Assembly (NCBI GenBank): GCA_015075425.1 | Contig: JABTUL010000004.1 | Span: forward strand, 124,001 to 188,000 | Direction: 5' to 3' | Length of the DNA: 64,000 bases | Source of the DNA: Spirochaetales bacterium | GTDB lineage: Bacteria > Spirochaetota > Leptospiria > Leptospirales > Leptonemataceae | Shown here: positions 1 through 64,000 of the stretch, piece by piece | How positions within the stretch are numbered: the first letter of the stretch is position 1 | Layout of the letters: each line of letters starts with the position of its first letter | Made by a program: the position numbers and the translations under genes | The notes under the pieces: model-generated | Told to the model about the DNA's origin: nothing | Databases searched by the model: none | What the model saw: the letters and a program-made list of their open reading frames with translations, nothing else

Positions 1-360
1 GCTGTAGAAGTGAACGGAAATACCTATCGGGCCATACACCTGCGTGATAAGAAGACCCTGGCGATGTCCCCAATTTTCCAGACGCGACTGCCTTCCCCTG
101 AAGGAAGGCATACCGTGCGCATCCAGTACCTGAAAGAAAAAAAAGAAGTGAAGGTCAAGGTAGATGGCACAGCTATCTATGAGGCTGAATTCCTCCCCGC
201 CACAGAAGCATCGCTTTCTCTTCTCACCCGCGGTGAAGGGGCGGATGGCCGCAAGCTTGCCGATCATCTCTCTTTTGCCTCCGGTCGCGGCCGCCTGGAT
301 GGTCGGCTGGTGGACTGGCCTTTTCTTGATGATGTCGTGGATTTTGTAAAGAGAAGATAA
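1..360 (+). CDS. C-terminal part of an unknown protein (cut by window edge)
   Basis: The frame is open from base 1 (GCT GTA GAA) to TAA at 358-360, so the first ATG at base 10 is probably internal and the true start lies outside the window. The visible 119 residues have no motif I recognise. They are rich in short charged strands, such as VRIQYLKEKKEVKVKVDG, which suggests a beta-sandwich end rather than a membrane protein. The stop overlaps the next start by one base (TAATG), so the two genes are probably one operon. Function unknown. Confidence 0.6.
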   Translation, partial: AVEVNGNTYRAIHLRDKKTLAMSPIFQTRLPSPEGRHTVRIQYLKEKKEVKVKVDGTAIYEAEFLPATEASLSLLTRGEGADGRKLADHLSFASGRGRLDGRLVDWPFLDDVVDFVKRR

Positions 361-3300
361 TGATGAAAATAAAAATACTGATCCTAATGCATTTTCTGAC
401 TCTCTGCGTTGTCTGCGTTGCTCCACCGCGCAGATCCAGCATCCAGGAGAGCAGCTTCAAATCCGTTGCCGATCCCGTGGCTCATAAGAAAGCTCTCTCT
501 CTGGTCAATCAGGGTAACCGGCTCTTTGCGCAAAAGCAGTTTGCCCGGGCTCTGCAACTGGCAGAAGAATCGCTCGGCATTGCGGAAACCTTCGAGGGCT
601 ACTACCTGAAGGGATCGCTTCTTTTTCAGCTCAATCGCACAGCAGAAGCCCTCGAAAGTTATGCGGAGGCAGAAAAGCTTCAGGGGGATAACGAACAACT
701 CCTGCTTTCCATAGCTGTGGCGGCCACCGCCGCTGGAGATCTGGAAGGGGCCTTGAAACGCTATGAGACGCTTCATCGACTGAAGCCGGAGGAGGGCATC
801 TACCCGTTTAAAGCCGGAGTCACGATGCGACAGTTGGGCCGCTACCAGGAAGCCCATGAAATGCTAAAAAAAGCCGACAAACCCGGCTTTTCCCATCGCG
901 ACCAGCTTTTCCTGCAACTTGGAGATACGGCCCTTGAGCTCAAGGAATTTGCTCTGGCGGAGGAATATTTCAAGAAAGCCCGCGAGATCAATCCAAAGTT
1001 GGCTGCGGCGAACCGGGGAGGAGCAGCCACGCAGATGGCTGCCGTTCTGGAAGAGGGCAATCGTAAACTTGCTGCCCGTGACTATCCGGGTGCACTTGCC
1101 TCTTATGAGCGGGGCAGAGAACTCGCTCCGGATCAGGCCGCTCCTTACCTTTTGTCCGGTGCTGTTCTCCTTACCATGAAGCGTTACCAGGAAGCGGAGA
1201 ACAAACTGACTCGTGCGCTGCAACTTGCACCGGCCGACCCCAAAGGCTATTCTCTTCTGGGGAGCGTCTACCAGAAGATGACCCAGTATGCCCGGGCGCG
1301 CAAGGTGCTTGAATCCGGCCTCAAAGTCGCTCCGGAAAGCTATGATATTTTAAATAAAATCGGAATGGTGGAGCGGGATGAAGAACGTCACGCCCGGGCC
1401 ATTGATGCCTTTCAGCAGGCCCTGCGAATCAAGCCTGATTATACGCCGGCACGGATCAATCTGGCGTTTGCTTTTCTCTCCAGTGCCCGATACGAAGATG
1501 CAAGACGTGAATTTACCAGAGCGCGCAGTGAAGATCCTTCCAATGCCGACTTAAAAGACAGCGATGTGCTTGTTGACGTTTACCGTCATCTGGATCGCGG
1601 CGACAATTTCTTCAAACGAGCGCAGCTGGACGCCGCTATCCGCGAATACGCTGCCGCGCAAAAGATCCGGCCGCTGCCCCTGGTGTACAATTCGCTGGGC
1701 CGCACGGAGTTCCAGCGCAAGCGCTACAAGCAGGCGGAGGAGCATTACCAGAAAACCCTGACCCTGGACGCGGAGAATGTTCCGGCACTGCAGGGGCTTC
1801 TGCGGGTTTACAATGTTACCGGTCGCAAAGCCGATAGCAAACGGATAGCCGATCAATTTGCCCGCGCCGTGGGCAGCGACCTACTGGTGCAGATCACCAT
1901 GGGGCAATTGCTGGAGGATGAAGGTAAGCTCGAACAGGCGCTCAAGCATTATGAAGGACTCAAAGCGCGCGACAACTCAGGGACAGTGGATCGGCGCCTG
2001 GGATATGTGCATTACAAGCTGGGAGAAAAAGAGAATGAAGCCGGGCGCTATGAAGGGGCGCTCGCTCGCTTCAAGGAAGCCCGTAAACTCAATCCTGATA
2101 TTGAAGGAATTGATCAGAGTATCCAGGTTGTTACCGATAACATCGAATTTTCTGCACTGCTCCCGATCATCGAAAAAGCAGAGCGAGCCTTCGCGCGCAA
2201 GGACTACGCCGGTGCACTTCAATCGTATGAAGCAGCCTATAAAAAATCACCCAGACCTTTGTTGCTCGTAAAGATGAGCGATTGTTACATTGCCATGGGC
2301 CAGCAGGCCCGCGGCCTGGCTTTACTCGAAGAAGCGGCCCGCAAACCCAATGCCAGTGTAACCATCACGGAAGCAATTCACACAAATATCCTGAAGCAGG
2401 GGAAGGTGAGTGAAGCGGAGCAAGGATTCCGGCGCATCGTCACCGATGATCCTTCTGCGTATTTCTCCCATTACAAACTGGGAGTGATTGCCTTTCGCAA
2501 GAAAAATTACAGCGGAGCGTTGGAGCACCTGGATCAGGCTCTGCTCTACAATGACACTTTTACGCCTGCGTATCTGGCAGCGGGAGTTTCTCACTATCAA
2601 CTGGGTCAGCGCGCGGAAGCCCGCAGCCGATTTGAAAAAGCGATGACGGTGGAAGCGCGTAATCCACTGGCCTCCTACAACCTGGGAGTGATGCAGGCCA
2701 ATGAACGCAAGGGCGCGGAGGCAAAGCGCATCTACCAGGAGTTGATTGCCAGCTATCCGGATTTCCCCGATGCGCCCTACCAGCTGGCCTACCTGCATTT
2801 TGAAGCGGGAGAATGGGATCAGGCAGAAGCCATGCTCAAGAAATGTGTGCAGATCGACAGCGATCCTCTGTACCTCTACGCACTATCTCAGGTCTACGAG
2901 AAACAAAGACAGGGAGGCGGACCGGAAGTGACCAGAAAACTCCGCGACACCTACCAGGAAATTATCCAGCGCTATCCCGATTCGGCGTATGCCCAGGAGG
3001 CACGCACAGCACTGCGCACGTTGAATCCGGACAGTCGGATCGTTCAGGATTATCCAGCCGGCCGTTCTACTCTTTTGCCCAGACTCTTCAATGCAGATCT
3101 TTACCAGGTGGATGGGAATGGCTTACGGGTCATGGCTGCCTCCAGCAAACAGGAGCGTTACCAGATCCACCAGCCGGGCATCATTGATTTTGAACCAGGT
3201 GCCGTGTTACAAATTTTGACGGCAAAGTCGCTGCGGCTCCATGATGGACTCAGCGGCCAGTTATTGCGGGAAATCGGCGCCCCTGCCGGAGCCCGTTCCA

Positions 3301-3878
3301 TCCTTGGTTCTGCGCTCCGTCCGGCTGTTGCCGCCATGGAAAAAAATCGCCCTGTGGTGTATCAGTATTCGGATAAAGGAGAGCCATTGGCGCGGCACGA
3401 AGGCCAGCCTGGCAGTACCTTCTATGATTCTGGTGGCCGCATATTTGAATTACATTCCGGACCTGCCTCTCGCCTGGTGGCCATTGATACCGCTGAGGAA
3501 TTGACCTTCAAAGAAAAGGTCAGGCTGGAGGTTGGTGAGCTGTTCCTTGCCGTATCGGCGACGAAGGTATACGTCCTGGATGGTCAAACTCTGAAAATCA
3601 AGGAAGAAATTGCTCATAAGGGCGGCTCGGTACATCTCTCCGGACCCAGGATTTTCCTGACTGAGAATTTGCAGACAGCAGTGTATGACGGCAGTGGCAA
3701 ATCGCTGGCGCGTTTTGAATTGCCCATCCGCCCGGCCGGTGCGGGTTCCTTAAGCCTGGCCGGTGAGGACCTTCTCTATCTGGGATCCGATGGGAACTTG
3801 CGCCTGATCGATCAGAAGGGAAAGGCCCGCTGGGAATTTCCGGCCAGCCGGTCCGCGGCTTTCACTCTGTACTATTGA
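360..3878 (+). CDS. Large TPR-repeat lipoprotein with C-terminal propeller-like region
   Basis: A 1172-residue exported protein. Residues 1-20 form a hydrophobic signal segment with Cys at 16 and 19, a plausible loose spirochaetal lipobox. From about residue 50 to 900 there are many tetratricopeptide units, recognisable by repeated A-x-x-x-Y/F...LG..Y patterns such as 'YQEAENKLTRALQLAP' and 'YSGALEHLDQALLYN'. The last 200 residues lack TPRs and have short strand-like repeats ending 'GNLRLIDQKGKARWEFPAS', like a PQQ/WD-type propeller fragment. TPR scaffolds of this kind usually hold complexes at the envelope; the partner here is unknown. Start ATG at 360 overlaps the previous stop. Downstream genes follow on the same strand. 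Confidence 0.8.
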   Translation: MMKIKILILMHFLTLCVVCVAPPRRSSIQESSFKSVADPVAHKKALSLVNQGNRLFAQKQFARALQLAEESLGIAETFEGYYLKGSLLFQLNRTAEALESYAEAEKLQGDNEQLLLSIAVAATAAGDLEGALKRYETLHRLKPEEGIYPFKAGVTMRQLGRYQEAHEMLKKADKPGFSHRDQLFLQLGDTALELKEFALAEEYFKKAREINPKLAAANRGGAATQMAAVLEEGNRKLAARDYPGALASYERGRELAPDQAAPYLLSGAVLLTMKRYQEAENKLTRALQLAPADPKGYSLLGSVYQKMTQYARARKVLESGLKVAPESYDILNKIGMVERDEERHARAIDAFQQALRIKPDYTPARINLAFAFLSSARYEDARREFTRARSEDPSNADLKDSDVLVDVYRHLDRGDNFFKRAQLDAAIREYAAAQKIRPLPLVYNSLGRTEFQRKRYKQAEEHYQKTLTLDAENVPALQGLLRVYNVTGRKADSKRIADQFARAVGSDLLVQITMGQLLEDEGKLEQALKHYEGLKARDNSGTVDRRLGYVHYKLGEKENEAGRYEGALARFKEARKLNPDIEGIDQSIQVVTDNIEFSALLPIIEKAERAFARKDYAGALQSYEAAYKKSPRPLLLVKMSDCYIAMGQQARGLALLEEAARKPNASVTITEAIHTNILKQGKVSEAEQGFRRIVTDDPSAYFSHYKLGVIAFRKKNYSGALEHLDQALLYNDTFTPAYLAAGVSHYQLGQRAEARSRFEKAMTVEARNPLASYNLGVMQANERKGAEAKRIYQELIASYPDFPDAPYQLAYLHFEAGEWDQAEAMLKKCVQIDSDPLYLYALSQVYEKQRQGGGPEVTRKLRDTYQEIIQRYPDSAYAQEARTALRTLNPDSRIVQDYPAGRSTLLPRLFNADLYQVDGNGLRVMAASSKQERYQIHQPGIIDFEPGAVLQILTAKSLRLHDGLSGQLLREIGAPAGARSILGSALRPAVAAMEKNRPVVYQYSDKGEPLARHEGQPGSTFYDSGGRIFELHSGPASRLVAIDTAEELTFKEKVRLEVGELFLAVSATKVYVLDGQTLKIKEEIAHKGGSVHLSGPRIFLTENLQTAVYDGSGKSLARFELPIRPAGAGSLSLAGEDLLYLGSDGNLRLIDQKGKARWEFPASRSAAFTLYY

Positions 3879-3940
3879 TTGTCAAAAATCGTTGACGGAC
3901 AGGCTCGACTCCCTGGTATTGAGCCTCCGGAGGGGCAAAA

Positions 3941-4432
3941 TTGGAAGAGCAAAAATTCAGCAAACGCTGGCGGTACTACATTGATCGGCAGTTTCAAAAT
4001 CAGTTCATGTTGCGCTTTTCCGTCGTGGTGGTGCTCGTTGCGGTTCTGACCCTGGGGGTGCTTTTCCTGGTGCGGGAGAATGCCTTCAATTTGCTGCCGG
4101 AAGGTGGCCTGCTCTTTCCGGTGAAAGAGACCGTGGAATGTGTGGCTCCCGACGGGCAAAAATCTCCGGCTGTCATTCCAGGCAAACCTTACAATGCCTT
4201 TGAACTATTCTGGCAGCCCATCTTGATCATCAGCCTGGCCAATTTGCTGTTAATCGTCGTCTTCAGTCTTTTTTATTCGCATTCTATGGCCGGCCCGATC
4301 TACAGCATCAAGAAATCTCTGGAAGGGTTGAGAGATGGCGAGCCTGTCGCGCCCATTCGGATTCGCAAGGGCGATCAATTTCAGGAACTGGTAGAACTCC
4401 TAAACCAGGTGATTGAGAAGAGGGTAAAGTAG
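3941..4432 (+). CDS. Two-TM membrane protein with HAMP-like segment
   Basis: A 163-residue inner-membrane protein. TM1 is about residues 25-45, then a 45-residue extracytoplasmic loop, then TM2 about 92-110 followed by 'SHSMAGPIYSIKKSLEGLRDGE', the P-x-x-x-I pattern and spacing of a HAMP linker. There is no kinase, cyclase or chemoreceptor signalling domain after it, so it is either a truncated sensor or a partner protein. The start is TTG at 3941, chosen because of the strong Shine-Dalgarno CGGAGGGG at 3928-3935. Its stop TAG shares its last base with the GTG start of the next gene, suggesting translational coupling. Function not known. Confidence 0.65.
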   Translation: MEEQKFSKRWRYYIDRQFQNQFMLRFSVVVVLVAVLTLGVLFLVRENAFNLLPEGGLLFPVKETVECVAPDGQKSPAVIPGKPYNAFELFWQPILIISLANLLLIVVFSLFYSHSMAGPIYSIKKSLEGLRDGEPVAPIRIRKGDQFQELVELLNQVIEKRVK

Positions 4433-5112
4433 TGAAAGATCTTTTGTTTATGCGAATGTTTCTTCTGGCAATTTTTTTCGGGGCTTTTATCCCTGTGGGT
4501 GCTCAGGCCATTCAGACGGCGCAGATCTGGAACAGAATCCCGATCGATGGTGCCAGTAAAATCGCAGAGATGCTTTCGGATCCGACAGTCGGTCTGGAAG
4601 AGAAGGTGGAAGGTGTGTACCGTCTGGGAGAGCTTTCCCGTGATCTGGTGAATCGTAAGGACATTCCGGCTTCCAGTCTGTACAATCCGATTCTGGGCGT
4701 TATGGTGCCCCAGAACAATGTTAAAGATCATCATGTGTTACGCATGGCCGCCTGCAACGCGCTGTCCCGTTTTTCCACCATCCCTGGCGGTGATCAGGTG
4801 CTTCCGTCCATCGGCCGGCTGGTGCAGAATCTGGACGAGCATGAAGAGGTGCGCCTGGAAGCTGCGCGGGCTGTAGGCAAATTCTACAATTCCGGCGCGG
4901 CAGCTGCGGAAATTCTGATCAGTGCCTTGCGCAAGGAGCTGGAACGGGGTCCTGTAGCCAACAATGTTTCTGTGACCACGGCCATCATCCAGGCGATCGG
5001 TGGCCTGCGGGAAAAAAATGCTTTTCCGGTTCTTATGAGTGTCATCAAATCCAACTTTCCCACCGGCACCAAAAGGGAAGCTCAGAAATCGCTCGAAAAT
5101 ATTAAGTGGTAA
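4432..5112 (+). CDS. Secreted HEAT-repeat protein
   Basis: A 226-residue protein with a clear signal peptide (hydrophobic 'MFLLAIFFGAFIPVG', likely cut after AQA). The rest is helical repeats of HEAT/armadillo type, e.g. 'VRLEAARAVGKF' and 'ALSRFSTIPGGDQVL', which act as protein-binding scaffolds. GTG start at 4432 overlaps the preceding stop by one base, so it is expressed with the HAMP-like gene. The partner protein is unknown. The sequence directly after its TAA is decayed. Confidence 0.7.
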   Translation: MKDLLFMRMFLLAIFFGAFIPVGAQAIQTAQIWNRIPIDGASKIAEMLSDPTVGLEEKVEGVYRLGELSRDLVNRKDIPASSLYNPILGVMVPQNNVKDHHVLRMAACNALSRFSTIPGGDQVLPSIGRLVQNLDEHEEVRLEAARAVGKFYNSGAAAAEILISALRKELERGPVANNVSVTTAIIQAIGGLREKNAFPVLMSVIKSNFPTGTKREAQKSLENIKW

Positions 5113-5361
5113 GCGGCTGCGCAGGTACATGGACGCAAACCCGGACCGGAAGGAAATGCACAGTGGGTAATTGAAGCTAAAGCTACAGCCCTACCACGGG
5201 ATCAACACCTGAAGAGCTTGCGCGAATTTGGTCGGGAGTATCCGGAGTCCGGTCGTATACTGGTCAGCCTGGAACCCCGGCGCCGCAAGACTGCCGATGG
5301 TGTGCTGATCCTGCCTTATACCGAATTCTTGGCCGATCTCTGGAACGGGCTGCTTTTCTGA
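5113..5361 (+). pseudogene. C-terminal remnant of an AAA ATPase with DUF4143 domain
   Basis: Immediately after the HEAT gene an open frame without a start runs to TGA at 5359-5361. From 5161 it reads QWVIEAKATA...LREFGREYPES...LVSLEPRRRKTADGVLILPYTEFLADLWNGLLF. This matches the end of DUF4143/AAA proteins, where the PD-(D/E)XK-like lysine motif (here EAK) is followed by a 'LPW..FL..LW' tail. The intact homologue at 31671-32813 ends in the same way (VSLEPQSRRLNNGI, then PWQEFLDRLWAG). Walker motifs and everything upstream are missing, so this is a fragment. I infer that rearrangement joined it to the HEAT gene. Confidence 0.6.
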
Positions 5362-5373
5362 TGAGGCAATATG
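5358..5373 (+). repeat. 16-bp direct repeat, left copy
   Basis: CTGATGAGGCAATATG occurs here, over the stop codon of the DUF4143 remnant, and again at 6322-6337. In both places ATGTCACT follows, immediately in the left copy and after an extra 22 bases in the right copy. The two copies bracket the HEPN-MNT region. Confidence 0.6.
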
Positions 5374-5426
5374 TCACTCGAATTGACACCAGAAAATTGC
5401 CTGAAAATGCTCCCTGTGAACCTGTG

Positions 5427-5490
5427 AAATCGGTCATTCCCCATTCCAGTGCGGATCCGGCTTTTTCTTTTGTATATAATTTCCTAAGAA
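5427..5490 (-). pseudogene. Decayed second copy of HEPN-MNT genes
   Basis: Read on the minus strand this stretch encodes LYTKEKAGSALEW followed directly by GMTDF. The first part is identical to the C-terminal part of the HEPN protein at 5805-6221 (41-bp DNA repeat with one mismatch, 5441-5481 against 5850-5890). The second part equals the GMTDF of the MNT protein (AAATCGGTCATTCC at 5427-5440 and 5653-5666). A deletion between two GGAATG-like sequences in a duplicated cassette would give exactly this join. No functional frame remains. Confidence 0.55.
5441..5481. repeat. 41-bp direct repeat, copy 1
   Basis: Begins CCATTCCAGTGCGGATCC and ends TTGTATATAATT. It matches 5850-5890 at 40 of 41 positions (G instead of A at position 19). 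Copy 2 is coding sequence inside the HEPN gene; this copy is in the decayed cassette downstream of the MNT gene. Confidence 0.75.
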
Positions 5491-5496
5491 GATAAA

Positions 5497-5853
5497 TTAC
5501 ATGAAAGATGACAGTGGCAAGCCATCGCGCAAAATTTCCTGTCCCAGCAGTGAAGTTTGTTTCTGTGGCCATTCTGTATGCGTCAGACATACTGGCTGGA
5601 TTTCAATTTCTGGACGCGACGACACAAGCCCCATGACCAGAGCGTAGCGCTCAAAATCGGTCATTCCCTGGAAAAGATCAGAGAGAATGAGCAAGTCGTA
5701 ATCGCTGTAATGGGTGTGGGTGCGTCTGGCCCGGGAGCCAAACAGGATGACTCTGGCCTTTGTGTCCAGAGCCTGCAATTGTTCCAGAAAGGACCGGGCA
5801 AATTCTACTGAAACTTGAGGGCTCTTACGTAAGACAGGCATTCTTCCATCCAT
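5497..5853 (-). CDS. MNT-type minimal nucleotidyltransferase (antitoxin-like)
   Basis: A 118-residue protein with the nucleotidyltransferase core ILFGSRARRTHTHYSDYDLL (residues about 36-55), the G-S-x-x...S-D-x-D pattern that binds metal and nucleotide. The usual glycine after SRA is arginine. MNT proteins pair with HEPN proteins. In characterised HEPN-MNT modules the MNT partner inactivates the HEPN ribonuclease by AMPylation. The gene lies downstream of and overlaps the HEPN gene by 49 bp, a common arrangement. The overlap means its start could be a later codon. Likely part of a stress or phage-defence module. Confidence 0.8.
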   Translation of the reverse strand: MDGRMPVLRKSPQVSVEFARSFLEQLQALDTKARVILFGSRARRTHTHYSDYDLLILSDLFQGMTDFERYALVMGLVSSRPEIEIQPVCLTHTEWPQKQTSLLGQEILRDGLPLSSFM

Positions 5854-6221
5854 TCCAGTGCGGATCCAGCTTTTTCTTTTGTATATAATTTTTTAATGCT
5901 TGTTGTTCCCGGGTATCGAGACGGGATGTAGTGAAAATCGAGTTCCCGACAGGCAGTCAGAATGTCTTCGGGCAGATCGATTCCCAGCCGTTTGCTGAGT
6001 TCTTCGGCCAGATTTGTGAGTGAATGCGTGAATAAAGCGCGGCCGGAATAATAAAGGCAGGCCTTGAAGGCTTTCTCTACCGCTTGCTGGCAATGAAAAG
6101 TACAGGCACTGTAGTTTCCGGCCGCAAACAGCTGCTGCGCTGCCTCCTGGTCCAGGTTTGCTGCTTCCAGCCAGTACTGGTACTCTTCCTCTGACATCCG
6201 CAAAATATGTTCCGATTGCAC
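5805..6221 (-). CDS. HEPN-domain protein (toxin-like partner of MNT)
   Basis: A 138-residue all-helical protein: 'YWLEAANLDQEAAQQLFAAG' then 'ACTFHCQQAVEKAFKACLYY', 'THSLTNLAEEL' and RYPGT near residue 103, the classical HEPN family layout. The RNase-active HEPN motif Rx4-6H is not evident, so this may be a non-catalytic or divergent member. It overlaps the MNT gene downstream. Its C-terminal segment is the source of the 41-bp repeat. No other gene is coupled upstream. Confidence 0.8.
   Translation of the reverse strand: MQSEHILRMSEEEYQYWLEAANLDQEAAQQLFAAGNYSACTFHCQQAVEKAFKACLYYSGRALFTHSLTNLAEELSKRLGIDLPEDILTACRELDFHYIPSRYPGTTSIKKLYTKEKAGSALEWMEECLSYVRALKFQ
5850..5890. repeat. 41-bp direct repeat, copy 2 (inside HEPN gene)
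   Basis: Matches 5441-5481 except for one base. It encodes LYTKEKAGSALEW of the HEPN protein on the minus strand, a normal part of HEPN C-termini, so this is probably the original copy. Confidence 0.75.
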
Positions 6222-6506
6222 CGCGAGTCAACACACATTTATTGTCGGGCTATTAGCGCGCTCCGATAGTGGGTATGGAATGCCGTGAGCGAAGTGCGCC
6301 GTTCTGTCATGGTCAACCTCACTGATGAGGCAATATGGTACTTGCTGATAAGATATATTATGTCACTTTGAGCACAGAGGTGGCTTGAATAAACCGGCGG
6401 ATCGGTAACACATTAAACCGGGCGGAGTGTAGCATGCTGGTTCAATCGTCATCGCTGCCTATTGATTCTTGAAAAACAGCGAGCGCGCCGCGTGCCCCCA
6501 CGTCCG
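6222..6506. other. Intergenic stretch between HEPN and moaC
   Basis: No coding sequence was recognised in these 285 bases. It holds the right copy of the 16-bp direct repeat (6322-6337) followed by an AT-rich piece containing ATATATTATGTCACT. A HEPN promoter on the minus strand should lie just above 6221, but I cannot point to convincing -35/-10 boxes. Confidence 0.4.
6322..6337 (+). repeat. 16-bp direct repeat, right copy
   Basis: Same 16 bases as 5358-5373. With that copy it encloses the whole HEPN-MNT unit and its broken duplicate. Confidence 0.6.
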
Positions 6507-6953
6507 TTAATCCGGAGCTTTCCAGTCTCCACTCTTACCCCCGCTTTTCTCAAGCAATCGGATCCCATCAATGCAGAGTGTGCTGTCCACCGGCTTGAGC
6601 AGGTCGTAAAGAGTCAGGGCGGCGACACTTACTGCGGTGAGGACTTCCATTTCGAGGCCCGTGCGGGCATGGGTGATGGCGCGTGCATCGATTTGCAGCA
6701 GGCCGCCGCTTGCCTCCGCCTGGCTCAGCTGGAAATCCAGGGTCAAAGCTTCCAGAGGAATCGGGTGGCAATGGGGAATCAAATCGGCGGTGCGCTTGGC
6801 TGCCAGAAAACCGGCAGCACGGGCAAAGCCAAAAGGGTCACCCTTGGGTAGAGTGCCGTCCTCAATCCGCTTGAGCGTGGCCCCTGCCATGCGTATAAAG
6901 CCGGTCGCCCTGGCTGTTCTGCGGGTAACGTCCTTTCCCGAAATATCTCTCAC
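6507..6953 (-). CDS. moaC: Cyclic pyranopterin monophosphate synthase MoaC
   Basis: With MoaA it converts GTP to cyclic pyranopterin monophosphate, the first step of molybdenum cofactor synthesis, in the cytoplasm. The 148 residues carry the family signatures AKRTADLIPHCHPIPLEAL, TGLEMEVLTAVSVAALTLYD and 'LLEKSGGKSGDW'. The Asp and Lys of YDLLK correspond to the catalytic pair of the E. coli enzyme. Length is normal for the family. The start overlaps the mobA stop by four bases (ATGA), so it is the last gene of the moaA-D-E-mobA-moaC operon. No clear terminator follows. Confidence 0.95.
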   Translation of the reverse strand: MRDISGKDVTRRTARATGFIRMAGATLKRIEDGTLPKGDPFGFARAAGFLAAKRTADLIPHCHPIPLEALTLDFQLSQAEASGGLLQIDARAITHARTGLEMEVLTAVSVAALTLYDLLKPVDSTLCIDGIRLLEKSGGKSGDWKAPD

Positions 6954-7588
6954 AGGCTACCTTCCGGCATTGCGCGGATCTTCTCCCAGTCCTCTGGATG
7001 GTTGGCATTGAGAAAGGCCAGTGTTTCTTCTCCCCGGGGAGCCAGGAGAAGTGTGCGGCCGGAAGTTAAGATTTTGCGCGGACAGGTTTCCGTGAGCCGA
7101 TTTTCTTCTGCTTCCTTCCGCAATCGGGCCAGTGCCGTGCGGAAGTATATGGCAGCAAGAGGCTGGATGCCTTCCGCCTCAAAAGCGATAAAGTCCGGCA
7201 GGATATCTCCCTTTTCTTTTCGGGCCGCACGGACCTCGTCGCGTGCAGCCAACAGGCGCTCAAGTACTGCTGCGGAAAGCCGGGGCATATCACAGGCAAC
7301 AACGAGTAGATCGAGTCCCGGAAATAAAGCATGGGCGGTGAGAATTCCGCGCAGAGGTCCTCGAATCGGCAAATTCCCATCAACGACCAGAAGTTCCGCC
7401 CCTACTTCATGCGCATAAGCAGAAATCTGTTCCCGGCGCACAGAAATCCGCACGGGAAGCTTAAGCTCCGTGAGCAAAGCATGGGTGCGACGAAGCAATG
7501 ATTGGCCTTCCCAGGTAAGCAGGGCTTTGTCCTGCCCCATGCGCCGGCTCTCTCCACCAGCCAGAAGGATGGCTACAATTTCTTTCAG
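6950..7588 (-). CDS. mobA: Molybdenum cofactor guanylyltransferase MobA
   Basis: Transfers GMP from GTP to molybdopterin to make MGD. The N-terminal nucleotide-binding signature reads ILLAGGESRRMGQDKALL, but the first ATG (7540) lies after AGGESRR. The conserved strand and glycine loop are therefore upstream of any ATG, GTG or TTG in frame. I place the start at CTG 7588, which overlaps the moaE stop (CTGA); ATT at 7579 is the other candidate. From CTG the protein is 212 aa, a usual MobA size. Other family features are VVDGNLPIRGPLRGI and VVACDMPRL. Function is well supported; the exact start is inference. Confidence 0.85.
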   Translation of the reverse strand: MKEIVAILLAGGESRRMGQDKALLTWEGQSLLRRTHALLTELKLPVRISVRREQISAYAHEVGAELLVVDGNLPIRGPLRGILTAHALFPGLDLLVVACDMPRLSAAVLERLLAARDEVRAARKEKGDILPDFIAFEAEGIQPLAAIYFRTALARLRKEAEENRLTETCPRKILTSGRTLLLAPRGEETLAFLNANHPEDWEKIRAMPEGSL

Positions 7589-8022
7589 GGCCAGGCCTCG
7601 CTGCCATCGACAAAAGATTCTTTTTTCCAGATCGGAGCGCGGCGCTTGACCTCATCAATGATGTACTGATTGCCCCCGTAGGCTGCTTTGCGATGCGGCG
7701 TTGCTGTGACCACGAGGACGGCGCAGTCACCGGGATACAATCGGCCCAGGCGGTGGATGCAGCAGGCAAAATGGAGCTGAAACTTTCCGGTGGCTTCCGT
7801 GATCACTTCATGCATGATTTGCGGGGCAAGAACTTCCTGTGCTTCGTATTCCAGCCACGTAACTGCACGTCCCGCCGTCTGATTGCGCACCCGTCCCATA
7901 AAAGCTACCTGTGCCCCGCATTCGTTGTGTTCCAGATGATCGACCAGGGCCCCGGCGGGAATCGGGGAGCGGGTCAGGCCACAAAGCGGAAACGTAATTC
8001 CGGCATGCAAAAAAGAATGCAC
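7585..8022 (-). CDS. moaE: Molybdopterin synthase catalytic subunit MoaE
   Basis: Large subunit of molybdopterin synthase; it uses the thiocarboxylate of MoaD to insert the dithiolene sulfurs. Signatures: 'GAQVAFMGRVRNQTAG', 'CIHRLGRLYPGDCAVLVV', 'ATPHRKAAY' and KRRAPIWKKESF near the C-terminus, whose lysines include the catalytic one of the family. Start is GTG at 8022, directly after the moaD TGA (TGAGTG). The first 12 residues are poorly conserved, so the true start could be slightly later. Third gene of the Moco operon. Confidence 0.93.
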   Translation of the reverse strand: MHSFLHAGITFPLCGLTRSPIPAGALVDHLEHNECGAQVAFMGRVRNQTAGRAVTWLEYEAQEVLAPQIMHEVITEATGKFQLHFACCIHRLGRLYPGDCAVLVVTATPHRKAAYGGNQYIIDEVKRRAPIWKKESFVDGSEAWP

Positions 8023-8265
8023 TCACCCTCCCGAGAACGGTGGCAGGACGTCCACGCGGTCACCATGTTTGAGCCGGGTGGTTGCCGGGGCAAGTCTGTC
8101 ATCGACTGCAAAAGCAGAAACTTGCAGGACCGGAGCTGCCGCCGGTTTTTCCAGGACAAGCATGGACCGCAGATCTTCGACGCAGGAACCGTCCGCAAGT
8201 TCGATGTGCTTTACTTCACCCAGATGATCTTTGAGCGCCCCGTAGAATCGTAGTCCCAGCTGCAT
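8023..8265 (-). CDS. moaD: Molybdopterin synthase sulfur carrier MoaD
   Basis: Small ubiquitin-fold sulfur carrier of 80 residues from ATG 8265. It ends in 'RVDVLPPFSGG'; the terminal Gly-Gly is adenylated and thiocarboxylated. It begins MQLGLRFYGALKDHLG. An upstream in-frame extension to 8376 exists but overlaps moaA coding sequence, so the ATG three bases after the moaA stop is preferred. The activating enzyme MoeB is not in the window. Confidence 0.92.
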   Translation of the reverse strand: MQLGLRFYGALKDHLGEVKHIELADGSCVEDLRSMLVLEKPAAAPVLQVSAFAVDDRLAPATTRLKHGDRVDVLPPFSGG

Positions 8266-8266
8266 T

Positions 8267-9217
8267 TTAACCCCCCAGTGCCTGCATGGACTCACTGCTG
8301 CCGGTGAAAGTCCGGGTTTTATCCCCCAGCGCCAGCGCGAGCGCCCTCTCCTGTCCGGCCCGGGATTCTTGAGCAAAAGAATAGCGCTGCCGGGAACTCA
8401 AACAGCCGGAAATGCTGCCATCATGCAGGACGCGCAGGCGGTCACAATCTTCGCAGAAGCTGGCGGAGTGATTGGCGATGATGCCAAAGCGGATACTTCC
8501 GGCCCTAAAGTATTCCGCTGTCCCCCCGGGAGGCCGACCCAGTATTTCCACGGGGAAGTGTTGCTCAATTGCATTCAGTATTTCTGCGCGGCTAAAAAAC
8601 AAACTGCTATGGTTCTCCTGGAGCGGCCCCATCGCCATGAGTTCCAGAAAACGCACCGTGCAACCGTTTCGGTCGGCGTACAAAAGCAAAGGTACGATTT
8701 CCCTCTCATTGTGGTGGCGCAGGATGGTAGCATTGATCTTAAGCGGAAAACCCAAAGACCGGGCGGTCTGAATGCCGCAGAGGACCAGCTCATGTTCTTT
8801 TGATCCGGTCATCTCCTGAAAGGTTTCTCTGTTCAGGGCATCCAGAGATACATTGATGTCTGTCAGGCCGGCCGCCCGCCACTCTAAAGCCCGCCGCTGC
8901 AGGGCCAGACCATTTGTGGTGAGAGATACCCGTTCCACGGGCAGAGAACAAAGCATCTCAATCAAAGTGCTCAGATGCGGGTAGAGAGAGGGCTCGCCTC
9001 CTGTAATCTGAATCTGGCTGATGCCCTGCGTCTGAAGAAGATCAGCAACAATACGACTGTAAAATGCCGGAGGTTTTAGCTCACCGCGGTAGGCAATAGC
9101 GGCCGGGTTGCAGTACGTGCAGGCCAGATTGCAGGCGGGAGTTACGCTGAGTCGCAGAGTTTTGAAGCTGCGACTCAGGCCGGACTTCTCTCTGGCAGGT
9201 GTGGCAAGGAGTTGCAC
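8267..9217 (-). CDS. moaA: GTP 3',8-cyclase MoaA (radical SAM)
   Basis: Radical SAM enzyme that starts Moco synthesis from GTP. The N-terminal 4Fe-4S motif is CNLACTYC, followed by 'ISQIQITGGEPSLYP'. The C-terminal cluster ligands are SFCEDCDRLR and GCL, and the protein ends in the conserved Gly-Gly (MQALGG). I chose GTG 9217 (316 aa) because it leaves a 74-bp gap to divergent moeA. The frame stays open to an ATG at 9322, but that would overlap moeA by about 30 bp and add a non-conserved tail. First gene of the operon. Confidence 0.92.
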   Translation of the reverse strand: MQLLATPAREKSGLSRSFKTLRLSVTPACNLACTYCNPAAIAYRGELKPPAFYSRIVADLLQTQGISQIQITGGEPSLYPHLSTLIEMLCSLPVERVSLTTNGLALQRRALEWRAAGLTDINVSLDALNRETFQEMTGSKEHELVLCGIQTARSLGFPLKINATILRHHNEREIVPLLLYADRNGCTVRFLELMAMGPLQENHSSLFFSRAEILNAIEQHFPVEILGRPPGGTAEYFRAGSIRFGIIANHSASFCEDCDRLRVLHDGSISGCLSSRQRYSFAQESRAGQERALALALGDKTRTFTGSSESMQALGG

Positions 9218-9291
9218 AGAAAAAAGGATATCCTGATAGGGCGCATAAATGTCAAAGAAAAAGCTGACAGAAGGTAGGCTCTTGCCCCTGC
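9218..9291. promoter_or_regulatory. Divergent moaA/moeA promoter region
   Basis: The gap between the two divergent Moco transcription units. On the minus strand TTGACA (9249-9254) is followed about 18 bases later by ATATCC, a possible promoter for moaA very close to its GTG. No Moco-riboswitch-like structure could be recognised in this short space. Tentative. Confidence 0.3.
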
Positions 9292-10500
9292 TTGCCTGTG
9301 GCCTACCGTTCCTTTGGCGCATTGATCGGCTGGCAGGCGGCCGTTGAGCGGATCAGAAATTCTGCCCCTATCCTGCCGTCTGAGATAGTTCCGCTGCAAG
9401 ATGCTCCCGGGCGTATCCTCCGGGACCGGGTGCTGGCGGACCGCGATCAGCCACCCTTTGATCGCATAACAATGGATGGCTATGCGCTTCGTTCTGCCGA
9501 TTTAAGTAGACCTGCGGCTTTGCTTCTTAAAGGACAACTATTTGCCGGGGATGAGGCAGCTATTTCTGTGGGACCGGGGGAATGCGTGCGCGTCTTCACC
9601 GGCTCACGGTTGCCCGGCGGTGCCGACTGCGTTGTAGCCCAGGAAGAAGCACACAAAGAGGGTGACAGGATCCTATTTACAGCCCCGGCGCGCGCCGGGC
9701 AGAATGTTACTTTTACGGGACTGGAAGCCCGCCGGGGCGATGTGTTGCTTTCTCCGGGACAGAAGCTCACGCCGGCTGCTATGGCTATGCTGGGCTCTGT
9801 GGGCCACCTTCAGGTGGCCGTAACTACCCTGCCCCGGGTGCAGATTCTCATCACCGGTGATGAAATCGTTTCACCGGAAGCGGTACCGACTGCGCTTCAG
9901 GAGCGAGCCTCCAATGCCCTTCTCCTTCGCTGTGCCCTGAGAGAGCGAGGAATCCCCGCCGGGTACACTTTGCTCGGTGATGACCCGGAGCTCTTAAAAG
10001 CGCAGATCGAGGCTTTCCTGGAGCAAGGGACGGACCTTTTGCTATGCACGGGCGGAGTTTCTGTCGGAGACCGTGACTTTGTTGCGCAACTTTTAAAAGA
10101 ATGTGGCTTCGCAGAAGTTTTTCATGGAGTCAATCTGAAGCCCGGCAAACCACTTTTCTTTGGTGCGAGGGCGGAAGCGCAGGTGCTGGCATTTCCGGGA
10201 AACCCGTTTGCCGTGCATGTGGGTATCCGTATCTTTCTTGAGGCCTGGCTGCGGAAAGCACTGGGCCAGGCGGCAGAGGAGCCCATCTATTTGCCCATGG
10301 GCGAGAGTCGTCGGCGTAAAACAGACAGGGTAGAATGTTTTCCAGCGCGACTGGACGTATGCGAGGGTTTCAGTCAGGTGCTCTACGCTCAGCACACCGG
10401 AAGCGGTAGTCTGCGAGCGGGGCTGTCCCCGTCTCTGGCAATGCAGGAGGAGCCGGAGCTTTTGCCGGGCATGCCGGTGGCCTTCTGGCCCTCCGGCTAA
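9292..10500 (+). CDS. moeA: Molybdopterin molybdenumtransferase MoeA
   Basis: Inserts molybdate into adenylated molybdopterin. The 402-residue length is typical. Signatures: DRITMDGYALRSADL (domain I), 'VFTGSRLPGGADCVVAQEE', 'LITGDEIV' and 'LLCTGGVSVGDRDFV' with 'LKPGKPLFFG' and 'AFPGNPFAVHV' in the MogA-like domain. Predicted start is TTG 9292; nearby alternative starts cannot be excluded. It is divergent from the moaA operon and completes the pathway together with the molybdate transporter at 56606-58873. Confidence 0.93.
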   Translation: MPVAYRSFGALIGWQAAVERIRNSAPILPSEIVPLQDAPGRILRDRVLADRDQPPFDRITMDGYALRSADLSRPAALLLKGQLFAGDEAAISVGPGECVRVFTGSRLPGGADCVVAQEEAHKEGDRILFTAPARAGQNVTFTGLEARRGDVLLSPGQKLTPAAMAMLGSVGHLQVAVTTLPRVQILITGDEIVSPEAVPTALQERASNALLLRCALRERGIPAGYTLLGDDPELLKAQIEAFLEQGTDLLLCTGGVSVGDRDFVAQLLKECGFAEVFHGVNLKPGKPLFFGARAEAQVLAFPGNPFAVHVGIRIFLEAWLRKALGQAAEEPIYLPMGESRRRKTDRVECFPARLDVCEGFSQVLYAQHTGSGSLRAGLSPSLAMQEEPELLPGMPVAFWPSG

Positions 10501-10501
10501 A

Positions 10502-10720
10502 TCAGGCCAGGCGTAGACTGCGGCCCAGGTCACTCAAGCCGGAGAGAAAAGAATCAAGCTGAGCGCGCAACTCTTCTGCTGTTTGCGAATGATCACAGCT
10601 GCCCTGAAAGGCGAGTTCGGCAAAAGTTGCCTGGAACTGCTCCACCTGTTCTTCCAGGGTTTCCCGGGCAGCACGGACCAGACCAAAACCGGTGTGTATC
10701 AATGATTCCAGATAGGTCAT
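10502..10720 (-). CDS. Small phasin-like helical protein
   Basis: A 72-residue protein starting at ATG 10720, supported by a very good Shine-Dalgarno (AGGAGG, 7 bases upstream). The sequence LESLIHTGFGLVRAARETLE followed by amphipathic helices resembles short 'phasin-like' proteins, which bind polyhydroxyalkanoate granules or act as small coiled-coil regulators. That similarity is by eye only. It is convergent with moeA, with only one base between the two stops. Confidence 0.65.
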   Translation of the reverse strand: MTYLESLIHTGFGLVRAARETLEEQVEQFQATFAELAFQGSCDHSQTAEELRAQLDSFLSGLSDLGRSLRLA

Positions 10721-10865
10721 GAATCCTCCTGTAAGGTTACGGTAATCATTCGGCAAGCCGACGGGCATACTTTTCCTGTTTTTTGGGCTGTAAAGCAAAT
10801 TATGTCACCTGATTCTCCAGAGGCTGTCCATCCTGCCACGGTGGGCCCCGGGCCGCCTCGGGAAA

Positions 10866-11204
10866 TCAGCGGATTTTAAGATTCTGCGATTTGCAGATTC
10901 TTTCCGCTTTCTGGGTTTCCATGCGGTATAGATGGAAGATGAGGTCCGCCTTTTGCGCACCGCCCTCCAGAGAGCCGGTGCAGGTGGCTACCCTGCCCTC
11001 CGATCCGCAGGCGAGTAGAGTAAAAACTCCGGAAAAGCTGCTGCAAAAGCCTTCTGCGGAGATGCCCCGGGAACCATGGAATTCCGCACACCAGGCCGTG
11101 GTTGCCGTGGGGCGGCAACTGCCTAAGAATACGCGAGGTTCGCCGGAGCGCGTGGGCCCACAATTGATTCCAAGGAGCAACACCCAGGCAACACACCATC
11201 GCAT
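10866..11204 (-). CDS. Small Cys-rich lipoprotein
   Basis: A 112-residue protein with a short signal peptide and lipobox (LLLGINC, Cys 15). After it come seven further Cys, in the order GSCRPT, WCAEF, GFCSSF, LLACGSEG, ATCTGS and RICKSQ near the C-terminus. This arrangement, including 'GRVATCTGSLEGG' and a final 'AERIC', resembles small lipoproteins common in Leptospira with two or three disulfides and no known function. It follows the PrsW-type gene on the same strand after 41 bases. Confidence 0.6.
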   Translation of the reverse strand: MRWCVAWVLLLGINCGPTRSGEPRVFLGSCRPTATTAWCAEFHGSRGISAEGFCSSFSGVFTLLACGSEGRVATCTGSLEGGAQKADLIFHLYRMETQKAERICKSQNLKIR

Positions 11205-11245
11205 GCAGCAGCGATTGCCTGCCCGGAAGGATTTGTCGAGCGAAA

Positions 11246-13018
11246 TTACAGTTCGTATTTCAATCGAGCTGCCATCTCATCTCGCAAGGTGCGCTGCTTG
11301 AGTTCTTTTTGTAAGTTGCGAATCCGCCCTTCCTGGACCTGCTCGGAGCGATGCCATTGGCGGGCCAGCTGACGGATGAGTTTGCTGGCAAAGTCCGGGT
11401 TGGAACGGATCATGGCTTCCAGGTTGTCCGAACTGGCCACAGCCAGAGTGGCATCCGTACTGCAGCGGGCGGACGCGGCCCGCGGCTGATCCCCCACCAG
11501 TGCCAGTTCTCCAAAGATGTCCCCTTCTCCCAGCGTTGCCAGAATCAGTTCCCCCTGGTCCGGTGTGGTCTTGTAAATCTGGACGTTTCCGCTGCGGATC
11601 AGATAAAAATGGGCACCCACCTGTCCCTGTTCAAACAGTACAGTGCCTGCCGCATAGCGCCGGTTCTTTTGCATAACCGATGCAGGCCGTACAAAAAGTT
11701 TGCGCAGCCCTTCAAAGCCCGGCATGCGCAAATTGAAGATGAGTCCACGGGTGAACTTAAAGAATTGATAACGTAAATAGAATTTCAGGAAGCCAGCCGC
11801 CTGGTCCAGACGCAGAACCGTGCCACTCTGACCGTCTTCCTCATGGCGATCCCAGACCACCGTGGCCGGCACCGGTGGTGAGGGGATTCCGTTGCAATCA
11901 AAGGTCACGGTAAATGTCATTCCGGTCTGCAAAGGGTCGATCGTCTTAACCAGAACGGTGGCCTGAGCAATATCATAGCTGATGCTGCGGATCGAATGTT
12001 TTTCTGAGGAAAGCAGGACATCAGCAATCACGGGGATGCGCAGCATACTGTGGCGAAAGTATCCGGGGTTGACCAGTCCAATGCTGAAGGTATTGAGTCC
12101 CATGATGAGCGGCAAAAACACGAGTAGCATCAGCGTCTCCTGGCCGGGCAAACCCTCAAAAAGGGGTAGCTGTCGCATCCAGGGAAAAGATAAAGCAAAC
12201 AGAATACTTCCGGTGAGCACCAGTGTGCGGCGGCGGTCCACCTTGCGGGCAAAAAGCGGTTCGGTTTTCTCCTGATTTCCCATGCTGCGCAAAATCCAGC
12301 GTTCGTAAGCAGGGTCCCGTTCGATAGCTTCCCAGTCTTCATAGCGTAATTCAAGTTCATTGAGCCAGGCAAGGGCCGGGATGGTCCGGGAACGCGCGAA
12401 GGTGTACTCCAGGTAGAACAAAAGCCAGGTCAAGAGGAGGGCGGCCAGGAACTGATGGCTTCCTTCCAGGATAAAAAAATCAAAAAGACCATGGATGAGG
12501 AAGGGCAGAAGGAATGCGCGAGCCAGGTGGTATCGTTTCAGGGACCTGCTGGCTACAATGCGCTGCATACCCATTTCAAAACCCATCAAACCGATTGTAG
12601 CCGCATGCAAAGGAACTGCGGTGAAGATTCTCAGTATCAAAAGGCTGGTGCGTTCCTGTCCCTGCCCATAGAGCAAATTTTCGGCGCAGGAGAAACCAAT
12701 GCCAAGGAGCATCCCCAGAGCCAGCGTTTCGCTCAAAGTCGTGTATTCTGGCAGTCGTCGGCAAAGGAAATAAAGGACAATGAATGGCCCGATTTTTTCC
12801 AGTAGAGCTGCGCGCAAAAAGGCAGTCTGGAAATGGCCACCGCCGATGAGCGGCTGCAGAACGGGAGCCAGAAGCAGGGTCAGGGCGGCCAGAAGGAGGC
12901 CGGAAAGAAACAGTCTCAAATGTTCCAGCAGAGCCGGGCGGAATTCGAAGTATCGCCGGTACTGCAGATAGAAGATCGGCACGGGTAAGAGAGACAGCGC
13001 AACCTTCAAAGCAAGCAT
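11246..13018 (-). CDS. PrsW-like intramembrane protease fused to PilZ-like and cNMP-binding domains
   Basis: A 590-residue protein with three parts. Residues 1-220 are a multi-TM PrsW-family-like segment: ALLEKIG (E74, K75; the family usually has EE), [11 protein letters not shown] (E113, N114), [13 protein letters not shown] (H138) and IHGLFDFF (H176), the presumed metal-binding positions. After two more TM segments (about 265-315) a beta-rich region near 330-430 looks like a degenerate PilZ domain (no clear RxxxR). Residues about 455-560 are a cyclic-nucleotide-binding domain ('[20 protein letters not shown]', '[20 protein letters not shown]'). A nucleotide-controlled membrane protease is a reasonable inference. 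ATG 13018 overlaps the Nudix stop (TGATG). Confidence 0.75.
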
Positions 13019-13506
13019 CAACTTACATCATCGAAGAAATGGGTGATCACTCTTAAGAAGACTTCTTCCAGTGACTGGACACAGTCTTTGAGGGCCACCC
13101 ACTGATGACCGCAAATGATGGTTTCTGGCTGAAAAGAAGTCCGGCCTACGGGATGTGCCAGAAAGAAATGGGTGAGGCAATGAACCGATTTCCCGCCCCA
13201 CAAATAATCGTAGTCCATCACCAGAGCCTCCTGGGCGGCAAGTTCGATCACATATCCCGTTTCTTCAGCTGTTTCCCGGACGGCCGCTTCCCGGGAGGAT
13301 TCACCGGTTTCTATCCGTCCGCCGGGGAAGGAAAAAAAGTGCCGGCCGGTAACGGGGTCTCTGAGCAAAATCAGCAGCACAGATTCCCCGGAGAGGCAAA
13401 CAGCACAGGCTCGTATGCGCACGGTCCGTTCAGCGCGGGCCGGCGGTGCCGGGCAATAAAAAACCAACTTTACAGCCTCCCAATCCGTCCATGGATGGAA
13501 CACCAT
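13018..13506 (-). CDS. Nudix hydrolase
   Basis: A 162-residue member of the Nudix superfamily, which hydrolyses nucleoside diphosphates linked to another moiety. The Nudix box is complete: [20 protein letters not shown] followed by ETGY (pattern GX5EX7REUXEEXGU). Flanking 'HFFSFPGGR' is typical. Substrate cannot be predicted. The ATG at 13506 overlaps the start of the divergent M48 gene by two bases, so each gene's promoter would lie inside the other; a later start for this gene would relieve that. It is coupled to the PrsW-like gene downstream. Confidence 0.85.
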
Positions 13507-14314
13507 GCGTAAAAGAATTCTGCTTTATGGCCTCATCTTTCTGGTATCCTGCGCCATGCTGCCGGGCGTGCGCAAGGTGCCGCTGACCGGACGCTCTCAG
13601 CTCAACCTCATCGATGAACAGGAAATCAACGCCCTTTCTTTTAAAGAGTATCAAAAGGTTCTCAGTGAAAGCAAGGTGGTAACAGGCGGGCCGCAGGCTG
13701 CAATGGTTCAAAAAGTTGGTCTGCGCATTCAGCGGGCTGTGGAGACCTATTTTAGAGAACAGAATAATTCAGACTATTTAACAAATTACCGCTGGGAATT
13801 CAATCTGATTGAGGACAGCAAAACGGCGAACGCCTGGTGTATGCCAGGCGGGAAGGTGGCCTTCTACACCGGGATATTGCCCATCACCGCAGATGAGGCG
13901 GGACTTGCCGTAGTCATGGGTCATGAAATCGCTCATGCCATTGCCAATCACGGCAATGAGCGGATGAGCCAGACTCTGGCCATGCAGAAAATTTCCGGAG
14001 GCATTGCCGGAGTCATCTCCAACGATCCGGAGAAGGCTTCCCAGATATTTATGGGCGCTCTCGGGATCGGTGTCCTTTTGCCTTTCAGTCGTTCCAATGA
14101 ATCGGAGGCCGATTACATGGGACTCATGTTCATGAGTATGGCCGGCTACAATCCCGAGCATGCCCCCTTGTTCTGGGAGAGGATGCTCAAGTACACCAAT
14201 GGAGGAGGAACGCCGCAATTTTTGAGCACGCACCCTTCTCATGAAACGCGCATTGCCAATCTGAAGAAATGGTTGCCGGAAGCGCGTACCTACTACAGGC
14301 CAGGTGGATCGTAA
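13505..14314 (+). CDS. M48-family metallopeptidase lipoprotein
   Basis: A 269-residue exported zinc protease like BepA/LoiP, which act in outer-membrane protein quality control. The signal peptide ends in lipobox IFLVSC (Cys16). Zinc motif is HEIAH (H140, E141, H144), with the third ligand in NESEADYMG (E201). 'SKTANAWCMPGGKVAFYTG' and 'HPSHETRIANL' are further family signatures. Start ATG 13505. It converges on the chemoreceptor gene with no spacer at all. Confidence 0.9.
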   Translation: MRKRILLYGLIFLVSCAMLPGVRKVPLTGRSQLNLIDEQEINALSFKEYQKVLSESKVVTGGPQAAMVQKVGLRIQRAVETYFREQNNSDYLTNYRWEFNLIEDSKTANAWCMPGGKVAFYTGILPITADEAGLAVVMGHEIAHAIANHGNERMSQTLAMQKISGGIAGVISNDPEKASQIFMGALGIGVLLPFSRSNESEADYMGLMFMSMAGYNPEHAPLFWERMLKYTNGGGTPQFLSTHPSHETRIANLKKWLPEARTYYRPGGS

Positions 14315-16003
14315 TCAGGCCTGCAGACGTTCCAGCATGATGTTCAGGGCTTCCGTTTTGTCTTCCATAGCACGGATGTGCAGCTGCATTTTACCCACAC
14401 GCTCCGCAATGAGTCCGGACAGGCGACTCAATTCTATCATGCTGCCGGCCACATCTTCGGTGCCTTTGAGCTGCTCGGTTACAGCCTGACTGATTTCGCG
14501 CGAAAACCCGGTGATTTGCTTTAGCGCCGCTTCCCCGCGTAATGCCGGCTCTTGCTGTTCCATGGCCTGTTGAAAATTGAGCTGAGAAAGGTTCAGCGCG
14601 GCTTTTACAAAATCGTTAATTCTCTGGTATACTTCCGCTGTATGGTGCGATTTTTCCATGGAGGCGAGCGCGTAGAGTCGGTTGTTACGTGCAATTTCGC
14701 GGATGTTTTTAATTTGTCTGGTCGTGTTTTCGGCCAGTCGGGAAACTTCTTCAGCCACAATGGCGAAGCCCCGCCCCTGTTCGCCAGCGCGAGCCGCTTC
14801 AATGGAGGCGTTGAGTGCAAGCAGTGTTACGCGATCGGCGATGCCCTGGATGATCGTTACTATTTCATCGATCTTTTGCGAAGAATGATTGATGTTTTCG
14901 ATTTCATGAATCATGTCCGAGAGCACACCCGCCCCCGCGCTGATTTCAGAGGAAGTGTGCTCCAGATTTTCATTGACGGAGCGGGCGTTCTTCTCCACTT
15001 TTTTTAGAAAGTCCAGCAGTTCTTTGAGGACCGGAATGGATATATGGATCAGCTTTTCCTGTTCGGCGGCATTGGAGTTGATCTGGCTGAGCGAAGCGGT
15101 CAATTCTTCATTGGCGGAGGTCGTATCCTGAATCAAGCCGGCTTCTTCCTGACTGGAGGTCAGGAAATCTTGTGAAATATTGTTCAATTCGCGCGCGGAA
15201 TTCATGACGCTGCGAGAAAAGCCCTTTACTCTGCGCACTGTTTCGGCCACGCCTTCGATGAATTGATCGATCAGCGCGCCGGCCTGGGCGATTTCGTCCC
15301 GGCCTTGCAAATTCATTTTCTGGGTTAAATCACCCGCGCCGGATTTGATTTCTTCCATGCGTGCGATGATTTGATGGAGCGGTCGCGCGATTCGCCGGGC
15401 CACGAATCCTGAAACCAGAAAGGTAAGTAAAAATGCCAGTATGAGAAAGGCCAGAGCTGGAAGCAAAGCGCGGATAATTTCCGCCTTAAAGAGGTCGATG
15501 CTGCGATCGACTTCCAGCAAGGCCACAATCGCACCCGATGAGTTTTTCACCGGAGCGAATGCGGAAATATAAATTCCCGTGCGTGAAGCGTACAGGCGCG
15601 TGGCCCGCGGCCGCCCATCGGCCAGGACGGCGTTCATTTCTGCGGACCGATTGAGCGTGTGGCCCATAAATTTGCGCGGGTGGGTCATGACGACGAACTG
15701 CATCTCACGGGAGTTTTTTGGTTTTATTGTGTAGATCCAGTCCTCAGGCAAATCCAGGGCCAGGCGACTTTTAAGCAAAAAATTGTGAATCTCCAGGAAT
15801 TCCGCAGAATCGGTCTGTTCAATTTTTTCATGCGCATTGCCGTCAATGTGAGTCGCCAGCGCGCGGGCGATCTGCAAAAGGTCACGGCCAAAAAATTCCT
15901 CCTGCCTGGCGTAGGCCTCAGCAGAAACAAAGGCGCCCAGCCCCGCCAGAAACAGAGCGGAAAACAGCAGGATGGTCAGCTGTATTTTTTTCTGGATAGA
16001 CAT
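14315..16003 (-). CDS. Methyl-accepting chemotaxis protein
   Basis: A 562-residue chemoreceptor. TM1 about residues 10-30; periplasmic sensor domain about 31-180, possibly a single Cache/dCache-like fold; TM2 about 185-210 ('LPALAFLILAFLLTFLVSGF'); HAMP ('ARRIARPLHQIIARMEEI'); then the long coiled-coil signalling domain. The hairpin tip that contacts CheA and CheW reads 'LLALNASIEAARAGEQGRGF', followed by AIVAEEVSRLAENT. The ligand is unknown. No che genes are nearby, so it works with a chemotaxis system encoded elsewhere. Confidence 0.92.
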   Translation of the reverse strand: MSIQKKIQLTILLFSALFLAGLGAFVSAEAYARQEEFFGRDLLQIARALATHIDGNAHEKIEQTDSAEFLEIHNFLLKSRLALDLPEDWIYTIKPKNSREMQFVVMTHPRKFMGHTLNRSAEMNAVLADGRPRATRLYASRTGIYISAFAPVKNSSGAIVALLEVDRSIDLFKAEIIRALLPALAFLILAFLLTFLVSGFVARRIARPLHQIIARMEEIKSGAGDLTQKMNLQGRDEIAQAGALIDQFIEGVAETVRRVKGFSRSVMNSARELNNISQDFLTSSQEEAGLIQDTTSANEELTASLSQINSNAAEQEKLIHISIPVLKELLDFLKKVEKNARSVNENLEHTSSEISAGAGVLSDMIHEIENINHSSQKIDEIVTIIQGIADRVTLLALNASIEAARAGEQGRGFAIVAEEVSRLAENTTRQIKNIREIARNNRLYALASMEKSHHTAEVYQRINDFVKAALNLSQLNFQQAMEQQEPALRGEAALKQITGFSREISQAVTEQLKGTEDVAGSMIELSRLSGLIAERVGKMQLHIRAMEDKTEALNIMLERLQA

Positions 16004-16113
16004 GGGCCTGTTTCATACTATCGGAAAAGAGAAAATGATTCCCCGGGAATATATACCGGCCTGGGCCGGTCGCTCAAGTTCCGGATAAGGGCTGACTTCG
16101 TGGCTTCAGCGCT

Positions 16114-16629
16114 TCAGGGATTTCCATTCAGGCAGATTTTACCCTTCAGGTGTCTGCCGATTTCCTGCGTGAATTCTTCCATAGTAAGAAGCGCACCTGT
16201 TTGCAGCGTCCCGGCCAGTAGAACGGAGGATGTTTCTACATCAATCACCTGTATGAAGGCTTTGCGCAGAACATCCAGCCGTTGGCGCGTCTCCACAATA
16301 CCTGAACCAATGACGATGGCATTAGCCCCGGCCAGTTTGCCTATTTGCAGGGCGTGACTTGAGTCCGTAATTCCGGTTTGAGACAGTGCCTGCTCTTTGA
16401 GTAACCGATTCAGATGGCCCCGATCCACGGGATTGCAGCCCATGCGCAGAAACTCCACGGTGAAACTTTCTTCCAACTTTCCCGAGGCTCCCTGCCGGGC
16501 CTCCATATCAAAAGGAAAAATGGCAATCCGGTTGATTTCTGCCGTATTCACATTGCGATTGAAAGTTACGTCTACAGAGTAGCAGCTGCAGAAAAGGAGG
16601 AGCAAGCAGTTCAGGGGTGAGTGTTTCAT
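16114..16629 (-). CDS. CsgG/TolB-like lipoprotein
   Basis: A 171-residue lipoprotein (lipobox LLFCSC). The body reads 'INRIAIFPFD', then 'EFLRMGCNPVDRGHLNRLLK', 'ALSQTGITDSSHALQIGKLA' and GANAIVIGSG. This is the pattern of the CsgG-like domain found in many envelope lipoproteins. Full CsgG pores are longer, so a secretion role is not implied. Upstream of the chemoreceptor gene on the same strand with 110 bases between; it may share its transcript. Confidence 0.7.
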   Translation of the reverse strand: MKHSPLNCLLLLFCSCYSVDVTFNRNVNTAEINRIAIFPFDMEARQGASGKLEESFTVEFLRMGCNPVDRGHLNRLLKEQALSQTGITDSSHALQIGKLAGANAIVIGSGIVETRQRLDVLRKAFIQVIDVETSSVLLAGTLQTGALLTMEEFTQEIGRHLKGKICLNGNP

Positions 16630-16715
16630 GTACGGGGCAAAATCGGTGAGCGAAATCAGTCTCCCGCAGCCATTGTTGTGTTGTCAACCTGCTTTGACTT
16701 CTTTTAAGTGGCCGT

Positions 16716-17897
16716 ATGAATGGCAAGATGAGAATCTTAAAGTCTTTTTCCGGGCTCCTGGTCTTAGCACTCTGCCCAATATTTAGCACGGCGCTTCTGG
16801 CAGAAAAAGTGGAGGGTGGTGTATCGATTGGTTACGGGAATCTTTTTTCGGACCTCGAAGCGCGGACCCGCGATGATGCCTTTTTTCGTAACGGGCAGGT
16901 GGGTGAGGGACAGGCCCATGGCCCCTGGCGGGGGAATTTCGCTTCTCCCTACCTTGATCTGTTTGTGCGCTACCAGCGGGAATTGACTCCGCGCGAGATC
17001 AAAGATGAAACGCGTGACATGGCTCTTTTGCTGACAGCGCGAGAAGAGTTACGTGCGGCCCGTTTTACGCATGGAGTGGGTCGTTATGACAAAAACATGA
17101 TCGACGCAGAATCCGTTGCTGCATCGGGACGCAGCAAGCGTGAGTATTTAGAGCGCAACCGGGACTATGAAGCGGGTCTGCAGTTTCCGCTGAGTCGCGG
17201 GAAATTGTTTTTGATCGGCATTGTGGGTCAGAGGGAACATGAATGGGAGATGAAGGTAAGGACCACGGCAGTGGGTCTTAGCCAGAATTGGGCCGTCCTT
17301 ACCCGTGATGATAAAAATGCCAATACGCTGCAGGCGCGTGCGCTGGGTCAGTATGCTGGCGGCGGGATCCGTTATCTCCTGGCCCGTCGAGTCTGGTTCC
17401 TTGGGGAGTACCGGCATTTCCAGCAGCTGCAGGGAAAAGCTCAGTTCAGGGATCGGCAGGATGACTTCTTCTTATACTTTGGTCCTGGCGCGGGCACTGC
17501 GGGAAACCCCACCTGGGCTTACAGGCAACTGTACTCGGCTGGCCAATCGGGTTATCTGGTATCAGGCTACGGCTGGAATGCCGGAGTGCGCATTGATCTG
17601 TTGCCCTTTGTATACCTGACCGTCAAGTATGCGCACGAGGAAATGGTCCGCAGTTTCCCCCAGTATGTTACGGCCTTTCAAGCCGCCATCCTGGCCCGGG
17701 AAAAAGATGCCAATATCAACGTTAGCACCAGTTCCTCTGTACCCGCAGAAGAGAAGGAATTGATTTCGGATTACCTGATCTTTGGTCGCAAGCAAGCGCA
17801 TCGCTCCAGTCATGTCCAGGTCAGTGCTACCTTTGCCCTGAATTTTGATCGGATCAACAATGAGTACTACGATGCAGAAGGCGATCACTACGATTGA
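16716..17897 (+). CDS. Predicted outer-membrane beta-barrel protein
   Basis: A 393-residue protein with a signal peptide (hydrophobic 'SGLLVLALCPIFSTALLAEK'). Mature sequence is made of alternating-hydrophobicity strands with aromatic ends, e.g. GGVSIGYGNLFSD, SPYLDLFVRYQRE, AGGGIRYLLARRVWFLGEY and YLVSGYGWNAGVRID. It is not a recognised porin family. ATG 16716 and ATG 16728 are both possible; neither has a strong ribosome-binding site. Divergent from the CsgG-like gene. Confidence 0.65.
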   Translation: MNGKMRILKSFSGLLVLALCPIFSTALLAEKVEGGVSIGYGNLFSDLEARTRDDAFFRNGQVGEGQAHGPWRGNFASPYLDLFVRYQRELTPREIKDETRDMALLLTAREELRAARFTHGVGRYDKNMIDAESVAASGRSKREYLERNRDYEAGLQFPLSRGKLFLIGIVGQREHEWEMKVRTTAVGLSQNWAVLTRDDKNANTLQARALGQYAGGGIRYLLARRVWFLGEYRHFQQLQGKAQFRDRQDDFFLYFGPGAGTAGNPTWAYRQLYSAGQSGYLVSGYGWNAGVRIDLLPFVYLTVKYAHEEMVRSFPQYVTAFQAAILAREKDANINVSTSSSVPAEEKELISDYLIFGRKQAHRSSHVQVSATFALNFDRINNEYYDAEGDHYD

Positions 17898-17970
17898 GCC
17901 GGGAAAAAATGATTTTACTGGAAGGGCGTTTGTCTTAAAAGGGTGATAAACGCTATAAGGACGGAATAGA

Positions 17971-18225
17971 ATGGGTTTTTTATCATGGATAGCAATTGGC
18001 CTTGTGGCCGGGGCGCTGGGAAAGTTTCTCCTGCCGGGAAAGGATCCGGGGGGCTGGTTTATTACGATTCTGATCGGTATCGCCGGCGCTCTTCTGGGGG
18101 GTTACATCAGTTCTTACCTGGGCTTTGGCACGGTGACGGGGTTCTTTGATCTGAAAAGTCTGGCGATCGCAACCGGCGGATCCATTATCCTGCTTCTGGC
18201 TTACCGTCTGGTGAAAAGTAAGTAA
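17971..18225 (+). CDS. GlsB/YeaQ/YmgE-family small membrane protein
   Basis: An 84-residue protein with three hydrophobic segments and the family signature 'SWIAIGLVAGALGKFLLPGK' then 'GWFITILIGIAGALLGGY'. This family (old name transglycosylase-associated protein) is often stress-induced; its biochemical role is not settled. A good Shine-Dalgarno (AGGACGG) precedes ATG 17971. Upstream lies an imperfect inverted repeat GCGTTT...AAACGC (about 17928-17954). Confidence 0.88.
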   Translation: MGFLSWIAIGLVAGALGKFLLPGKDPGGWFITILIGIAGALLGGYISSYLGFGTVTGFFDLKSLAIATGGSIILLLAYRLVKSK

Positions 18226-18240
18226 AATTTCTTTGACTGT

Positions 18241-18265
18241 GCCGCAGGGGCTTTGAATCTGCGGC
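18241..18265 (+). promoter_or_regulatory. Hairpin abutting the fbaB start codon
   Basis: GCCGCAG (18241-18247) and CTGCGGC (18259-18265) are perfect 7-bp inverted repeats around an 11-base loop; the ATG of fbaB follows at 18266. The only purine-rich ribosome-binding candidate (CAGGGGC) lies in the left arm and loop. It could modulate translation of fbaB. There is no T-run, so a terminator is unlikely. Confidence 0.45.
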
Positions 18266-19321
18266 ATGGAAATTGCAAAAATCAGAGAACTTTTAGGAGC
18301 GGATGCGGACGGTCTTCTCAGTCACAGCGCAAAGGTTCCTAAAAATCGGCTTCATCTTCCCGGCCCGGACTTCATCGATAGAGTCTGGCGCGATTCAAAC
18401 CGCACGCCGCAGGTTCTGCGCAGCATTGGTGCTCTTTACAATCACGGTCGGTTGCGGGGTACAGGATACGTTTCCATTCTCCCCGTAGACCAGGGAATTG
18501 AACACAGTGCCGGGGCCTCCTTTGCACCCAATCCGGACCACTTTGATCCCGAGGGCATTATCAAGCTGGCCATTGAAGGTGGCTGCAATGCTGTTGCCTC
18601 TACGTATGGCGTTCTGGCCATGTGTTCGCGGCGTTATGCGCATAAAATCCCTTTCATTGTAAAGCTCAATCATAATGAATTTTTGAGTTATCCCAACACC
18701 TATGATCAAATTATGTTCGGTACGGTGAGAGAAGCGTGGAACCTGGGTGCCACCGCAGTCGGGGCAACCATTTACTTTGGATCCGATGAAAGCAAGCGTC
18801 AAATCATTGAAGTATCAGAGGCATTTGAAGAAGCTCATGAACTGGGGATGGCCACCATACTGTGGTGTTACACGCGCAACAGTGCTTTCAAAACGGCTGA
18901 GAAAGATTACCATGTTTCTGCGGACTTAACCGGCCAGGCCAACCATCTGGGCGTTACCATTCAGGCAGACATCATCAAACAAAAGCTACCGGAAAACAAT
19001 GGCGGCTACAATGCCCTGAAATTTGGGAAAACGCATCCCAAAGTATATTCCGAGCTGAGTTCCGATCATCCCATCGACCTGACTCGTTACCAGGTGCTCA
19101 ACTGTTATGCAGGCCGCGCGGGCCTTATCAATTCCGGCGGAGCATCCAGCGGGGCTGCGGATTTAGCGGAAGCTGTAAAAACGGCGGTAATCAACAAAAG
19201 AGCGGGCGGGATGGGACTCATCTCCGGTCGCAAAGCTTTTCAACGGCCCATGGCTGACGGTGTAGCCCTGCTCAATGCCATCCAGGACGTATACCTCTGT
19301 TCCGATGTAACGGTAGCCTGA
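18266..19321 (+). CDS. fbaB: Class I fructose-bisphosphate aldolase FbaB
   Basis: Cleaves fructose 1,6-bisphosphate to glyceraldehyde-3-phosphate and dihydroxyacetone phosphate by a Schiff-base mechanism. The 351 residues match E. coli FbaB almost end to end from memory: '[20 protein letters not shown]', '[14 protein letters not shown]', '[20 protein letters not shown]' (with the Schiff-base lysine region) and '[17 protein letters not shown]'. Start ATG 18266 agrees with the family. selU follows after a few bases. Confidence 0.95.
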
Positions 19322-19331
19322 TTCGGAAACC

Positions 19332-20360
19332 ATTCTACTCGCACCGGAGGATCTTCTAACCGATTCCCCTGTTGTAGACGTGCGTTCTCCGGCCGAGTAC
19401 GCCCGGGGACATATCCCCGGGGCGCTTTCCCTGCCCCTTTTCAGCGATGAAGAGCGCGCCCGGGTGGGAACTCTCTACAAAGAGAGCGGTCGCCTGCCGG
19501 CCATACTCAGCGGCCTTTCGATAGTCGGTCCCCGTCTGGAAGCTATGGCCCGTGAGGCGCTGGCGCTCTGTCCTGATGGGCGGGCCCTGCTTCACTGTTG
19601 GCGCGGAGGCATGCGTAGCCGGGCGGCAGCTTTTGTTTTTAGCACCGTGGGTATCGAGACGCGCCTTCTTGCCGGTGGCTACAAGGCCTTTCGTAGTTTT
19701 GCCCGTTCTTTGTTTGAGCGGCCCCTGCCCTATGTTGTGCTCGCCGGCAAAACAGGCTCCGGGAAAACCCGGGCGCTAAACGATCTTGCCCTTGCCGGCC
19801 ACCAGGTGCTGGATCTGGAACATCTGGCCAGGCATCGCGGGTCGGCCTTTGGCGATTTCGATTGCCCGCCCCAACCCTCGCAGGAACAATTTGAAAATGA
19901 CATTGCCCATTGCCTCATGCGCATGAAAGCAAACCACTTGATCTGGGTGGAGTGTGAAAGCCGACTGCTGGGCCGACTGGAGATACCGCGTGTTTTACAG
20001 GAGCGTTTCCATGCCGCACCGGCGATTCAGCTGGATGTGCCGGTAAAGGATCGCATCGCCTGGCTGGTGGAGGAGTACCGTGCCGCTCCCAAGGAAAGGT
20101 TACTGTCCGGCCTTCTGGCTATTCGCAAACGACTGGGGGATGATCGGGTGAAGAAAGCCCGGCAGGCCCTCGACGACCAGGATCGATCGCTCTTTGCCGG
20201 CATCGTGCTGGATTATTATGATCGGACCTATGAGTACGGAATGAGTCGCCGCAGCGGAGAAAGGTGGCATTTCCCGGTGGAAAGGTTACCGCTGGACAGG
20301 GATCGATTGCTAAAATTTGCAGAGCAAAAAGGATTGGGGGAGTCCGGCACTTTCGGATAA
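19332..20360 (+). CDS. selU: tRNA 2-selenouridine synthase SelU (MnmH)
   Basis: Replaces sulfur by selenium in 2-thiouridine at the wobble position of certain tRNAs, using selenophosphate. N-terminal rhodanese domain with catalytic Cys in LLHCWRGGMRSR; C-terminal P-loop domain with Walker A AGKTGSGKT and LEHLARHRGSAFG. The first standard start codon is GTG 19380, which would remove the rhodanese first strand; 'LLTDSPVVD' upstream is clearly conserved. In-frame codons upstream are only ATT 19332, CTC, CTT and CTA; GGAGG lies at 19346-19350. I list ATT 19332 (342 aa) as a provisional start. Directly upstream of selD, its selenium donor. Confidence 0.85.
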   Translation: MLLAPEDLLTDSPVVDVRSPAEYARGHIPGALSLPLFSDEERARVGTLYKESGRLPAILSGLSIVGPRLEAMAREALALCPDGRALLHCWRGGMRSRAAAFVFSTVGIETRLLAGGYKAFRSFARSLFERPLPYVVLAGKTGSGKTRALNDLALAGHQVLDLEHLARHRGSAFGDFDCPPQPSQEQFENDIAHCLMRMKANHLIWVECESRLLGRLEIPRVLQERFHAAPAIQLDVPVKDRIAWLVEEYRAAPKERLLSGLLAIRKRLGDDRVKKARQALDDQDRSLFAGIVLDYYDRTYEYGMSRRSGERWHFPVERLPLDRDRLLKFAEQKGLGESGTFG

Positions 20361-20365
20361 GGTAT

Positions 20366-21397
20366 ATGGAAACAGAAGTTCGGCTCACACAGTACAGTCA
20401 TGGTTCCGGTTGCGGATGCAAACTGGCCCCGTCTGTTCTCACAGAAATGCTCAAAGACCAGTGGACGGCACCGGATGCGAATCTGCTGGTGGGTAACGAT
20501 ACCCGCGACGATGCTGCCGTGTATGATCTCGGGAGCGGTCCGTATCTTTTGTCCACCACAGATTTTTTCATGCCTGTGGTCGATGACCCCTATGATTTTG
20601 GTCGTATAGCCGCAGCCAATGCTATCTCTGATATCTATGCCATGGGCGGGCGGCCCATCATGGCCCTGGCTATCCTTGGCTGGCCCATCTCCAGTCTTTC
20701 TCCGGCTGTGGCCGCCCGGGTTCTGGCCGGTGGCAGGCATACCTGTAAAGAGGCGGGCATCGCCATCGCCGGTGGACATAGCATCGATAGTCCGGAGCCG
20801 ATTTTTGGTCTTGCTGTCAGTGGACTTTGCGAACGCGAAAACCTCCGGCGCAACCACACGGGCCGTCCCGAAGATCTGTTGTATCTCACCAAGAATCTGG
20901 GCGCCGGTATTTTAACCACCGCTCTCAAGCGTGGAGTGCTTTTAGAGGAGCACAGGCAGGAGGTTGTGACTTCCATGCAAAAGCTGAATCGTGTGGGCGA
21001 AGAACTCGCCCGTCTTCCCTGCGTCCATGCGATGACGGATGTTACCGGATTTGGTCTGGCCGGCCATCTGCTGGAGATGTGCGCACAGGATCTCTCCGCG
21101 GAAATCTGGCCGCAGGCCCTACCCCGCCTGGGTGGCATTAAGGATTACATAGCAAAACAGTGCCTGCCGGGTGGGCTTGAGCGCAATTACCGGAGTTTTG
21201 GCGAAAGTCTCGCTGCCATGCCCGAAGAATTGCGCTGCCTTCTGTGCGATCCGCAGACATCTGGAGGTCTTTTGATCGCCACGGATCCAGCAGGACGTGC
21301 CGAAGTAGAGCAGTTGCTGGCCCGCCACGGTAATTTTCTGAAACCAATGGGAAGGCTCCTGCCTCGTGGTTCATTACCTATCACCGTAAAAGATTGA
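20366..21397 (+). CDS. selD: Selenide, water dikinase SelD
   Basis: Makes selenophosphate from selenide and ATP. The active-site segment LTQYSHGSGCGCKLAP starts at residue 7; it uses Cys, not selenocysteine, and keeps the essential Lys. Other signatures: NDTRDDAAVYDL, DFFMPVVDDPYDFGRIAAAN, 'AMTDVTGFGLAGHLLEM' and CDPQTSGGLL. METEV at 20366 is the start; the frame is open to 20264 but that part lies inside selU. 343 residues, normal length. The pair selU-selD indicates selenouridine tRNA modification; no selA or selB is in the window. Confidence 0.95.
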   Translation: METEVRLTQYSHGSGCGCKLAPSVLTEMLKDQWTAPDANLLVGNDTRDDAAVYDLGSGPYLLSTTDFFMPVVDDPYDFGRIAAANAISDIYAMGGRPIMALAILGWPISSLSPAVAARVLAGGRHTCKEAGIAIAGGHSIDSPEPIFGLAVSGLCERENLRRNHTGRPEDLLYLTKNLGAGILTTALKRGVLLEEHRQEVVTSMQKLNRVGEELARLPCVHAMTDVTGFGLAGHLLEMCAQDLSAEIWPQALPRLGGIKDYIAKQCLPGGLERNYRSFGESLAAMPEELRCLLCDPQTSGGLLIATDPAGRAEVEQLLARHGNFLKPMGRLLPRGSLPITVKD

Positions 21398-21427
21398 CAG
21401 GTTTTAGCGCCACTTGCAGGCTCGGGC

Positions 21428-22624
21428 ATGGCGATAGTTCAGGGTCTGGCCGTACTGGTATTTCTGACTTTTTTTCCCTGGCTTTCTATCGTGCTCTCTC
21501 GCAAATCCAGGGTTCTTGATGCTATAGGTCCTGTTGTTTTATGTTATGCCGGAGGTGCGCTCCTTGTCAATTTGGCCGGCCTGCATTTCCAGACCGATAA
21601 GCCTGCAGACCTTGCCGATACGATCCTCAAAGAGCTAACCGGGATATCAGTGGTTCTGGCCATTCCGCTCCTGCTCTTTGGCACGCACTTTTTGAAATGG
21701 CTGCGCATCGCACCGCAGGCCGTAAAATCGTTTGCTCTGGTGATTTTGAGTGTAACGGTCATTGGCTTTCTTTCTGTTTTGATGTTTCGGAATTCTTATG
21801 CAGATCGCGCTGAAGCCAGTATTGTAGCCGGCATGCTCATGGGAGTCTATACCGGTGGCACGCCCAATTTGAGCAGCATTGGCCGGGCCCTGGGAGCGCC
21901 GGCTGAACTTTTTGCTTTGATCAATGCCGCGGATGTTATCTGCGGCGGAATCTACTTGCTTTTTCTTTTCACTCTGGCCAAGCCTTTGCTCTCGCGCTTC
22001 TTGAAACCCTTTGAGCCGGCCAATCGCGATGACCTCGATCACGAAGAATTCAAGGCAGCAGCGTTCTGGAAGGATTTACAGCCGGGCAGGATGCTGCTGG
22101 TTATTGCTGCGGCGCTTTTATGTGTTGGTCTGGGATTTGGCCTGGCCACGCTCTTTCCGCGTATCAATGAAAAAGGCGAAGCCGTTCCGTCTGAAACGAT
22201 TCTTTTCCTGTCACTGACCACCTTTGCCATCGCTTTTTCCTTCGTGGAACGGATTCGCGAGACCAGAGGGATCTTTGACCTGGGAAACTATCTTATTTTG
22301 ATCTTCTGCACAGCTATCGGGATGAGCATCAGTCTGCCGCAACTCTTATCGGCCGGCGGGACGGTTTTTCTCAATCTGGCTTTTATGATGACGGGCTCCG
22401 TGGTTTTACATTTCTTTCTGTGCTGGATCTTCAAAATTGATGTTGATACGGCCATCATTACCAATGCTGCCGGGATTTACGGCGCTCCGTTCATTGTGCC
22501 CGTAGCCGATGCTATAAAAAACAGAGCGGTCATTGTTTCCGGTATCACAACAAGCCTTGCCGGTTATGCTCTGGGGAACTATCTCGGGATTTCTCTGGGT
22601 AATCTTTTTCTCAATCTGCCCTGA
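21428..22624 (+). CDS. DUF819-family multi-spanning membrane protein
   Basis: A 398-residue integral membrane protein with about ten TM segments. The pattern 'GGTPNLSSIGRALGAPAELF' in the middle and 'AIITNAAGIYGAPFIVPVAD' near the end are typical of the DUF819 (YjcL-like) family, which looks like a transporter with two inverted halves. Substrate unknown. It follows selD by 30 bases and converges with batB after 20 bases, with no obvious terminator between. Confidence 0.8.
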   Translation: MAIVQGLAVLVFLTFFPWLSIVLSRKSRVLDAIGPVVLCYAGGALLVNLAGLHFQTDKPADLADTILKELTGISVVLAIPLLLFGTHFLKWLRIAPQAVKSFALVILSVTVIGFLSVLMFRNSYADRAEASIVAGMLMGVYTGGTPNLSSIGRALGAPAELFALINAADVICGGIYLLFLFTLAKPLLSRFLKPFEPANRDDLDHEEFKAAAFWKDLQPGRMLLVIAAALLCVGLGFGLATLFPRINEKGEAVPSETILFLSLTTFAIAFSFVERIRETRGIFDLGNYLILIFCTAIGMSISLPQLLSAGGTVFLNLAFMMTGSVVLHFFLCWIFKIDVDTAIITNAAGIYGAPFIVPVADAIKNRAVIVSGITTSLAGYALGNYLGISLGNLFLNLP

Positions 22625-22644
22625 ACCCCCCGGTGTCAGCGGAG

Positions 22645-24411
22645 CTACCACCACAGGGACTTCTCGCCGCCGCTTCCTTCCTTCCATTTTTCCATGCGCT
22701 TCGGGCTCATCTGTGACTGAGCATTTTGTTTGTAGGAGGCGCCTCCGGATTTCTTGCGGATGCGAGCCATTTCCACCTGCAACTGCCCTTCCTGCTCCGG
22801 GCTCAGTCCTCCGGTGCTCTGCCCGCTGGCCGATCCCGGGCCTTTCTCACCCGGTCCCGGCCCGCCCTCTGGCGGGCCCGATGGTGGGGGACTGGCATTT
22901 GCCGAAGCATTGGACGGACAGTCGGGATTTTCTTTTAGGGCAGCCAGTTCTTTTTCGATAAAGGCATCATTCTCCGCTGCCTGCCTGGAAAGCGGTTCCT
23001 CTTTGCGGCGCAGGGGTCCGGCCTGAAAGCGCAGTCGTGCTGCTTCCCAGAGTTCCCGGGTCCGCTGCAAATGACACATCGCGGGGTCTTTTTCCTTCTG
23101 TCCCCATTCATAGAGCAAAACGCCATCGTTGAAAAGCGCAGCGGCAAAATCGCCTTCCAGTTGCATGGCCTTCTGGTAAAGGTCGTGTGCCTGCGAATAG
23201 TTCCCTTTTTCCCGCTCAACGCGTGCCTCATTGTAAAGCGGAACTTCGCTGCGAACACCCAGGCTCTGGCTTTTGAGAAAGGATTCGCCGGCATTCTCCA
23301 TAGCCGAGGAATGAAAAAAGACGATTCCTTCTTCATTGTAGAGATGGGCTTTCCACAGATTCCACTGGCAGGAGAGGAAGAGAGGTAGCGCCAGCAGGGG
23401 CAGAGACTTGAGCCGGCGGGCAAAAGCGCTGAAGCCACCCTCAAGGAGGGTGAGAACGAGCGCCAGCCAGAGGAAGGTGCCCGTGTGGTATTTGCGCCCC
23501 TGCACCTGTATGGCCCGAAGATCGGTCTGGCTTTCATCAAGCCAGGTAGAGATTTCCTCGTGAATCTCTTTATGAAACACAGAGAATGTACCGTCCGTAG
23601 CCCGGGCGATGGCCTGCAGATGACTGTCCATGCGAGCGGTATGAATTTCTGAATGAACGCGCTTCTCTTTGAGTCCGGCCAGGACATCTTCAGGATGGAA
23701 AAGGTTGAGATTCACTCCGTCCTCTGAACCAATGGCAACCGTATGGATGCGGACGTTTTTTTCCGCAAAAAGTTGCAGCGGCTGTTCGTAGGGATCAGCG
23801 AAATCCTCCGGAATTTCCCCATCGCTTAAAATAAGAATCTGAGTTATGCGATCAGCAGGCAGGCGTAAGAGCGCGGTAAGCAATCGGGAAAAGCTTGTTC
23901 CCGATTCACCCCAGGCATGCTCCGTTAAATTTCCCAGCATCTCCTGCAAGGCTGCGTGATCCTTTGTGGCCGGTGCATGGTAGGCAACGGCACCGGAAAA
24001 GGTATACAAACCAAAGCGATCCTCCGGCCTTGACTGGATCAGGGATTGTGCCAGAAGCTTTGCACTTTCAAACCGCAACTGCTTGCCTGTCGGGGCCTCG
24101 ACATCAGAGGCCAGCATGCTCAATGAGGCATCAAGACAGATCAGAATGGACGTGCTGCGGTCTTGTACTTCAACTTCACCGCGGCTGTAGGGGCCGGCCA
24201 GCGCAAAAAGAAGGGCAGCGCAAATCGTGGTTATGAGAGTAGCATGCAGGGCCAGGAGCAATGGACTGTAGGCTGTGATCCGGTGCTGGCGTGCCGGGGC
24301 AACATTCTGACGGATGAAGGTTAGAGCCAGCCATTGCTGGCGATAAATCCAGAAGAGTAGCGGGAGGATGAAAATCGCAAGCAGAAGGATAAAGGGGCGT
24401 TCCAGCATCAT
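22645..24411 (-). CDS. batB: BatB-like vWA protein fused to a TPR/BatC-like region
   Basis: A 588-residue inner-membrane protein. TM segments at about 10-25 and 55-72; von Willebrand A domain from about 85 with MIDAS residues in DASLSM; third TM near 315; a short TPR block ('YSQAHDLYQKAMQLEGDFAA') near 415; and a Gly/Pro-rich tail. Separate BatB and BatC genes are usual in Leptospira-type Bat operons; here they appear fused. Bat proteins are linked to aerotolerance and oxidative stress, although the mechanism is uncertain. Start overlaps the batA stop by four bases. Confidence 0.88.
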   Translation of the reverse strand: MMLERPFILLLAIFILPLLFWIYRQQWLALTFIRQNVAPARQHRITAYSPLLLALHATLITTICAALLFALAGPYSRGEVEVQDRSTSILICLDASLSMLASDVEAPTGKQLRFESAKLLAQSLIQSRPEDRFGLYTFSGAVAYHAPATKDHAALQEMLGNLTEHAWGESGTSFSRLLTALLRLPADRITQILILSDGEIPEDFADPYEQPLQLFAEKNVRIHTVAIGSEDGVNLNLFHPEDVLAGLKEKRVHSEIHTARMDSHLQAIARATDGTFSVFHKEIHEEISTWLDESQTDLRAIQVQGRKYHTGTFLWLALVLTLLEGGFSAFARRLKSLPLLALPLFLSCQWNLWKAHLYNEEGIVFFHSSAMENAGESFLKSQSLGVRSEVPLYNEARVEREKGNYSQAHDLYQKAMQLEGDFAAALFNDGVLLYEWGQKEKDPAMCHLQRTRELWEAARLRFQAGPLRRKEEPLSRQAAENDAFIEKELAALKENPDCPSNASANASPPPSGPPEGGPGPGEKGPGSASGQSTGGLSPEQEGQLQVEMARIRKKSGGASYKQNAQSQMSPKRMEKWKEGSGGEKSLWW

Positions 24412-25397
24412 AGCATGGGCCTGCGATAAAGAAAGCTGCGCCAGGCAAGCCAGAGAATAAAGGCAATCAGGCTCGCGTAAAGAAGCGGACCGTCGCGTGG
24501 TATTTTGAGCTCAAGACGGCGGATTTCGAGAGGCGTGCGGCTTAGCCGGCCCAGGTCAGCCATAAGTGCGGCCAGAGCGCTGTCATCATGGGCCCGGAAG
24601 TAACGACCGCCACCCGCCTGTGTGATAGCTTCCAGTTGTTTATCATCCAGGCTGGTTTTAAGGATGACATCACTGCTGGTGATGAAGGGTTTCCCGTTCA
24701 CATATACTTCCACTTCTTCCGGGCCGGCCATGCCAATAATAAAAAGTTTTATATTTTCTGCATAAACCATTTGTGCTGCCTGTCGGGGATCCATGCCGCT
24801 GGAATTTTCGCCATCGGTGATGAGAACAATTGCCTGATCTCTATCCTTGATGCGACTGCGCCGCAGACTATCCATAGCATAAACCAGGGCATCGCCTATG
24901 GCCGTGCCCCCTCCATCCACGTGGTCAATCATTTCGTAGGACAGGCCTTCGAGCATTTCCAGCAGTGCCTGATGGTCTGTTGTTAGCGGGGTTTGAGTGA
25001 ATACTGCACCGGCAAAGGCGTACATTCCGATGCGATTGTGTCCGCTGCGTTTGATGAATTCAGCCGTCGTTTTTTTGAGTGCTTCCAGCCGATTGGGCTG
25101 GAAATCCGCAGCCTGCATGCTGGCGCTGATATCGAGCACAAGAGCAATATCAATGCCCTCCTCTTCCACTCGATCATAGCTCTCTTTTGTCTGCGGCCCG
25201 GCCAGAGCCAGAAGGAGCAAGCTCAGCAGGCAGGCTTCCAGAAACATTCCTGTCGGCCGCAGCAGCCGACTTCCGCCCGGTGGACTGGCAAGGACTGGAT
25301 CGGTTTTTTGCTCCAGACGATTTCGCACGATGACCCAGATCCAGGCTACGGGTAGAAGAAAGAACATGAAAGGATACTGCCAGCTGTATTCAAGCAT
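24408..25397 (-). CDS. batA: BatA-like vWA protein
   Basis: A 329-residue membrane-anchored vWA protein: N-terminal TM segments (about 8-24 and 52-67), MIDAS motif DISASM, 'DGGGTAIGDALVYAMDSL' and 'ITDGENSSGMDP', then a C-terminal TM ('LYASLIAFILWLAWRSF'). It lies in the conserved order moxR - DUF58 - small membrane protein - batA - batB. The start overlaps the preceding stop by eight bases. vWA pairs activated by MoxR ATPases commonly assemble or check envelope complexes. Confidence 0.88.
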   Translation of the reverse strand: MLEYSWQYPFMFFLLPVAWIWVIVRNRLEQKTDPVLASPPGGSRLLRPTGMFLEACLLSLLLLALAGPQTKESYDRVEEEGIDIALVLDISASMQAADFQPNRLEALKKTTAEFIKRSGHNRIGMYAFAGAVFTQTPLTTDHQALLEMLEGLSYEMIDHVDGGGTAIGDALVYAMDSLRRSRIKDRDQAIVLITDGENSSGMDPRQAAQMVYAENIKLFIIGMAGPEEVEVYVNGKPFITSSDVILKTSLDDKQLEAITQAGGGRYFRAHDDSALAALMADLGRLSRTPLEIRRLELKIPRDGPLLYASLIAFILWLAWRSFLYRRPML

Positions 25398-25863
25398 GAT
25401 GAGCCTGCTTTTGTCGTTTTGCTTGAACGACTTTTCTGGCCCGCTGGATCAACTGCCGGAAGCTTTCCCGGTCAGGAGTGAGAGATCCAAATTGCCAGTG
25501 ACAGAGTTCAAGGAAGAACCCGCCGCTTACCAGATGCTTTTCAATTTCTCTGGCAGTCATTTCTTCTATCTGCATTCCGGTGCTCTTCTCTAAAGTTTCT
25601 TTGAGCAGCCGGGAGAGGTCGTGGCAGCCCTGCCTGTAGTCGCCGTGCTTCTGTGTTTGTTCTTGCAGTTGCAAAAGCCAGTCGGTTGAATTTACTTCTT
25701 CCTTTTTGACCTGCGGGCGCCGCCGATTCAAATAGAAGTACAGCCCCGTAAAGAGAGCGATCAAAAAGAGAAGTCCGAAGAACATCAGGGTCACAATCTG
25801 CTCAAGGAGCGGTGGCAGAATATGTAAGGGTCCGTGGTAGGAATGGGGCAGCAGAAGCTCCAT
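25390..25863 (-). CDS. Single-TM protein of the bat operon (DUF4381-like)
   Basis: A 157-residue protein with one TM segment at about 22-46 ('IVTLMFFGLLFLIALFTGLY') and a helical cytoplasmic part. Position between DUF58 and BatA, length and layout agree with the DUF4381-like proteins found in these operons, but I see no diagnostic motif. Overlaps the batA start by eight bases; separated by two bases from the DUF58 stop. Confidence 0.7.
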   Translation of the reverse strand: MELLLPHSYHGPLHILPPLLEQIVTLMFFGLLFLIALFTGLYFYLNRRRPQVKKEEVNSTDWLLQLQEQTQKHGDYRQGCHDLSRLLKETLEKSTGMQIEEMTAREIEKHLVSGGFFLELCHWQFGSLTPDRESFRQLIQRARKVVQAKRQKQAHHA

Positions 25864-25865
25864 AC

Positions 25866-26732
25866 CTACAGGCTGCGCCTGGCTTGCAGACGGGATTTGG
25901 CATGAAGGAAATGGCCCAGCTGAGAGCCGGCAGCCCGGGCCGTGGAAAACGATTCCGCCAGAATTCCATTCTTTGCGGCGCGCTCTCGTAGTTCTTCCCG
26001 AAATCCAGCCCGGCTTCTTTCCCGGCTGGAGAACTGACCGCGTTGGTTTTTTTCTGCTTCCACCGCCGGGAAGAAAAGTGGCGTCGTCGCAAACTCCAGT
26101 GGATCGTAGATATGCAGAAGGGAAACATCATGGACCTGCCGCAAAAGGCGCAGGTCCTCGGAGAGATCTTCATCTATGAAATCGGAAAGGAAAAAAATAA
26201 CAAAACGGCCCTTGCGCGATTCTTCAATTCTTTGGATGGCGGATCGAATGTCTGTCCCGCCGGGGCTCGACTGGAGTGCGGCCAGGGTCTCAAGCAGCAG
26301 GTAGAACTGTTTGCGGCCTCCTGCCGGAGCAAAGAAATTCTGGACGCTGTGCGCGTACGTGCAGAGCCCCATGCGATCGCGTCCTTTCAGCGCAGAACAT
26401 AGCAGAATAGCGGAGAGCAGAATTCCGTATTCGAGCAGAGAATGCTCCTGAAAGCCGCTATCCATGGAGGAGCTACAGTCCAGACAGATCAGGATTTCGC
26501 GTTCCCGTTCGTCCTGAAAGGTCCGGACATACGGTTCACCCATGCGGGAGGTTACGTTCCAGTCTATATGGCGAACGGTATCCCCGGGGACGTACTTCCG
26601 TGCCTCGCGAAAGACCATTCCCCGGCCCATGAAGGCCGATTCATAAAGACCGGAACGGATGCTTACCGCATGCTTTCGCGCAGTGAGTTCGAGTTCATGG
26701 ACTCGTTCCAGTAAGCTTTGAACAGCAGTCAT
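25866..26732 (-). CDS. DUF58 (vWA-like) protein of the bat operon
   Basis: A 288-residue cytosolic protein. Signature 'GRGMVFREARKYVPGDTVRH' then IDWNVTSRMGEPYVRTFQDE is the DUF58 core, followed by a vWA-like fold with 'LICLDCSSSMD' and FFLSDFID. DUF58 proteins accompany MoxR ATPases and are thought to be their client or adaptor. Its ATG overlaps the moxR stop by one base. Confidence 0.9.
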   Translation of the reverse strand: MTAVQSLLERVHELELTARKHAVSIRSGLYESAFMGRGMVFREARKYVPGDTVRHIDWNVTSRMGEPYVRTFQDEREREILICLDCSSSMDSGFQEHSLLEYGILLSAILLCSALKGRDRMGLCTYAHSVQNFFAPAGGRKQFYLLLETLAALQSSPGGTDIRSAIQRIEESRKGRFVIFFLSDFIDEDLSEDLRLLRQVHDVSLLHIYDPLEFATTPLFFPAVEAEKNQRGQFSSRERSRAGFREELRERAAKNGILAESFSTARAAGSQLGHFLHAKSRLQARRSL

Positions 26733-27700
26733 CAGGGCACTTTCACAGAAGTGAGCAAACTCCCCACCAGATCGTCGGCATTTTCTTTGTGAGCCAGAGC
26801 CTGGTAGGTAAGGATCAAGCGATGCCGCAAAACCGGTCGGGCTACAGCTTTGATGTCGTCAGGCTCAACGGAAGACCTTTCACCGAGTAACGCATGGGCG
26901 CGGCCGGCCAGGATGAGGGAGATGGCACCTCGCGGTGAGGCACCGTATTCAATTCTGTCGGCCCGGTCAGCAACAAGCGCTGCTATGTTCCGGCTGGCCT
27001 GCACCAGACTGACAGCGTATTCAATGAGCTTCTCTTCCACATGGATGCGGCGACAGACTTCCTGCAGCTTGATAATCGTTTCGCCATCCAGTAGTGTGCG
27101 CACCTCAGGGAGGCGAGTTTCATTCATTACCATCTTTACAATCGCAGCTTCTTCAGCCGCTGAAGGATATTCTACCAGAAGCTTGAACAGGAAGCGATCA
27201 AGCTGCGCTTCAGGCAAAGGATAGGTCCCTTCCTGTTCGACGGGGTTCTGGGTAGCAAATACAAAAAAGGGAGCCGGTAATTTGTAGGTTTCATCGCCAA
27301 TGGTCACCTGTTTTTCCTGCATGGCTTCGAGCAGAGCGGACTGGACCTTGGCGGGGGCGCGGTTGATTTCATCGGCCAGGACAAAACTGGCAAAAACGGG
27401 TCCTTTGCGATTCTCAAACGTCCCGCTGGCATGGTTGTAGATGCGCGTTCCCATGATGTCGGCCGGTAAAAGATCGGGAGTGAATTGCAATCGTTTGAAG
27501 GTAAGCTTGCAGATGCCGGCCAATAGAAGTACAGCCCTTGTCTTGGCGAGTCCCGGAACACCTTCGATGAGAACATGACCTCCGCATAGAAGGGCCATGA
27601 GCAGGCCATCGACCAGTCCTTCCTGCCCGACAAGGCCCCGGTGCAATTCTTTGCGAACCTCCTTTAAGGCAGAGGCGGCTTTAGTGAAGATGGCATCCAT
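26732..27700 (-). CDS. MoxR-family AAA ATPase
   Basis: A 322-residue AAA+ ATPase with chaperone-like function. Walker A GVPGLAKTRA near residue 43, Walker B 'FASFVLADEINRAPAKVQSA', sensor 'VFATQNPVEQEGTYPLPEAQ' and arginine finger region LDRFLFKL. First gene of the bat cluster; the 68 bases between it and the upstream PLP-lyase stop may hold the operon promoter. Confidence 0.93.
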   Translation of the reverse strand: MDAIFTKAASALKEVRKELHRGLVGQEGLVDGLLMALLCGGHVLIEGVPGLAKTRAVLLLAGICKLTFKRLQFTPDLLPADIMGTRIYNHASGTFENRKGPVFASFVLADEINRAPAKVQSALLEAMQEKQVTIGDETYKLPAPFFVFATQNPVEQEGTYPLPEAQLDRFLFKLLVEYPSAAEEAAIVKMVMNETRLPEVRTLLDGETIIKLQEVCRRIHVEEKLIEYAVSLVQASRNIAALVADRADRIEYGASPRGAISLILAGRAHALLGERSSVEPDDIKAVARPVLRHRLILTYQALAHKENADDLVGSLLTSVKVP

Positions 27701-27768
27701 GGCTCATACACGCCGCCTAAATTAAGTCGGCAAGCGCAAAATGTGCTCTGCGCAAATTCAGGCCGTCT

Positions 27769-29217
27769 TTACTTTTCTGGCGTGTAGAGCTTGTCCAGAA
27801 AATCCAGGACCAGCTGGTCCAGATCGCCCTCGCGGGGCAGAGCGCCCATCATACCGTACATAGCAGCAGACCGGCGCGGAACATCCCGACCCAGTTTGCC
27901 CTGAGCGCGCGAAAGCCGGGCGAAGGCACTGGCCGGGAGAATGCCGGCCAGTCCTTTTGCCAGAGCGATTTGCATTTTCGTGCTCAATGTGTGCCAGTTC
28001 CATTTCCGGGTGCGCAAGAGAGCGGCTTTTAAGTCGGCAAGGAAAGCCTCCCTGCTGGCCGTATGTGCGTAGTTCACGGTGAGATGTAAAGAAGCCGGGT
28101 TTTGTTGTTTGTCCAGATGCCAGCCGCGGACGGCCAGCTCATCGCCCAGCTGGTAAATATCAGCGGCCTCACCTCCGGAATAGTCCGGTCCGATGGACAT
28201 GACCGTGCCGTGCGGCTCACCGAGTATGCGTATGCCGGGCAGTGCATGGATTTCACTTTGCAGCCAGCTAACGGTTTGCATGACCTCACGGTTGATTTTA
28301 AGATAGCCCTCTTCTCCCAGGTATTGCATCACGGCCCAGGCGGCAGCGATAGAACCACCGGCGCGCGTGCCCAGCACGCCCGGGGATCCATAGATGCCAC
28401 CTGTCCAGCCCGTATACACAAAGAACTGCTTGCGACGCAGGGCTTTGTTTCTATAGAGCACAACGGAGGCGCCCTTGGCCGCGTAGCCGTACTTGTGGAT
28501 ATCCACGGATAATGAGGTGACGCCCGGTACCTTAAAATCAAAGTCGGGGACGTGGTAGCCCAGTTTTCTTACAAATGGGAGCATCATCCCGCCCACGCAG
28601 GCATCCGTATGTAAAAGTATTTTATGTTTTAAAGCGATTTGTCCCAGCTCCTGAATGGGATCCACAACGCCCTGTGGATACTGCGGAGCCGAGCCCACAA
28701 GCAAAATGGTATTTTTATTGATGGCCGCTTCCATGGCCGGGACATCGGCGCGAAAGTCGTCCTTGACCGGGATATGATGCACTTTGAGACCGAAGTAATG
28801 AGCCGCCTTGTCGAAGGCCGGATGGGCTGACTCGGCAACAACCATCTCCGGTCGGGTAATTTTTGGCCGTTGTTCGCGGGCCCATTCGCGTGCGGTGTAC
28901 ACGGCCAGCAGGATACTCTCCGTGCCGCCGCTGGTCATGCTTCCCGCAAAAGAGCGCGGCGCGTGGAGCAGGCTTCCAACCATGGAAACCACGTCCGTTT
29001 CAAATTTGCGCAGGCTGGGAAAGGCCGACGGGTTAAGACCATTTTCAGAGAAGAACAACTGATAGGCCTGCTGTAAAAGAGTATAGATCTCTTCGCCCGG
29101 GTAGAATACCAGGCTGAATACTTTGCCGTCTTTCCAGTTCACATCTTTTTTTCGGGCTTTCTTCAGCTCTGAGAGAATGCGATCCGGGCGCGATTGTTTG
29201 CGCGGCAGGGCGGCCAT
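27769..29217 (-). CDS. PLP-dependent lyase, sphingosine-1-phosphate-lyase-like
   Basis: A 482-residue fold-type I PLP enzyme of the group II decarboxylase superfamily. 'MTSGGTESILLAVYTAREWA' binds the cofactor phosphate, 'HTDACVGGMMLPFVRKLG' supplies the Asp, and the Schiff-base lysine is in SVDIHKYGYAAKGASVVLYR. The 'HKYGYAAKG' form and overall length favour S1P-lyase-like proteins over glutamate decarboxylase. Substrate is unproven. I use ATG 29217, one base after the patatin stop; ATG 29241 would overlap that gene. Pairing with a patatin suggests lipid breakdown. Confidence 0.82.
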   Translation of the reverse strand: MAALPRKQSRPDRILSELKKARKKDVNWKDGKVFSLVFYPGEEIYTLLQQAYQLFFSENGLNPSAFPSLRKFETDVVSMVGSLLHAPRSFAGSMTSGGTESILLAVYTAREWAREQRPKITRPEMVVAESAHPAFDKAAHYFGLKVHHIPVKDDFRADVPAMEAAINKNTILLVGSAPQYPQGVVDPIQELGQIALKHKILLHTDACVGGMMLPFVRKLGYHVPDFDFKVPGVTSLSVDIHKYGYAAKGASVVLYRNKALRRKQFFVYTGWTGGIYGSPGVLGTRAGGSIAAAWAVMQYLGEEGYLKINREVMQTVSWLQSEIHALPGIRILGEPHGTVMSIGPDYSGGEAADIYQLGDELAVRGWHLDKQQNPASLHLTVNYAHTASREAFLADLKAALLRTRKWNWHTLSTKMQIALAKGLAGILPASAFARLSRAQGKLGRDVPRRSAAMYGMMGALPREGDLDQLVLDFLDKLYTPEK

Positions 29218-29218
29218 A

Positions 29219-30169
29219 TCAGTAGGGCTCCGTGCGGCCAAAAAATTCAGATAACTGGTTGCGAGCGTCCATGTAGCCCTCCTGGATTAAAAGGTCAGCC
29301 TGTTTGTGAGAAAAGTTCAAAATAGAGTAGAACCCGAGCATTCGGTCCGGAGCGACGGTGGCAATGCGAATATCGCCCAGAGTTAATGTTTTGCGCAGTA
29401 GCTTTTCCATGAGTGATTGCTGCTCGCGTTGTTTGTATTCAAATGCCAGATGGGCCATGAAGGATTCGTAGGAGCCGACAAGGGATTGTTCAAAGACACG
29501 CTCGATGGCTTCTTTGCGATTACGCGGAAGCTTCAACCTCTGTCCACCAACCGGTGAGAGGAGAACAACGATGATTTCGCGAGCCCCGCGTTCCAGGGCG
29601 GGCAACAGGGGTGTATTGGCCATCACTCCCCCATCCCAGTAAGGTTCACCATCGATGTACTGCCAGGGAAAAAGAATGGGGATGGCAGCGGAGGCCATCA
29701 CATGTTCTATATCAATGACTTTGTTATTGAAAAATTTCAGCTGAGAATTGAGAATATTCACGGCCGTGACAATAATTTCCGTCCGTGATTTGCGTAAATT
29801 TTCCAGATTGTATCGTTCCAGTAGAAAATTCTTTAGAGGATGGGTGTCCATAATGGCTGTGAAGGAACGGCGGGTGAAGAAATTGTAGATTTGTCTTAGC
29901 ATGGAAATCCGGTAGATTTTCCCGCGGTGGATAGCCCGCCAGAGCTGGATGAGTTCATCCACATTGAGCCCGCAGCCAATTCCGGTGGCGTTGACGGCTC
30001 CCACAGAGGTTCCACAGACCAGGTCCGGTTCCCAGTCCAGTTCCCGTAAGAATTTCCAGACACCCACCTGATAGGCACCGCGTGCTCCGCCCCCGGAGAG
30101 AATCAGCGCCCGCTTTCTTTTGCTAATCTTTTCAGCCACAGGGCAATTCTTGCGTGTGACCACCTCCAT
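29219..30169 (-). CDS. Patatin-like phospholipase
   Basis: A 316-residue acyl hydrolase of the RssA type. Oxyanion motif LSGGGARGAYQVG (residues 25-37), catalytic serine in GTSVG (S55) and catalytic aspartate in WDGGV (D179) are all present. No signal peptide, so cytoplasmic. Start ATG 30169 is preferred; an upstream frame to 30286 would overlap the divergent DUF342 gene. The PLP lyase follows with one base between. Confidence 0.88.
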   Translation of the reverse strand: MEVVTRKNCPVAEKISKRKRALILSGGGARGAYQVGVWKFLRELDWEPDLVCGTSVGAVNATGIGCGLNVDELIQLWRAIHRGKIYRISMLRQIYNFFTRRSFTAIMDTHPLKNFLLERYNLENLRKSRTEIIVTAVNILNSQLKFFNNKVIDIEHVMASAAIPILFPWQYIDGEPYWDGGVMANTPLLPALERGAREIIVVLLSPVGGQRLKLPRNRKEAIERVFEQSLVGSYESFMAHLAFEYKQREQQSLMEKLLRKTLTLGDIRIATVAPDRMLGFYSILNFSHKQADLLIQEGYMDARNQLSEFFGRTEPY

Positions 30170-30203
30170 CAAGCCCTTCCCGAAATAGCTTGCCAATTCT
30201 CGC

Positions 30204-31670
30204 TTGCTGAGGATACAGAAGCAGGCAAGGATTGTGGACCAGGAGACAGGCACAGAATTCGGGGAGCGTATCCATGCGGAAGTCACCCTGGCGGTGAGCC
30301 CGGACTATCAGGAAGCAAAAATCATACTGCGGGGCCAGTATGATCCCCGCATAGATTATGATGCCATTATTGAACGACTGGATGCTCAGGGGATCAAGTA
30401 CGGACTGGATCGGCCGGCCATTCAAAAGCTTCTGACCGACTACCGGACTCATCCGGAGCGGCGTAGTTTTGAAGCGGTCGTTGCTCGCGGCCAGCCAGCC
30501 ACTCCCGGAGTGGACGGTAAACTGGAAATATTCATCGAGGAAAAACCACCGGTATCCATTGATGAAACGGGCAAAGCGGACTTTCGTAACATTCAGCGTT
30601 ACAACGCGGTGGATGCCGGTCAGCTGCTGGCGCGATACACACCGCCTGTTGCCGGCACACCGGGACTCAATATCCGCATGGAGGAAGTTCCCCCGCCGGC
30701 ACCTCATGATCCCAGAATTGCGGCCGGAGACAATGTGCAATTCAACCAGGCCAGCGGAGAGTACCGGGCTGCCGTGCACGGGATCTTTGTCCATGAGAAG
30801 GATACTTTATCCGTAAATCCGGTGCTGACCATTCCCGGCAACGTTGGACTGGCTTCCGGCAATGTTTCTTATGATGGAAATATAAAGATTTTTGGCAACA
30901 TAGAGCGTGGTTCGATGGTCTCGAGTCTGGGGGATCTTGAGGTAGGGGGAATGATTGAATCGCATGCTGTGCGAGCGGGCGGATCTCTGCGTGTCAAAAA
31001 AGGGATCAATACCCGTCGAGAGGGCGTGGTTACCTCGGGCGGCAATCTACAGGCTGTTTATATAGAAAATTCTGAGATCACGGTAAGCGGTTCGCTCATA
31101 GTGGAAAAATCGATCATTGGCAGTAAGGTAATCTGTGATGGCGATATCGCCCTTAGCGGACGCGGCTCCACCGTTGCCGGCAGTGAGATTTCCTGTTTTG
31201 GTTCGCTTGCCTGCGATATCATGGGCAGTCCGATTCAAAACCCTGTCCGCGTCGAACTGGGTTCGCACAGCCGCAACAAGGCATACTACGAGCAACACGT
31301 TAAAGAACTGGAAGACGTGGAGCGGGTGCTGGAGAAGAAAACGGAGGAGATCAATAAAATCAAGATCTATGTGCAACGTATGCGCGGCAAGATTCCTGTG
31401 GACAAGCAGGCGGCCTTTCGTGTGGTTTACAATGAGTATCGAACCACGGTTGAGCTCAGGCAGCGCTTGCAAATGCAGGTGTTACAATTCCGGGAAAGTC
31501 GCTACAACAATACAGAAGTCCGCTTGATCATCCGCGACACCATCCATCCAGGAGCTACCATTGTTTACCGGGAAAGCGTGGAGAAAATCACGGCTCCCCA
31601 GACGCGGGTGGTGTTTCGTTTCAAGCCGGGGCATGCCATGCAGATGGATGCGTTCCGCCCGCAGCGCTAA
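30204..31670 (+). CDS. DUF342 (FapA-type) protein
   Basis: A 488-residue protein of the flagellar-assembly-associated DUF342 family. A helical N-terminal domain is followed by a right-handed beta-helix rich in Gly and Asn: 'VSYDGNIKIFGNIERGSMVS', 'LEVGGMIESHAVRAGGSL', 'NLQAVYIENSEITVSGSLIV'. A coiled coil follows at about 365-430. Such proteins are thought to work at the cell pole or flagellar apparatus; the exact role is unclear. Start TTG 30204 is uncertain; GTG 30234 is another option. Converges on the AAA/DUF4143 gene without spacer. Confidence 0.8.
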   Translation: MLRIQKQARIVDQETGTEFGERIHAEVTLAVSPDYQEAKIILRGQYDPRIDYDAIIERLDAQGIKYGLDRPAIQKLLTDYRTHPERRSFEAVVARGQPATPGVDGKLEIFIEEKPPVSIDETGKADFRNIQRYNAVDAGQLLARYTPPVAGTPGLNIRMEEVPPPAPHDPRIAAGDNVQFNQASGEYRAAVHGIFVHEKDTLSVNPVLTIPGNVGLASGNVSYDGNIKIFGNIERGSMVSSLGDLEVGGMIESHAVRAGGSLRVKKGINTRREGVVTSGGNLQAVYIENSEITVSGSLIVEKSIIGSKVICDGDIALSGRGSTVAGSEISCFGSLACDIMGSPIQNPVRVELGSHSRNKAYYEQHVKELEDVERVLEKKTEEINKIKIYVQRMRGKIPVDKQAAFRVVYNEYRTTVELRQRLQMQVLQFRESRYNNTEVRLIIRDTIHPGATIVYRESVEKITAPQTRVVFRFKPGHAMQMDAFRPQR

Positions 31671-32813
31671 CTAAACATACTCTCCTGCCCACAATCGATC
31701 CAAAAATTCCTGCCAGGGAACAACCTGAATTCCGTTGTTTAAGCGACGAGACTGCGGCTCAAGGGAAACCATAAGCATGGAACCAACCGGGCCATCTTCG
31801 CGCAGAGCCAGTAAACCGCGCAAGTCCCCCTCGTGAACGCGGGCTGATGCTTTGACTTCCACAGCCAGATCCTTCTGGCCCAGCAGAAAATCGACCTCCT
31901 GTCCCGAGCTCGTGCGCCAGAAAGCGATCGGAAGGTCGGGCTGTTTGTAGGCCTGGTAGGCCCTCAATTCCATCAGCATATAGTGCTCAAAGGATTTGCC
32001 AAAATCAGAATTTCCAGGTACGGGCTGGCGTCGGGCCAGATAATTGGCCACACCCACATCAAAAAAATAGAATTTTTCTGTTTGAATCATGCGACGGGAT
32101 TTGGCCTTCTTCCAGGCTTGCACTCGAAAACCCAGGTATGTATCTTCCAGAATATCAAAAAAGGTGCGTACGGTCTTATGAGACACACCACTTTCGCGGC
32201 CAACATTCACGTAATTCAGCAGTTCGCTTGAGGTCTGCGCGGCCACAGCCAGAAAACTGGAAAAGGCTGGAATATTTTGCACGAGAGCCTCTGCGGCCAC
32301 TTCCTCTTTAAGGTAGTCGGCAACATAGGCCCGCAGGTCTTCCCGGACATCGGGGGAAAGAAAATGGGGCGGCAAAAGGCCCGAAACCATGATGTCCTCC
32401 AGGTCAAAACCTTCCACCTCGTGATAGGAGAGCGGCAACATCAACCGCCTCCAGGCACGCCCTCCGAGCAAATTGGCCTGGCCACGCTTGAGTCGGCGGG
32501 CACTGGAGCCGGTGAGCAGAAAGGAGAGACCCGAATTCTCAATCAGCCAGTGTACCTCATCGAGTAAAGCAGGCACCTTCTGGACTTCATCGATTACGAT
32601 CAGTCCCTGATGCCCGGAAAAACGTTCTCTCAAGAGGGCTGGTCGCGTGGCATACTCAGCAAAGACGTCTGATTTAAGGAGATCAAGAATCGTCTGCGCG
32701 CCAAGGGTTTGCCTGATCCAATGGCTTTTCCCGACCTTACGCGGTCCCCAGAGGAAGGCTGATTTTCCCGGTGGAAGCTTGAGTTCGAGAAGCCTCCGGA
32801 TAATTTTCCTCAT
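31671..32813 (-). CDS. AAA ATPase with DUF4143 domain
   Basis: A 380-residue ATPase: Walker A GPRKVGKS near residue 23, Walker B LIVIDEVQ near 72, sensor FLLTGSSARRLKRG, then the DUF4143 region with a PD-(D/E)XK-like end (GQEVDFLLGQ ... LAVEVKAS). Family members are common mobile or accessory genes of unknown role. The end resembles the remnant at 5113-5361. Start ATG 32813 lies inside a tandem duplication (see repeats). Confidence 0.85.
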   Translation of the reverse strand: MRKIIRRLLELKLPPGKSAFLWGPRKVGKSHWIRQTLGAQTILDLLKSDVFAEYATRPALLRERFSGHQGLIVIDEVQKVPALLDEVHWLIENSGLSFLLTGSSARRLKRGQANLLGGRAWRRLMLPLSYHEVEGFDLEDIMVSGLLPPHFLSPDVREDLRAYVADYLKEEVAAEALVQNIPAFSSFLAVAAQTSSELLNYVNVGRESGVSHKTVRTFFDILEDTYLGFRVQAWKKAKSRRMIQTEKFYFFDVGVANYLARRQPVPGNSDFGKSFEHYMLMELRAYQAYKQPDLPIAFWRTSSGQEVDFLLGQKDLAVEVKASARVHEGDLRGLLALREDGPVGSMLMVSLEPQSRRLNNGIQVVPWQEFLDRLWAGEYV

Positions 32814-32842
32814 ATGGGGAGTATATCCGGATAATTTTCCTC
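32795..32842. repeat. 17-bp direct repeat over the DUF4143 gene start
   Basis: TCCGGATAATTTTCCTC occurs at 32795-32811 and 32826-32842, period 31 bp. On the coding strand it reads GAGGAAAATTATCCGGA; the downstream copy encodes RKIIR after the ATG. It may be an operator or a simple tandem duplication of the gene start. Confidence 0.65.
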
Positions 32843-33361
32843 GTTAAGTAAATATTACCGCTTTTCCCGGGGCTTTGCCGTACCCAGAGCCCGTCGGCAC
32901 CTGGAGTTCCTGGGGCTTGACGGCGCATGAAAGGGCTGGACGACGCTCTTCAAGTCTATGCGGAAAGGAACAGCGAAGACGAAGTGTGCGGATCACCATC
33001 GCAAGTCAGGGAATCAGCCATGCCTTCCCTACCGGATTCAGGGGCTTTGAAAAGCATTTATCGTAACACTACTATCCCGGCACCCATGGCCGGAGAGTTC
33101 AGCAGTCGTCGCCTCTTTTCGCTGCACACAAAGGAACCTCGACTATATTACCGGCTGCGCCTCGATTACTTGGAACCGAGTAGCTTCATGACGACGAACC
33201 TTTTGTCCTCCAAGACTTCAGCGGAAATCAAAAGTGGCATACTCTTAATCAATGATTTTCCGCCATAGCATCGTATTTGTGCTGTAGCTCTGCCGTACAA
33301 AACCCGCGGGGTCTTTCCTGAATACTTAATGCGCACGCGGGACAATGGTAACTGATTCCGC
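32843..33361. other. Non-coding or decayed stretch left of the insertion sequence
   Basis: About 520 bases with no gene I can support. Open frames exist (for example 32927-33268 on the plus strand) but none has a recognisable motif, convincing ribosome-binding site or protein-like composition. Given the neighbouring insertion sequence, it may be decayed accessory DNA. The target duplication of the element ends this stretch at 33355-33361. Confidence 0.4.
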
Positions 33362-33383
33362 CGGGCGTACCCGCCAATCGTAG
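33362..33383 (+). repeat. Left terminal inverted repeat of the IS
   Basis: 22 bp, starting CGGGCGTACCCGCC. Pairs with 34806-34827, 21 of 22 matches. Confidence 0.8.
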
Positions 33384-33392
33384 CGCCGGGGT

Positions 33393-34529
33393 TCAGGCGG
33401 CCGACCGGCCCCATTGCAGGTCCCAAGATCCGTCGTAGAGCATCTGGCGGAGCCGGATAATAGCGGATGCGCCGTCGATGGTCCATTTCATTCCGGCCTG
33501 CTTGAGCCGGGATTGGACGAGGTACTTATGAGCGCTCTCGACCGCACCGCTCCCAATGAAGAATCCCATGCGGCGGAAATGCGGATAGCGCATCTTATCC
33601 AGGCGACTTTTGTAATAGTTGTGTAATTCAATGATTGGGGTCTGGACTCGGGGCCGGCGCTTGGCTTCGAAGAGTAGACGTTCGCAGACCGCTTCGGCCA
33701 TTCCGTTCCATAACATTTCTCGAAGTGGCTCCACCCATTCCCTGACGCTTGCGGTTTCATTCTCCCCGAAGATGGCTTTCCCGCAATTCCAGAGGTGTTC
33801 ACTTGCGTGGTACCAATCCAGAATGTGCACTGACCGGGGAAAAAGTCTTTCGCGCATATGGTCCAGCCAGTCCGCGCCATCGCTTATGAAGACGATCGTT
33901 TGCGCGCGCATGCTGCCGGCTTCCGCAGCCACTCGCTTCAGGAGTTGTGCGAAGTGCTCTACGCCCTTACCGATTGATGTTGCGAAGCGTTTTTTTGTAA
34001 TACGGCATATTTCTTTTCCTTTTGCAGACTTTCTCCTGATGATATCCTCTGTACGAAAAACAACTCCAACTTTTACCTCCTTGTACTCGGTTTTGAGCCG
34101 ATTTTCAGGGGTTTTTCCCCGAATCGGCACCATGCCACCGTCTGCCTGAACATAGAGAATTTCTGTCTTCTCAGCAGACACCGTACCGAACTCTTTGCTT
34201 CTGTATTCATCTGCAGCACAGAATGATGCTCCATACGCCTCGGCCGTTTCGCGCAGCATAGTCTCTGTGATATCGACTTTTTCAAAGCGTCCGAGATAAT
34301 GACGCGCCTGATCAAAGGGGACGGCTGCGCCCAACCAGCACAATAGCTCAGCAAATTTTCCTGACGCCGAATGAGGTGTCAGTCCGAGGATTTTCTCCAG
34401 TGGGAATTCTGTGCAGCGGCAGGATTTGTTAGTGCACGTATAATATGCACGATGAATTCCAATAACACCAGTTCGGCCCAGATTTAGTTTGCGCTCTCGA
34501 GTTCCCTGGAATTTCTGCGGGCTTCCGCA
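33393..34529 (-). CDS. IS transposase, main part (second frame)
   Basis: Catalytic part of an ISKra4-like transposase. It begins, in the frame entered after the A9 run, with CPECGSPQKF (zinc ribbon) and YTCTNKSCRC, then continues through the ATG 34343 frame. RNase-H-like motifs: YVQADGGMVP, 'TIVFISDGADWLDHM', ILDWYHASEHLW and 'GSGAVESAHKYLVQSRLKQA' with GMKWT near the C-terminus. No start codon with a ribosome-binding site exists before the zinc ribbon, so it is most likely made by frameshifting from the upstream ORF at 34531-34743. From ATG 34343 alone the zinc ribbon would be lost. Confidence 0.75.
   Translation of the reverse strand, partial: CGSPQKFQGTRERKLNLGRTGVIGIHRAYYTCTNKSCRCTEFPLEKILGLTPHSASGKFAELLCWLGAAVPFDQARHYLGRFEKVDITETMLRETAEAYGASFCAADEYRSKEFGTVSAEKTEILYVQADGGMVPIRGKTPENRLKTEYKEVKVGVVFRTEDIIRRKSAKGKEICRITKKRFATSIGKGVEHFAQLLKRVAAEAGSMRAQTIVFISDGADWLDHMRERLFPRSVHILDWYHASEHLWNCGKAIFGENETASVREWVEPLREMLWNGMAEAVCERLLFEAKRRPRVQTPIIELHNYYKSRLDKMRYPHFRRMGFFIGSGAVESAHKYLVQSRLKQAGMKWTIDGASAIIRLRQMLYDGSWDLQWGRSAA
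34521..34529 (-). other. Frameshift end point at start of second transposase frame
   Basis: First codons of the second frame (TGT CCT GAA), directly after the run of nine A on the minus strand (nine T at 34530-34538 region on the plus strand). The first ORF reads GAA AAA AAA ATG TCC TGA. Skipping one A gives TGT CCT GAA TGC, the zinc ribbon. Coordinates are approximate to a base or two. Confidence 0.45.
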
Positions 34530-34530
34530 T

Positions 34531-34743
34531 TCAGGACATTTTTTTTTCGCCGGCCTTCAGGCCCGGTCCTATTTTTCCCAGAATCTTCAGCAGAACTTCA
34601 GGGTGGTCTACATGGTGACGGATCATCCAATCCTGAATTTCCGCCAGGTTTGGAGCCGTCCGGTCCGGGTGTTCCTCCCCCTTCCGGAGACTTTCCTTGA
34701 AACGCTCTCCCAACTCCTCGATTTCCGCATCTGTGAAAAACAT
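34531..34743 (-). CDS. IS transposase, N-terminal ORF (first frame)
   Basis: A 70-residue helical ORF: MFFTDAEIEELGERFKESLR, ending 'GLKAGEKKMS' at the poly-A run. ATG 34743 is preceded by AGGGGGT at the right distance; TTG 34758 is an alternative. The stop comes two codons after the A9 run, where a +1 shift joins it to the zinc ribbon of the next frame. N-terminal helical regions of this sort are normal for ISKra4-type transposases. Confidence 0.65.
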   Translation of the reverse strand: MFFTDAEIEELGERFKESLRKGEEHPDRTAPNLAEIQDWMIRHHVDHPEVLLKILGKIGPGLKAGEKKMS

Positions 34744-34805
34744 CAGCACCCCCTGCAATTACAGGGAAGCTTGGGCCAGACGGCCGCCGGTACCAGCACT
34801 TTTTC

Positions 34806-34827
34806 CTACGATTGGCGGGTGCGCCCG
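34806..34827 (-). repeat. Right terminal inverted repeat of the IS
   Basis: Reverse complement of 33362-33383 with one mismatch. ATTCCGC follows at 34828-34834. Confidence 0.8.
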
Positions 34828-34890
34828 ATTCCGCCCCCTACCAGTCTGGCACGAAAAAATTTCTTGCCAGAAAGATATCTATTTTCCAAA

Positions 34891-34944
34891 TATAATTTGT
34901 TCGGCCAAGGAATGATCTGGTCTGGCTCCGCTCGAGCAGGAGCC
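34891..34944 (+). promoter_or_regulatory. Possible promoter and palindrome ahead of the sigma/CHAT operon
   Basis: A perfect -10 hexamer TATAAT sits at 34891-34896 in AT-rich DNA. TTGCCA (34864-34869) is 21 bases upstream, too far for a classical pair. Downstream, GGCTCCGCTCG/AGCAGGAGCC (34924-34944) is an almost perfect palindrome, located before the Shine-Dalgarno of the first ORF. It could be an operator or leader hairpin. Suggestive only. Confidence 0.4.
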
Positions 34945-34968
34945 TATAAAACCAACGGAGAGAGAAAA

Positions 34969-35151
34969 ATGCCCAGAAGAGTGAAAAATTTTTGCGAATG
35001 TTCGACGATCTTCATTGCCGAAGGAGAGGCAACACTGTGTTCTGAGTGCACAAATTTTCCACACCTCCTTTTTTCCGCCATTGTTTTAACTTGTAGCGCC
35101 GATCCAGCATGCTCCCCTCTACGCGGAACCGGGATGCGGAGCTACGGATGA
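34969..35151 (+). CDS. Small Cys-rich (zinc-ribbon-like) leader protein of the sigma operon
   Basis: A 60-residue ORF with GGAGAGAG just before ATG 34969. It holds two close cysteine pairs, FCECST and LCSEC, spaced 13 residues apart, plus two cysteines later (LTCSADPAC), so metal binding is plausible. Its TGA overlaps the sigma factor ATG (ATGA at 35148-35151), which argues that it is translated and coupled. No similarity recognised. It could be a metal or redox sensor, or only a leader peptide. Confidence 0.5.
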   Translation: MPRRVKNFCECSTIFIAEGEATLCSECTNFPHLLFSAIVLTCSADPACSPLRGTGMRSYG

Positions 35152-35816
35152 AAAAAATTCAATCCTGGCAGATAGCTGCCATCCCCGCGACAGAATTCGA
35201 CCGCATGATCGCTGGCTGTCGCTCTGGCTCTGCCGCTGATCTGGAGCTTTTATTTCGTCTGTTTTATGGGTATCTTCTGAGGCAGTTGACATACGCGGTC
35301 AGGGATGGTGATATCGCTGAAGAAATTCTGCAGGATTTCTTTGTTCAGCTCATTGAATCCAGGCTCCTTACGAAATTCAGAGGCAGCAACATACTACAGC
35401 TAATGAAATTTCTTTCAAGCTGTGCCCGGAATCATTTACGGTCGCATTTTCGCGGAGCGGCCAAGGAATCTGCCCTGGATGATGAACTTTCAGTCGGAAT
35501 CAATACTAGCTGGCTACCGGAGAACTTGTACATCACTAAAGAAAATATTGGGATCATAGAGGAATGCTGCCGTGAGCTCCGCCTTTCCTGGCGCTCTATT
35601 TTGCACCTTGAGGGGGCTGGTTATAAGCACCGCGAAATTGCGGAGATATTGAATATGAAACAAAATACTGTTTCGGCAAATAGCAGCCGGGCGAAAAATA
35701 TGCTGAAAACGATGTTGCACAACAAAGGGATGCTTTTTCCGATGCTGGCGGTGCAGGTCGGTTTTTGGACTCAATTATTCAAACCAGCGCTCTTGCCGCT
35801 GGCCTGCGCCTTGTAG
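35148..35816 (+). CDS. Sigma-70 family (ECF-like) RNA polymerase sigma factor
   Basis: A 222-residue sigma factor. Region 2: ELLFRLFYGYLLRQLTYAVR ... 'DIAEEILQDFFVQLIESRLL' and 'FLSSCARNHLRSHFRG', matching the -10 binding helix. Region 4: 'SILHLEGAGYKHREIAEILN' then 'QNTVSANSSRAKNML', a helix-turn-helix. A hydrophobic tail of about 25 residues (LFPMLAVQVGFW...LACAL) is unusual. ATG 35148 is chosen for its GGAG at 35137-35140 and the ATGA overlap; an ATG at 35109 is in frame. The zinc anti-sigma and CHAT genes follow closely. Confidence 0.88.
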   Translation: MKKIQSWQIAAIPATEFDRMIAGCRSGSAADLELLFRLFYGYLLRQLTYAVRDGDIAEEILQDFFVQLIESRLLTKFRGSNILQLMKFLSSCARNHLRSHFRGAAKESALDDELSVGINTSWLPENLYITKENIGIIEECCRELRLSWRSILHLEGAGYKHREIAEILNMKQNTVSANSSRAKNMLKTMLHNKGMLFPMLAVQVGFWTQLFKPALLPLACAL

Positions 35817-35819
35817 GTC

Positions 35820-36428
35820 ATGCAACATCTGGATTATGAAACGCTCCAGCAAATCGTTATCGGCCGGGTCGATGCTGTAACGCTGTCCGGCTATGAAGCC
35901 CATTTAGAAGTCTGTCTGGAGTGCTTTGACGCCTTGATGGAGCTCCGCAAGCTCAATCATAGCCAGACGGTGCAGCCCGGGAGGGCATTTCTCAATGGCA
36001 TTTTTGGCCGCGCTGGCCTCGGAGGCCGGGTCCTCCTTGAATTAGCCATCCGAATCGACAAAGGTACGCTGCAGATAACAGGTTCCGAAGGAACGACTCT
36101 TTTGCCAGCAACGGTACCAAGTGCTTATGCCACGTTGGACAACAATGGGCGGCAATCAGCAGGCGCTTTCCTCATTTCAGGAGTCCGCTGTGTTCTCACA
36201 TGTATCAGGACACTGGATGCCACCAAAATCGGTTTTTCTTTTCCTTCCGGGTTTCCAGGGCCTGACGTTGCGATTGAGTGCGCAAAAGACGGCATTGCGC
36301 TTGAAGAGATTTTTCCCCTGAGCCAGTCTTTTTTTGAGATGGCCTTTGCTCCCGGGACTTATGAATTCAATCTGCGGATAGCTGATGCCACAGCCGCCAT
36401 CCTGCGTGTTGAGATCCAGGGGCTGTAG
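35820..36428 (+). CDS. Zinc-type anti-sigma factor (HxxxCxxC)
   Basis: A 202-residue protein beginning three bases after the sigma stop. Residues H28, C32 and C35 form AHLEVCLEC, the HxxxCxxC motif of zinc-binding anti-sigma domains. No convincing TM segment, so it should be soluble. The C-terminal 130 residues look like a beta-rich domain ('RVLLELAIRIDKGTLQI', 'YEFNLRIADATAAILRVEIQ') that may sense a signal or be the protease's substrate site. Assigned by motif and position; not recognised as a known full-length family. Confidence 0.78.
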   Translation: MQHLDYETLQQIVIGRVDAVTLSGYEAHLEVCLECFDALMELRKLNHSQTVQPGRAFLNGIFGRAGLGGRVLLELAIRIDKGTLQITGSEGTTLLPATVPSAYATLDNNGRQSAGAFLISGVRCVLTCIRTLDATKIGFSFPSGFPGPDVAIECAKDGIALEEIFPLSQSFFEMAFAPGTYEFNLRIADATAAILRVEIQGL

Positions 36429-36429
36429 T

Positions 36430-37833
36430 ATGGAAATAGTGCAAATGCATTTCCAGCCAGGGATCGATCAGAGTCTGCGGCTGACCGTTATGCGCAGATC
36501 TGTCCTCCTTCATGACCTGACCTTTAGCGTCGATTTCGAATGTCTACGCACAACTGCCAATGAAATTTTGATGCTGCTCGATCAGGGGCAGGCATTGAAT
36601 TCGTCCTCACCAAATGATCAGAGCCTTGTTGCACTGATCGATAAAGGAAAATATTTACAAACCCTTCTATTTGGTCGTTCAGGACAAGCGCTGGGTTTTA
36701 ACGAGAATATCCTTCTCGGGATTTATCTGCCAGCCGAGTTGACTTACATTCCTGTCGAGCTTTGTTATCAGGAAAATTTTTTATGTCTGAAACATCCAGT
36801 GGTACGGTTGCGACCCGGGGAGAGTTCGGATTGCATCAAACATTTGTTTACGTTTTATGGCTTCAATCCCGGGGCGGATCCGGAGTTGTACCGGGGGCTG
36901 GAATTCCGCTGCAAGGGCATTCAGAAGCGCCTGCAAAAACTGTCCCGTAATTTTCAGGCAAAGCACGGTGCGGTTTTTTCAAAGCAAATGTTCCTGGAAA
37001 AACTGGCCAGCCGCGATGTGGTTGTTATGACAGGCCATTGCGAAACCGGGCGCATTCCTTTTGGTCGAGAAGACCTGACCCGGGTCGACCTGACAGGGTT
37101 GAACTTTTCGGGGCTGTCCCTGTTTGTTAACAATTCCTGTTTTTCAGCGGACATCGTTCGCTCTGAACTCTTGCCCGTTTTTCTTGCGTCCGGCGTGCGC
37201 AACTACCTGGGTTATCTGTCTCGCGTACCCCAGGATGCGGCCCATGAATTCGTTCTTGATTTTTTGCGTGGGCTGAGCGCGGGACTCACGGCCCCCGTTG
37301 CTCTGCACGACGCACGCCGCAATAATTTCAGACAATTGCCAGGGTCACTCGTATGGGCCAATGGGCTGCTATGGGGGTCACTCGAGGCAAGGCTTACCCG
37401 GCCCGATCATGTCAGAAAACCGGCAAACTGGGCCTACATCAAAGCGGCGTCTGGCCTCTGCGCCGCCCTCGCCCTATCAGCTCTAATCAGGGCCTTCTGG
37501 GGTGGTGGAGAATTGGCCCCGGAGGCCACCAGTGAACTTGCCCCATTGCATTCAGCGGCCACTACGGAATTGGCAGCGCTGAGCGCAGGGAAGCGCCCCG
37601 CAGAACAGCACCGCACACCGCCCGGATTGGCCCGGCAGGGGGCCCGACCTCAACCCCAGGCCGCTCAGGCGCTGTCTGCCCCACCGGAACTTCAGGCCCT
37701 GATCCAGCAGTTCCGCGCGCGAGAACATCCGTTCTATGACGCAGAAGATAAGGAACGAGTGATCTTAAATATTCTGGCCCGCCCGGAAAATGATTCTCTG
37801 AAATCAAAACGGCTGCGAAATGAAATGCCATGA
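36430..37833 (+). CDS. CHAT-domain caspase-like protease with C-terminal membrane anchor
   Basis: A 467-residue protein from ATG 36430, one base after the anti-sigma stop; an upstream frame to 36385 lies inside that gene. The CHAT domain spans about 150-320: catalytic His in DVVVMTGHCETGRIPFG (H203), catalytic Cys in LSLFVNNSCFSADIV (C237), then 'FLASGVRNYLGYLSRVPQDA' and 'LVWANGLLWGS'. A single TM at about 336-357 with positive residues before it puts the protease in the cytoplasm and 110 Pro/Ala-rich residues outside. The N-terminal 130 residues are unrecognised. Likely acts on the neighbouring anti-sigma factor. Confidence 0.85.
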   Translation: MEIVQMHFQPGIDQSLRLTVMRRSVLLHDLTFSVDFECLRTTANEILMLLDQGQALNSSSPNDQSLVALIDKGKYLQTLLFGRSGQALGFNENILLGIYLPAELTYIPVELCYQENFLCLKHPVVRLRPGESSDCIKHLFTFYGFNPGADPELYRGLEFRCKGIQKRLQKLSRNFQAKHGAVFSKQMFLEKLASRDVVVMTGHCETGRIPFGREDLTRVDLTGLNFSGLSLFVNNSCFSADIVRSELLPVFLASGVRNYLGYLSRVPQDAAHEFVLDFLRGLSAGLTAPVALHDARRNNFRQLPGSLVWANGLLWGSLEARLTRPDHVRKPANWAYIKAASGLCAALALSALIRAFWGGGELAPEATSELAPLHSAATTELAALSAGKRPAEQHRTPPGLARQGARPQPQAAQALSAPPELQALIQQFRAREHPFYDAEDKERVILNILARPENDSLKSKRLRNEMP

Positions 37834-38666
37834 GAATCCAAATCCTGTTTGGCGTAATGCTCCTCCCAATTGGCACGATGCGCGCGGATGCATTCGAAGA
37901 TTACCACAGGGAAAAGCAGGCCTGCCCGGACAAGGCTTTCGTTCGAGAACTGGACGAATATATGGCCAACGTGCGGAACTACCAGTTGGGTCTCCGGCAT
38001 CTGGATTTGTGCCTGCAAGGCCAGATGGATAGTGTGCGAATCTGGACGGCGAATTTGCGCAAGACCAACGCAATGGTGCGCGACCATGTTCCCTTCATGG
38101 AACGCAGTATTGCCCGGTTGCCAGAAGGTGAACTAAAAACAAAGGTACGGTTTGTCTGGGAGCGCTGGAAACGTGTGCGCGCCAGTTTTCCTTTTCCGAA
38201 CGAACTCCAGAAGGTTAAGTTGGGCAGCGCCAGCCAGGATCTACGAGAAATCGTCACGCAGCAGGGCGGGTCGCAGAGCGTAAAACTGCATCGTCTTGAG
38301 AATGTAAACGATTTGTTGCGCCGTCTGGAAAATGAGGCAATTGCATCCGGTCTGCGGAAAAGGAGTCTGGATGAGCGGATCGAGTGCTTGCTCCACAGCG
38401 CGTACCTCGATCCAGCAACTAAAGAAAACTTGAAGGAGCTCCGGTTTTGTATCCGGAGCCTTGCGACGCAGGACGCTTTTTTTGGCGATAAGAACCTCGA
38501 TTTTTTCGAGGTTGGGCTGCCTGGGTGCCCGGGCCCTTCCGCCGCCAGGTGTGAGGAGGAGATGGAGCCTGCCCGTTGCAAGGAACTCATGAACATCCAC
38601 TCCGGCACAAAGGATCGCATTGCCTCGAATCTGGCCGATTGTCGCCACGCCCTTAAGTCTCTATAG
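37830..38666 (+). CDS. Secreted helical Cys-rich protein of the CHAT operon
   Basis: A 278-residue protein whose ATG overlaps the CHAT stop (ATGA). Signal peptide of about 20 residues (ILFGVMLLPIGTMRADA). The mature part is highly charged and helical, with cysteines at KQACPDK, LDLCLQG, ECLLHS, RFCIRS, PGCPGP, RCEEE, RCKEL and DCRHAL. Secretion to the periplasm with disulfides is likely. No family recognised. Tight coupling with the protease suggests it belongs to the same response or senses its signal. Confidence 0.65.
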   Translation: MRIQILFGVMLLPIGTMRADAFEDYHREKQACPDKAFVRELDEYMANVRNYQLGLRHLDLCLQGQMDSVRIWTANLRKTNAMVRDHVPFMERSIARLPEGELKTKVRFVWERWKRVRASFPFPNELQKVKLGSASQDLREIVTQQGGSQSVKLHRLENVNDLLRRLENEAIASGLRKRSLDERIECLLHSAYLDPATKENLKELRFCIRSLATQDAFFGDKNLDFFEVGLPGCPGPSAARCEEEMEPARCKELMNIHSGTKDRIASNLADCRHALKSL

Positions 38667-38784
38667 CGACTGGTTTTCGTTGAATCGGGTTGACCCAAAT
38701 TTTTTCTCACCACATCGATTTTTTTTGCACGAAAGCGGCTCCGTTCTCCCTCTTCCAAGAAATTCGAAACGGCAGGAGCGATGT

Positions 38785-39492
38785 GTGGTGTTTATTGTAC
38801 GGATTGTGTGCGCTTGTGCGCTGGCCCTTTCTACGGCCTCTTGTATTTCCCTGAAGCTCATACTGGCCAAACAGGGCTACGGTGTTCTCACTGAGGATGA
38901 GGTGAAAGAATTGTCTTTAAAGGTGCCCTGGATTTACAAGGACACCCTGTATTCCCAGGGCGAGCCCATTGGGAAGGCGACCGAAGAGTCAGAAGAATAC
39001 GGTGTAAGCCTCAAGGATCTAAAAGATGGGCAAATCAATTTTTCGCGCCGGGTCAAGCTGGTGACCGAATGGAAACAAAAACACCGGGACAAATATCAGG
39101 AATTCCGCAATATGGCGCAGGATGGTCGCGCCCCGGCGCACTCATGTACTGGCGTTGCCCTGCGCTCGCCCGAGTTACCGATTTCGGCGAGCACGGCTTA
39201 CCAGGTTTCCGATCTGTCCGGCAATCTCCAGTTTGAATTGATCGATATAGTCATCGTCACACGAACGGCCTGTGAAGACGTGCCGGCTGGCTATGGTGAG
39301 GCTCTGAAGGCCGCGCAGAGGCAAGAGGCGAGGAAAGAGCGCAAAGAGGTAATGAAAGAATACAAGACGGCCTGGTATGTCAAAAGGGGACAGACCTGGA
39401 GTGAAATTGTAAGTATCAACCAAGAAAAGCTTGCGAAGGTGGAAGCGCTGTCCGTCGCAACGCAACTGGTCCTTATTGATCGGAAACTGTAA
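38785..39492 (+). CDS. Lipoprotein of unknown function
   Basis: A 235-residue lipoprotein from GTG 38785, with AGGAG at 38774-38778. The frame is open back to 38620 but that part lacks a start with a ribosome-binding site. Lipobox LALSTASC. The body has no motif I recognise; it contains basic helices ('QRQEARKERKEVMKEYKTAW') and a LysM-like phrase 'WYVKRGQTWSEIVSINQEKL', which is short but suggests a C-terminal peptidoglycan-binding remnant. Confidence 0.6.
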   Translation: MVFIVRIVCACALALSTASCISLKLILAKQGYGVLTEDEVKELSLKVPWIYKDTLYSQGEPIGKATEESEEYGVSLKDLKDGQINFSRRVKLVTEWKQKHRDKYQEFRNMAQDGRAPAHSCTGVALRSPELPISASTAYQVSDLSGNLQFELIDIVIVTRTACEDVPAGYGEALKAAQRQEARKERKEVMKEYKTAWYVKRGQTWSEIVSINQEKLAKVEALSVATQLVLIDRKL

Positions 39493-39558
39493 AAAAATGA
39501 AATCAATGAGCCTCAAGCTATTCATGGTACGGCGGCTCTCTTCGCGGAGGGTTGCTGG

Positions 39559-40167
39559 ATGGTTGTAATTCGTAAACGGTTACTTCGGTTGGCCATTCTC
39601 AGCTTCTTGATTCAATCCACCAGCGGTTGCCTGAATATGCAAAAATTGCATAAAGGCTTGCAATCGGCGCAGACAATCGAAATTGTCTATGCGAACGGTG
39701 GGATGCGCCGCGGTCGATTTGATCCGCCGGAGCGACCTTTGGAGGAAAACTATGTCCATGTAAAGGACATCGCACAGGAAATATTGGCCAGCCACTTCCC
39801 GGGAGCGCGAATTCAGACGGGCCGCTTGAGCGAGATCGCCCAGACCTCGGGTCGTGTCTTCTATAAAAATGCAGATGGCGTATTCGTGCATGGCCCTTTT
39901 GCGGAATGGGTGGCGCGGGATAGCGATGCTGACGTCGTTGTGCTGCTTTTCGTCTACACTTATGATGCGAATCCTCCTCCTGGAATTCTCACAGAGGCGG
40001 ACGCCCATTTCGTTCTCTCCGGATCCAAGTTGGGCGAAAAAACTGTCGCGCGCTTGGGGTCGCGTGATAGCCGCCGCATCAATAAAGAGCATTCAGCCGC
40101 TTTTCTGGAAAAATTTCGAGCCAATTTCCAGAGATTTGCCCAAGAAGTAGTAAACAGTGGCCAGTGA
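39559..40167 (+). CDS. Lipoprotein of unknown function
   Basis: A 202-residue protein with signal peptide 'LLRLAILSFLIQSTSGC' (lipobox SGC at Cys24). The mature sequence (IEIVYANGG, 'FHPGAR'-like turns, 'ADVVVLLFVYTYD') reads as an alpha/beta domain. It resembles small DUF4136- or GNA1162-like envelope lipoproteins only vaguely. Preceded by CGGAGGG 12 bases before ATG. Overlaps the next gene by 11 bases. Confidence 0.6.
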   Translation: MVVIRKRLLRLAILSFLIQSTSGCLNMQKLHKGLQSAQTIEIVYANGGMRRGRFDPPERPLEENYVHVKDIAQEILASHFPGARIQTGRLSEIAQTSGRVFYKNADGVFVHGPFAEWVARDSDADVVVLLFVYTYDANPPPGILTEADAHFVLSGSKLGEKTVARLGSRDSRRINKEHSAAFLEKFRANFQRFAQEVVNSGQ

Positions 40168-40966
40168 ATCTGGATCCCAGTCGATCCGCAGACGGGGGAG
40201 CATTCTCGCACCCGTTATCCTTGCAGCCTCTATGATCGGCCTACCAGCCGCGTATAGTGCACAGCCCCCACCGTGCAACTCTATCTCCTATTATTGCAAT
40301 GTTCCCGAACACGATATGTGCATGGAATTCTGCGCGCCCGTGCCGTTGAACTGGGCCGCTCGAGAGTGCAAGGCGCAGAAGGGGTTTCGGATCTACAATC
40401 GGTGCGCCTCCAAATCCCGAGCCGGTATCTGTTTGTTTCCAGGGCCTGGAAACGCATTCAGCTATCTGGTATCATTTTATCGGACTGCGGCTGCGGGAGA
40501 TGACTATAACGAGGAAAGAATTAAATACTGCCGATCCGCAGGCGGCAGCTTTACGCGCCAGGAAGATCCCGGCTCTGGAGAGCTGAATTCAAGTGTGGCC
40601 GTTCAGTGCTCGTCCCGGTTGGTTAAGTGTGTGCACTACTGTCATCAGCTGCGCGATTCCCGCGACATGGATGCCTGCAAGAGCAATTGCAATGATGAGA
40701 GCTTCAAATGTATGAATCTGGAGCATGCGCACCGGGTAGGCAAAGGGCATTTTCTGGTGCGGGTTCTTTACAAACTGCCCCCGCTGGGTCGGGGGATATG
40801 CGTTGCAGTGGAACGCACAGCTGCTGTCCATCAACGGTATGCCTTCTGCACGGACCATGCCGAGATTAGCCCGATGTTGTTAGCATCTGCTGGCGGGGCT
40901 GGCCTGTGGTGTCTGATCTCGGATGGAAAAGAAGCATCCATCGCAGACAAAGCCCTATGTGAATGA
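40157..40966 (+). CDS. Secreted Cys-rich protein
   Basis: A 269-residue protein from GTG 40157, overlapping the previous stop. Signal peptide ends near 'AAYSAQPPPC'. The mature part has about 20 cysteines, e.g. YYCNVPEHDMCMEFC, VKCVHYCHQLRD and ACKSNCNDESFKC. The spacing suggests multiple disulfides or metal sites. No known family. Together with the 37830 gene it gives this region two unusual Cys-rich exported proteins. Confidence 0.6.
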   Translation: MASESGSQSIRRRGSILAPVILAASMIGLPAAYSAQPPPCNSISYYCNVPEHDMCMEFCAPVPLNWAARECKAQKGFRIYNRCASKSRAGICLFPGPGNAFSYLVSFYRTAAAGDDYNEERIKYCRSAGGSFTRQEDPGSGELNSSVAVQCSSRLVKCVHYCHQLRDSRDMDACKSNCNDESFKCMNLEHAHRVGKGHFLVRVLYKLPPLGRGICVAVERTAAVHQRYAFCTDHAEISPMLLASAGGAGLWCLISDGKEASIADKALCE

Positions 40967-41044
40967 CGCCTCACCTGCGCCGCTTCACCTTCCTGACCCA
41001 AAAACTGGCTTGTCTTTCCCGTCCAGTAGGAAAATCATTTCCTT

Positions 41045-41259
41045 ATGAGGGCTACGATAACCATACCGGATGCGATGGGTGAGCAACTGCTGCTCTGGCG
41101 GAACAAAAAGGCACAACCCTATCTGCAGTTATAGAAGAAGCCCTTGAGGCCAGCCTGAGCGCAGAGAAGAAGAAGGGCGCTACAGTTCGTGGGCTGGTAA
41201 CCCAGCCCGCCCGCTTCCAGGAGCCGATCCGTAAGACCCACCAGCATCCGCGCTTATAG
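41045..41259 (+). pseudogene. Frameshifted ribbon-helix-helix (VapB-like) antitoxin
   Basis: ATG 41045 reads MRATITIPDAMGEQLLLWRN, the strand-helix start of RHH antitoxins, then hits TAG at 41132-41134. After the AAAAAGG run at about 41106, another frame continues the expected sequence: TTLSAVIEEALEASLSAEKK, ending at TAG 41257-41259. One indel therefore breaks the gene. No toxin gene follows; the cyclase gene starts ten bases later. The cassette is probably dead. Confidence 0.6.
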
Positions 41260-41268
41260 TCCCATAAA

Positions 41269-43632
41269 ATGCCTTCAATTCCATATTCTTTCTTGACCGC
41301 ATATGGAGGTAACCTTTCTATTTCGTCTATGGATGAAAAGCGCCAACTATCGGCCATCATGTTTTCAGATATAGTTGGGTATTCCAAAATGATGAGCCTC
41401 AATGAATCGCGCACCATCCGCCTACTGACCGAGCATGATCGCATTCTGAGCCAGGCAATCGCGCAAGGCCACGGGCGATTGCTTAAAAAAATGGGTGATG
41501 GAGTACTCGCAGCCTTCGAGAGCGCTGCCGATGCCGTTTCTGCGGCTCTGGTGGTCCAGAGAACCATATCTGAGCGAAATCTGGTCCAGCCCGCCGAAGA
41601 ACATTTTCAGGTGCGGATTGGTATTCACATTGGAGATGTGCTCCTGAGAGGAGACGACATTTTTGGCGACGGTGTCAATATTGCTGCGCGCATTGAGCCT
41701 CTGGCTGAACCGGGAGGCATTTGCATTTCACAAACCGTCTACGATATGGTCAAGGCCCGTCCAGAAATACAGACCACCCTTCTGGGTGCGCGTGAACTCA
41801 AAAACATCAAGGACAAAGTCAATATATATAAAGTCCTGATTCAGGCCGAAGAAGCAACAGCACCGCAGTTGGCCCCTCCCCCGAAAAGGGAGCGGCCCTA
41901 TTTCCTGATAGCGATCATGGTTTCTCTCTTTATAGCCCTGCCACTGCTTGCTATCCTGGTATACAATGTATCGGGCTCCGAGGACACGGCCGCGACTGAG
42001 CAGAAGACCTTGCAGGTGCTCATCGCTCCTTTCCATGGCCTTGATGAGGCAGAAAGCAAATCCGGGAAGCTTGTACAACTCCGGCTGGAAGAGGCTCTGG
42101 CGGCGCATATAGGACGAGCCCAGGGCGTCCAGATTTCAACCCCGACCGTCACGGCACCGCGGACGGCAGAAGAAGCCCGCAGGCTGGGTCAGGAGAGCGC
42201 CGCTCAATTTGTAATCTGGGGCCTGGTCCAGAAAACCGGGGATGTCCTTGAGATCCGGCCGCGCATTGAGTTCCTGCGCCGCCCCGGATTCCGGGTCGGG
42301 AGCATGTACGGGAAGGACACCATGCAGATCGCCCCGCTACGCTTGCCGGCTGATTTGCCCGATGCTCACCAGTTGGGCAGTCTGGCTCTGCACGTAGCTT
42401 CGGCTTATTTCTACCGCTACGACCCGGAAAAGGCTTTACAGTTGAATCTTGCCATTGAACCGGCAGATGCGGCCGTCCTTGAGATGCGCACCTATCTGCT
42501 CTGGAATAATGGTCGTGAGGAGCAGGCAGCTCAAACGATTGAGGAGGCCTTGAAACGCTTTCCGGGGGAACTGCACGTGGCCCTCGCGGGAGCCGATTTC
42601 TACTATGAAACGGGCCGCTCGAAAGACCGGGCCCGCGCCCTTTTGAAACAGGCCCAAAACCTGGATCCAAATTCGATTCGTGTGAATGATTATTGGTGCT
42701 ACTTCTTGATCACAGAAGGGCAAGCGGAGCAGGCACTTCCCTTTTGTGCTCGTGTGGGCGAGCTCGAACCCAATAATGCTCTGGGTCCTCAGGCACTGAG
42801 TCGCTACTACGTCGCGACAGGGAACTACGCGCAAGCCATTGAGGCTGCTGACAGAGCATTTACTCAGGATCCTGAAGGGTCCTACCGTGACCTACGGCAG
42901 GCTTATTCGGCTGCTGGACGCTATGAAGAACTCGCGGATAAATTGACGGCTCTTTTGGAAAAGGATGTGGATCGCGCAGATATTCTACAACATTTAGGGT
43001 ACGCGCAGACGGAAAGCGGTGATACGGACTCCGCGCGGAAGTCTTACGAAAGGGCCCTTGCCCTGAATCCGCGCGCCAGCACCGTATGGATGCTACTCGG
43101 GCAACTTGATTTACGAACAGGCAATTTCTCTGAGGCGCGGCGGAAATTTGAAGAATATAGTAAGTTAAGACCTCTTCAGGGAACCGGTGACGGCTACGTC
43201 GGCTGGACTTACTATTTAGAAGGTGAGTACGCCCGGGCCCTGGAAGAGATAAGGAAGGCACGTGTTAGGGAGCCGGCCTATCCCGATTGGATTTTTTATG
43301 AATATCTTGCGACGTGGCGCAAAGACGGCAGGGATGTAGCCGATCGCATCCTTCGCGATCCGAATAACACAGTTCCAGTCCGCGAGGATCCGGAACTTGG
43401 ATACCTGGCTGGCCGCATTGATGAGGCCGTCTACCGCGCAGAACGCCTCAAGGGCAGTCCCACCGCGATCAGAGTATGGGAGGCTGTCCTCGAATACACT
43501 ATGGGAATCCGGGCTTTGCGGGACGGAGAAAAAGAGGCAGCAACCGCCCACTTCCAGAAAGCTATAGCTGCAGGAAAGGTGGGCGATTGGGGAAGAATCA
43601 TGGCAGAAGTTGAAATTTCAAGAATAAAATAA
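41269..43632 (+). CDS. Class III adenylate/guanylate cyclase with TPR domain
   Basis: A 787-residue protein. Cyclase catalytic domain at about 28-195: metal-binding Asp in FSDIVGYS (D34) and KKMGDG (D77), the transition-state Asn and Arg in GDGVNIAARIEP (N137, R141). One TM at about 207-230 ('YFLIAIMVSLFIALPLLAIL'), then a TolB-like stretch ('LQVLIAPFHGLDEAESKSG') and TPR repeats to the end. Same architecture as TPR-linked rhizobial and leptospiral cyclases. ATG 41269 is listed; ATG 41329 (MDEKRQLSA) is possible, and a GGAGGT at 41305 fits neither well. Product cAMP is likely; specificity not proven. Confidence 0.85.
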   Translation: MPSIPYSFLTAYGGNLSISSMDEKRQLSAIMFSDIVGYSKMMSLNESRTIRLLTEHDRILSQAIAQGHGRLLKKMGDGVLAAFESAADAVSAALVVQRTISERNLVQPAEEHFQVRIGIHIGDVLLRGDDIFGDGVNIAARIEPLAEPGGICISQTVYDMVKARPEIQTTLLGARELKNIKDKVNIYKVLIQAEEATAPQLAPPPKRERPYFLIAIMVSLFIALPLLAILVYNVSGSEDTAATEQKTLQVLIAPFHGLDEAESKSGKLVQLRLEEALAAHIGRAQGVQISTPTVTAPRTAEEARRLGQESAAQFVIWGLVQKTGDVLEIRPRIEFLRRPGFRVGSMYGKDTMQIAPLRLPADLPDAHQLGSLALHVASAYFYRYDPEKALQLNLAIEPADAAVLEMRTYLLWNNGREEQAAQTIEEALKRFPGELHVALAGADFYYETGRSKDRARALLKQAQNLDPNSIRVNDYWCYFLITEGQAEQALPFCARVGELEPNNALGPQALSRYYVATGNYAQAIEAADRAFTQDPEGSYRDLRQAYSAAGRYEELADKLTALLEKDVDRADILQHLGYAQTESGDTDSARKSYERALALNPRASTVWMLLGQLDLRTGNFSEARRKFEEYSKLRPLQGTGDGYVGWTYYLEGEYARALEEIRKARVREPAYPDWIFYEYLATWRKDGRDVADRILRDPNNTVPVREDPELGYLAGRIDEAVYRAERLKGSPTAIRVWEAVLEYTMGIRALRDGEKEAATAHFQKAIAAGKVGDWGRIMAEVEISRIK

Positions 43633-43643
43633 GGGAGTACCAC

Positions 43644-44087
43644 ATGTACATCATTTTCAGCATTGTTTCATTCATCATATTGATTATTTTTGCAACACTT
43701 GATATCGGTTTCAGCCTGATGGACATCTGGAGCCTCCCGTCCCTGCTCATTGCGATTCTGCCGGCATTCTTTTCAACCATGGCTGGCTCCGGCTGGAAAC
43801 CAGTCGATCATTCGCTGCGCTGCCTTCTGGTCGGTGCCTCCTTTTCTGCTGAGGAGGGGGTGCGGTATGCTGAAATTTATAGACAAATGGGAAACATTGC
43901 GCTCTGGTCCGGGTTCATTGGTTCTCTTGGCGGCGCCATTAAAATACTTTCCCATATCCACCTCGGGGATCCTCAATCCATCGGTGCAGGCAGCGCAGCA
44001 TGCCTTATAACCACGCTTTATGCTGTATTCTTTAAGACTATTCTCTGCATACCGGCCGAGCTGCATTTCAAAGTCCGCCGGGAATGA
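43644..44087 (+). CDS. MotA/TolQ/ExbB-like channel subunit
   Basis: A 147-residue membrane protein. 'GFSLMDIWSLPSLLIAILPA' and LGDPQSIGAGSAACLITTLY followed by AVFFKTILCIPAE match the TM regions of MotA-family proton-channel proteins, including the Gly/Ala-Thr-Thr-x-Tyr helix. At half the length of MotA it lacks most of the cytoplasmic loop. Good Shine-Dalgarno (AGGGAG) before ATG 43644, twelve bases after the cyclase stop. No MotB/ExbD gene follows; the next gene is an OmpA-domain protein. Confidence 0.72.
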   Translation: MYIIFSIVSFIILIIFATLDIGFSLMDIWSLPSLLIAILPAFFSTMAGSGWKPVDHSLRCLLVGASFSAEEGVRYAEIYRQMGNIALWSGFIGSLGGAIKILSHIHLGDPQSIGAGSAACLITTLYAVFFKTILCIPAELHFKVRRE

Positions 44088-44197
44088 AGCCATGATTGCG
44101 GCGAACTCGAAATTAAGGGAAAGGAAGAATGCGCACATTTCTGCTATCCGCTTGATGGGTGCGTTACCGTAGGTCATGACCGATTACAATTTTTTTA

Positions 44198-44226
44198 TTG
44201 ACACACATACTATTTATAGATGATGT
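44198..44226 (+). promoter_or_regulatory. Candidate promoter for the OmpA-like/peptidase operon
   Basis: TTGACA at 44198-44203 is a perfect -35 hexamer; 17 bases later stands TGATGT (44221-44226), a weak -10. The frame in which TTG 44198 would be a start codon is therefore better read as promoter DNA, with the coding start at ATG 44249. Confidence 0.45.
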
Positions 44227-44248
44227 AATAAGAGTGACTTACAACTCA

Positions 44249-45610
44249 ATGAACCATTTGCTGATTCATTCTATTTTTATACTCTGGGTGGGCGCCTTTT
44301 TCCAATACTGTGTCGCTCCGGCGCGCACACGAACAACGGCCATTCCTGCGGGCGTTTCGCTGGCGACAGACCGCAGTACGGGCCCAGACGATGGACGGTT
44401 CACCCTCGGCATTCGGGGCGAAAGGATCATGTATGGCTACCCCATCCCGCTCTCCACCTCTCATTTCGTGATTCGCGTCGAAAATCAGGTGGCGAGCAAT
44501 TACGCGGGGCTGGGAATCCCGCATATTGCCAGCGCGCGAGAGCAGGTTACGCGCTATGGAGTGCCCGTGACGGAAATGCAATACCGTTTTCACGGAGTTG
44601 ATGTTATTCAGCGTTTGGTGCCACTAAATGTCGCTCGCAAACCGGAGCCCAATCCGGCTCAGGTTCAGTATTTTCGAATAGAGTACGAAATTAAGAATCA
44701 GCATACGGCCGCCCAAAATGTCGGCCTTATGCTGCTCATTGATACCATGATTGATGACAACGATGCTGCTCCCATGGAACACGCCGGGCGCACCATTGCA
44801 ACAGAAGGAAAATGGGAAGGGCCCGCCATTCCCGGGGAAGTACTGGTGTACAGGGCGCAGGGGGATTTGTCCCAGCTTACAGGCCAGTTGATTCTGGGGA
44901 CTGATGGTGCTGTTCTGCCGGACACCCTGTACATTGGCCGCTGGCCGGTATTCCATTCTGTTCTCTGGGATTACAATGCACAACCTGTTCCCTACGGTGA
45001 CAGTGCGGTGCTGGCCCGCTGGTCCCCCACCCCTCTTGCCCCGGGAGCCGGTAGAACGGTAGCTACAATTTATGGCCTCCATCCCAGATCTGGATCGGGC
45101 CTGAGGGCTCTGTATGACACTCCCACCGAGCAGAAGCGCATGGCTGTTTTCTTTGACTCCGGCAGCTCCATTTTGACCAGGGAAGGTCAGGAGGCGATCA
45201 AGGCCTTCTTGCGGGACAACCCTGCCCGCTCCGTACTGGGCGTTGTTGCCGAGGCCGGGGCTGATCTACCGGGAACCAGCCCCCACAATTTCCGGCTATC
45301 CCTCGCGCGCGCAAAGGCCGTGCAATCCTTTCTCGCGAGCCAGGGCGTTCCGGCCACACACGTCATTCCCAAGGCTTTTGGAGACTCTCGCGCCCAAAAG
45401 ACAATTCCGCGCGAAAGCATGCAATTCGATCTGCCCAAAGACATGCTCTACTACGCGCGTCGTGAAGCAGCCGTTGCCAAAATGCCAGTGCAGGATTACT
45501 TACAGAAATTATTAGAGGACCGGTTCCGCCGGATCTATGGCATCGGGGCCTGGGGCAACCCGGACGAACGGAGGGTCGATCTAATCTTCATTCTGGAATC
45601 CGGCCGATGA
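44249..45610 (+). CDS. Lipoprotein with C-terminal OmpA-like domain
   Basis: A 453-residue exported protein from ATG 44249. Signal segment 'LLIHSIFILWVGAFFQYC' with a plausible lipid Cys. Residues about 50-300 form a beta-rich domain without known family ('NVGLMLLIDTMIDDNDAAPM'). The C-terminal 150 residues are OmpA-like: MAVFFDSGSSILTREGQEAI, 'VVAEAGADLPG', 'LSLARAKAVQSFLASQGVPA' and RRVDLIFI. OmpA domains bind peptidoglycan. Stop overlaps the next start (ATGA). Confidence 0.75.
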   Translation: MNHLLIHSIFILWVGAFFQYCVAPARTRTTAIPAGVSLATDRSTGPDDGRFTLGIRGERIMYGYPIPLSTSHFVIRVENQVASNYAGLGIPHIASAREQVTRYGVPVTEMQYRFHGVDVIQRLVPLNVARKPEPNPAQVQYFRIEYEIKNQHTAAQNVGLMLLIDTMIDDNDAAPMEHAGRTIATEGKWEGPAIPGEVLVYRAQGDLSQLTGQLILGTDGAVLPDTLYIGRWPVFHSVLWDYNAQPVPYGDSAVLARWSPTPLAPGAGRTVATIYGLHPRSGSGLRALYDTPTEQKRMAVFFDSGSSILTREGQEAIKAFLRDNPARSVLGVVAEAGADLPGTSPHNFRLSLARAKAVQSFLASQGVPATHVIPKAFGDSRAQKTIPRESMQFDLPKDMLYYARREAAVAKMPVQDYLQKLLEDRFRRIYGIGAWGNPDERRVDLIFILESGR

Positions 45611-47754
45611 TGCGGACCGTCGTAAATAGAAAACAGAGTTTACATATCCTGCTGATTTTCCTGACCAGCGCGAGCTGGTCATGCAAGCGCAAACTGGAAA
45701 AAGCCGTGCCCATACAATTCCAATATCCCGAAACAAAAGTAACAGCGGATGCTGACGTCTATTTTGGCGTAAATGTTCCGGATCCTTACCGCTGGCTGGA
45801 AAAAGATACGGCAGCAGAGACCCGGGACTGGATAGGGGCACAAAATGAGGTGACGACCTCATTTCTGAATCAGATTCCATTCCGGAGCAAGATCCAGGAG
45901 CGCCTGACAAAGATCTGGAATTTCGAACGGATCAGTGAACCCCGGCGCGAAGGTAAATATCGCTACTTTTCGCGCAACACGGGCCTGCAAAATCAGGATG
46001 TAATCTATCGCCTGGATGATGCTGGCAAAGAATCGCTTTTTCTTGATCCCAATTCTTTTTCAAGCGATGGCACCACAGCGCTCGGTGGACTCTTTTTTAG
46101 CCGCGACGGTTCACGCTGCGCTTATACCTTCCAGGTAGGGGGAAGCGACTGGCAGAGTGTGACGGTCCTTAATACAGAAACTTTGCAGCCGCTAGAAACT
46201 CTGACCGGCCTCAAGTTCACGGGCATCGCCTGGCATGGCAACTCTTCCTACTATTATAGCCGCTATGACATGCCGGACGGCAGTCAGCTTTCGGCCAAAA
46301 CGGATCAGCATAAGATCTATTTGCATCAAGTGGGCCAGCCGCAGAGTGCCGACCGCGTGATTTTTGGTCAGGAACAAAAGCGCCGCTATGCCAGCGCTGT
46401 CCTGACCGAAGATGAGCGTTTTCTGGTGATCGCCACCGCTCAGTCCACAACTGGCAATGACCTCTTGGTCCGTGATCTCAGCCTGCCAGATTCGCGCCTC
46501 GTGCCCGTTGTCACAGATTTTGAAAGCGTCAACTATGTACTCGACAATGATGGCGATCGCATCCTGCTGCTCACCGACCGCAACGCTCCGCGCAAGCGCG
46601 TGGTTTCCTTCCGGATGGACAAACCGGCACCGGAGCACTGGGTGGATGTCATTCCAGAAACAGATGCCGTTCTGGGCGCCCGGACCGGCAGCGGCTTTCT
46701 TTTTGCCCGCTATGAAAAGGATGCCCTCACCTCTCTCAAGCAGTACGATTATTCCGGAAAGCACCTCCGGGACATTGCACTTCCAGGCCCGGGTACGGCC
46801 TGGGGACTCTCTGGAAAACGATCCGACAAAGAACTCTATTACCTGTTCACAAGCTACACAGTGGCCGAGACCATCTATTCGTACGAGCCGGCCACCGGGA
46901 AATCGGCGGTGTTCCGCAAACCGGCCGTTGATTTCGACGCTACCAATTTTGAAAGCAAACAGATCTTCTATCATTCAAAGGACGGAACACGCGTCCCGAT
47001 GATGCTGACCCATCGCAAAGGGCTGGAGCGCAATGGCCAGAATCCCGTGCTGCTCTACGGCTACGGAGGATTTGGCGCCAGCTTAGTCCCGGCTTTCAGT
47101 GTAACCCATGCTATCTGGCTGGAAATGGGGGGCATTCTGGCCGTACCCAACATCCGGGGCGGAGGAGAGTACGGCAAAAGCTGGCACGATGCGGGCACAA
47201 AACAAAACAAACAGAACACCTTTGATGATTTCATTGCCGCAGCAGAATACTTGATCAAAGAAAATTACACAGCGAGCTCGCTACTGGCAATTCGTGGGGC
47301 TTCCAACGGCGGCCTTCTGGTTGGTGCCGTAATGGCCCAGAGGCCAGACCTGTTCGCTGTCGCTATTCCGCAGGTAGGCGTCCTCGATATGTTACGCTAC
47401 CATACTTTCACAGCAGGTGCCGGCTGGGCCTATGACTACGGGACCGCCCAGGACAATCCACAAATGTTTGAATATTTAAGAAAGTATTCACCGGTCCATA
47501 ACGTGCAGCACGGGAAATCCTATCCGGCGACGCTCATAGTGACCGGGGATCATGATGACCGGGTGGTGCCGGCGCACAGCTACAAATTCGCAGCCACCCT
47601 GCAGGCTGCTCAACCGCAGGGGAATCCTGTCCTGCTCCGGGTGGATCTGAATACGGGCCACGGGGCCGGGACACCAACTTCCCGCATGATCGCAGAAGAC
47701 ACAGATATTCTGGCTTTCATATGGCATAGCCTGGGATTTGGGTCGGTTCCCTGA
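45607..47754 (+). CDS. Prolyl oligopeptidase-like S9A serine peptidase (lipoprotein)
   Basis: A 715-residue peptidase. N-terminus has a signal peptide with lipobox-like SASWSC, so it is probably anchored in the envelope. Seven-bladed propeller domain about 85-430, then the hydrolase domain: YGYGGFGASLVP, 'PNIRGGGEYGKSWHDAG', catalytic Ser in RGASNGGLL (S566), Asp in GDHDDRVVP and His in NTGHGAG (H685). Prolyl oligopeptidases cut short peptides after proline. Overlaps the OmpA-like gene by four bases. Confidence 0.9.
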   Translation: MMRTVVNRKQSLHILLIFLTSASWSCKRKLEKAVPIQFQYPETKVTADADVYFGVNVPDPYRWLEKDTAAETRDWIGAQNEVTTSFLNQIPFRSKIQERLTKIWNFERISEPRREGKYRYFSRNTGLQNQDVIYRLDDAGKESLFLDPNSFSSDGTTALGGLFFSRDGSRCAYTFQVGGSDWQSVTVLNTETLQPLETLTGLKFTGIAWHGNSSYYYSRYDMPDGSQLSAKTDQHKIYLHQVGQPQSADRVIFGQEQKRRYASAVLTEDERFLVIATAQSTTGNDLLVRDLSLPDSRLVPVVTDFESVNYVLDNDGDRILLLTDRNAPRKRVVSFRMDKPAPEHWVDVIPETDAVLGARTGSGFLFARYEKDALTSLKQYDYSGKHLRDIALPGPGTAWGLSGKRSDKELYYLFTSYTVAETIYSYEPATGKSAVFRKPAVDFDATNFESKQIFYHSKDGTRVPMMLTHRKGLERNGQNPVLLYGYGGFGASLVPAFSVTHAIWLEMGGILAVPNIRGGGEYGKSWHDAGTKQNKQNTFDDFIAAAEYLIKENYTASSLLAIRGASNGGLLVGAVMAQRPDLFAVAIPQVGVLDMLRYHTFTAGAGWAYDYGTAQDNPQMFEYLRKYSPVHNVQHGKSYPATLIVTGDHDDRVVPAHSYKFAATLQAAQPQGNPVLLRVDLNTGHGAGTPTSRMIAEDTDILAFIWHSLGFGSVP

Positions 47755-47770
47755 TAGAAATGATAAAAAT

Positions 47771-49867
47771 ATGAAAAAACTAACACTCCCTCTAATTTTG
47801 ATTCTCTGTTGCGCAGCCATTTCGGTTATGTCACAAACTCCGCCCGTTGCGCAAAAGATTCCCAAAACCACGCAGATTCACGGCGATACACTCGTAGACG
47901 ATTACTTCTGGATGCGCGAAAAAACAAACCCCGAAGTCATCAACTATTTGAAAGCTGAAAACGATTACACCGCAGCCGTAATGAAGCCAACCGCTGCGTT
48001 ACAGGACACGCTGTACAAAGAAATGCTCGCCCGCATCAAAGAAACCGATTTGAGTGTGCCGTATCTCAAAGACGGCTATCTGTACTACACACGTAACGAG
48101 CAAGGAAAACAGTATCCGGTGTATTGCCGCAAGAAAGGCACAGAGCGCGGCAAGGAAGAAACGCTGCTTGATCTAAATGCGATGGCAGCGGGCAAATCGT
48201 TTCTGGCCATCGGTGAGTTTCAAGTCAGTAATGACGGAAACCTTCTGGCCTATTCCAGCGATGATGCTGGCTTTGAGCAATACAAATTGCACATCAAAGA
48301 TTTGCGCACCGGACAACTGCTGCCCGACACCGCCGAACGCGTCAAATCTATCGCCTGGGCGAATGACAACAAGACGTTGTTTTACGTCACTGCAGATGCG
48401 AAGACCGAACGCCCCAATCAGTTTTTCCGCCACACACTGGGCGGAAAAAGCCAATTGCTCTACGAAGAAAAAGACGAACTCTATCGCCTCGACACAGCAC
48501 GCACGCGCAGTCGCGGCTATATTTTTCTAAACAGCAGCAGTTCGACGACTTCGGAAGCCCGCTACCTTTCCGCCGACAAACCGGCGAGCGAGCTGAAGCT
48601 GATGTTACCGCGCGAAAAGGATCACGAATATTACCCCGATCATCACGGCGAATCCTTTTACATTCGCACCAACGACAAGGGCCGCAACTTCCGACTGGTT
48701 ACCGCGCCCGTGATGGATCCGAGCAAGAAAAACTGGCAGGAACTCATCGCGCATCGCAACGCAGTGATGCTCGAAGGTACCGATTTTTTTGCCAATCATT
48801 ACGTCGTCTACGAACGTGAAGATGGCTTGCAAAAATTGCGCGTGACCGATTTGAATGCGGCCGTAACGCATTACATCAACTTCCCGGAACCGGTATACAC
48901 CCTGTATCCCGCCGAGAACGAGCAGTTTGCGTCGACGAAATTTCGTTTCGGCTATGTATCGTTCGTAACGCCAGGTTCCGTGTTTGAATACGACCTCGTC
49001 ACCAGACAGCGCAAGCTGCTGAAAGAAACCGAAGTGCTGGGCGGCTACGATAAAACGAAGTACACGTCCGAGCGCATTTACGCGCTTGCGGCGGACGGCA
49101 CAAAGATCCCGATTTCCCTGGTTTATAAAAGGGGCTGCAAGCTGGACGGCTCGAATCCGTTGCTGCTCGCCGGCTACGGTTCGTACGGGATTCCCCTCTA
49201 TGTAAACTTTTCGTCGGACCGCCTCAGCCTCCTGGATCGCGGTTTCATTATCGCGGGGGCTCACATTCGTGGCGGTGGCGATTTGGGTAAGCCGTGGCAC
49301 GATGCGGGCAAGATGATGGTCAAGAAAAACACTTTCACCGACTTCATCGCCGCTGCCGAGCGTTTGCAAGACCAAAAGTACACCGGCCCGGATCGCATCA
49401 TTATCACGGGCGGCAGCGCAGGTGGATTGTTAATGGGCGCAGTAGTAAACATGCGACCAGAGCTTTTCAAAGCCGTCGTGTCGTACGTCCCGTTCTTAGA
49501 CATGCTGAACACAATGCTGGATGCGTCGTTGCCCTTGACCGTCGGCGAGTATTTAGAATGGGGCAACCCCAACGAGAAGAACGCCTATTTGTATATGAAA
49601 TCTTATTCGCCCTACGACAATCTCGAAGCGAAAGATTACCCGGCGATGCTGATCCGCACTGCACTGAATGACAGCCGGGTGATGTATTGGGAACCAGCGA
49701 AATACGTGGCGAAGTTGCGCGCTCTGAAGGCCGATAAAAACATTCTGCTCTTAAAAACTAGGCTGGAACCGGGCGGACACGACGGCGCATCGGGCCGCTA
49801 TGATCAGCTGCGTGACACCGCATTTGATTTTGCGTTTATGCTGCATCAGGTGGGGATCACGAAGTGA
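47771..49867 (+). CDS. Oligopeptidase B-like S9A serine peptidase
   Basis: A 698-residue peptidase with signal peptide (LTLPLILILCCAAISVMSQ). Hydrolase domain: YGSYGIPLYVNF, 'AHIRGGGDLGKPWHDAGKMM', catalytic Ser in TGGSAGGLLMG (S549), Asp in LNDSRVMYWEPAKYVAKL and His in EPGGHDGASGRYDQL (H670). The WEPAKYVAKL and GHDGASGRY forms are those of oligopeptidase B, which cuts after Lys/Arg. Typical OpdB is cytoplasmic, so export is unusual. Codon usage (many GCG, AAA, CGC) looks different from the gene before, hinting at separate origin. ATG 47771, 16 bases after the previous stop. Confidence 0.88.
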   Translation: MKKLTLPLILILCCAAISVMSQTPPVAQKIPKTTQIHGDTLVDDYFWMREKTNPEVINYLKAENDYTAAVMKPTAALQDTLYKEMLARIKETDLSVPYLKDGYLYYTRNEQGKQYPVYCRKKGTERGKEETLLDLNAMAAGKSFLAIGEFQVSNDGNLLAYSSDDAGFEQYKLHIKDLRTGQLLPDTAERVKSIAWANDNKTLFYVTADAKTERPNQFFRHTLGGKSQLLYEEKDELYRLDTARTRSRGYIFLNSSSSTTSEARYLSADKPASELKLMLPREKDHEYYPDHHGESFYIRTNDKGRNFRLVTAPVMDPSKKNWQELIAHRNAVMLEGTDFFANHYVVYEREDGLQKLRVTDLNAAVTHYINFPEPVYTLYPAENEQFASTKFRFGYVSFVTPGSVFEYDLVTRQRKLLKETEVLGGYDKTKYTSERIYALAADGTKIPISLVYKRGCKLDGSNPLLLAGYGSYGIPLYVNFSSDRLSLLDRGFIIAGAHIRGGGDLGKPWHDAGKMMVKKNTFTDFIAAAERLQDQKYTGPDRIIITGGSAGGLLMGAVVNMRPELFKAVVSYVPFLDMLNTMLDASLPLTVGEYLEWGNPNEKNAYLYMKSYSPYDNLEAKDYPAMLIRTALNDSRVMYWEPAKYVAKLRALKADKNILLLKTRLEPGGHDGASGRYDQLRDTAFDFAFMLHQVGITK

Positions 49868-51135
49868 AATTTCATGAAGACCGATGCCTCAGGGCTAACG
49901 CGTTTCTTTGCCAATCCGCGCGGCCGCTTTTCGCGGCCATTGTGGAAGAGTCGAATGACAGAGGAGGCTCCTGTCCGTTCCACTTCGGCGGAATCCTTTT
50001 GCTGTGCTGGTTGACCCTTCTGAGTGCTGCCCTTTCCGTGTCATGCTTTGCTCCCCAGTATACCCATGCCCTGGATCCATTCGAAGGGCGCGGGCTCTTG
50101 TTTTCCCATCTCTTGAGCCGGCCCGGTTCCGAAGGTTCCTCAGCTTCAGAGCTTGCACGCGACAAATTTTTATATGTGAGCAGCCAGGCCGGCAATTCAA
50201 TTTTTAAATTCGATATTGGCCAAAATGGAGAACTAATACATCAAACAGAAATAACAGCAAATTCTCAACCACTCCATATAATTGCCCACTCCACTCTGAA
50301 CAAACTATATGTAAGCATGGCTGCATCTGCTTCAATCAACGTATATTCTATCGCAGAAGGCAATGGCGAGCTTACCCTCGCTCAATCCTTCACGTCAACA
50401 ATAAACGGGCCGCGCGGAATGACAATGACAAAAGATGGTAAATATTTATTTGCCGCGAACAATACAAGCGCGTCCATCACAGCCATGGCCATTGATCAAA
50501 ATACTGGCGATCTATCGCTGGTAGAAAATGAGACTGGGGGAGGATCACTCAACGACATAACTTTTCTAGTTGCCTCTCCCAATGATAACTATCTTTTTGC
50601 TACAATGCAGTTCCCGACAAATCGATTGCAACCATACTCTCTTTCTTCCGGATTCTTAACAAATATAGGCACCGGAATAGGTACGCCTAACAATATTTAC
50701 GACATTGGTATCAAGTCTGATGGAAGTACTGTTTACACCGCAAATTACAATCATGTACCGGATAGCGTAAGCGCTTTTTCTATTGCACCAGGCACAGGGG
50801 TGGCTTCGCTCCTTGAAACAGAAACCGCTGCAAATAACGCTTCCAGCGTTACAGTTGATCCTTCTAGTAAATTTCTTTTCGCAGGAAGCAATACGACCAG
50901 CACACTCTCCAGGTTTGCAATTGCCTCGGATGGATCTTTGTCTGCCGTTACATATATTCCCGTTAATATTGCCAATCACTACTATGGTGGCTTTACATCA
51001 TCAGGAAAATTTTTATTCTTTACTACTTCCAGCAATACTGTCGTTTCTTATTCGCACAATCAGGTCTCAGGAGAGATTTCTCAGGTAAGTGCCGTGAACG
51101 TTGGCAAACAAACATTGCGATTAAGCGTTTATTAA
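49864..51135 (+). CDS. Beta-propeller (lactonase-like) lipoprotein
   Basis: A 423-residue protein. Lipobox 'LLSAALSVSC' lies near residue 60, so the real start may be later than GTG 49864, which overlaps the previous stop. Residues about 100-423 form repeating blades such as KFLYVSSQAGNSIFKFDIG, 'RGMTMTKDGKYLFAANN' and 'SSVTVDPSSKFLFAGSN', like 6-phosphogluconolactonase/YVTN propellers. DNA from about 50180 to the end is visibly AT-rich compared with its neighbours and with the first 300 bases of this gene, suggesting a transferred segment. Ligand unknown. Confidence 0.7.
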   Translation: MKFHEDRCLRANAFLCQSARPLFAAIVEESNDRGGSCPFHFGGILLLCWLTLLSAALSVSCFAPQYTHALDPFEGRGLLFSHLLSRPGSEGSSASELARDKFLYVSSQAGNSIFKFDIGQNGELIHQTEITANSQPLHIIAHSTLNKLYVSMAASASINVYSIAEGNGELTLAQSFTSTINGPRGMTMTKDGKYLFAANNTSASITAMAIDQNTGDLSLVENETGGGSLNDITFLVASPNDNYLFATMQFPTNRLQPYSLSSGFLTNIGTGIGTPNNIYDIGIKSDGSTVYTANYNHVPDSVSAFSIAPGTGVASLLETETAANNASSVTVDPSSKFLFAGSNTTSTLSRFAIASDGSLSAVTYIPVNIANHYYGGFTSSGKFLFFTTSSNTVVSYSHNQVSGEISQVSAVNVGKQTLRLSVY

Positions 51136-51196
51136 TTCGGCTCATTGCGGTTTCATTTTGCGAATGATAGTTAAACTAAAAAAAAGGATTGTATGC

Positions 51197-53938
51197 ATGG
51201 AATATTACATTAGACGTCTTCTGAGTTTCTGGGCTCTTGCTCTGCTCGGCCTGCATTGTTCTCAAAAGAATTATCCCGAAATCGATGTACCTTTTGAAAC
51301 TTTCGAGCTGGAAAACGGACTGCGAGTTGTGGTACACGAAGACCGCAAGGCGCCCATCGTGGCCGTCAACGTCTGGTACCATGTGGGCTCAAAAGACGAA
51401 CAAGCGGGCAAGACCGGCTTTGCTCACCTATTTGAACACCTGATGTTTGGTGGCAGTGAAAATTCCGATCAGCAATTCATTCCGATCCTGGAGAGTCTGG
51501 GAGCTACCAAGTTCAATGGGACCACCAGCGCGGATCGGACGAATTATTTCCAGAATGTTCCAACTTCAGCCCTTGATCGCATGCTCTGGCTGGAATCGGA
51601 TCGCATGGGACACTTCTTGAACGCTATCACACAACAGACCCTGGACCTGCAACGCTCCGTAGTCAAGAACGAACGCCGTATGCGCTTAGAAAACCAGCCC
51701 TTCGGTACTGTCTTGGAGCAACTGCTGCAAAATTGTTTCCCGGCAGGTCACCCTTACTCCTGGCCTGTCATCGGGTCCATGGCTGATCTCGACGCGGCTA
51801 CCGTGGAAGATGCCCGGGACTGGTTTGGGCGCAATTACGGACCTAACAACGCCGTTCTGGTACTGGCCGGGGATATTGATACGAAGACCGCAAAAGAGAA
51901 AGTCAGTAAGTATTTTGGGGCCATTCCGCCCGGCCCACCGCGCGAGAAATTGAAAGAATGGGTTCCCCGCCACTCGTCCGTGCGCCGCAAAGTGATTCGG
52001 GATCGTGTCCCGCACCATAAGATCATCAAGGCTTATACGGTGCCCGGGGTTGGCTCAGCCATTCTTCCGCACCTCTCCCTTGCACAACATGCGCTGGGCG
52101 GCAACGCCAACTCGCGGCTGAACCAGCGGCTAGTAGAGAAGGAGGCATTGGCGAGTTCGGCTTCGGCTTCTTACATCGCCCTCGAAATTGCGGGTTTATT
52201 TCTGCTGGGGGCAGATGTGCTGCCGGGCAAGGATCCCTCTGCCGTCGAAAAAATCATGAATGAAGAACTGGAGCGCTTCCTCCGCGAAGGCATAACCACG
52301 GATGAACTGGAACGCGCAAAAATGGATGAGCTTGCCAGTACCGTAAAAACTCTGGAGGGTGTCGATGGCTTTGGCGGCAAATCGGACCTCCTGGCAGAAG
52401 CTGCTGTCTACCACGGCGATCCTGCCGCCTATAAGAACTACTTCAAAGCACTGCGCACGGCTTCCAGAGAAGATGTCAACAAGGCCGTCAATGCCTGGCT
52501 TGCAGGGGGAGAACTGGTACTCGAATACGTTCCTTTCCAGGAGCGCAGTGTAGCCAGCGAGGATCCGGCCATTCGTCGCCAGCCGCCCGCATTGGGAGAC
52601 TTGAAAGCGGCCACCTTCCCGGCCATCCAGAACTTCAAGCTTGAAAATGGTCTGGAAGTCTATCACGTCGAGCGGCGCAACCACCCCATTTACGTAGCGT
52701 CCCTCGTGGTGAAAAGCGGATTCGCTTCCGATCCTGCCGGTAAAGAAGGCGCGACCCGGCTGATGGCGGCGCTGCTACAGAAAGCGACCAAGAACCGGAG
52801 CGCGCTGGAACTTACCGCTGACTTGCAGCGCACCGGGTCCTCCCTTGCTGTTGATGCTGGACTGGATTCGATTAGCCTGATCCTCTCGGGCCTCTCGACC
52901 CACCGCACCGTCTCATTGCCAATTCTGGCCGATGTGGCGCTCAATCCGGCCTTTGCTCCAGCGGATTTGAATCGCGAAATCACCTTGCTCAAAGCAGCCA
53001 TTGATAAGGAAAAGAGCGACCCTGACGGCATGGCGCTGCGTACGCTGCCCGCGTTCCTCTACGGCAAGGACCATCCCTACGGCCGCCCATTGAGCGGATC
53101 TGGCTACCCCAATACGGTCGAAAAACTTACGGCGGCTGATCTCGCAACGCAGCATACTGAACGCTTTGCCCCAGGCAATGCCTTTCTGGTGCTGGCCGGC
53201 GATCTGACTCTGGAGGATGCCCGCAGACTCGCCCAGAAAAGCTTTGGCAAGTGGGAGCAGAGGGAAGTGCAGCCGCTAAAGCTCGCAGCCGTCGCGCCAG
53301 CGGCTAATCAGGTGCTCATTTTGGACCGACCGGAAGCACCGCAGACTGTGATTCTTGCCAGCAAAATCATCCCACCCAGAGACGCGGCAACCGATATCGC
53401 CGAAGATTTTGCCAACAGAATCCTGGGCGGCAACTTTGATTCCCGGATCAATCAGAACCTGCGCGAAAACAAAGGCTGGGCCTATGGCGCGTGGTCGTAT
53501 GTTGCCAACACGCAGGGCCAGCGTCTTTTTTTCGCCGGGGCGCCGGTACAATCGGACAAAACGTTCGAGTCGGTTCAGGAAATCAAACGCGAATTGGAAG
53601 CCATTGCCGCCGGAAGGCCGGTGACATCGATAGAGATGGAGAAGGTGCGCACTGCTGAACTCTTATCGCTCGCCGGCACATGGGAAACGACGCCCAGTAT
53701 AGCCGGCTCCGTTGTGTCCCTGGCCCGGCGCAAGTACCCGCTGGATTACTACAGCACGTATGCACAGAAAGTGCAAGGGCTGACTCTGGGGCAGGTAAGC
53801 CAATCGGCCCGCACCTTCGATGCGCAGAACGTCGTCTGGGTTCTTGTGGGAGACCGCAAGTTGCTCGAACCGCGCGCCCGCGCGGCCGGTCTGGGCCTTG
53901 TGCGCATCATAGACGCAGATGGCAATGAAGTGCGTTAG
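51197..53938 (+). CDS. M16-family zinc peptidase (two-domain, lipoprotein)
   Basis: A 913-residue pitrilysin-type peptidase from ATG 51197; an ATG at 51158 is also in frame. Lipobox 'LALLGLHC' (Cys21). The first M16 domain has the inverted zinc motif HLFEH (H77, E80, H81) inside 'GFAHLFEHLMFGG', with the third ligand Glu in SVVKNERRM. The second half (from about 480, 'ENGLEVYHVERRNHPIYVAS') is a homologous domain without the motif, as usual. Degrades peptides in the envelope. Together with the two S9A enzymes it makes a peptide-degradation cluster. Confidence 0.9.
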   Translation: MEYYIRRLLSFWALALLGLHCSQKNYPEIDVPFETFELENGLRVVVHEDRKAPIVAVNVWYHVGSKDEQAGKTGFAHLFEHLMFGGSENSDQQFIPILESLGATKFNGTTSADRTNYFQNVPTSALDRMLWLESDRMGHFLNAITQQTLDLQRSVVKNERRMRLENQPFGTVLEQLLQNCFPAGHPYSWPVIGSMADLDAATVEDARDWFGRNYGPNNAVLVLAGDIDTKTAKEKVSKYFGAIPPGPPREKLKEWVPRHSSVRRKVIRDRVPHHKIIKAYTVPGVGSAILPHLSLAQHALGGNANSRLNQRLVEKEALASSASASYIALEIAGLFLLGADVLPGKDPSAVEKIMNEELERFLREGITTDELERAKMDELASTVKTLEGVDGFGGKSDLLAEAAVYHGDPAAYKNYFKALRTASREDVNKAVNAWLAGGELVLEYVPFQERSVASEDPAIRRQPPALGDLKAATFPAIQNFKLENGLEVYHVERRNHPIYVASLVVKSGFASDPAGKEGATRLMAALLQKATKNRSALELTADLQRTGSSLAVDAGLDSISLILSGLSTHRTVSLPILADVALNPAFAPADLNREITLLKAAIDKEKSDPDGMALRTLPAFLYGKDHPYGRPLSGSGYPNTVEKLTAADLATQHTERFAPGNAFLVLAGDLTLEDARRLAQKSFGKWEQREVQPLKLAAVAPAANQVLILDRPEAPQTVILASKIIPPRDAATDIAEDFANRILGGNFDSRINQNLRENKGWAYGAWSYVANTQGQRLFFAGAPVQSDKTFESVQEIKRELEAIAAGRPVTSIEMEKVRTAELLSLAGTWETTPSIAGSVVSLARRKYPLDYYSTYAQKVQGLTLGQVSQSARTFDAQNVVWVLVGDRKLLEPRARAAGLGLVRIIDADGNEVR

Positions 53939-54381
53939 GCCATGGCCGCAGGAATTACGCTTTGCTCACGCGCCGGCCTGGTGGCTGGGGGCGTGAGCAC
54001 GTCACGGGGCTCAATTTTTTCCTTTGCTTCTGGTACCACATCAAATTTGAATAGCAGATACTTACACCCCCGTCACATCCTGGCAGCCTGGTGCGCCAGA
54101 ACGACAAATGCTCATCGAGGGATTCCACCTGGACGGCGTGAAAATGCGCCACGGCAAAGATCAGAATATCAATAGCGGGAATCGTCAGGCCGCTCCCGCG
54201 GCAGTGATCCGCGATTTTGTAGCTCAGGGCAAAGACGTCCGGCGGACATGGAAGACGCTTCTTACCCGCCGGTCAGAAGGTTCTTAAACAGGCATGGACT
54301 TGCGGATTGTGCACCATTATTTCTTGCGGCGGCCGTGAGTGGGTTTCACATTTCATTGCCCCCTCGATCCGCTCGAAATAG
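53939..54381. other. Stretch between M16 gene and PIN toxin
   Basis: Contains a 9-bp perfect inverted repeat (53963-53971 TGCTCACGC and 53991-53999 GCGTGAGCA, 19-base loop), followed at a distance by TTTTTT, so possibly an inefficient terminator for the M16 transcript. It also contains a PIN-domain remnant on the minus strand (own entry). Nothing else coding was recognised. Confidence 0.45.
54085..54270 (-). pseudogene. C-terminal remnant of a PIN-domain (VapC-like) toxin
   Basis: The minus-strand frame reads VFALSYKIADHCRGSGLTIP and then AIDILIFAVAHFHAVQVESL with DEHLSFW. This is the second half of a VapC PIN domain (G-x-x-I-x-x-x-D-x-L-I-x-x-x-A and D-x-H-F-like end). The N-terminal acidic residues and start are missing; a TGA stands directly upstream in frame. 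Neighbour of the intact PIN/RHH pair. Confidence 0.5.
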
Positions 54382-54774
54382 TCACAGCAACGCGATGAAA
54401 GTCCTCGGATTTATGATTCTTACTCCACGATGCTTTTTCAAGATCAGAAGATCCTGATCTCCGGTTACAAGAACCTGTGCCTGCCCGTGAACAGCAGTTG
54501 CTATCACTGCATCATCGTTTGCATCTCGACAAACCCGTTCAACATCAACCGGGATTTCAATGATTTCTGCATTTCCGCGAATGCTTTCAATATTGCGTAA
54601 TATCTGAACCGCAGGCATTCTGGCTTTGCGCTTGAAAACTAACCTTATCTCTTCCAGAATGAACTCGGAAAGAATCAATTCATGCCCTTTCAGGCATTCA
54701 CTATAGACACGCTGGCATAACCCCTCTGCAATGAAAGCCGCCAGGAGAACATTCGTATCCAGAGTAATTCTCAA
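54382..54774 (-). CDS. PIN-domain toxin (COG1569-type)
   Basis: A 130-residue ribonuclease-type toxin. PIN acidic residues: MRITLDTNVLLAAF (D6), 'LSEFILEEIRLVFKRK' (E), 'CRDANDDAVIATAVHG' (D) and TGDQDLL (D). The RDANDDAVIA form is typical of the PIN family listed as putative toxin of toxin-antitoxin systems. Its start overlaps the antitoxin stop by four bases, so both are co-translated. Confidence 0.88.
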   Translation of the reverse strand: MRITLDTNVLLAAFIAEGLCQRVYSECLKGHELILSEFILEEIRLVFKRKARMPAVQILRNIESIRGNAEIIEIPVDVERVCRDANDDAVIATAVHGQAQVLVTGDQDLLILKKHRGVRIINPRTFIALL

Positions 54775-54989
54775 CTCACGACCTTGAACACGTCCTCATC
54801 GGTAATGAGCCCCGATTTTTTCCCGAATTTGATAGACTGCTCTCGGAGAGTTCGGAACTCCATCTCTGCCAGATACCGCTCAAGTGCATCTTTTACGAGA
54901 TCGCTTTTCTTTTTTTTGCTGATTCTGGCTGCTTTTTCAAGTTTTCTCTTGAGCGCGGGCTCAACGCTCACGGAAAGGATTGCTCTCAT
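54771..54989 (-). CDS. Ribbon-helix-helix antitoxin
   Basis: A 72-residue antitoxin from ATG 54989 (ATG-like start upstream at 55016 is less likely). RHH fold: ILSVSVEPALKRKLEKAARI, 'KKKSDLVKDALERYLAEMEF'. The C-terminal part would wrap the PIN toxin. Such antitoxins repress their own promoter as dimers. Immediately upstream on the minus strand, the stretch 54990-55184 holds nothing else recognised. Confidence 0.85.
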   Translation of the reverse strand: MRAILSVSVEPALKRKLEKAARISKKKKSDLVKDALERYLAEMEFRTLREQSIKFGKKSGLITDEDVFKVVS

Positions 54990-55184
54990 AATTATGACAA
55001 TGTCACACAGACCCATTCTGTCAATCCGTTTTATGCAAAGAGGGAAAAGCCATATTCTTGCTTCCGCATAGCGCGATTCTGTCCGAAAAATTGGGGGAGG
55101 CTCAGTTTCTCTTCGACCTGTTCATTTCGGATTCGAGCAACAATTCGATCCGGCGCATGCGCTGAAGGCTCTGGGCGACCCGTT

Positions 55185-56573
55185 TCAGCTGAGCGGGTGC
55201 TGGCGCAACGCATCCAGGGCTGCCGAGCGGTATACTCCCGATAGTGTCGGATAATTAAAGATTTGTTCAATGAAAAAGTCTATCGTCCCTTGCAGCGCGA
55301 GGACAGCCTGACCAAAGGCCAAAAGTTCCGTTGCTTTGTCCGAGCAAATATGCACGGAAAGCAACCGGCGGTCCTCTAAAGAGAAAAGCAGCTTGATGAG
55401 CCCTCTGGTTTCTCCAGTCATGAGAGAACGTGTGTTGGATTCAAAAGTGGCCATGCCCCGGCCGTAAGGAATACCTTTTTCTTTGAGCTCTTCTTCCGTC
55501 GGTCCGATCATTGCCACTTCCGGTATGGTCCAGATAGCGACAGGCATGCTCTGGCGGGTGAAGCGCGGCTCTTCCCCCTTGAACATGGCCCGCGCTGCAT
55601 ACATTCCCTGGACCATACTGCTGGAAGAAAGGCCAGGTGGACCGATCACATCGCCCACGGCAAAAATGGAAGGCACAGCCGTGCGATAGCGGGAATCCAC
55701 CGGGATGACGCCCCGGTCCGTGGCTTTCAAGCCGACAGATTCAAGACCCAGAGCCTCGACATTGCCCAGCCTTCCCTTGGAGATCAGGACCTGATCTACC
55801 TCGAGGCGTTCTCCGCGCGTTGATGTAAGTTCGATAGAGTTTTCCTTTTTGTCGTAGCCTGTTACTGAGTCGTTCAAATGGATCTGCACACCCGATAGGC
55901 GCATGGCATCCATGAGAATTCCGGAGATGGTCAGATCGGCCTGGGCAAGAATGCGGTCTCCCAGCTCAAATAGGTGAACCTCGGTGCCCAGGCCGGCGAA
56001 GATACTGGCATATTCGCAACCGATAATGCCGGCGCCCACAACGCATAACCGGTCGGGCATGCGCTTGATCGCCAGAAGTTCATTGCTATCGTAAATGAAG
56101 CCTTCCTGAAAAGGAACTTCCGGTGGCCGCCGCGGTTGTGAGCCCGTGGCCAGAAGGATGAATTCCGATTGCCACGTTTCTTGCCTCTCCCGCCCGGTGT
56201 AGCGTACACTGTGCGGCCCCTCAAGGGAGCCACGCCCCTGAAAAAGCTGTACGCCCAGATCCAGCAATTGTTCTTCTGCCAGATCCTCTTCAATGCCAAT
56301 GACGACAGCGGAGCGTGCCAGAAGCTGTCCCAGAGAGAATCGTCGCGGAGCGTACACTCCCAGGCCCTGCTGGCTTTCTTTCTTAAGCCGATGCAGAAAC
56401 CGACTGATTTCCTGTAAGGTCTTGGAGGGAACCGTGCCCAGGTGAACAGAAGCTCCGCCGGGCCGTGCACCATCATCAATGAGAGCGACTCGCCGGCCCA
56501 GCTGTGCAGCCTGGATGGCCGCTTTCTGGCCTCCGGGACCCCCGCCAATACAGATCAGATCGAAATCAGGCAT
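55185..56573 (-). CDS. sthA: FAD-dependent pyridine nucleotide-disulfide family protein, SthA-like
   Basis: A 462-residue flavoprotein resembling soluble NAD(P) transhydrogenase. FAD site 'FDLICIGGGPGGQKAAIQAA'; NAD site 'CVVGAGIIGCEYASIFAGLG'; FAD end SIFAVGDVIGPPGL. The segment after the FAD site reads PGGASVHLGTVPSKTL: both redox cysteines of dihydrolipoamide dehydrogenase are absent, which favours transhydrogenase over disulfide reductase. 'IWTIPEVAMIGPTEEEL' is a family signature. ATG 56573 is chosen (MPDFDLICIGGG). 32 bases downstream of modC. Confidence 0.82.
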   Translation of the reverse strand: MPDFDLICIGGGPGGQKAAIQAAQLGRRVALIDDGARPGGASVHLGTVPSKTLQEISRFLHRLKKESQQGLGVYAPRRFSLGQLLARSAVVIGIEEDLAEEQLLDLGVQLFQGRGSLEGPHSVRYTGRERQETWQSEFILLATGSQPRRPPEVPFQEGFIYDSNELLAIKRMPDRLCVVGAGIIGCEYASIFAGLGTEVHLFELGDRILAQADLTISGILMDAMRLSGVQIHLNDSVTGYDKKENSIELTSTRGERLEVDQVLISKGRLGNVEALGLESVGLKATDRGVIPVDSRYRTAVPSIFAVGDVIGPPGLSSSSMVQGMYAARAMFKGEEPRFTRQSMPVAIWTIPEVAMIGPTEEELKEKGIPYGRGMATFESNTRSLMTGETRGLIKLLFSLEDRRLLSVHICSDKATELLAFGQAVLALQGTIDFFIEQIFNYPTLSGVYRSAALDALRQHPLS

Positions 56574-56605
56574 GAGAGTAGCTCTCGGAAGGCGGGCCCT
56601 CTTCG

Positions 56606-57286
56606 TCAAAGTTTTTGTGTGGGATCTTCTGGGCCGGCCAGGCTGCTCTTTCCCTGATTGAGTCGAACCATTTGTCCACCCCAGCCGTAGACTTCCCCGG
56701 GGTGATGGGTGGCCAGGATGATGGGCACGCCCCAGCGTTCAAAGTTTTCAAAGATTAAAGAGCTGATGTTTTTTCGAGTCTCTGCATCCAGAGAAGCAAA
56801 AGGCTCATCAAGGAGCAGGATGTCCGGTTGCATGATCAGAGCGCGGGCCAGTGCCAGGCGTTGGGCCATCCCTCCGGAAAGTTCGGCAACGGGGTGCCGG
56901 GCCAGACTTTCCCAGCCCAGACTTGCTAAAAAATCATTAACTTTTTTTATACAGTCATTTCTGGACAGACGACTGTGACAGCGCAGGGAGAATGCTATAT
57001 TTTCTACGGTGCTGAGATGCGGAAAGAGTCCCAGTCCCTGGGGCACATAGGCCACCCGGCGGCGCTCCGGCGGCAGATTCCATCCGGACCGGGAACAAAA
57101 GAGCAATTTTTCCTGGATCTTGATTCGTCCTCTGTCCGGGATGAGGGCACCGGCAATGGTTCGGAGCACCGTCGTCTTTCCCGATCCGTTGGGGCCCAGT
57201 AGCAGAATCGGTCTTTGCCCGCCTTCAATGGCAACGTCAAGGTGAAAGTTGCCGCGCCGCCCCTGGATATGAACTTCGATCTTCAT
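56606..57286 (-). CDS. modC: Molybdate ABC transporter ATP-binding protein ModC
   Basis: A 226-residue ABC ATPase. Walker A LGPNGSGKTT near residue 30, Q-loop YVPQGLGLFPHL, signature ELSGGMAQRLALARAL, Walker B DILLLDEPFASLD, switch His ATHHPGE. It lacks the C-terminal MOP regulatory domain that E. coli ModC has. Start ATG 57286 overlaps the modB stop by four bases. Substrate assigned from the modA neighbour. Confidence 0.87.
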   Translation of the reverse strand: MKIEVHIQGRRGNFHLDVAIEGGQRPILLLGPNGSGKTTVLRTIAGALIPDRGRIKIQEKLLFCSRSGWNLPPERRRVAYVPQGLGLFPHLSTVENIAFSLRCHSRLSRNDCIKKVNDFLASLGWESLARHPVAELSGGMAQRLALARALIMQPDILLLDEPFASLDAETRKNISSLIFENFERWGVPIILATHHPGEVYGWGGQMVRLNQGKSSLAGPEDPTQKL

Positions 57287-58089
57287 TTTCTTTGACCGGG
57301 AAGGTCGGAATAAATCCGTAAAGGGACCAGAAAGAATAGAGCCATCGCGGCCATGCACAGGGCAATGGCCAGGGCGATTCGCATATCGCTTTCCATCGTC
57401 TGATACAATGCCAGGCTCAGCGTCTGTGTCTTCCCCGGCAGATTGCCGGCAAAAATCAGGGTGGCTCCAAATTCGCCCATGGCCCGGGCCCAGGCGAGTG
57501 CTGCTGCGCTCAGTAGTCCCCTGTAGGCCAGAGGCAGGGCAATCTGCACAAAGGCACCAAGGGGCGATGCCCCCAATGTCCGGGCAACAATCAACAGTTC
57601 CGGATCCACCCGGCTAAAAGCGTTAGTCGCTGCCAGAATAAAGAAGGGAGCGGCCACGGCAATCTGAGAGAGTATCACGGCCCACCCGGAAAACACAATC
57701 TGCAGATCCCATATGTCCAGCAGTCCGCCGATCCAGCCCTCCGGACCAAAAGCTATCAGAAATCCCAGACCCACGACCGCCGGTGGCAGGACTACAGGAA
57801 ATTCGATCACAGAACGCAGGACGTTCCTGGTGGAGGACTCGGGATCGGCCAGCCACCAGGCAAGGGGCAGACCACACAGAACCAGGATCACCAGGCTTAT
57901 CAAAGTGGTCTTCAGGCTGAGATAGAGAGCGGAAAGAAAGGCCGGTTGTTGCGCCGCTGTGACGAGATCCAGCCAGCGGATTTCCAGGAGCAGACTGCTC
58001 ACCGGTAAGAGCAGTAAACAGAGGAGCGCTGCCGCAGCAAGGCGCGCACACAGGAGCAGAGGACCCTGGAAGGACCGGCTATTTTTCAC
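57283..58089 (-). CDS. modB: Molybdate ABC transporter permease ModB
   Basis: A 268-residue inner-membrane permease with five or six TM segments and the ABC-contact EAA loop 'VARTLGASPLGAFVQIALPL'. 'IEFPVVLPPAVVGLGFLIAF' is typical for ModB. Start GTG 58089 overlaps the modA stop by 11 bases; the frame is open to 58176 but that part is inside modA. Takes up molybdate together with ModA and ModC. Confidence 0.9.
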   Translation of the reverse strand: MKNSRSFQGPLLLCARLAAAALLCLLLLPVSSLLLEIRWLDLVTAAQQPAFLSALYLSLKTTLISLVILVLCGLPLAWWLADPESSTRNVLRSVIEFPVVLPPAVVGLGFLIAFGPEGWIGGLLDIWDLQIVFSGWAVILSQIAVAAPFFILAATNAFSRVDPELLIVARTLGASPLGAFVQIALPLAYRGLLSAAALAWARAMGEFGATLIFAGNLPGKTQTLSLALYQTMESDMRIALAIALCMAAMALFFLVPLRIYSDLPGQRK

Positions 58090-58873
58090 CGGGATCCAAA
58101 AAACCCAGGGCCGCGAAAATGGAAAGGCCTTCAGGAGAACGAAGGTGATCCAGGAAAGCATCGGCGAGGCTGGCATTCGTGCTCGCTTTCAACCTCCCGC
58201 CGTAGTAGGCTGTGGTGACATTGATTTCTTCGGGAATTTCTACCATTCTGAGTTGATCGCGCCTCATGGCATCCGTGCGATAGACCAAAGCGGCCTGTGC
58301 TGCACCCAGCTCTATTCTGGAACGCAAAAGGCGCACATTGCTTTCTTCCGAGACAACACGCATAAGCACTTGCTGCTCAAAATCCTTTCCGAATCGTTTG
58401 TTTCCCTTCCGGATGACCGCCCGGGCATACTGGCCAATGGGCACATTGGGTGCGCCCAGCACAATGCTTTCCGCCTGCGGCAGACTCTGGAAATCAGCGG
58501 GTGCTTTACGGGAAGAGCGCGGAACGATAAGAACCAATTCATTGGTTGCGATGATCCTGTACCGTTCCAGGAGCCCGGCAGCTTTCAGAGATTGAACATG
58601 GCCCGGGTCTGCGCTGATGAATACGTCAGCCGGGGCTCCGTTCTCTATTTGCAAACGCAGTACCTGACTGCCCGCAAAATTGAAAAGCATCTGAACCGAT
58701 TTTTGTTTCGTTTGAAAAGCCCGGCCTTGAGCGCTCAGGACTTCCGTCAGGGAAGACGCGGCAAAGACAGTCAGATTTTCCGTTCTGCTATCCTGCCTGC
58801 AACCCACCGTGGCCAGAGCGAGGGTGAGCCAGAGACCCGGGGATACAAGCGCGCCGGGCGAACTATGAAGCAG
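58079..58873 (-). CDS. modA: Molybdate-binding lipoprotein ModA
   Basis: Periplasmic solute-binding protein for molybdate/tungstate: 'LTVFAASSLTEVLSAQGRAF', NFAGSQVLRLQIENGAPADV and 'FISADPGHVQSL' are family signatures, as is 'QYARAVIRKG'. The first standard start, GTG 58807, lies two codons before the lipobox Cys and would remove the signal peptide. Upstream in-frame sequence reads LWLTLALATVGC, a proper lipoprotein signal core. The best start is CTG 58873, preceded by AGGAAAGG (264 aa). First gene of modABC. Confidence 0.87.
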   Translation of the reverse strand: MLHSSPGALVSPGLWLTLALATVGCRQDSRTENLTVFAASSLTEVLSAQGRAFQTKQKSVQMLFNFAGSQVLRLQIENGAPADVFISADPGHVQSLKAAGLLERYRIIATNELVLIVPRSSRKAPADFQSLPQAESIVLGAPNVPIGQYARAVIRKGNKRFGKDFEQQVLMRVVSEESNVRLLRSRIELGAAQAALVYRTDAMRRDQLRMVEIPEEINVTTAYYGGRLKASTNASLADAFLDHLRSPEGLSIFAALGFLDPGEK

Positions 58874-58904
58874 TAGCCTTTCCTGAGAAAGATGGCATAC
58901 AGCT

Positions 58905-58946
58905 CAAAAAAATATCGGCTTCCACAGCAGGAAGCCGATTTTTTTC
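58905..58946 (-). terminator. Bidirectional rho-independent terminator
   Basis: A7 run at 58905-58911, stem ATCGGCTT (58914-58921) pairing with AAGCCGAT (58933-58940), loop about 11 bases with further CC/GG pairing, then T7 (58940-58946). On the minus strand it ends the gene at 58962 before the mod operon. Confidence 0.85.
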
Positions 58947-58961
58947 GTTAAGACCCGATTG

Positions 58962-59330
58962 TTACAGTTTTATCGAATCGCTCAGTTGAATGACCGAGCC
59001 CGTTTCTTCCAGCTCGCAGGCTCCGCCGGCGATGGCACCGTCCGTCATTGCAAAAGCGTACTCGCCGGTAGGTGGGCTGCTCGCAAGTAGCATATAGCCG
59101 AGCATGGTCTGTGTTTGTACGGCGGAAACGCATTCTTCAGCTGATTTCGCGGTATAGTATTCGTCATCATTGATTCCGGCGGTAGCTTGCGCCACTATGC
59201 CAGCAACAAGCGCATCATCCATGACGTCCGCGTCGAGTTTGGGTTTGACCTTGGCGGTTGTAGAACCCACCGTGACCGTGGGTCCGTCGTGATCGGCAGC
59301 CGAAATTTTTTCGTCACTTCTGATGTTCGC
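58962..59330 (-). CDS. Small Leptospira-type lipoprotein-like protein, N-terminus unclear
   Basis: About 120 residues: 'LDADVMDDALVAGIVAQATA' then GINDDEYYTAKSAEECVSAV and 'GGACELEETGSVIQLSDSIK'. The A-G-I...YY....EC...C-x-L pattern recalls small Leptospira lipoproteins of the TIGR04452 kind (by eye). The frame stays open to ATG 59441, but that part is antisense to the signal peptide of the 59371 gene and looks non-coding. No signal peptide is visible, so the gene may have lost its 5' end. Terminator follows. Confidence 0.45.
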   Translation of the reverse strand, partial: ANIRSDEKISAADHDGPTVTVGSTTAKVKPKLDADVMDDALVAGIVAQATAGINDDEYYTAKSAEECVSAVQTQTMLGYMLLASSPPTGEYAFAMTDGAIAGGACELEETGSVIQLSDSIKL

Positions 59331-59370
59331 AATGCAATTGCCCTCTGGCCGCAGCTTTTTTTCTGTGCCT

Positions 59371-60111
59371 ATGCTCTCCCGATCCTTCCTGGTTTTTTCT
59401 TTTTTGCTCATCGGATGTACGGCGGGCGGCCCTCCCTTCAAGGACAGGGAGGGTGTAGCAGCAGAGTGGAAAGGCCGCTATACTTTCCGACCGCCCCTGC
59501 CCTACTATGAGCGCATCGTTGGAGAGGTGACTTTCACCGGATCGCGCACCGGAACTGATTTTGTGTTGCGCATGGTGGGATTTCAGGGCGCGGCAGTAGA
59601 AGGCCCGCTGGCTTTAGAAACACCGGTGCGCATGCGTCACTGGGAAGGCCAGGCTTATGAGCATGATGGTCATCTGGAGCTGCGGGCTGTAGGCTGCTAT
59701 GAATTCGGTCGTACCGGGATCGAGGAGAGGCAGGCGCCCCTTCAGGGCTTTAGTTGTGATCATTTGCTACTGGCTTTTGTCGACGAGCGGCCCATTCGAT
59801 TGCGCGGAGTAAAGATCAGGGCCAGCCGCGATTCTGACTGGTTTGGACCGATCGACCTCATTCCTCAGCCAGAATCCTTTTATGGAGCGCAGGTGCTATC
59901 ATCTCTGAATGATGGTCGCAGCGTTGCTTATGGTCTGGGAGCGCCCCGTGTGCTGCGCAAAGGTGCGCGCCTGCGCGGGCCAGAGGGTCAGACCCTTCAA
60001 GTGGAAAGCATTCCCGGAGATCTTGTGATTCTCTCCGGCCCGGTTCTGCCGCACGGAACTCCCCTGCGGTTGCTGGAGCGCCCTCTGGGGGCTCTGCCCA
60101 TTTCTTTTTAG
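59371..60111 (+). CDS. Lipoprotein of unknown function
   Basis: A 246-residue lipoprotein from ATG 59371 (lipobox 'FSFLLIGC', Cys16). Body is beta-rich: GEVTFTGSRTGTDFVLRMVG, 'HLELRAVGCYEFGRTG', ending with a short domain around 'LVILSGPVLPHGTPLRLLER'. Not recognised. Upstream starts at 59323 are in frame but would not give a better signal peptide. FecR-domain gene follows after 46 bases. Confidence 0.65.
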   Translation: MLSRSFLVFSFLLIGCTAGGPPFKDREGVAAEWKGRYTFRPPLPYYERIVGEVTFTGSRTGTDFVLRMVGFQGAAVEGPLALETPVRMRHWEGQAYEHDGHLELRAVGCYEFGRTGIEERQAPLQGFSCDHLLLAFVDERPIRLRGVKIRASRDSDWFGPIDLIPQPESFYGAQVLSSLNDGRSVAYGLGAPRVLRKGARLRGPEGQTLQVESIPGDLVILSGPVLPHGTPLRLLERPLGALPISF

Positions 60112-60157
60112 GGCTTTTAGGGTTGACGATTTTTTACAGAGGAAAACAAGTCCCTGT

Positions 60158-60805
60158 ATGCGTATTCTACTGATTTTTTGCCTGGCACTCACTCCGATCC
60201 TCTCCCAGGAAAGGGCTCTGGTTGTTGAACTTACGGGAAAAGCCCAGGTCAAACGCTCCGGCCAGAAGGACTTTGTGGCTCTTAAGGTGAAGGATTTCAT
60301 TACCGATCAAGACACCGTTCGCACCGGAGCCGGCAGCTCTCTCAAACTCATCTTCAGAGCCATTGAGATTCGTTTGCAGGCCGATGCAGAAATCACGCTC
60401 AGCCAGCTGGCCAGCGGCGGCAAAGCGCATGTCGCTAAGGGTTTTTCCTGGTATGATATCAAAAGCAAACAACCTTCGGCTTTTTCCGTCACGACACCCA
60501 CATCCGTTGCCTCCGTGCGCGGCACCAAGTTCGCCATAGTGAGCGGTAAAGATGGTTCGCTTTCCTGCGTATGCCATGGTGAAATCGAGGCTGGCGGAAC
60601 CGGCGGAAAGACGGGAGTGCTCAAAAAAGGTGGCTCGCAAGCTGTGGGCCCCGATGGGAAGGTTGTGGATAAGGACATTGCCCGTTTCTTTAAGGGCATG
60701 TTAGTGCAGCGAGCCTTCTCCCGTGTGATCAAAGAGGACTCCCGCTACTCTGGCTGTCTGTCCTGCCATCACTATCCCGGCAAGAAGAGCGGCTACCGAC
60801 GGTAA
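60158..60805 (+). CDS. FecR-domain protein with C-terminal CxxCH motif
   Basis: A 215-residue exported protein. Signal peptide MRILLIFCLALTPILSQE. FecR domain at about 20-165: 'DFITDQDTVRTGAGSSLKLI', then 'SAFSVTTPTSVASVRGTKFA', the typical V-R-G-T-x-F/Y core. The last 16 residues contain GCLSCHHYPG (C200, C203, H204), a c-type haem attachment motif. FecR domains here usually bind ligand in the periplasm and do not imply iron regulation. GAGGAAA precedes ATG 60158. Confidence 0.78.
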   Translation: MRILLIFCLALTPILSQERALVVELTGKAQVKRSGQKDFVALKVKDFITDQDTVRTGAGSSLKLIFRAIEIRLQADAEITLSQLASGGKAHVAKGFSWYDIKSKQPSAFSVTTPTSVASVRGTKFAIVSGKDGSLSCVCHGEIEAGGTGGKTGVLKKGGSQAVGPDGKVVDKDIARFFKGMLVQRAFSRVIKEDSRYSGCLSCHHYPGKKSGYRR

Positions 60806-60851
60806 CGATAAGGCTTATTTCCGGTTTAGCCACTAAGTCCAACGGCAGGGG

Positions 60852-61796
60852 TTAGAAGGCAAAAAAGAGGACACTGATCAGGCCGCCGGCCTCTTTTGTG
60901 TTGATGGCAATCCGGTAGGGACCCAGAAAATTGGACTCAATGTCTGTTCTGGTGTACCCGCCGCGGGTGACCATAAGTCCTGAACTGTAATAGCGATGGC
61001 CGAATGCGGTGGCCCGGATTTCAAAGCCCTTTCCGATAAAAAAAAGGGTCAGATCGTACAGAAGGCCGGTGCCAAAGCTGTCATAGACAATAAAGTTAAG
61101 CAATCGCTGGATGTGGAAATCACGGGCACGGGCTTTTCCGGCCAGAAGTTGCAGGCTGATATCAAATCCCAGAGGTCCCCGGAGGAAACGGTATCCTCCT
61201 CCCAGAGCCCCTTCCGTACTCCCCATGCTAAAAGTCAGGCCTGCTCCGATGGGATGAATGTCTTCCCCTTCTATATACTGAATGACATCATAAACAAAAT
61301 AATCAAAATAATTGTAGCGCAACGTGGCCAGAGCAAACCAGCCTGCCGGATCCTGACCGTAGTAGCGTACGGGAATGGAGATGGCGTAGTCAAGCATGGA
61401 TGAGCGTGCCCGGGCATCGGCAAAATTGCGTGTACCCTGCCAGTGGTTTACGCTATCGCGAAAGGAAAAACTTTTGTGGTCCAGGCCTACCCGCCTTTCC
61501 TGTGATGCCGCATCGATGCGGAAGTCTTCATCGCGCGCCCCACCAGGATCCACGTACCAGCCAGTGCTCCTGAGTTGCACTGCAAGATCAAAAGCCCCTG
61601 TGCGATAGCCAGCGCCCAGAGTCCCAAAATTGAAATTCCGTCCATACGTCAGTCGTGATCCATTTCCCTGGTATTTGCTGCCCCCCTCCATTGCCAGTTC
61701 GCCATGATTGCGTCCGCCGCCCATCTCTATGTATGTCTGCGCTGGAAGCGAGGAAGAGAGCAAAAGGAACAGGAACGACCTGCGTGGAAAAATCAA
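60852..61796 (-). CDS. Predicted outer-membrane beta-barrel protein
   Basis: A 314-residue protein with signal peptide (RRSFLFLLLSSSLPAQ). Many amphipathic strands with aromatic girdle: YIEMGGGRNHGEL, NFNFGTLGAGYRTGAFDLAV, GWFALATLRYNYFDYFVYDV and a C-terminal Phe (SVLFFAF), the usual signal for outer-membrane insertion. No specific family. Overlaps the start region of the downstream gene order by four bases with the TPR lipoprotein stop (61793), so they form one operon. Confidence 0.68.
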   Translation of the reverse strand: MIFPRRSFLFLLLSSSLPAQTYIEMGGGRNHGELAMEGGSKYQGNGSRLTYGRNFNFGTLGAGYRTGAFDLAVQLRSTGWYVDPGGARDEDFRIDAASQERRVGLDHKSFSFRDSVNHWQGTRNFADARARSSMLDYAISIPVRYYGQDPAGWFALATLRYNYFDYFVYDVIQYIEGEDIHPIGAGLTFSMGSTEGALGGGYRFLRGPLGFDISLQLLAGKARARDFHIQRLLNFIVYDSFGTGLLYDLTLFFIGKGFEIRATAFGHRYYSSGLMVTRGGYTRTDIESNFLGPYRIAINTKEAGGLISVLFFAF

Positions 61797-62845
61797 TCGT
61801 CTTCCTGGTCCCGTCTTTCCTTTTCCGCGCGAAAAAGGGCAAGCACCCGGCGAATGCTGCCGGACACAAAACTGTTGCCACCCACCTGCTCTGCCCGGCG
61901 GAAAGATTCCTCAGCCTGATCCAGATTTCCGGTGGCCCAGTAGGCCACGCCCATATTCCAGAAGGCACTGGCCGACTGGTAGCCAGAAATTCGCAAGGCT
62001 ACTTCCCAGTGTTTTTGTGCCTCCGTCAGATTGGGTGGATTCGTATCGGCCCATTCAATGCCGGCTACCAGAGCTTTTTTAATGTCATCACGATTTTCCA
62101 CTTTCGGCGTGTCTTTGAGTAGAGGTACACTGTAGCGAGTTACGCGCGGCGAGAGGCGATCAATGATGCCGCGAGAAGAGTCGCTCAGGGCGGCCTCAAA
62201 CGATTTTAAGACAGCCGGACAGGCAGGATTGCCGCGGTGATTCTGCGTTCGCGTGGCGCGGTCATGCTGGTGGGCCAGCGCCTGCCCGGTTTCTGTGTTG
62301 ATCAAACGACCGCGCAGTGGCATGGAAAAATGGATCTCTCCGGTCACAATGCGTTCGCGCACATCGCGTGACTCGAGGCACTTCCCCTGAGAATCGCGCC
62401 GCAAGCATTCACTGCGCGTATCATAGTCGATGGTCTGCCGGCAATCATAGGCCGGGGTGCCGGCAATATCCACAAAAAGAAAGCCGTCCACAGCCAGTTC
62501 CCGGCCCAGCTCTTTCTGGCGCGAGGTGAGTCCGGTCTGGCTGCGAGCCAGTTCTTCCAGCCGCATGCGCCGACTTCCAGGATCCACAAGGCGGAAATAT
62601 CCGTAACCGACGATGGCTTTCTCCACCGCTCCGATTACAGAGCGCGACCAGTCCGGTGGCAGTCCGCTAACGGACCTTTCCTGGTAGGGAGTCTGCACCA
62701 GGACCACATTGCGGCCGGCCCGCATGGTTTGCTGGAAACCTTCCGGAGTGCTGGACACTACAGGAATTTTAACGTATGTGGCACAGTGCGATAAAACAAG
62801 CAAAGCAACTGCGAGTTCGATTACCCGGCGGGAAAAGGCAAACAT
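61793..62845 (-). CDS. Lipoprotein with CsgG-like and TPR segments
   Basis: A 350-residue lipoprotein from ATG 62845 (lipobox 'LLVLSHC', Cys17; ATG 62857 also in frame). Residues about 50-200 resemble a CsgG-like or DUF6340 domain (VEKAIVGYGYFRLVDPGSRR, 'ELGRELAVDGFLFVDIAGTP'). Residues about 265-340 are one or two TPRs ('ASAFWNMGVAYWATGNLDQA'). Envelope-associated; role unknown. Precedes the beta-barrel gene with a four-base overlap. Confidence 0.68.
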   Translation of the reverse strand: MFAFSRRVIELAVALLVLSHCATYVKIPVVSSTPEGFQQTMRAGRNVVLVQTPYQERSVSGLPPDWSRSVIGAVEKAIVGYGYFRLVDPGSRRMRLEELARSQTGLTSRQKELGRELAVDGFLFVDIAGTPAYDCRQTIDYDTRSECLRRDSQGKCLESRDVRERIVTGEIHFSMPLRGRLINTETGQALAHQHDRATRTQNHRGNPACPAVLKSFEAALSDSSRGIIDRLSPRVTRYSVPLLKDTPKVENRDDIKKALVAGIEWADTNPPNLTEAQKHWEVALRISGYQSASAFWNMGVAYWATGNLDQAEESFRRAEQVGGNSFVSGSIRRVLALFRAEKERRDQEDD

Positions 62846-62913
62846 GGAGCAAGGCAATTGCTCTCTTTACCCGGCTGCAACCTAAATTTCCCGGACCTGT
62901 TAACGTTATCCTG

Positions 62914-64000
62914 TCAATTCTGCAGACGTTCCAGAAGAGTATAGGTATCAGCAATGAAAGCAGTTAATTCGGCCGGTGTATAGCCACTCTGCGCAAGCCG
63001 CGAAAGAGCATAAACCTGTCGCGCCAGCATTTCCTTTTTGCTCGTGGAACTGTCCGCGATGATCTCCGGTGCGGCCAGCTTCTGGATGAAAGGATTGCGT
63101 GTATTGACGATCAGGGTATGCTCTGCCGGGAAAGGCATTTTTTCTCCGCGACCCATGAGTTGAGACATTTCACTGAAGCGACGAATATGTTCGTTTACAA
63201 GGATCATGGCCGGGACGCTGTCTGATTTGAGCGCCTCTACTCTGATGGTGATTTTGTCATTGCCCAGGGCCTTTTTGAAGAGCGATTCCAGGCGTTCTTT
63301 CTGATCTTTGTTATCCGCACCCACAAGGCCCGAGCCGGCATTTTTATCAATGACGTGATCGGCAATCTCCGCATCAATCCGGGTAAATTTGCAATCGCTC
63401 TTCTTTCCTTCGATAAAATTCAAGAAATGGGAATCGATTAAAGCGGTTAGCGCCACAACGCCAATGCCCTGGTCATGGAATAACTTGAGTGCAGTGGTCT
63501 GCGCGGCCGGATCGGTTGTATAGTAAACCTTACCGTCTGTTTTTGCTTTATTTTCTACAATGTATTCATCCAGTGTGCAGAATTTTTTTTCTTTTTCCGA
63601 TGGGTCGGCCAGTTCAAAGATCAGCGCCGATTCAGCCTGCTCATAGAATTTTTCGTCATTGAGCATGCCGTATTTGACAAAGGGGCCAATGTCAGGCCAG
63701 ATTTTGCGGTAGTGTTCCGGCTCATTCTTGCATTCAAGAACCAGACTGTCGGCCACCTTTTTGATGATATGCTGGGCGATTTTCTTTACCTGAGGCTCAT
63801 TCTGCAAATAGGAGCGTGAGACATTCAGAGGAAGGTCAGGCATGTCGATCACTCCCTGTAACACCGTAAGCCAGCGCGGAATCAATTCCTGGGCTTCATC
63901 GGTGACAAAGACCTGTTTGCAATAGATCCGCACGTTGCTGCGGTTGAGATCGAGTTCGTGCTCCAGGTGGGGAAAGAAAAGAATGCCCTGCAACCGGAAC
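62914..64000 (-). CDS. htpG: Chaperone protein HtpG (Hsp90), C-terminal part
   Basis: Frame is open to the window edge, so the N-terminal ATPase domain is outside. Visible: middle domain 'NVRIYCKQVFVTDEAQELIP' and GVIDMPDLPLNVSRSYLQNE, the latter with the conserved catalytic-loop arginine of Hsp90 (LNVSR). Then comes the C-terminal dimerisation domain. Hsp90 folds client proteins in an ATP-dependent cycle. Ends at TAA-like stop 62914 before a short gap to the TPR lipoprotein. Confidence 0.93.
   Translation of the reverse strand, partial: FRLQGILFFPHLEHELDLNRSNVRIYCKQVFVTDEAQELIPRWLTVLQGVIDMPDLPLNVSRSYLQNEPQVKKIAQHIIKKVADSLVLECKNEPEHYRKIWPDIGPFVKYGMLNDEKFYEQAESALIFELADPSEKEKKFCTLDEYIVENKAKTDGKVYYTTDPAAQTTALKLFHDQGIGVVALTALIDSHFLNFIEGKKSDCKFTRIDAEIADHVIDKNAGSGLVGADNKDQKERLESLFKKALGNDKITIRVEALKSDSVPAMILVNEHIRRFSEMSQLMGRGEKMPFPAEHTLIVNTRNPFIQKLAAPEIIADSSTSKKEMLARQVYALSRLAQSGYTPAELTAFIADTYTLLERLQN

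Follow-up and report, generated by a model that had tools for sequence, protein, structure and literature searches.

Genes for an ECF sigma factor, an anti-sigma-like protein, a CHAT protease with a transmembrane (TM) helix and a secreted partner keep together, as comparison of the sequences shows, and form a module conserved across several lineages of spirochaetes. We regard the chances as evenly balanced that this module works as a two-part envelope-signalling switch, in which an extracytoplasmic event would activate the CHAT protease, which would cut the anti-sigma and so set the sigma factor free. In the window, by which we mean the whole analysed stretch of 64,000 nucleotides, the four genes follow each other on the forward strand (+) with spacings of +3, +1 and -4 bases. 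A first-pass annotation of this DNA had described the same genes and arrangement, and all of it has been recovered: the sigma gene ends at 35816, the anti-sigma-like gene (35820-36428) follows after a gap of three bases and the CHAT gene (36430-37833) after a gap of one, and the gene of the secreted Cys-rich protein (37830-38666) overlaps the latter by four bases as ATGA. The start given there, 34969, is that of a 60-aa Cys-rich frame (34969-35151), and the sigma gene starts elsewhere. Further secreted-protein and lipoprotein genes up to 40966 probably belong to the same operon as the four-gene unit.

34969-35151, + strand: candidate ORF for a 60-aa Cys-rich protein (6 Cys), read from the sequence, with GGAGAGAG upstream, and sharing ATGA with the probable start of the sigma gene
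35148-35816, + strand: ECF sigma factor, 222 aa, with hydrophobic C-terminal tail (TIGR02937; profile A4 against E. coli sigma-E)
35820-36428, + strand: soluble zinc-type anti-sigma-like protein (zf-HC2 in homologue L077; weak RsiW profile match; AF2; Foldseek)
36430-37833, + strand: CHAT protease, 467 aa, single TM helix followed by extracytoplasmic tail (PF12770; AF2; Foldseek)
37036-37038, + strand: codon CAT of the catalytic His203 (sequence; homologue alignment)
37138-37140, + strand: codon TGT of the catalytic Cys237 (sequence; invariant in 11 homologues)
37432-37488, + strand: CHAT TM core, aa 335-353 (AF2 model; the positive-inside rule puts its N-side inside)
37675-37830, + strand: conserved extracytoplasmic CHAT tail, aa 416-467, three helices (pLDDT about 86-93)
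37830-38666, + strand: secreted partner rich in Cys, 8 in 278 aa (gene overlaps that of CHAT by ATGA; weak homology to partners elsewhere)
38785-39492, + strand: lipoprotein with STASC lipobox, start codon tentative (likely same operon; no family match)
39559-40167, + strand: lipoprotein with STSGC lipobox (likely same operon; no family match)
40157-40966, + strand: secreted Cys-rich protein, 18 Cys, overlapping the preceding lipoprotein gene (no family match)

In 8 of the 11 CHAT-TM loci that could be read, the CHAT-TM gene has a related sigma gene as its neighbour, counted over six genomes of four families in one class, and within the linked loci the gene order is permuted while the membership is kept; the case named in the first-pass annotation as speaking against its idea, a CHAT gene that in homologous loci always lies apart from the sigma pair, has thus not been encountered. 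A chance neighbourhood has been rejected, as it would be expected for only ~2% of CHAT genes by our own estimate (assuming ~20 sigma candidates in 4 Mb, with one of them within 2 kb). Nor is sigma linkage a general property of CHAT genes, since the flanks examined at 13 other, ordinary CHAT loci in these genomes have shown no ECF sigma. CHAT and anti-sigma genes are present in equal copy number in all five genomes holding both (1/1, 1/1, 2/2, 2/2, 2/2), even where the copies lie on different contigs, and their co-occurrence yields p = 1.8e-4 within the class and 1.5e-8 in the phylum sample, both uncorrected for kinship. A scan of named genomes has returned four loci, all already in the homologue set, and the module has found no match on plasmids. 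The loci carry toxin-antitoxin-like insertions and CHAT remnants, which point to mobility or duplication and could suggest that the genes adjoin merely through joint movement or survival, without any mutual action; we consider this extremely unlikely, as membership stays constant despite permuted order, copy numbers are equal even across contigs, and other CHATs show no such linkage. Same-family sigma/anti-sigma pairs without a neighbouring CHAT have been observed in G005, G139, G025:C9 and G041:C275, and these, together with the finding that the closest relative of the window sigma is the unlinked one of G005, indicate that the pair can exist without CHAT.

The ECF-like character proposed earlier for the sigma factor is borne out by a score of 53.7 bits against NCBIfam TIGR02937 (sigma70-ECF, cut-off 42.9), and its profile A4 matches E. 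coli sigma-E at 5.7e-20 over positions 13-189. With sigma2 and sigma4 in a small sigma-70 protein, it is an ECF (group IV) sigma factor. The longest frame begins at 35109; judged from the sequence, the start is probably the ATG at 35148, which has GGAG six bases on its 5' side and overlaps the 60-aa frame as ATGA. The hydrophobic C-terminal tail of the protein is absent from the earlier description. Upstream of the modules, a comparison of few diverged sequences has given nothing convincing as a conserved promoter motif.

The CHAT protein reaches 32 bits against PF12770 (cut-off 24), and Pfam has detected CHAT alone on it, without TPR. A PDB search with the sequence has returned nothing useful, and only the fold search has been informative: the model finds Csx29 as best PDB match in Foldseek (1.4e-10), alongside separase and DdvA (PDB 8rot/8rw5, 8.6e-7). 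The modelled CHAT fold and predicted His/Cys dyad are those of a CHAT cysteine protease (clan CD). His203 and Cys237, as named previously, are read directly from the sequence, and the C-terminal TM helix lies at aa 334-357; the fold search agrees with the claimed likeness to Csx29, and the AF2 model with the positive-inside rule supports the membrane-tethered topology, in which the catalytic domain would be cytoplasmic and the tail outside. The catalytic Cys is present in 11 of 11 aligned homologues and the His in 10, the exception being the sigma-linked CHAT of G041:C50, in which Tyr replaces His and Cys is kept. This exception would fit a CHAT that acts without proteolysis, binding the anti-sigma or the sigma at the membrane and releasing it upon engagement of the tail (partner switching or tethering), and the hydrophobic tail of the window sigma could reach the membrane; such a mode is nevertheless quite unlikely in view of the ten other homologues, which have kept both His and Cys at roughly 20% identity.

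Outside the membrane, the CHAT tail and the secreted partner are present or absent together. All six CHATs with a tail are accompanied by a secreted-partner gene, the three CHATs without this gene lack the tail too, and one tail-less CHAT exposes a glycan-binding domain instead (NF047619, 1.5e-34). The ATGA overlap of the two genes recurs at 5 of 7 loci, and homology of the secreted proteins across loci is weak (hhalign 0.0035 for the window against A9, 0.094 between groups).

The protein encoded between sigma and CHAT is probably the anti-sigma of the adjoining sigma gene, a putative role assigned from the coupling of the two genes. It has found no match in the family libraries; its homologue L077 matches zf-HC2 (PF13490, 30.5 bits against a cut-off of 22.2), the homologue L058 stays below that cut-off, and the anti-sigma profile has matched the RsiW anti-sigma domain weakly (E 0.36). 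The AF2 model, searched with Foldseek, shows anti-sigma helices at aa 6-64 followed by an Ig/FnIII-like beta sandwich. Among the ChrR/RsrA zinc anti-sigmas, ChrR is likewise soluble and bears an extra C-terminal beta domain. The HxxxCxxC motif and the lack of a membrane anchor, as described earlier, are both seen in the window protein, with H3/H28/C32/C35 (HxxxCxxC being H28/C32/C35) and no TM helix found. The motif cannot be generalized, as 4 of 10 homologues retain all of H-H-C-C and the other six have lost the whole set. The zinc site has accordingly been discarded as a universal sensor. The alignment has revealed no evident conserved cut site.

CHAT proteases serve as executors in other settings, and the CHAT and the secreted protein might likewise be the output of the circuit: some other signal, for example zinc or redox sensed at H-H-C-C, would release the sigma factor, which would then induce CHAT as a stress or death executor that cuts other proteins. 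The single operon in the window, the zinc site where retained and the pairs occurring without CHAT are in line with this. We judge it unlikely, as a site missing from most anti-sigmas cannot be the common sensor, the extracytoplasmic parts of the CHATs vary as sensor domains do, and the copy numbers of CHAT and anti-sigma are equal.

For the protease-operated switch, we infer the cut, the binding partners, the activating signal and the sigma targets from genes, association, copy-number match, topology and folds as obtained by sequence analysis. The sensor half would be the inner-membrane CHAT, whose catalytic domain would face the cytoplasm and whose small helical tail would meet, on the outer side, the secreted protein from the overlapping gene; the responder half would be the ECF sigma, kept inactive by a soluble, sometimes zinc-containing, Ig-ended anti-sigma. 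A change in the envelope, felt via tail and secreted partner, would render the CHAT domain active, and the active CHAT would cut the anti-sigma and release the sigma to transcribe its targets, which probably include the module itself and the downstream secreted-protein genes. Arguing for this switch are the cis-linkage with permuted order at most CHAT-TM loci and at none of the other CHAT loci, the matched copy numbers and co-occurrence, the conserved dyad with Csx29 as best structural match, the joint presence of tail and secreted partner, and their recurrent ATGA overlap. Against it stand the Tyr-for-His CHAT of G041:C50, the sigma/anti-sigma pairs without CHAT, and a conserved cut site and promoter motif looked for and not found. 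Of the CRISPR-free protease switch proposed in the first-pass annotation, the conserved unit and the topology have stood, whereas the same Tyr-for-His protein and CHAT-less pairs speak against it.

Release of a sigma factor by a CHAT protease is already known from CRISPR immunity, where Csx29 cuts a sigma inhibitor (PMC10028731). Craspase/CASP of type III-E (PMC10028731) shares with the window a CHAT, a sigma inhibitor and an ECF sigma in a single locus; unlike it, the window has no Cas7-11, crRNA or TPR on the CHAT, which instead is tethered to the membrane, has a tail outside and is paired with a secreted protein, the small zf-HC2-like/Ig protein of the window shows no detected relation to Csx30, and cutting of the anti-sigma is what we infer. 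Membership in type III-E has been rejected: Cas7-11 is missing, the sigma reaches 24.8 bits against the CASP-type profile NF041236 (cut-off 100), and the genome's cas locus, 45 kb off, is type I-E (Cse1, Cse2, Cas3). No cas genes have been found around the locus, as the earlier reading without any CRISPR part had it; the defence role also suggested there gains nothing from PADLOC-DB 2.0.0, in which none of the four proteins has matched at E 0.01. With a probability slightly short of even, the module is a CRISPR-free counterpart of Craspase signalling, in which a membrane CHAT would sense an extracytoplasmic event and cut a cytoplasmic anti-sigma.

The idea does not stand in isolation, and its novelty is narrowed by prior art, namely Csx29/Csx30/CASP-sigma, CalpL/T/S, DdvA and ECF54. 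CalpL/CalpT/CalpS of type III CRISPR (PMC11417357) form a similar triad of protease, anti-sigma and ECF sigma, but CalpL is a Lon-SAVED protease triggered by cA4 within the cell, and the window protease is a CHAT in the membrane and has no SAVED. In Myxococcus xanthus, DdvA-DdvS (PDB 8rot, 8rw5; PMC4374960) has a CHAT-like fold in a CRISPR-free, transmembrane ECF regulator, there joined with the anti-sigma in one membrane protein, whereas the window has separate genes and a soluble anti-sigma. ECF54 sigma factors lie beside CHAT-domain genes (PMC8999054), and the nearby CHAT, subtilase and carboxypeptidase genes have prompted the proposal that the sigma itself is degraded. A CHAT that degrades the sigma as its negative regulator would be highly unlikely in the window, as ECF54 is without anti-sigma, while here an anti-sigma is coupled to the sigma and equals the CHAT in copy number. 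DegS/RseP-RseA-sigma-E likewise couples an envelope signal to anti-sigma proteolysis, but RseA is itself a membrane protein cut by serine and metalloproteases, whereas in the window the protease would be the membrane sensor.

If true, the switch would control the sigma in one step across the membrane, with the protease rather than the anti-sigma as membrane sensor, and might be ancestral or related to the sigma modules that type III CRISPR systems have captured. A module of this kind, conserved, anchored in the membrane and free of CRISPR, with a swappable outside part, would show the protease/anti-sigma/sigma triad to be a general signalling design, add a route of regulated proteolysis whose protease is itself the membrane-spanning component, and offer an orphan CHAT family a natural candidate substrate. 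Its parts are few and small enough for reconstruction in E. coli.

The four genes of the module lie within G000:C4:124001-188000, part of a source genome of 4.13 Mb in four contigs, and are as tightly packed as the first-pass annotation had described, with intergenic spacings of +3, +1 and −4 bases in the sequence:

35148 (or 35109)-35816, + strand: ECF sigma factor, passes TIGR02937
35820-36428, + strand: anti-sigma-like protein, no library match
36430-37833, + strand: CHAT protease, passes PF12770
37830-38666, + strand: secreted Cys-rich protein, no library match
downstream of the secreted Cys-rich gene, to 40966: three further lipoprotein/secreted genes, from sequence

The ECF-like character claimed for the sigma factor has been borne out by TIGR02937 and by its family profile, which retrieves E. 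coli sigma-E (5.7e-20). The proposed locus start at 34969 had to be given up, as it marks a putative 60-aa Cys-rich frame, the 3' end of which shares ATGA with the likely sigma start at 35148. The sigma C-terminus (window 35730-35816, GMLFPMLAVQVGFWTQLFKPALLPLACAL) is hydrophobic and might contact the membrane; a tail of similar character is found in the sigma of G005 and not in other module sigmas. Close upstream on the opposite strand lies an AAA_14/DUF4143 ATPase (31671-32813) matching the PADLOC candidate PDC-S01 (1.1e-55), followed by a UPF0236-like transposase fragment (33393-34343), and a TPR-repeat protein with an adenylate/guanylate cyclase domain (41269-43632) lies downstream of the secreted genes.

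In the AlphaFold2 model of the CHAT protein (11 sequences, mean pLDDT 68), the CHAT domain extends to about residue 320. A hydrophobic helix follows at 334-357, where a transmembrane segment had been claimed; residues 359-418 form a disordered linker, and the tail (419-465, pLDDT about 86-93) folds into three helices. The top PDB fold match of the model is Csx29 (8eey_B, 1.4e-10); separases come next, then DdvA (8rw5, 8.6e-7), a transmembrane anti-sigma factor, and SAVED-CHAT. Positive charges precede the helix, which should put the CHAT domain in the cytoplasm and the tail outside. All 11 homologues share Gly202, Asn235, Cys237 and Ser239, and ten retain His203, the exception being G041:C50 with Tyr; the predicted His203/Cys237 pair is largely upheld. 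One sigma-linked CHAT without the catalytic His counts against a cutting mechanism, and a non-proteolytic action of CHAT is regarded as rather improbable. Six CHATs (window, L021, L056, L058, L023, L026) are recovered with a profile built from the final 52 residues, and each adjoins a secreted-protein gene. The tail is missing in the three CHATs without such a neighbour (L057, L059, L061), in one of which an NADase-type glycan-binding domain replaces it; at L022 the secreted gene is present and the tail not detectable. This co-variation supports a swappable outer sensor, with the secreted protein as the probable partner of the tail.

The anti-sigma-like protein is modelled as four N-terminal helices, most at pLDDT about 90, with an Ig/FnIII-like sandwich of lower confidence. 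No transmembrane segment has been found in it, in line with the described lack of an anchor. The family profile weakly matches the RsiW anti-sigma domain (E 0.36), one homologue passes zf-HC2, and two show a weak match to RsrA, as one of these does to ChrR. The claimed zinc motif stands for the window protein, in which H28, C32 and C35 (and H3) are present, and does not extend to the family: the whole set is kept in four of ten homologues and jointly missing in six, as expected if the site were useful yet dispensable. From fold and gene coupling, we infer that this protein binds the sigma factor.

The same genes are carried by Turneriella sp. (Leptospiria, Spirochaetota) and by Spirochaetes MAGs. 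A profile of CHAT-TM (related CHAT genes with one transmembrane helix), run against 48 genomes from the class and 393 from the phylum, has given strong matches in 8 genomes, all within the window's class; an anti-sigma profile has been run against the phylum sample. The searches covered Spirochaetota plus one wider scan able to detect close relatives only, the homologue set is small and diverged, and MAG contig ends conceal some neighbouring genes. The neighbourhood search proposed earlier has shown the linkage to recur: a related sigma adjoins CHAT at eight loci (window, G025:C16, G022, G044:C112, G045:C225, G045:C58, G044:C341, G041:C50). At G044:C341 the sigma N-terminus lies at the contig end, and a sigma gene lacking its N-terminus ends contig C329; at G041:C50 CHAT and sigma overlap by ATGA, after which the contig ends. 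A sigma beside CHAT is absent at G025:C135, G033 and G047, the CHAT of G047 being interrupted before the catalytic Cys; G041:C291, where the contig ends inside CHAT, was left out. In G000 and G025 the genes run sigma, anti-sigma, CHAT, secreted. In G022, G044:C112 and G045:C225, CHAT and secreted come first, followed by sigma and anti-sigma, and G045:C58 and, by inference, G044:C341 have CHAT ahead of sigma and anti-sigma. [CHAT+secreted] and [sigma+anti-sigma] thus form two sub-units that stay together in either order. CHAT and anti-sigma copy numbers are equal in the five genomes having both (1/1, 1/1, 2/2, 2/2, 2/2), with the second pair of G025 on separate contigs. Their co-occurrence (p 1.8e-4 within the class and 1.5e-8 for the phylum sample, both ignoring kinship) is unlikely by chance, and no ECF sigma has been found in the fetched flanks of 13 other CHAT genes of the same genomes, several of which adjoin ruvC/ruvA (named by eye). 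That the genes are merely neighbours is considered highly improbable.

As the most economical reading, to which we would give an even chance, an extracytoplasmic event would reach the CHAT domain by way of the tail and the secreted partner, and CHAT would then cut the anti-sigma and so release the sigma. Precedents for such cutting are Csx29, which cleaves Csx30 and relieves CASP-sigma (PMC10028731), and CalpL, which cleaves CalpT (PMC11417357); degradation of the sigma itself by CHAT appears improbable. Counted against this reading are also sigma/anti-sigma pairs without CHAT and the sigma tree, which groups the window sigma with the CHAT-unlinked G005 sigma (support 0.86). No promoter motif has been found among the few, diverged sequences, and a role of CHAT as output rather than input is held to be unlikely. 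If it works as proposed, the module would resemble the CRISPR triads in operation; it belongs to none of them. Craspase membership has been rejected: Cas7-11 and a TPR on CHAT are missing, and the sigma falls under the III-E model's cut-off. The claimed absence of a CRISPR part is likewise supported, the genome's cas genes forming a type I-E locus 45 kb away, outside the window (G000:C4:204900-214300, L102; Cas3, Cse1, Cse2, Cas7, Cas5, Cas6, Cas1, Cas2). Identity with DdvA has been rejected as well, its CHAT-like fold being part of the membrane anti-sigma itself, and ECF54 sigma factors have CHAT genes close by, as here, but lack an anti-sigma, unlike the module (PMC8999054). Among the open-access papers searched, the Craspase paper alone was found to treat the CHAT domain jointly with both sigma and anti-sigma factors.

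The module appears prone to duplication and decay. Degenerate CHAT-TM remnants lie close to intact modules in G045 (L058 2087-2680) and G022 (L026 1889-2131), and G047, the CHAT of which ends before the catalytic Cys (L062 5883-6608), has no anti-sigma. In G033, a 99% complete genome, CHAT is intact, the secreted partner has shrunk to 92 aa (L021 5366-5644) and a matching anti-sigma is absent. Both G045 modules have toxin-antitoxin-like pairs (L059 8144-8832; L058 8858-9831), judged by eye as Phd/VapC-like and RelB/ParE-like, between the CHAT/secreted and sigma genes. Another CHAT family of about 590 aa (L024, L025, L027, L036), conserved in the class, adjoins yebC-, ruvC- and ruvA-like genes.
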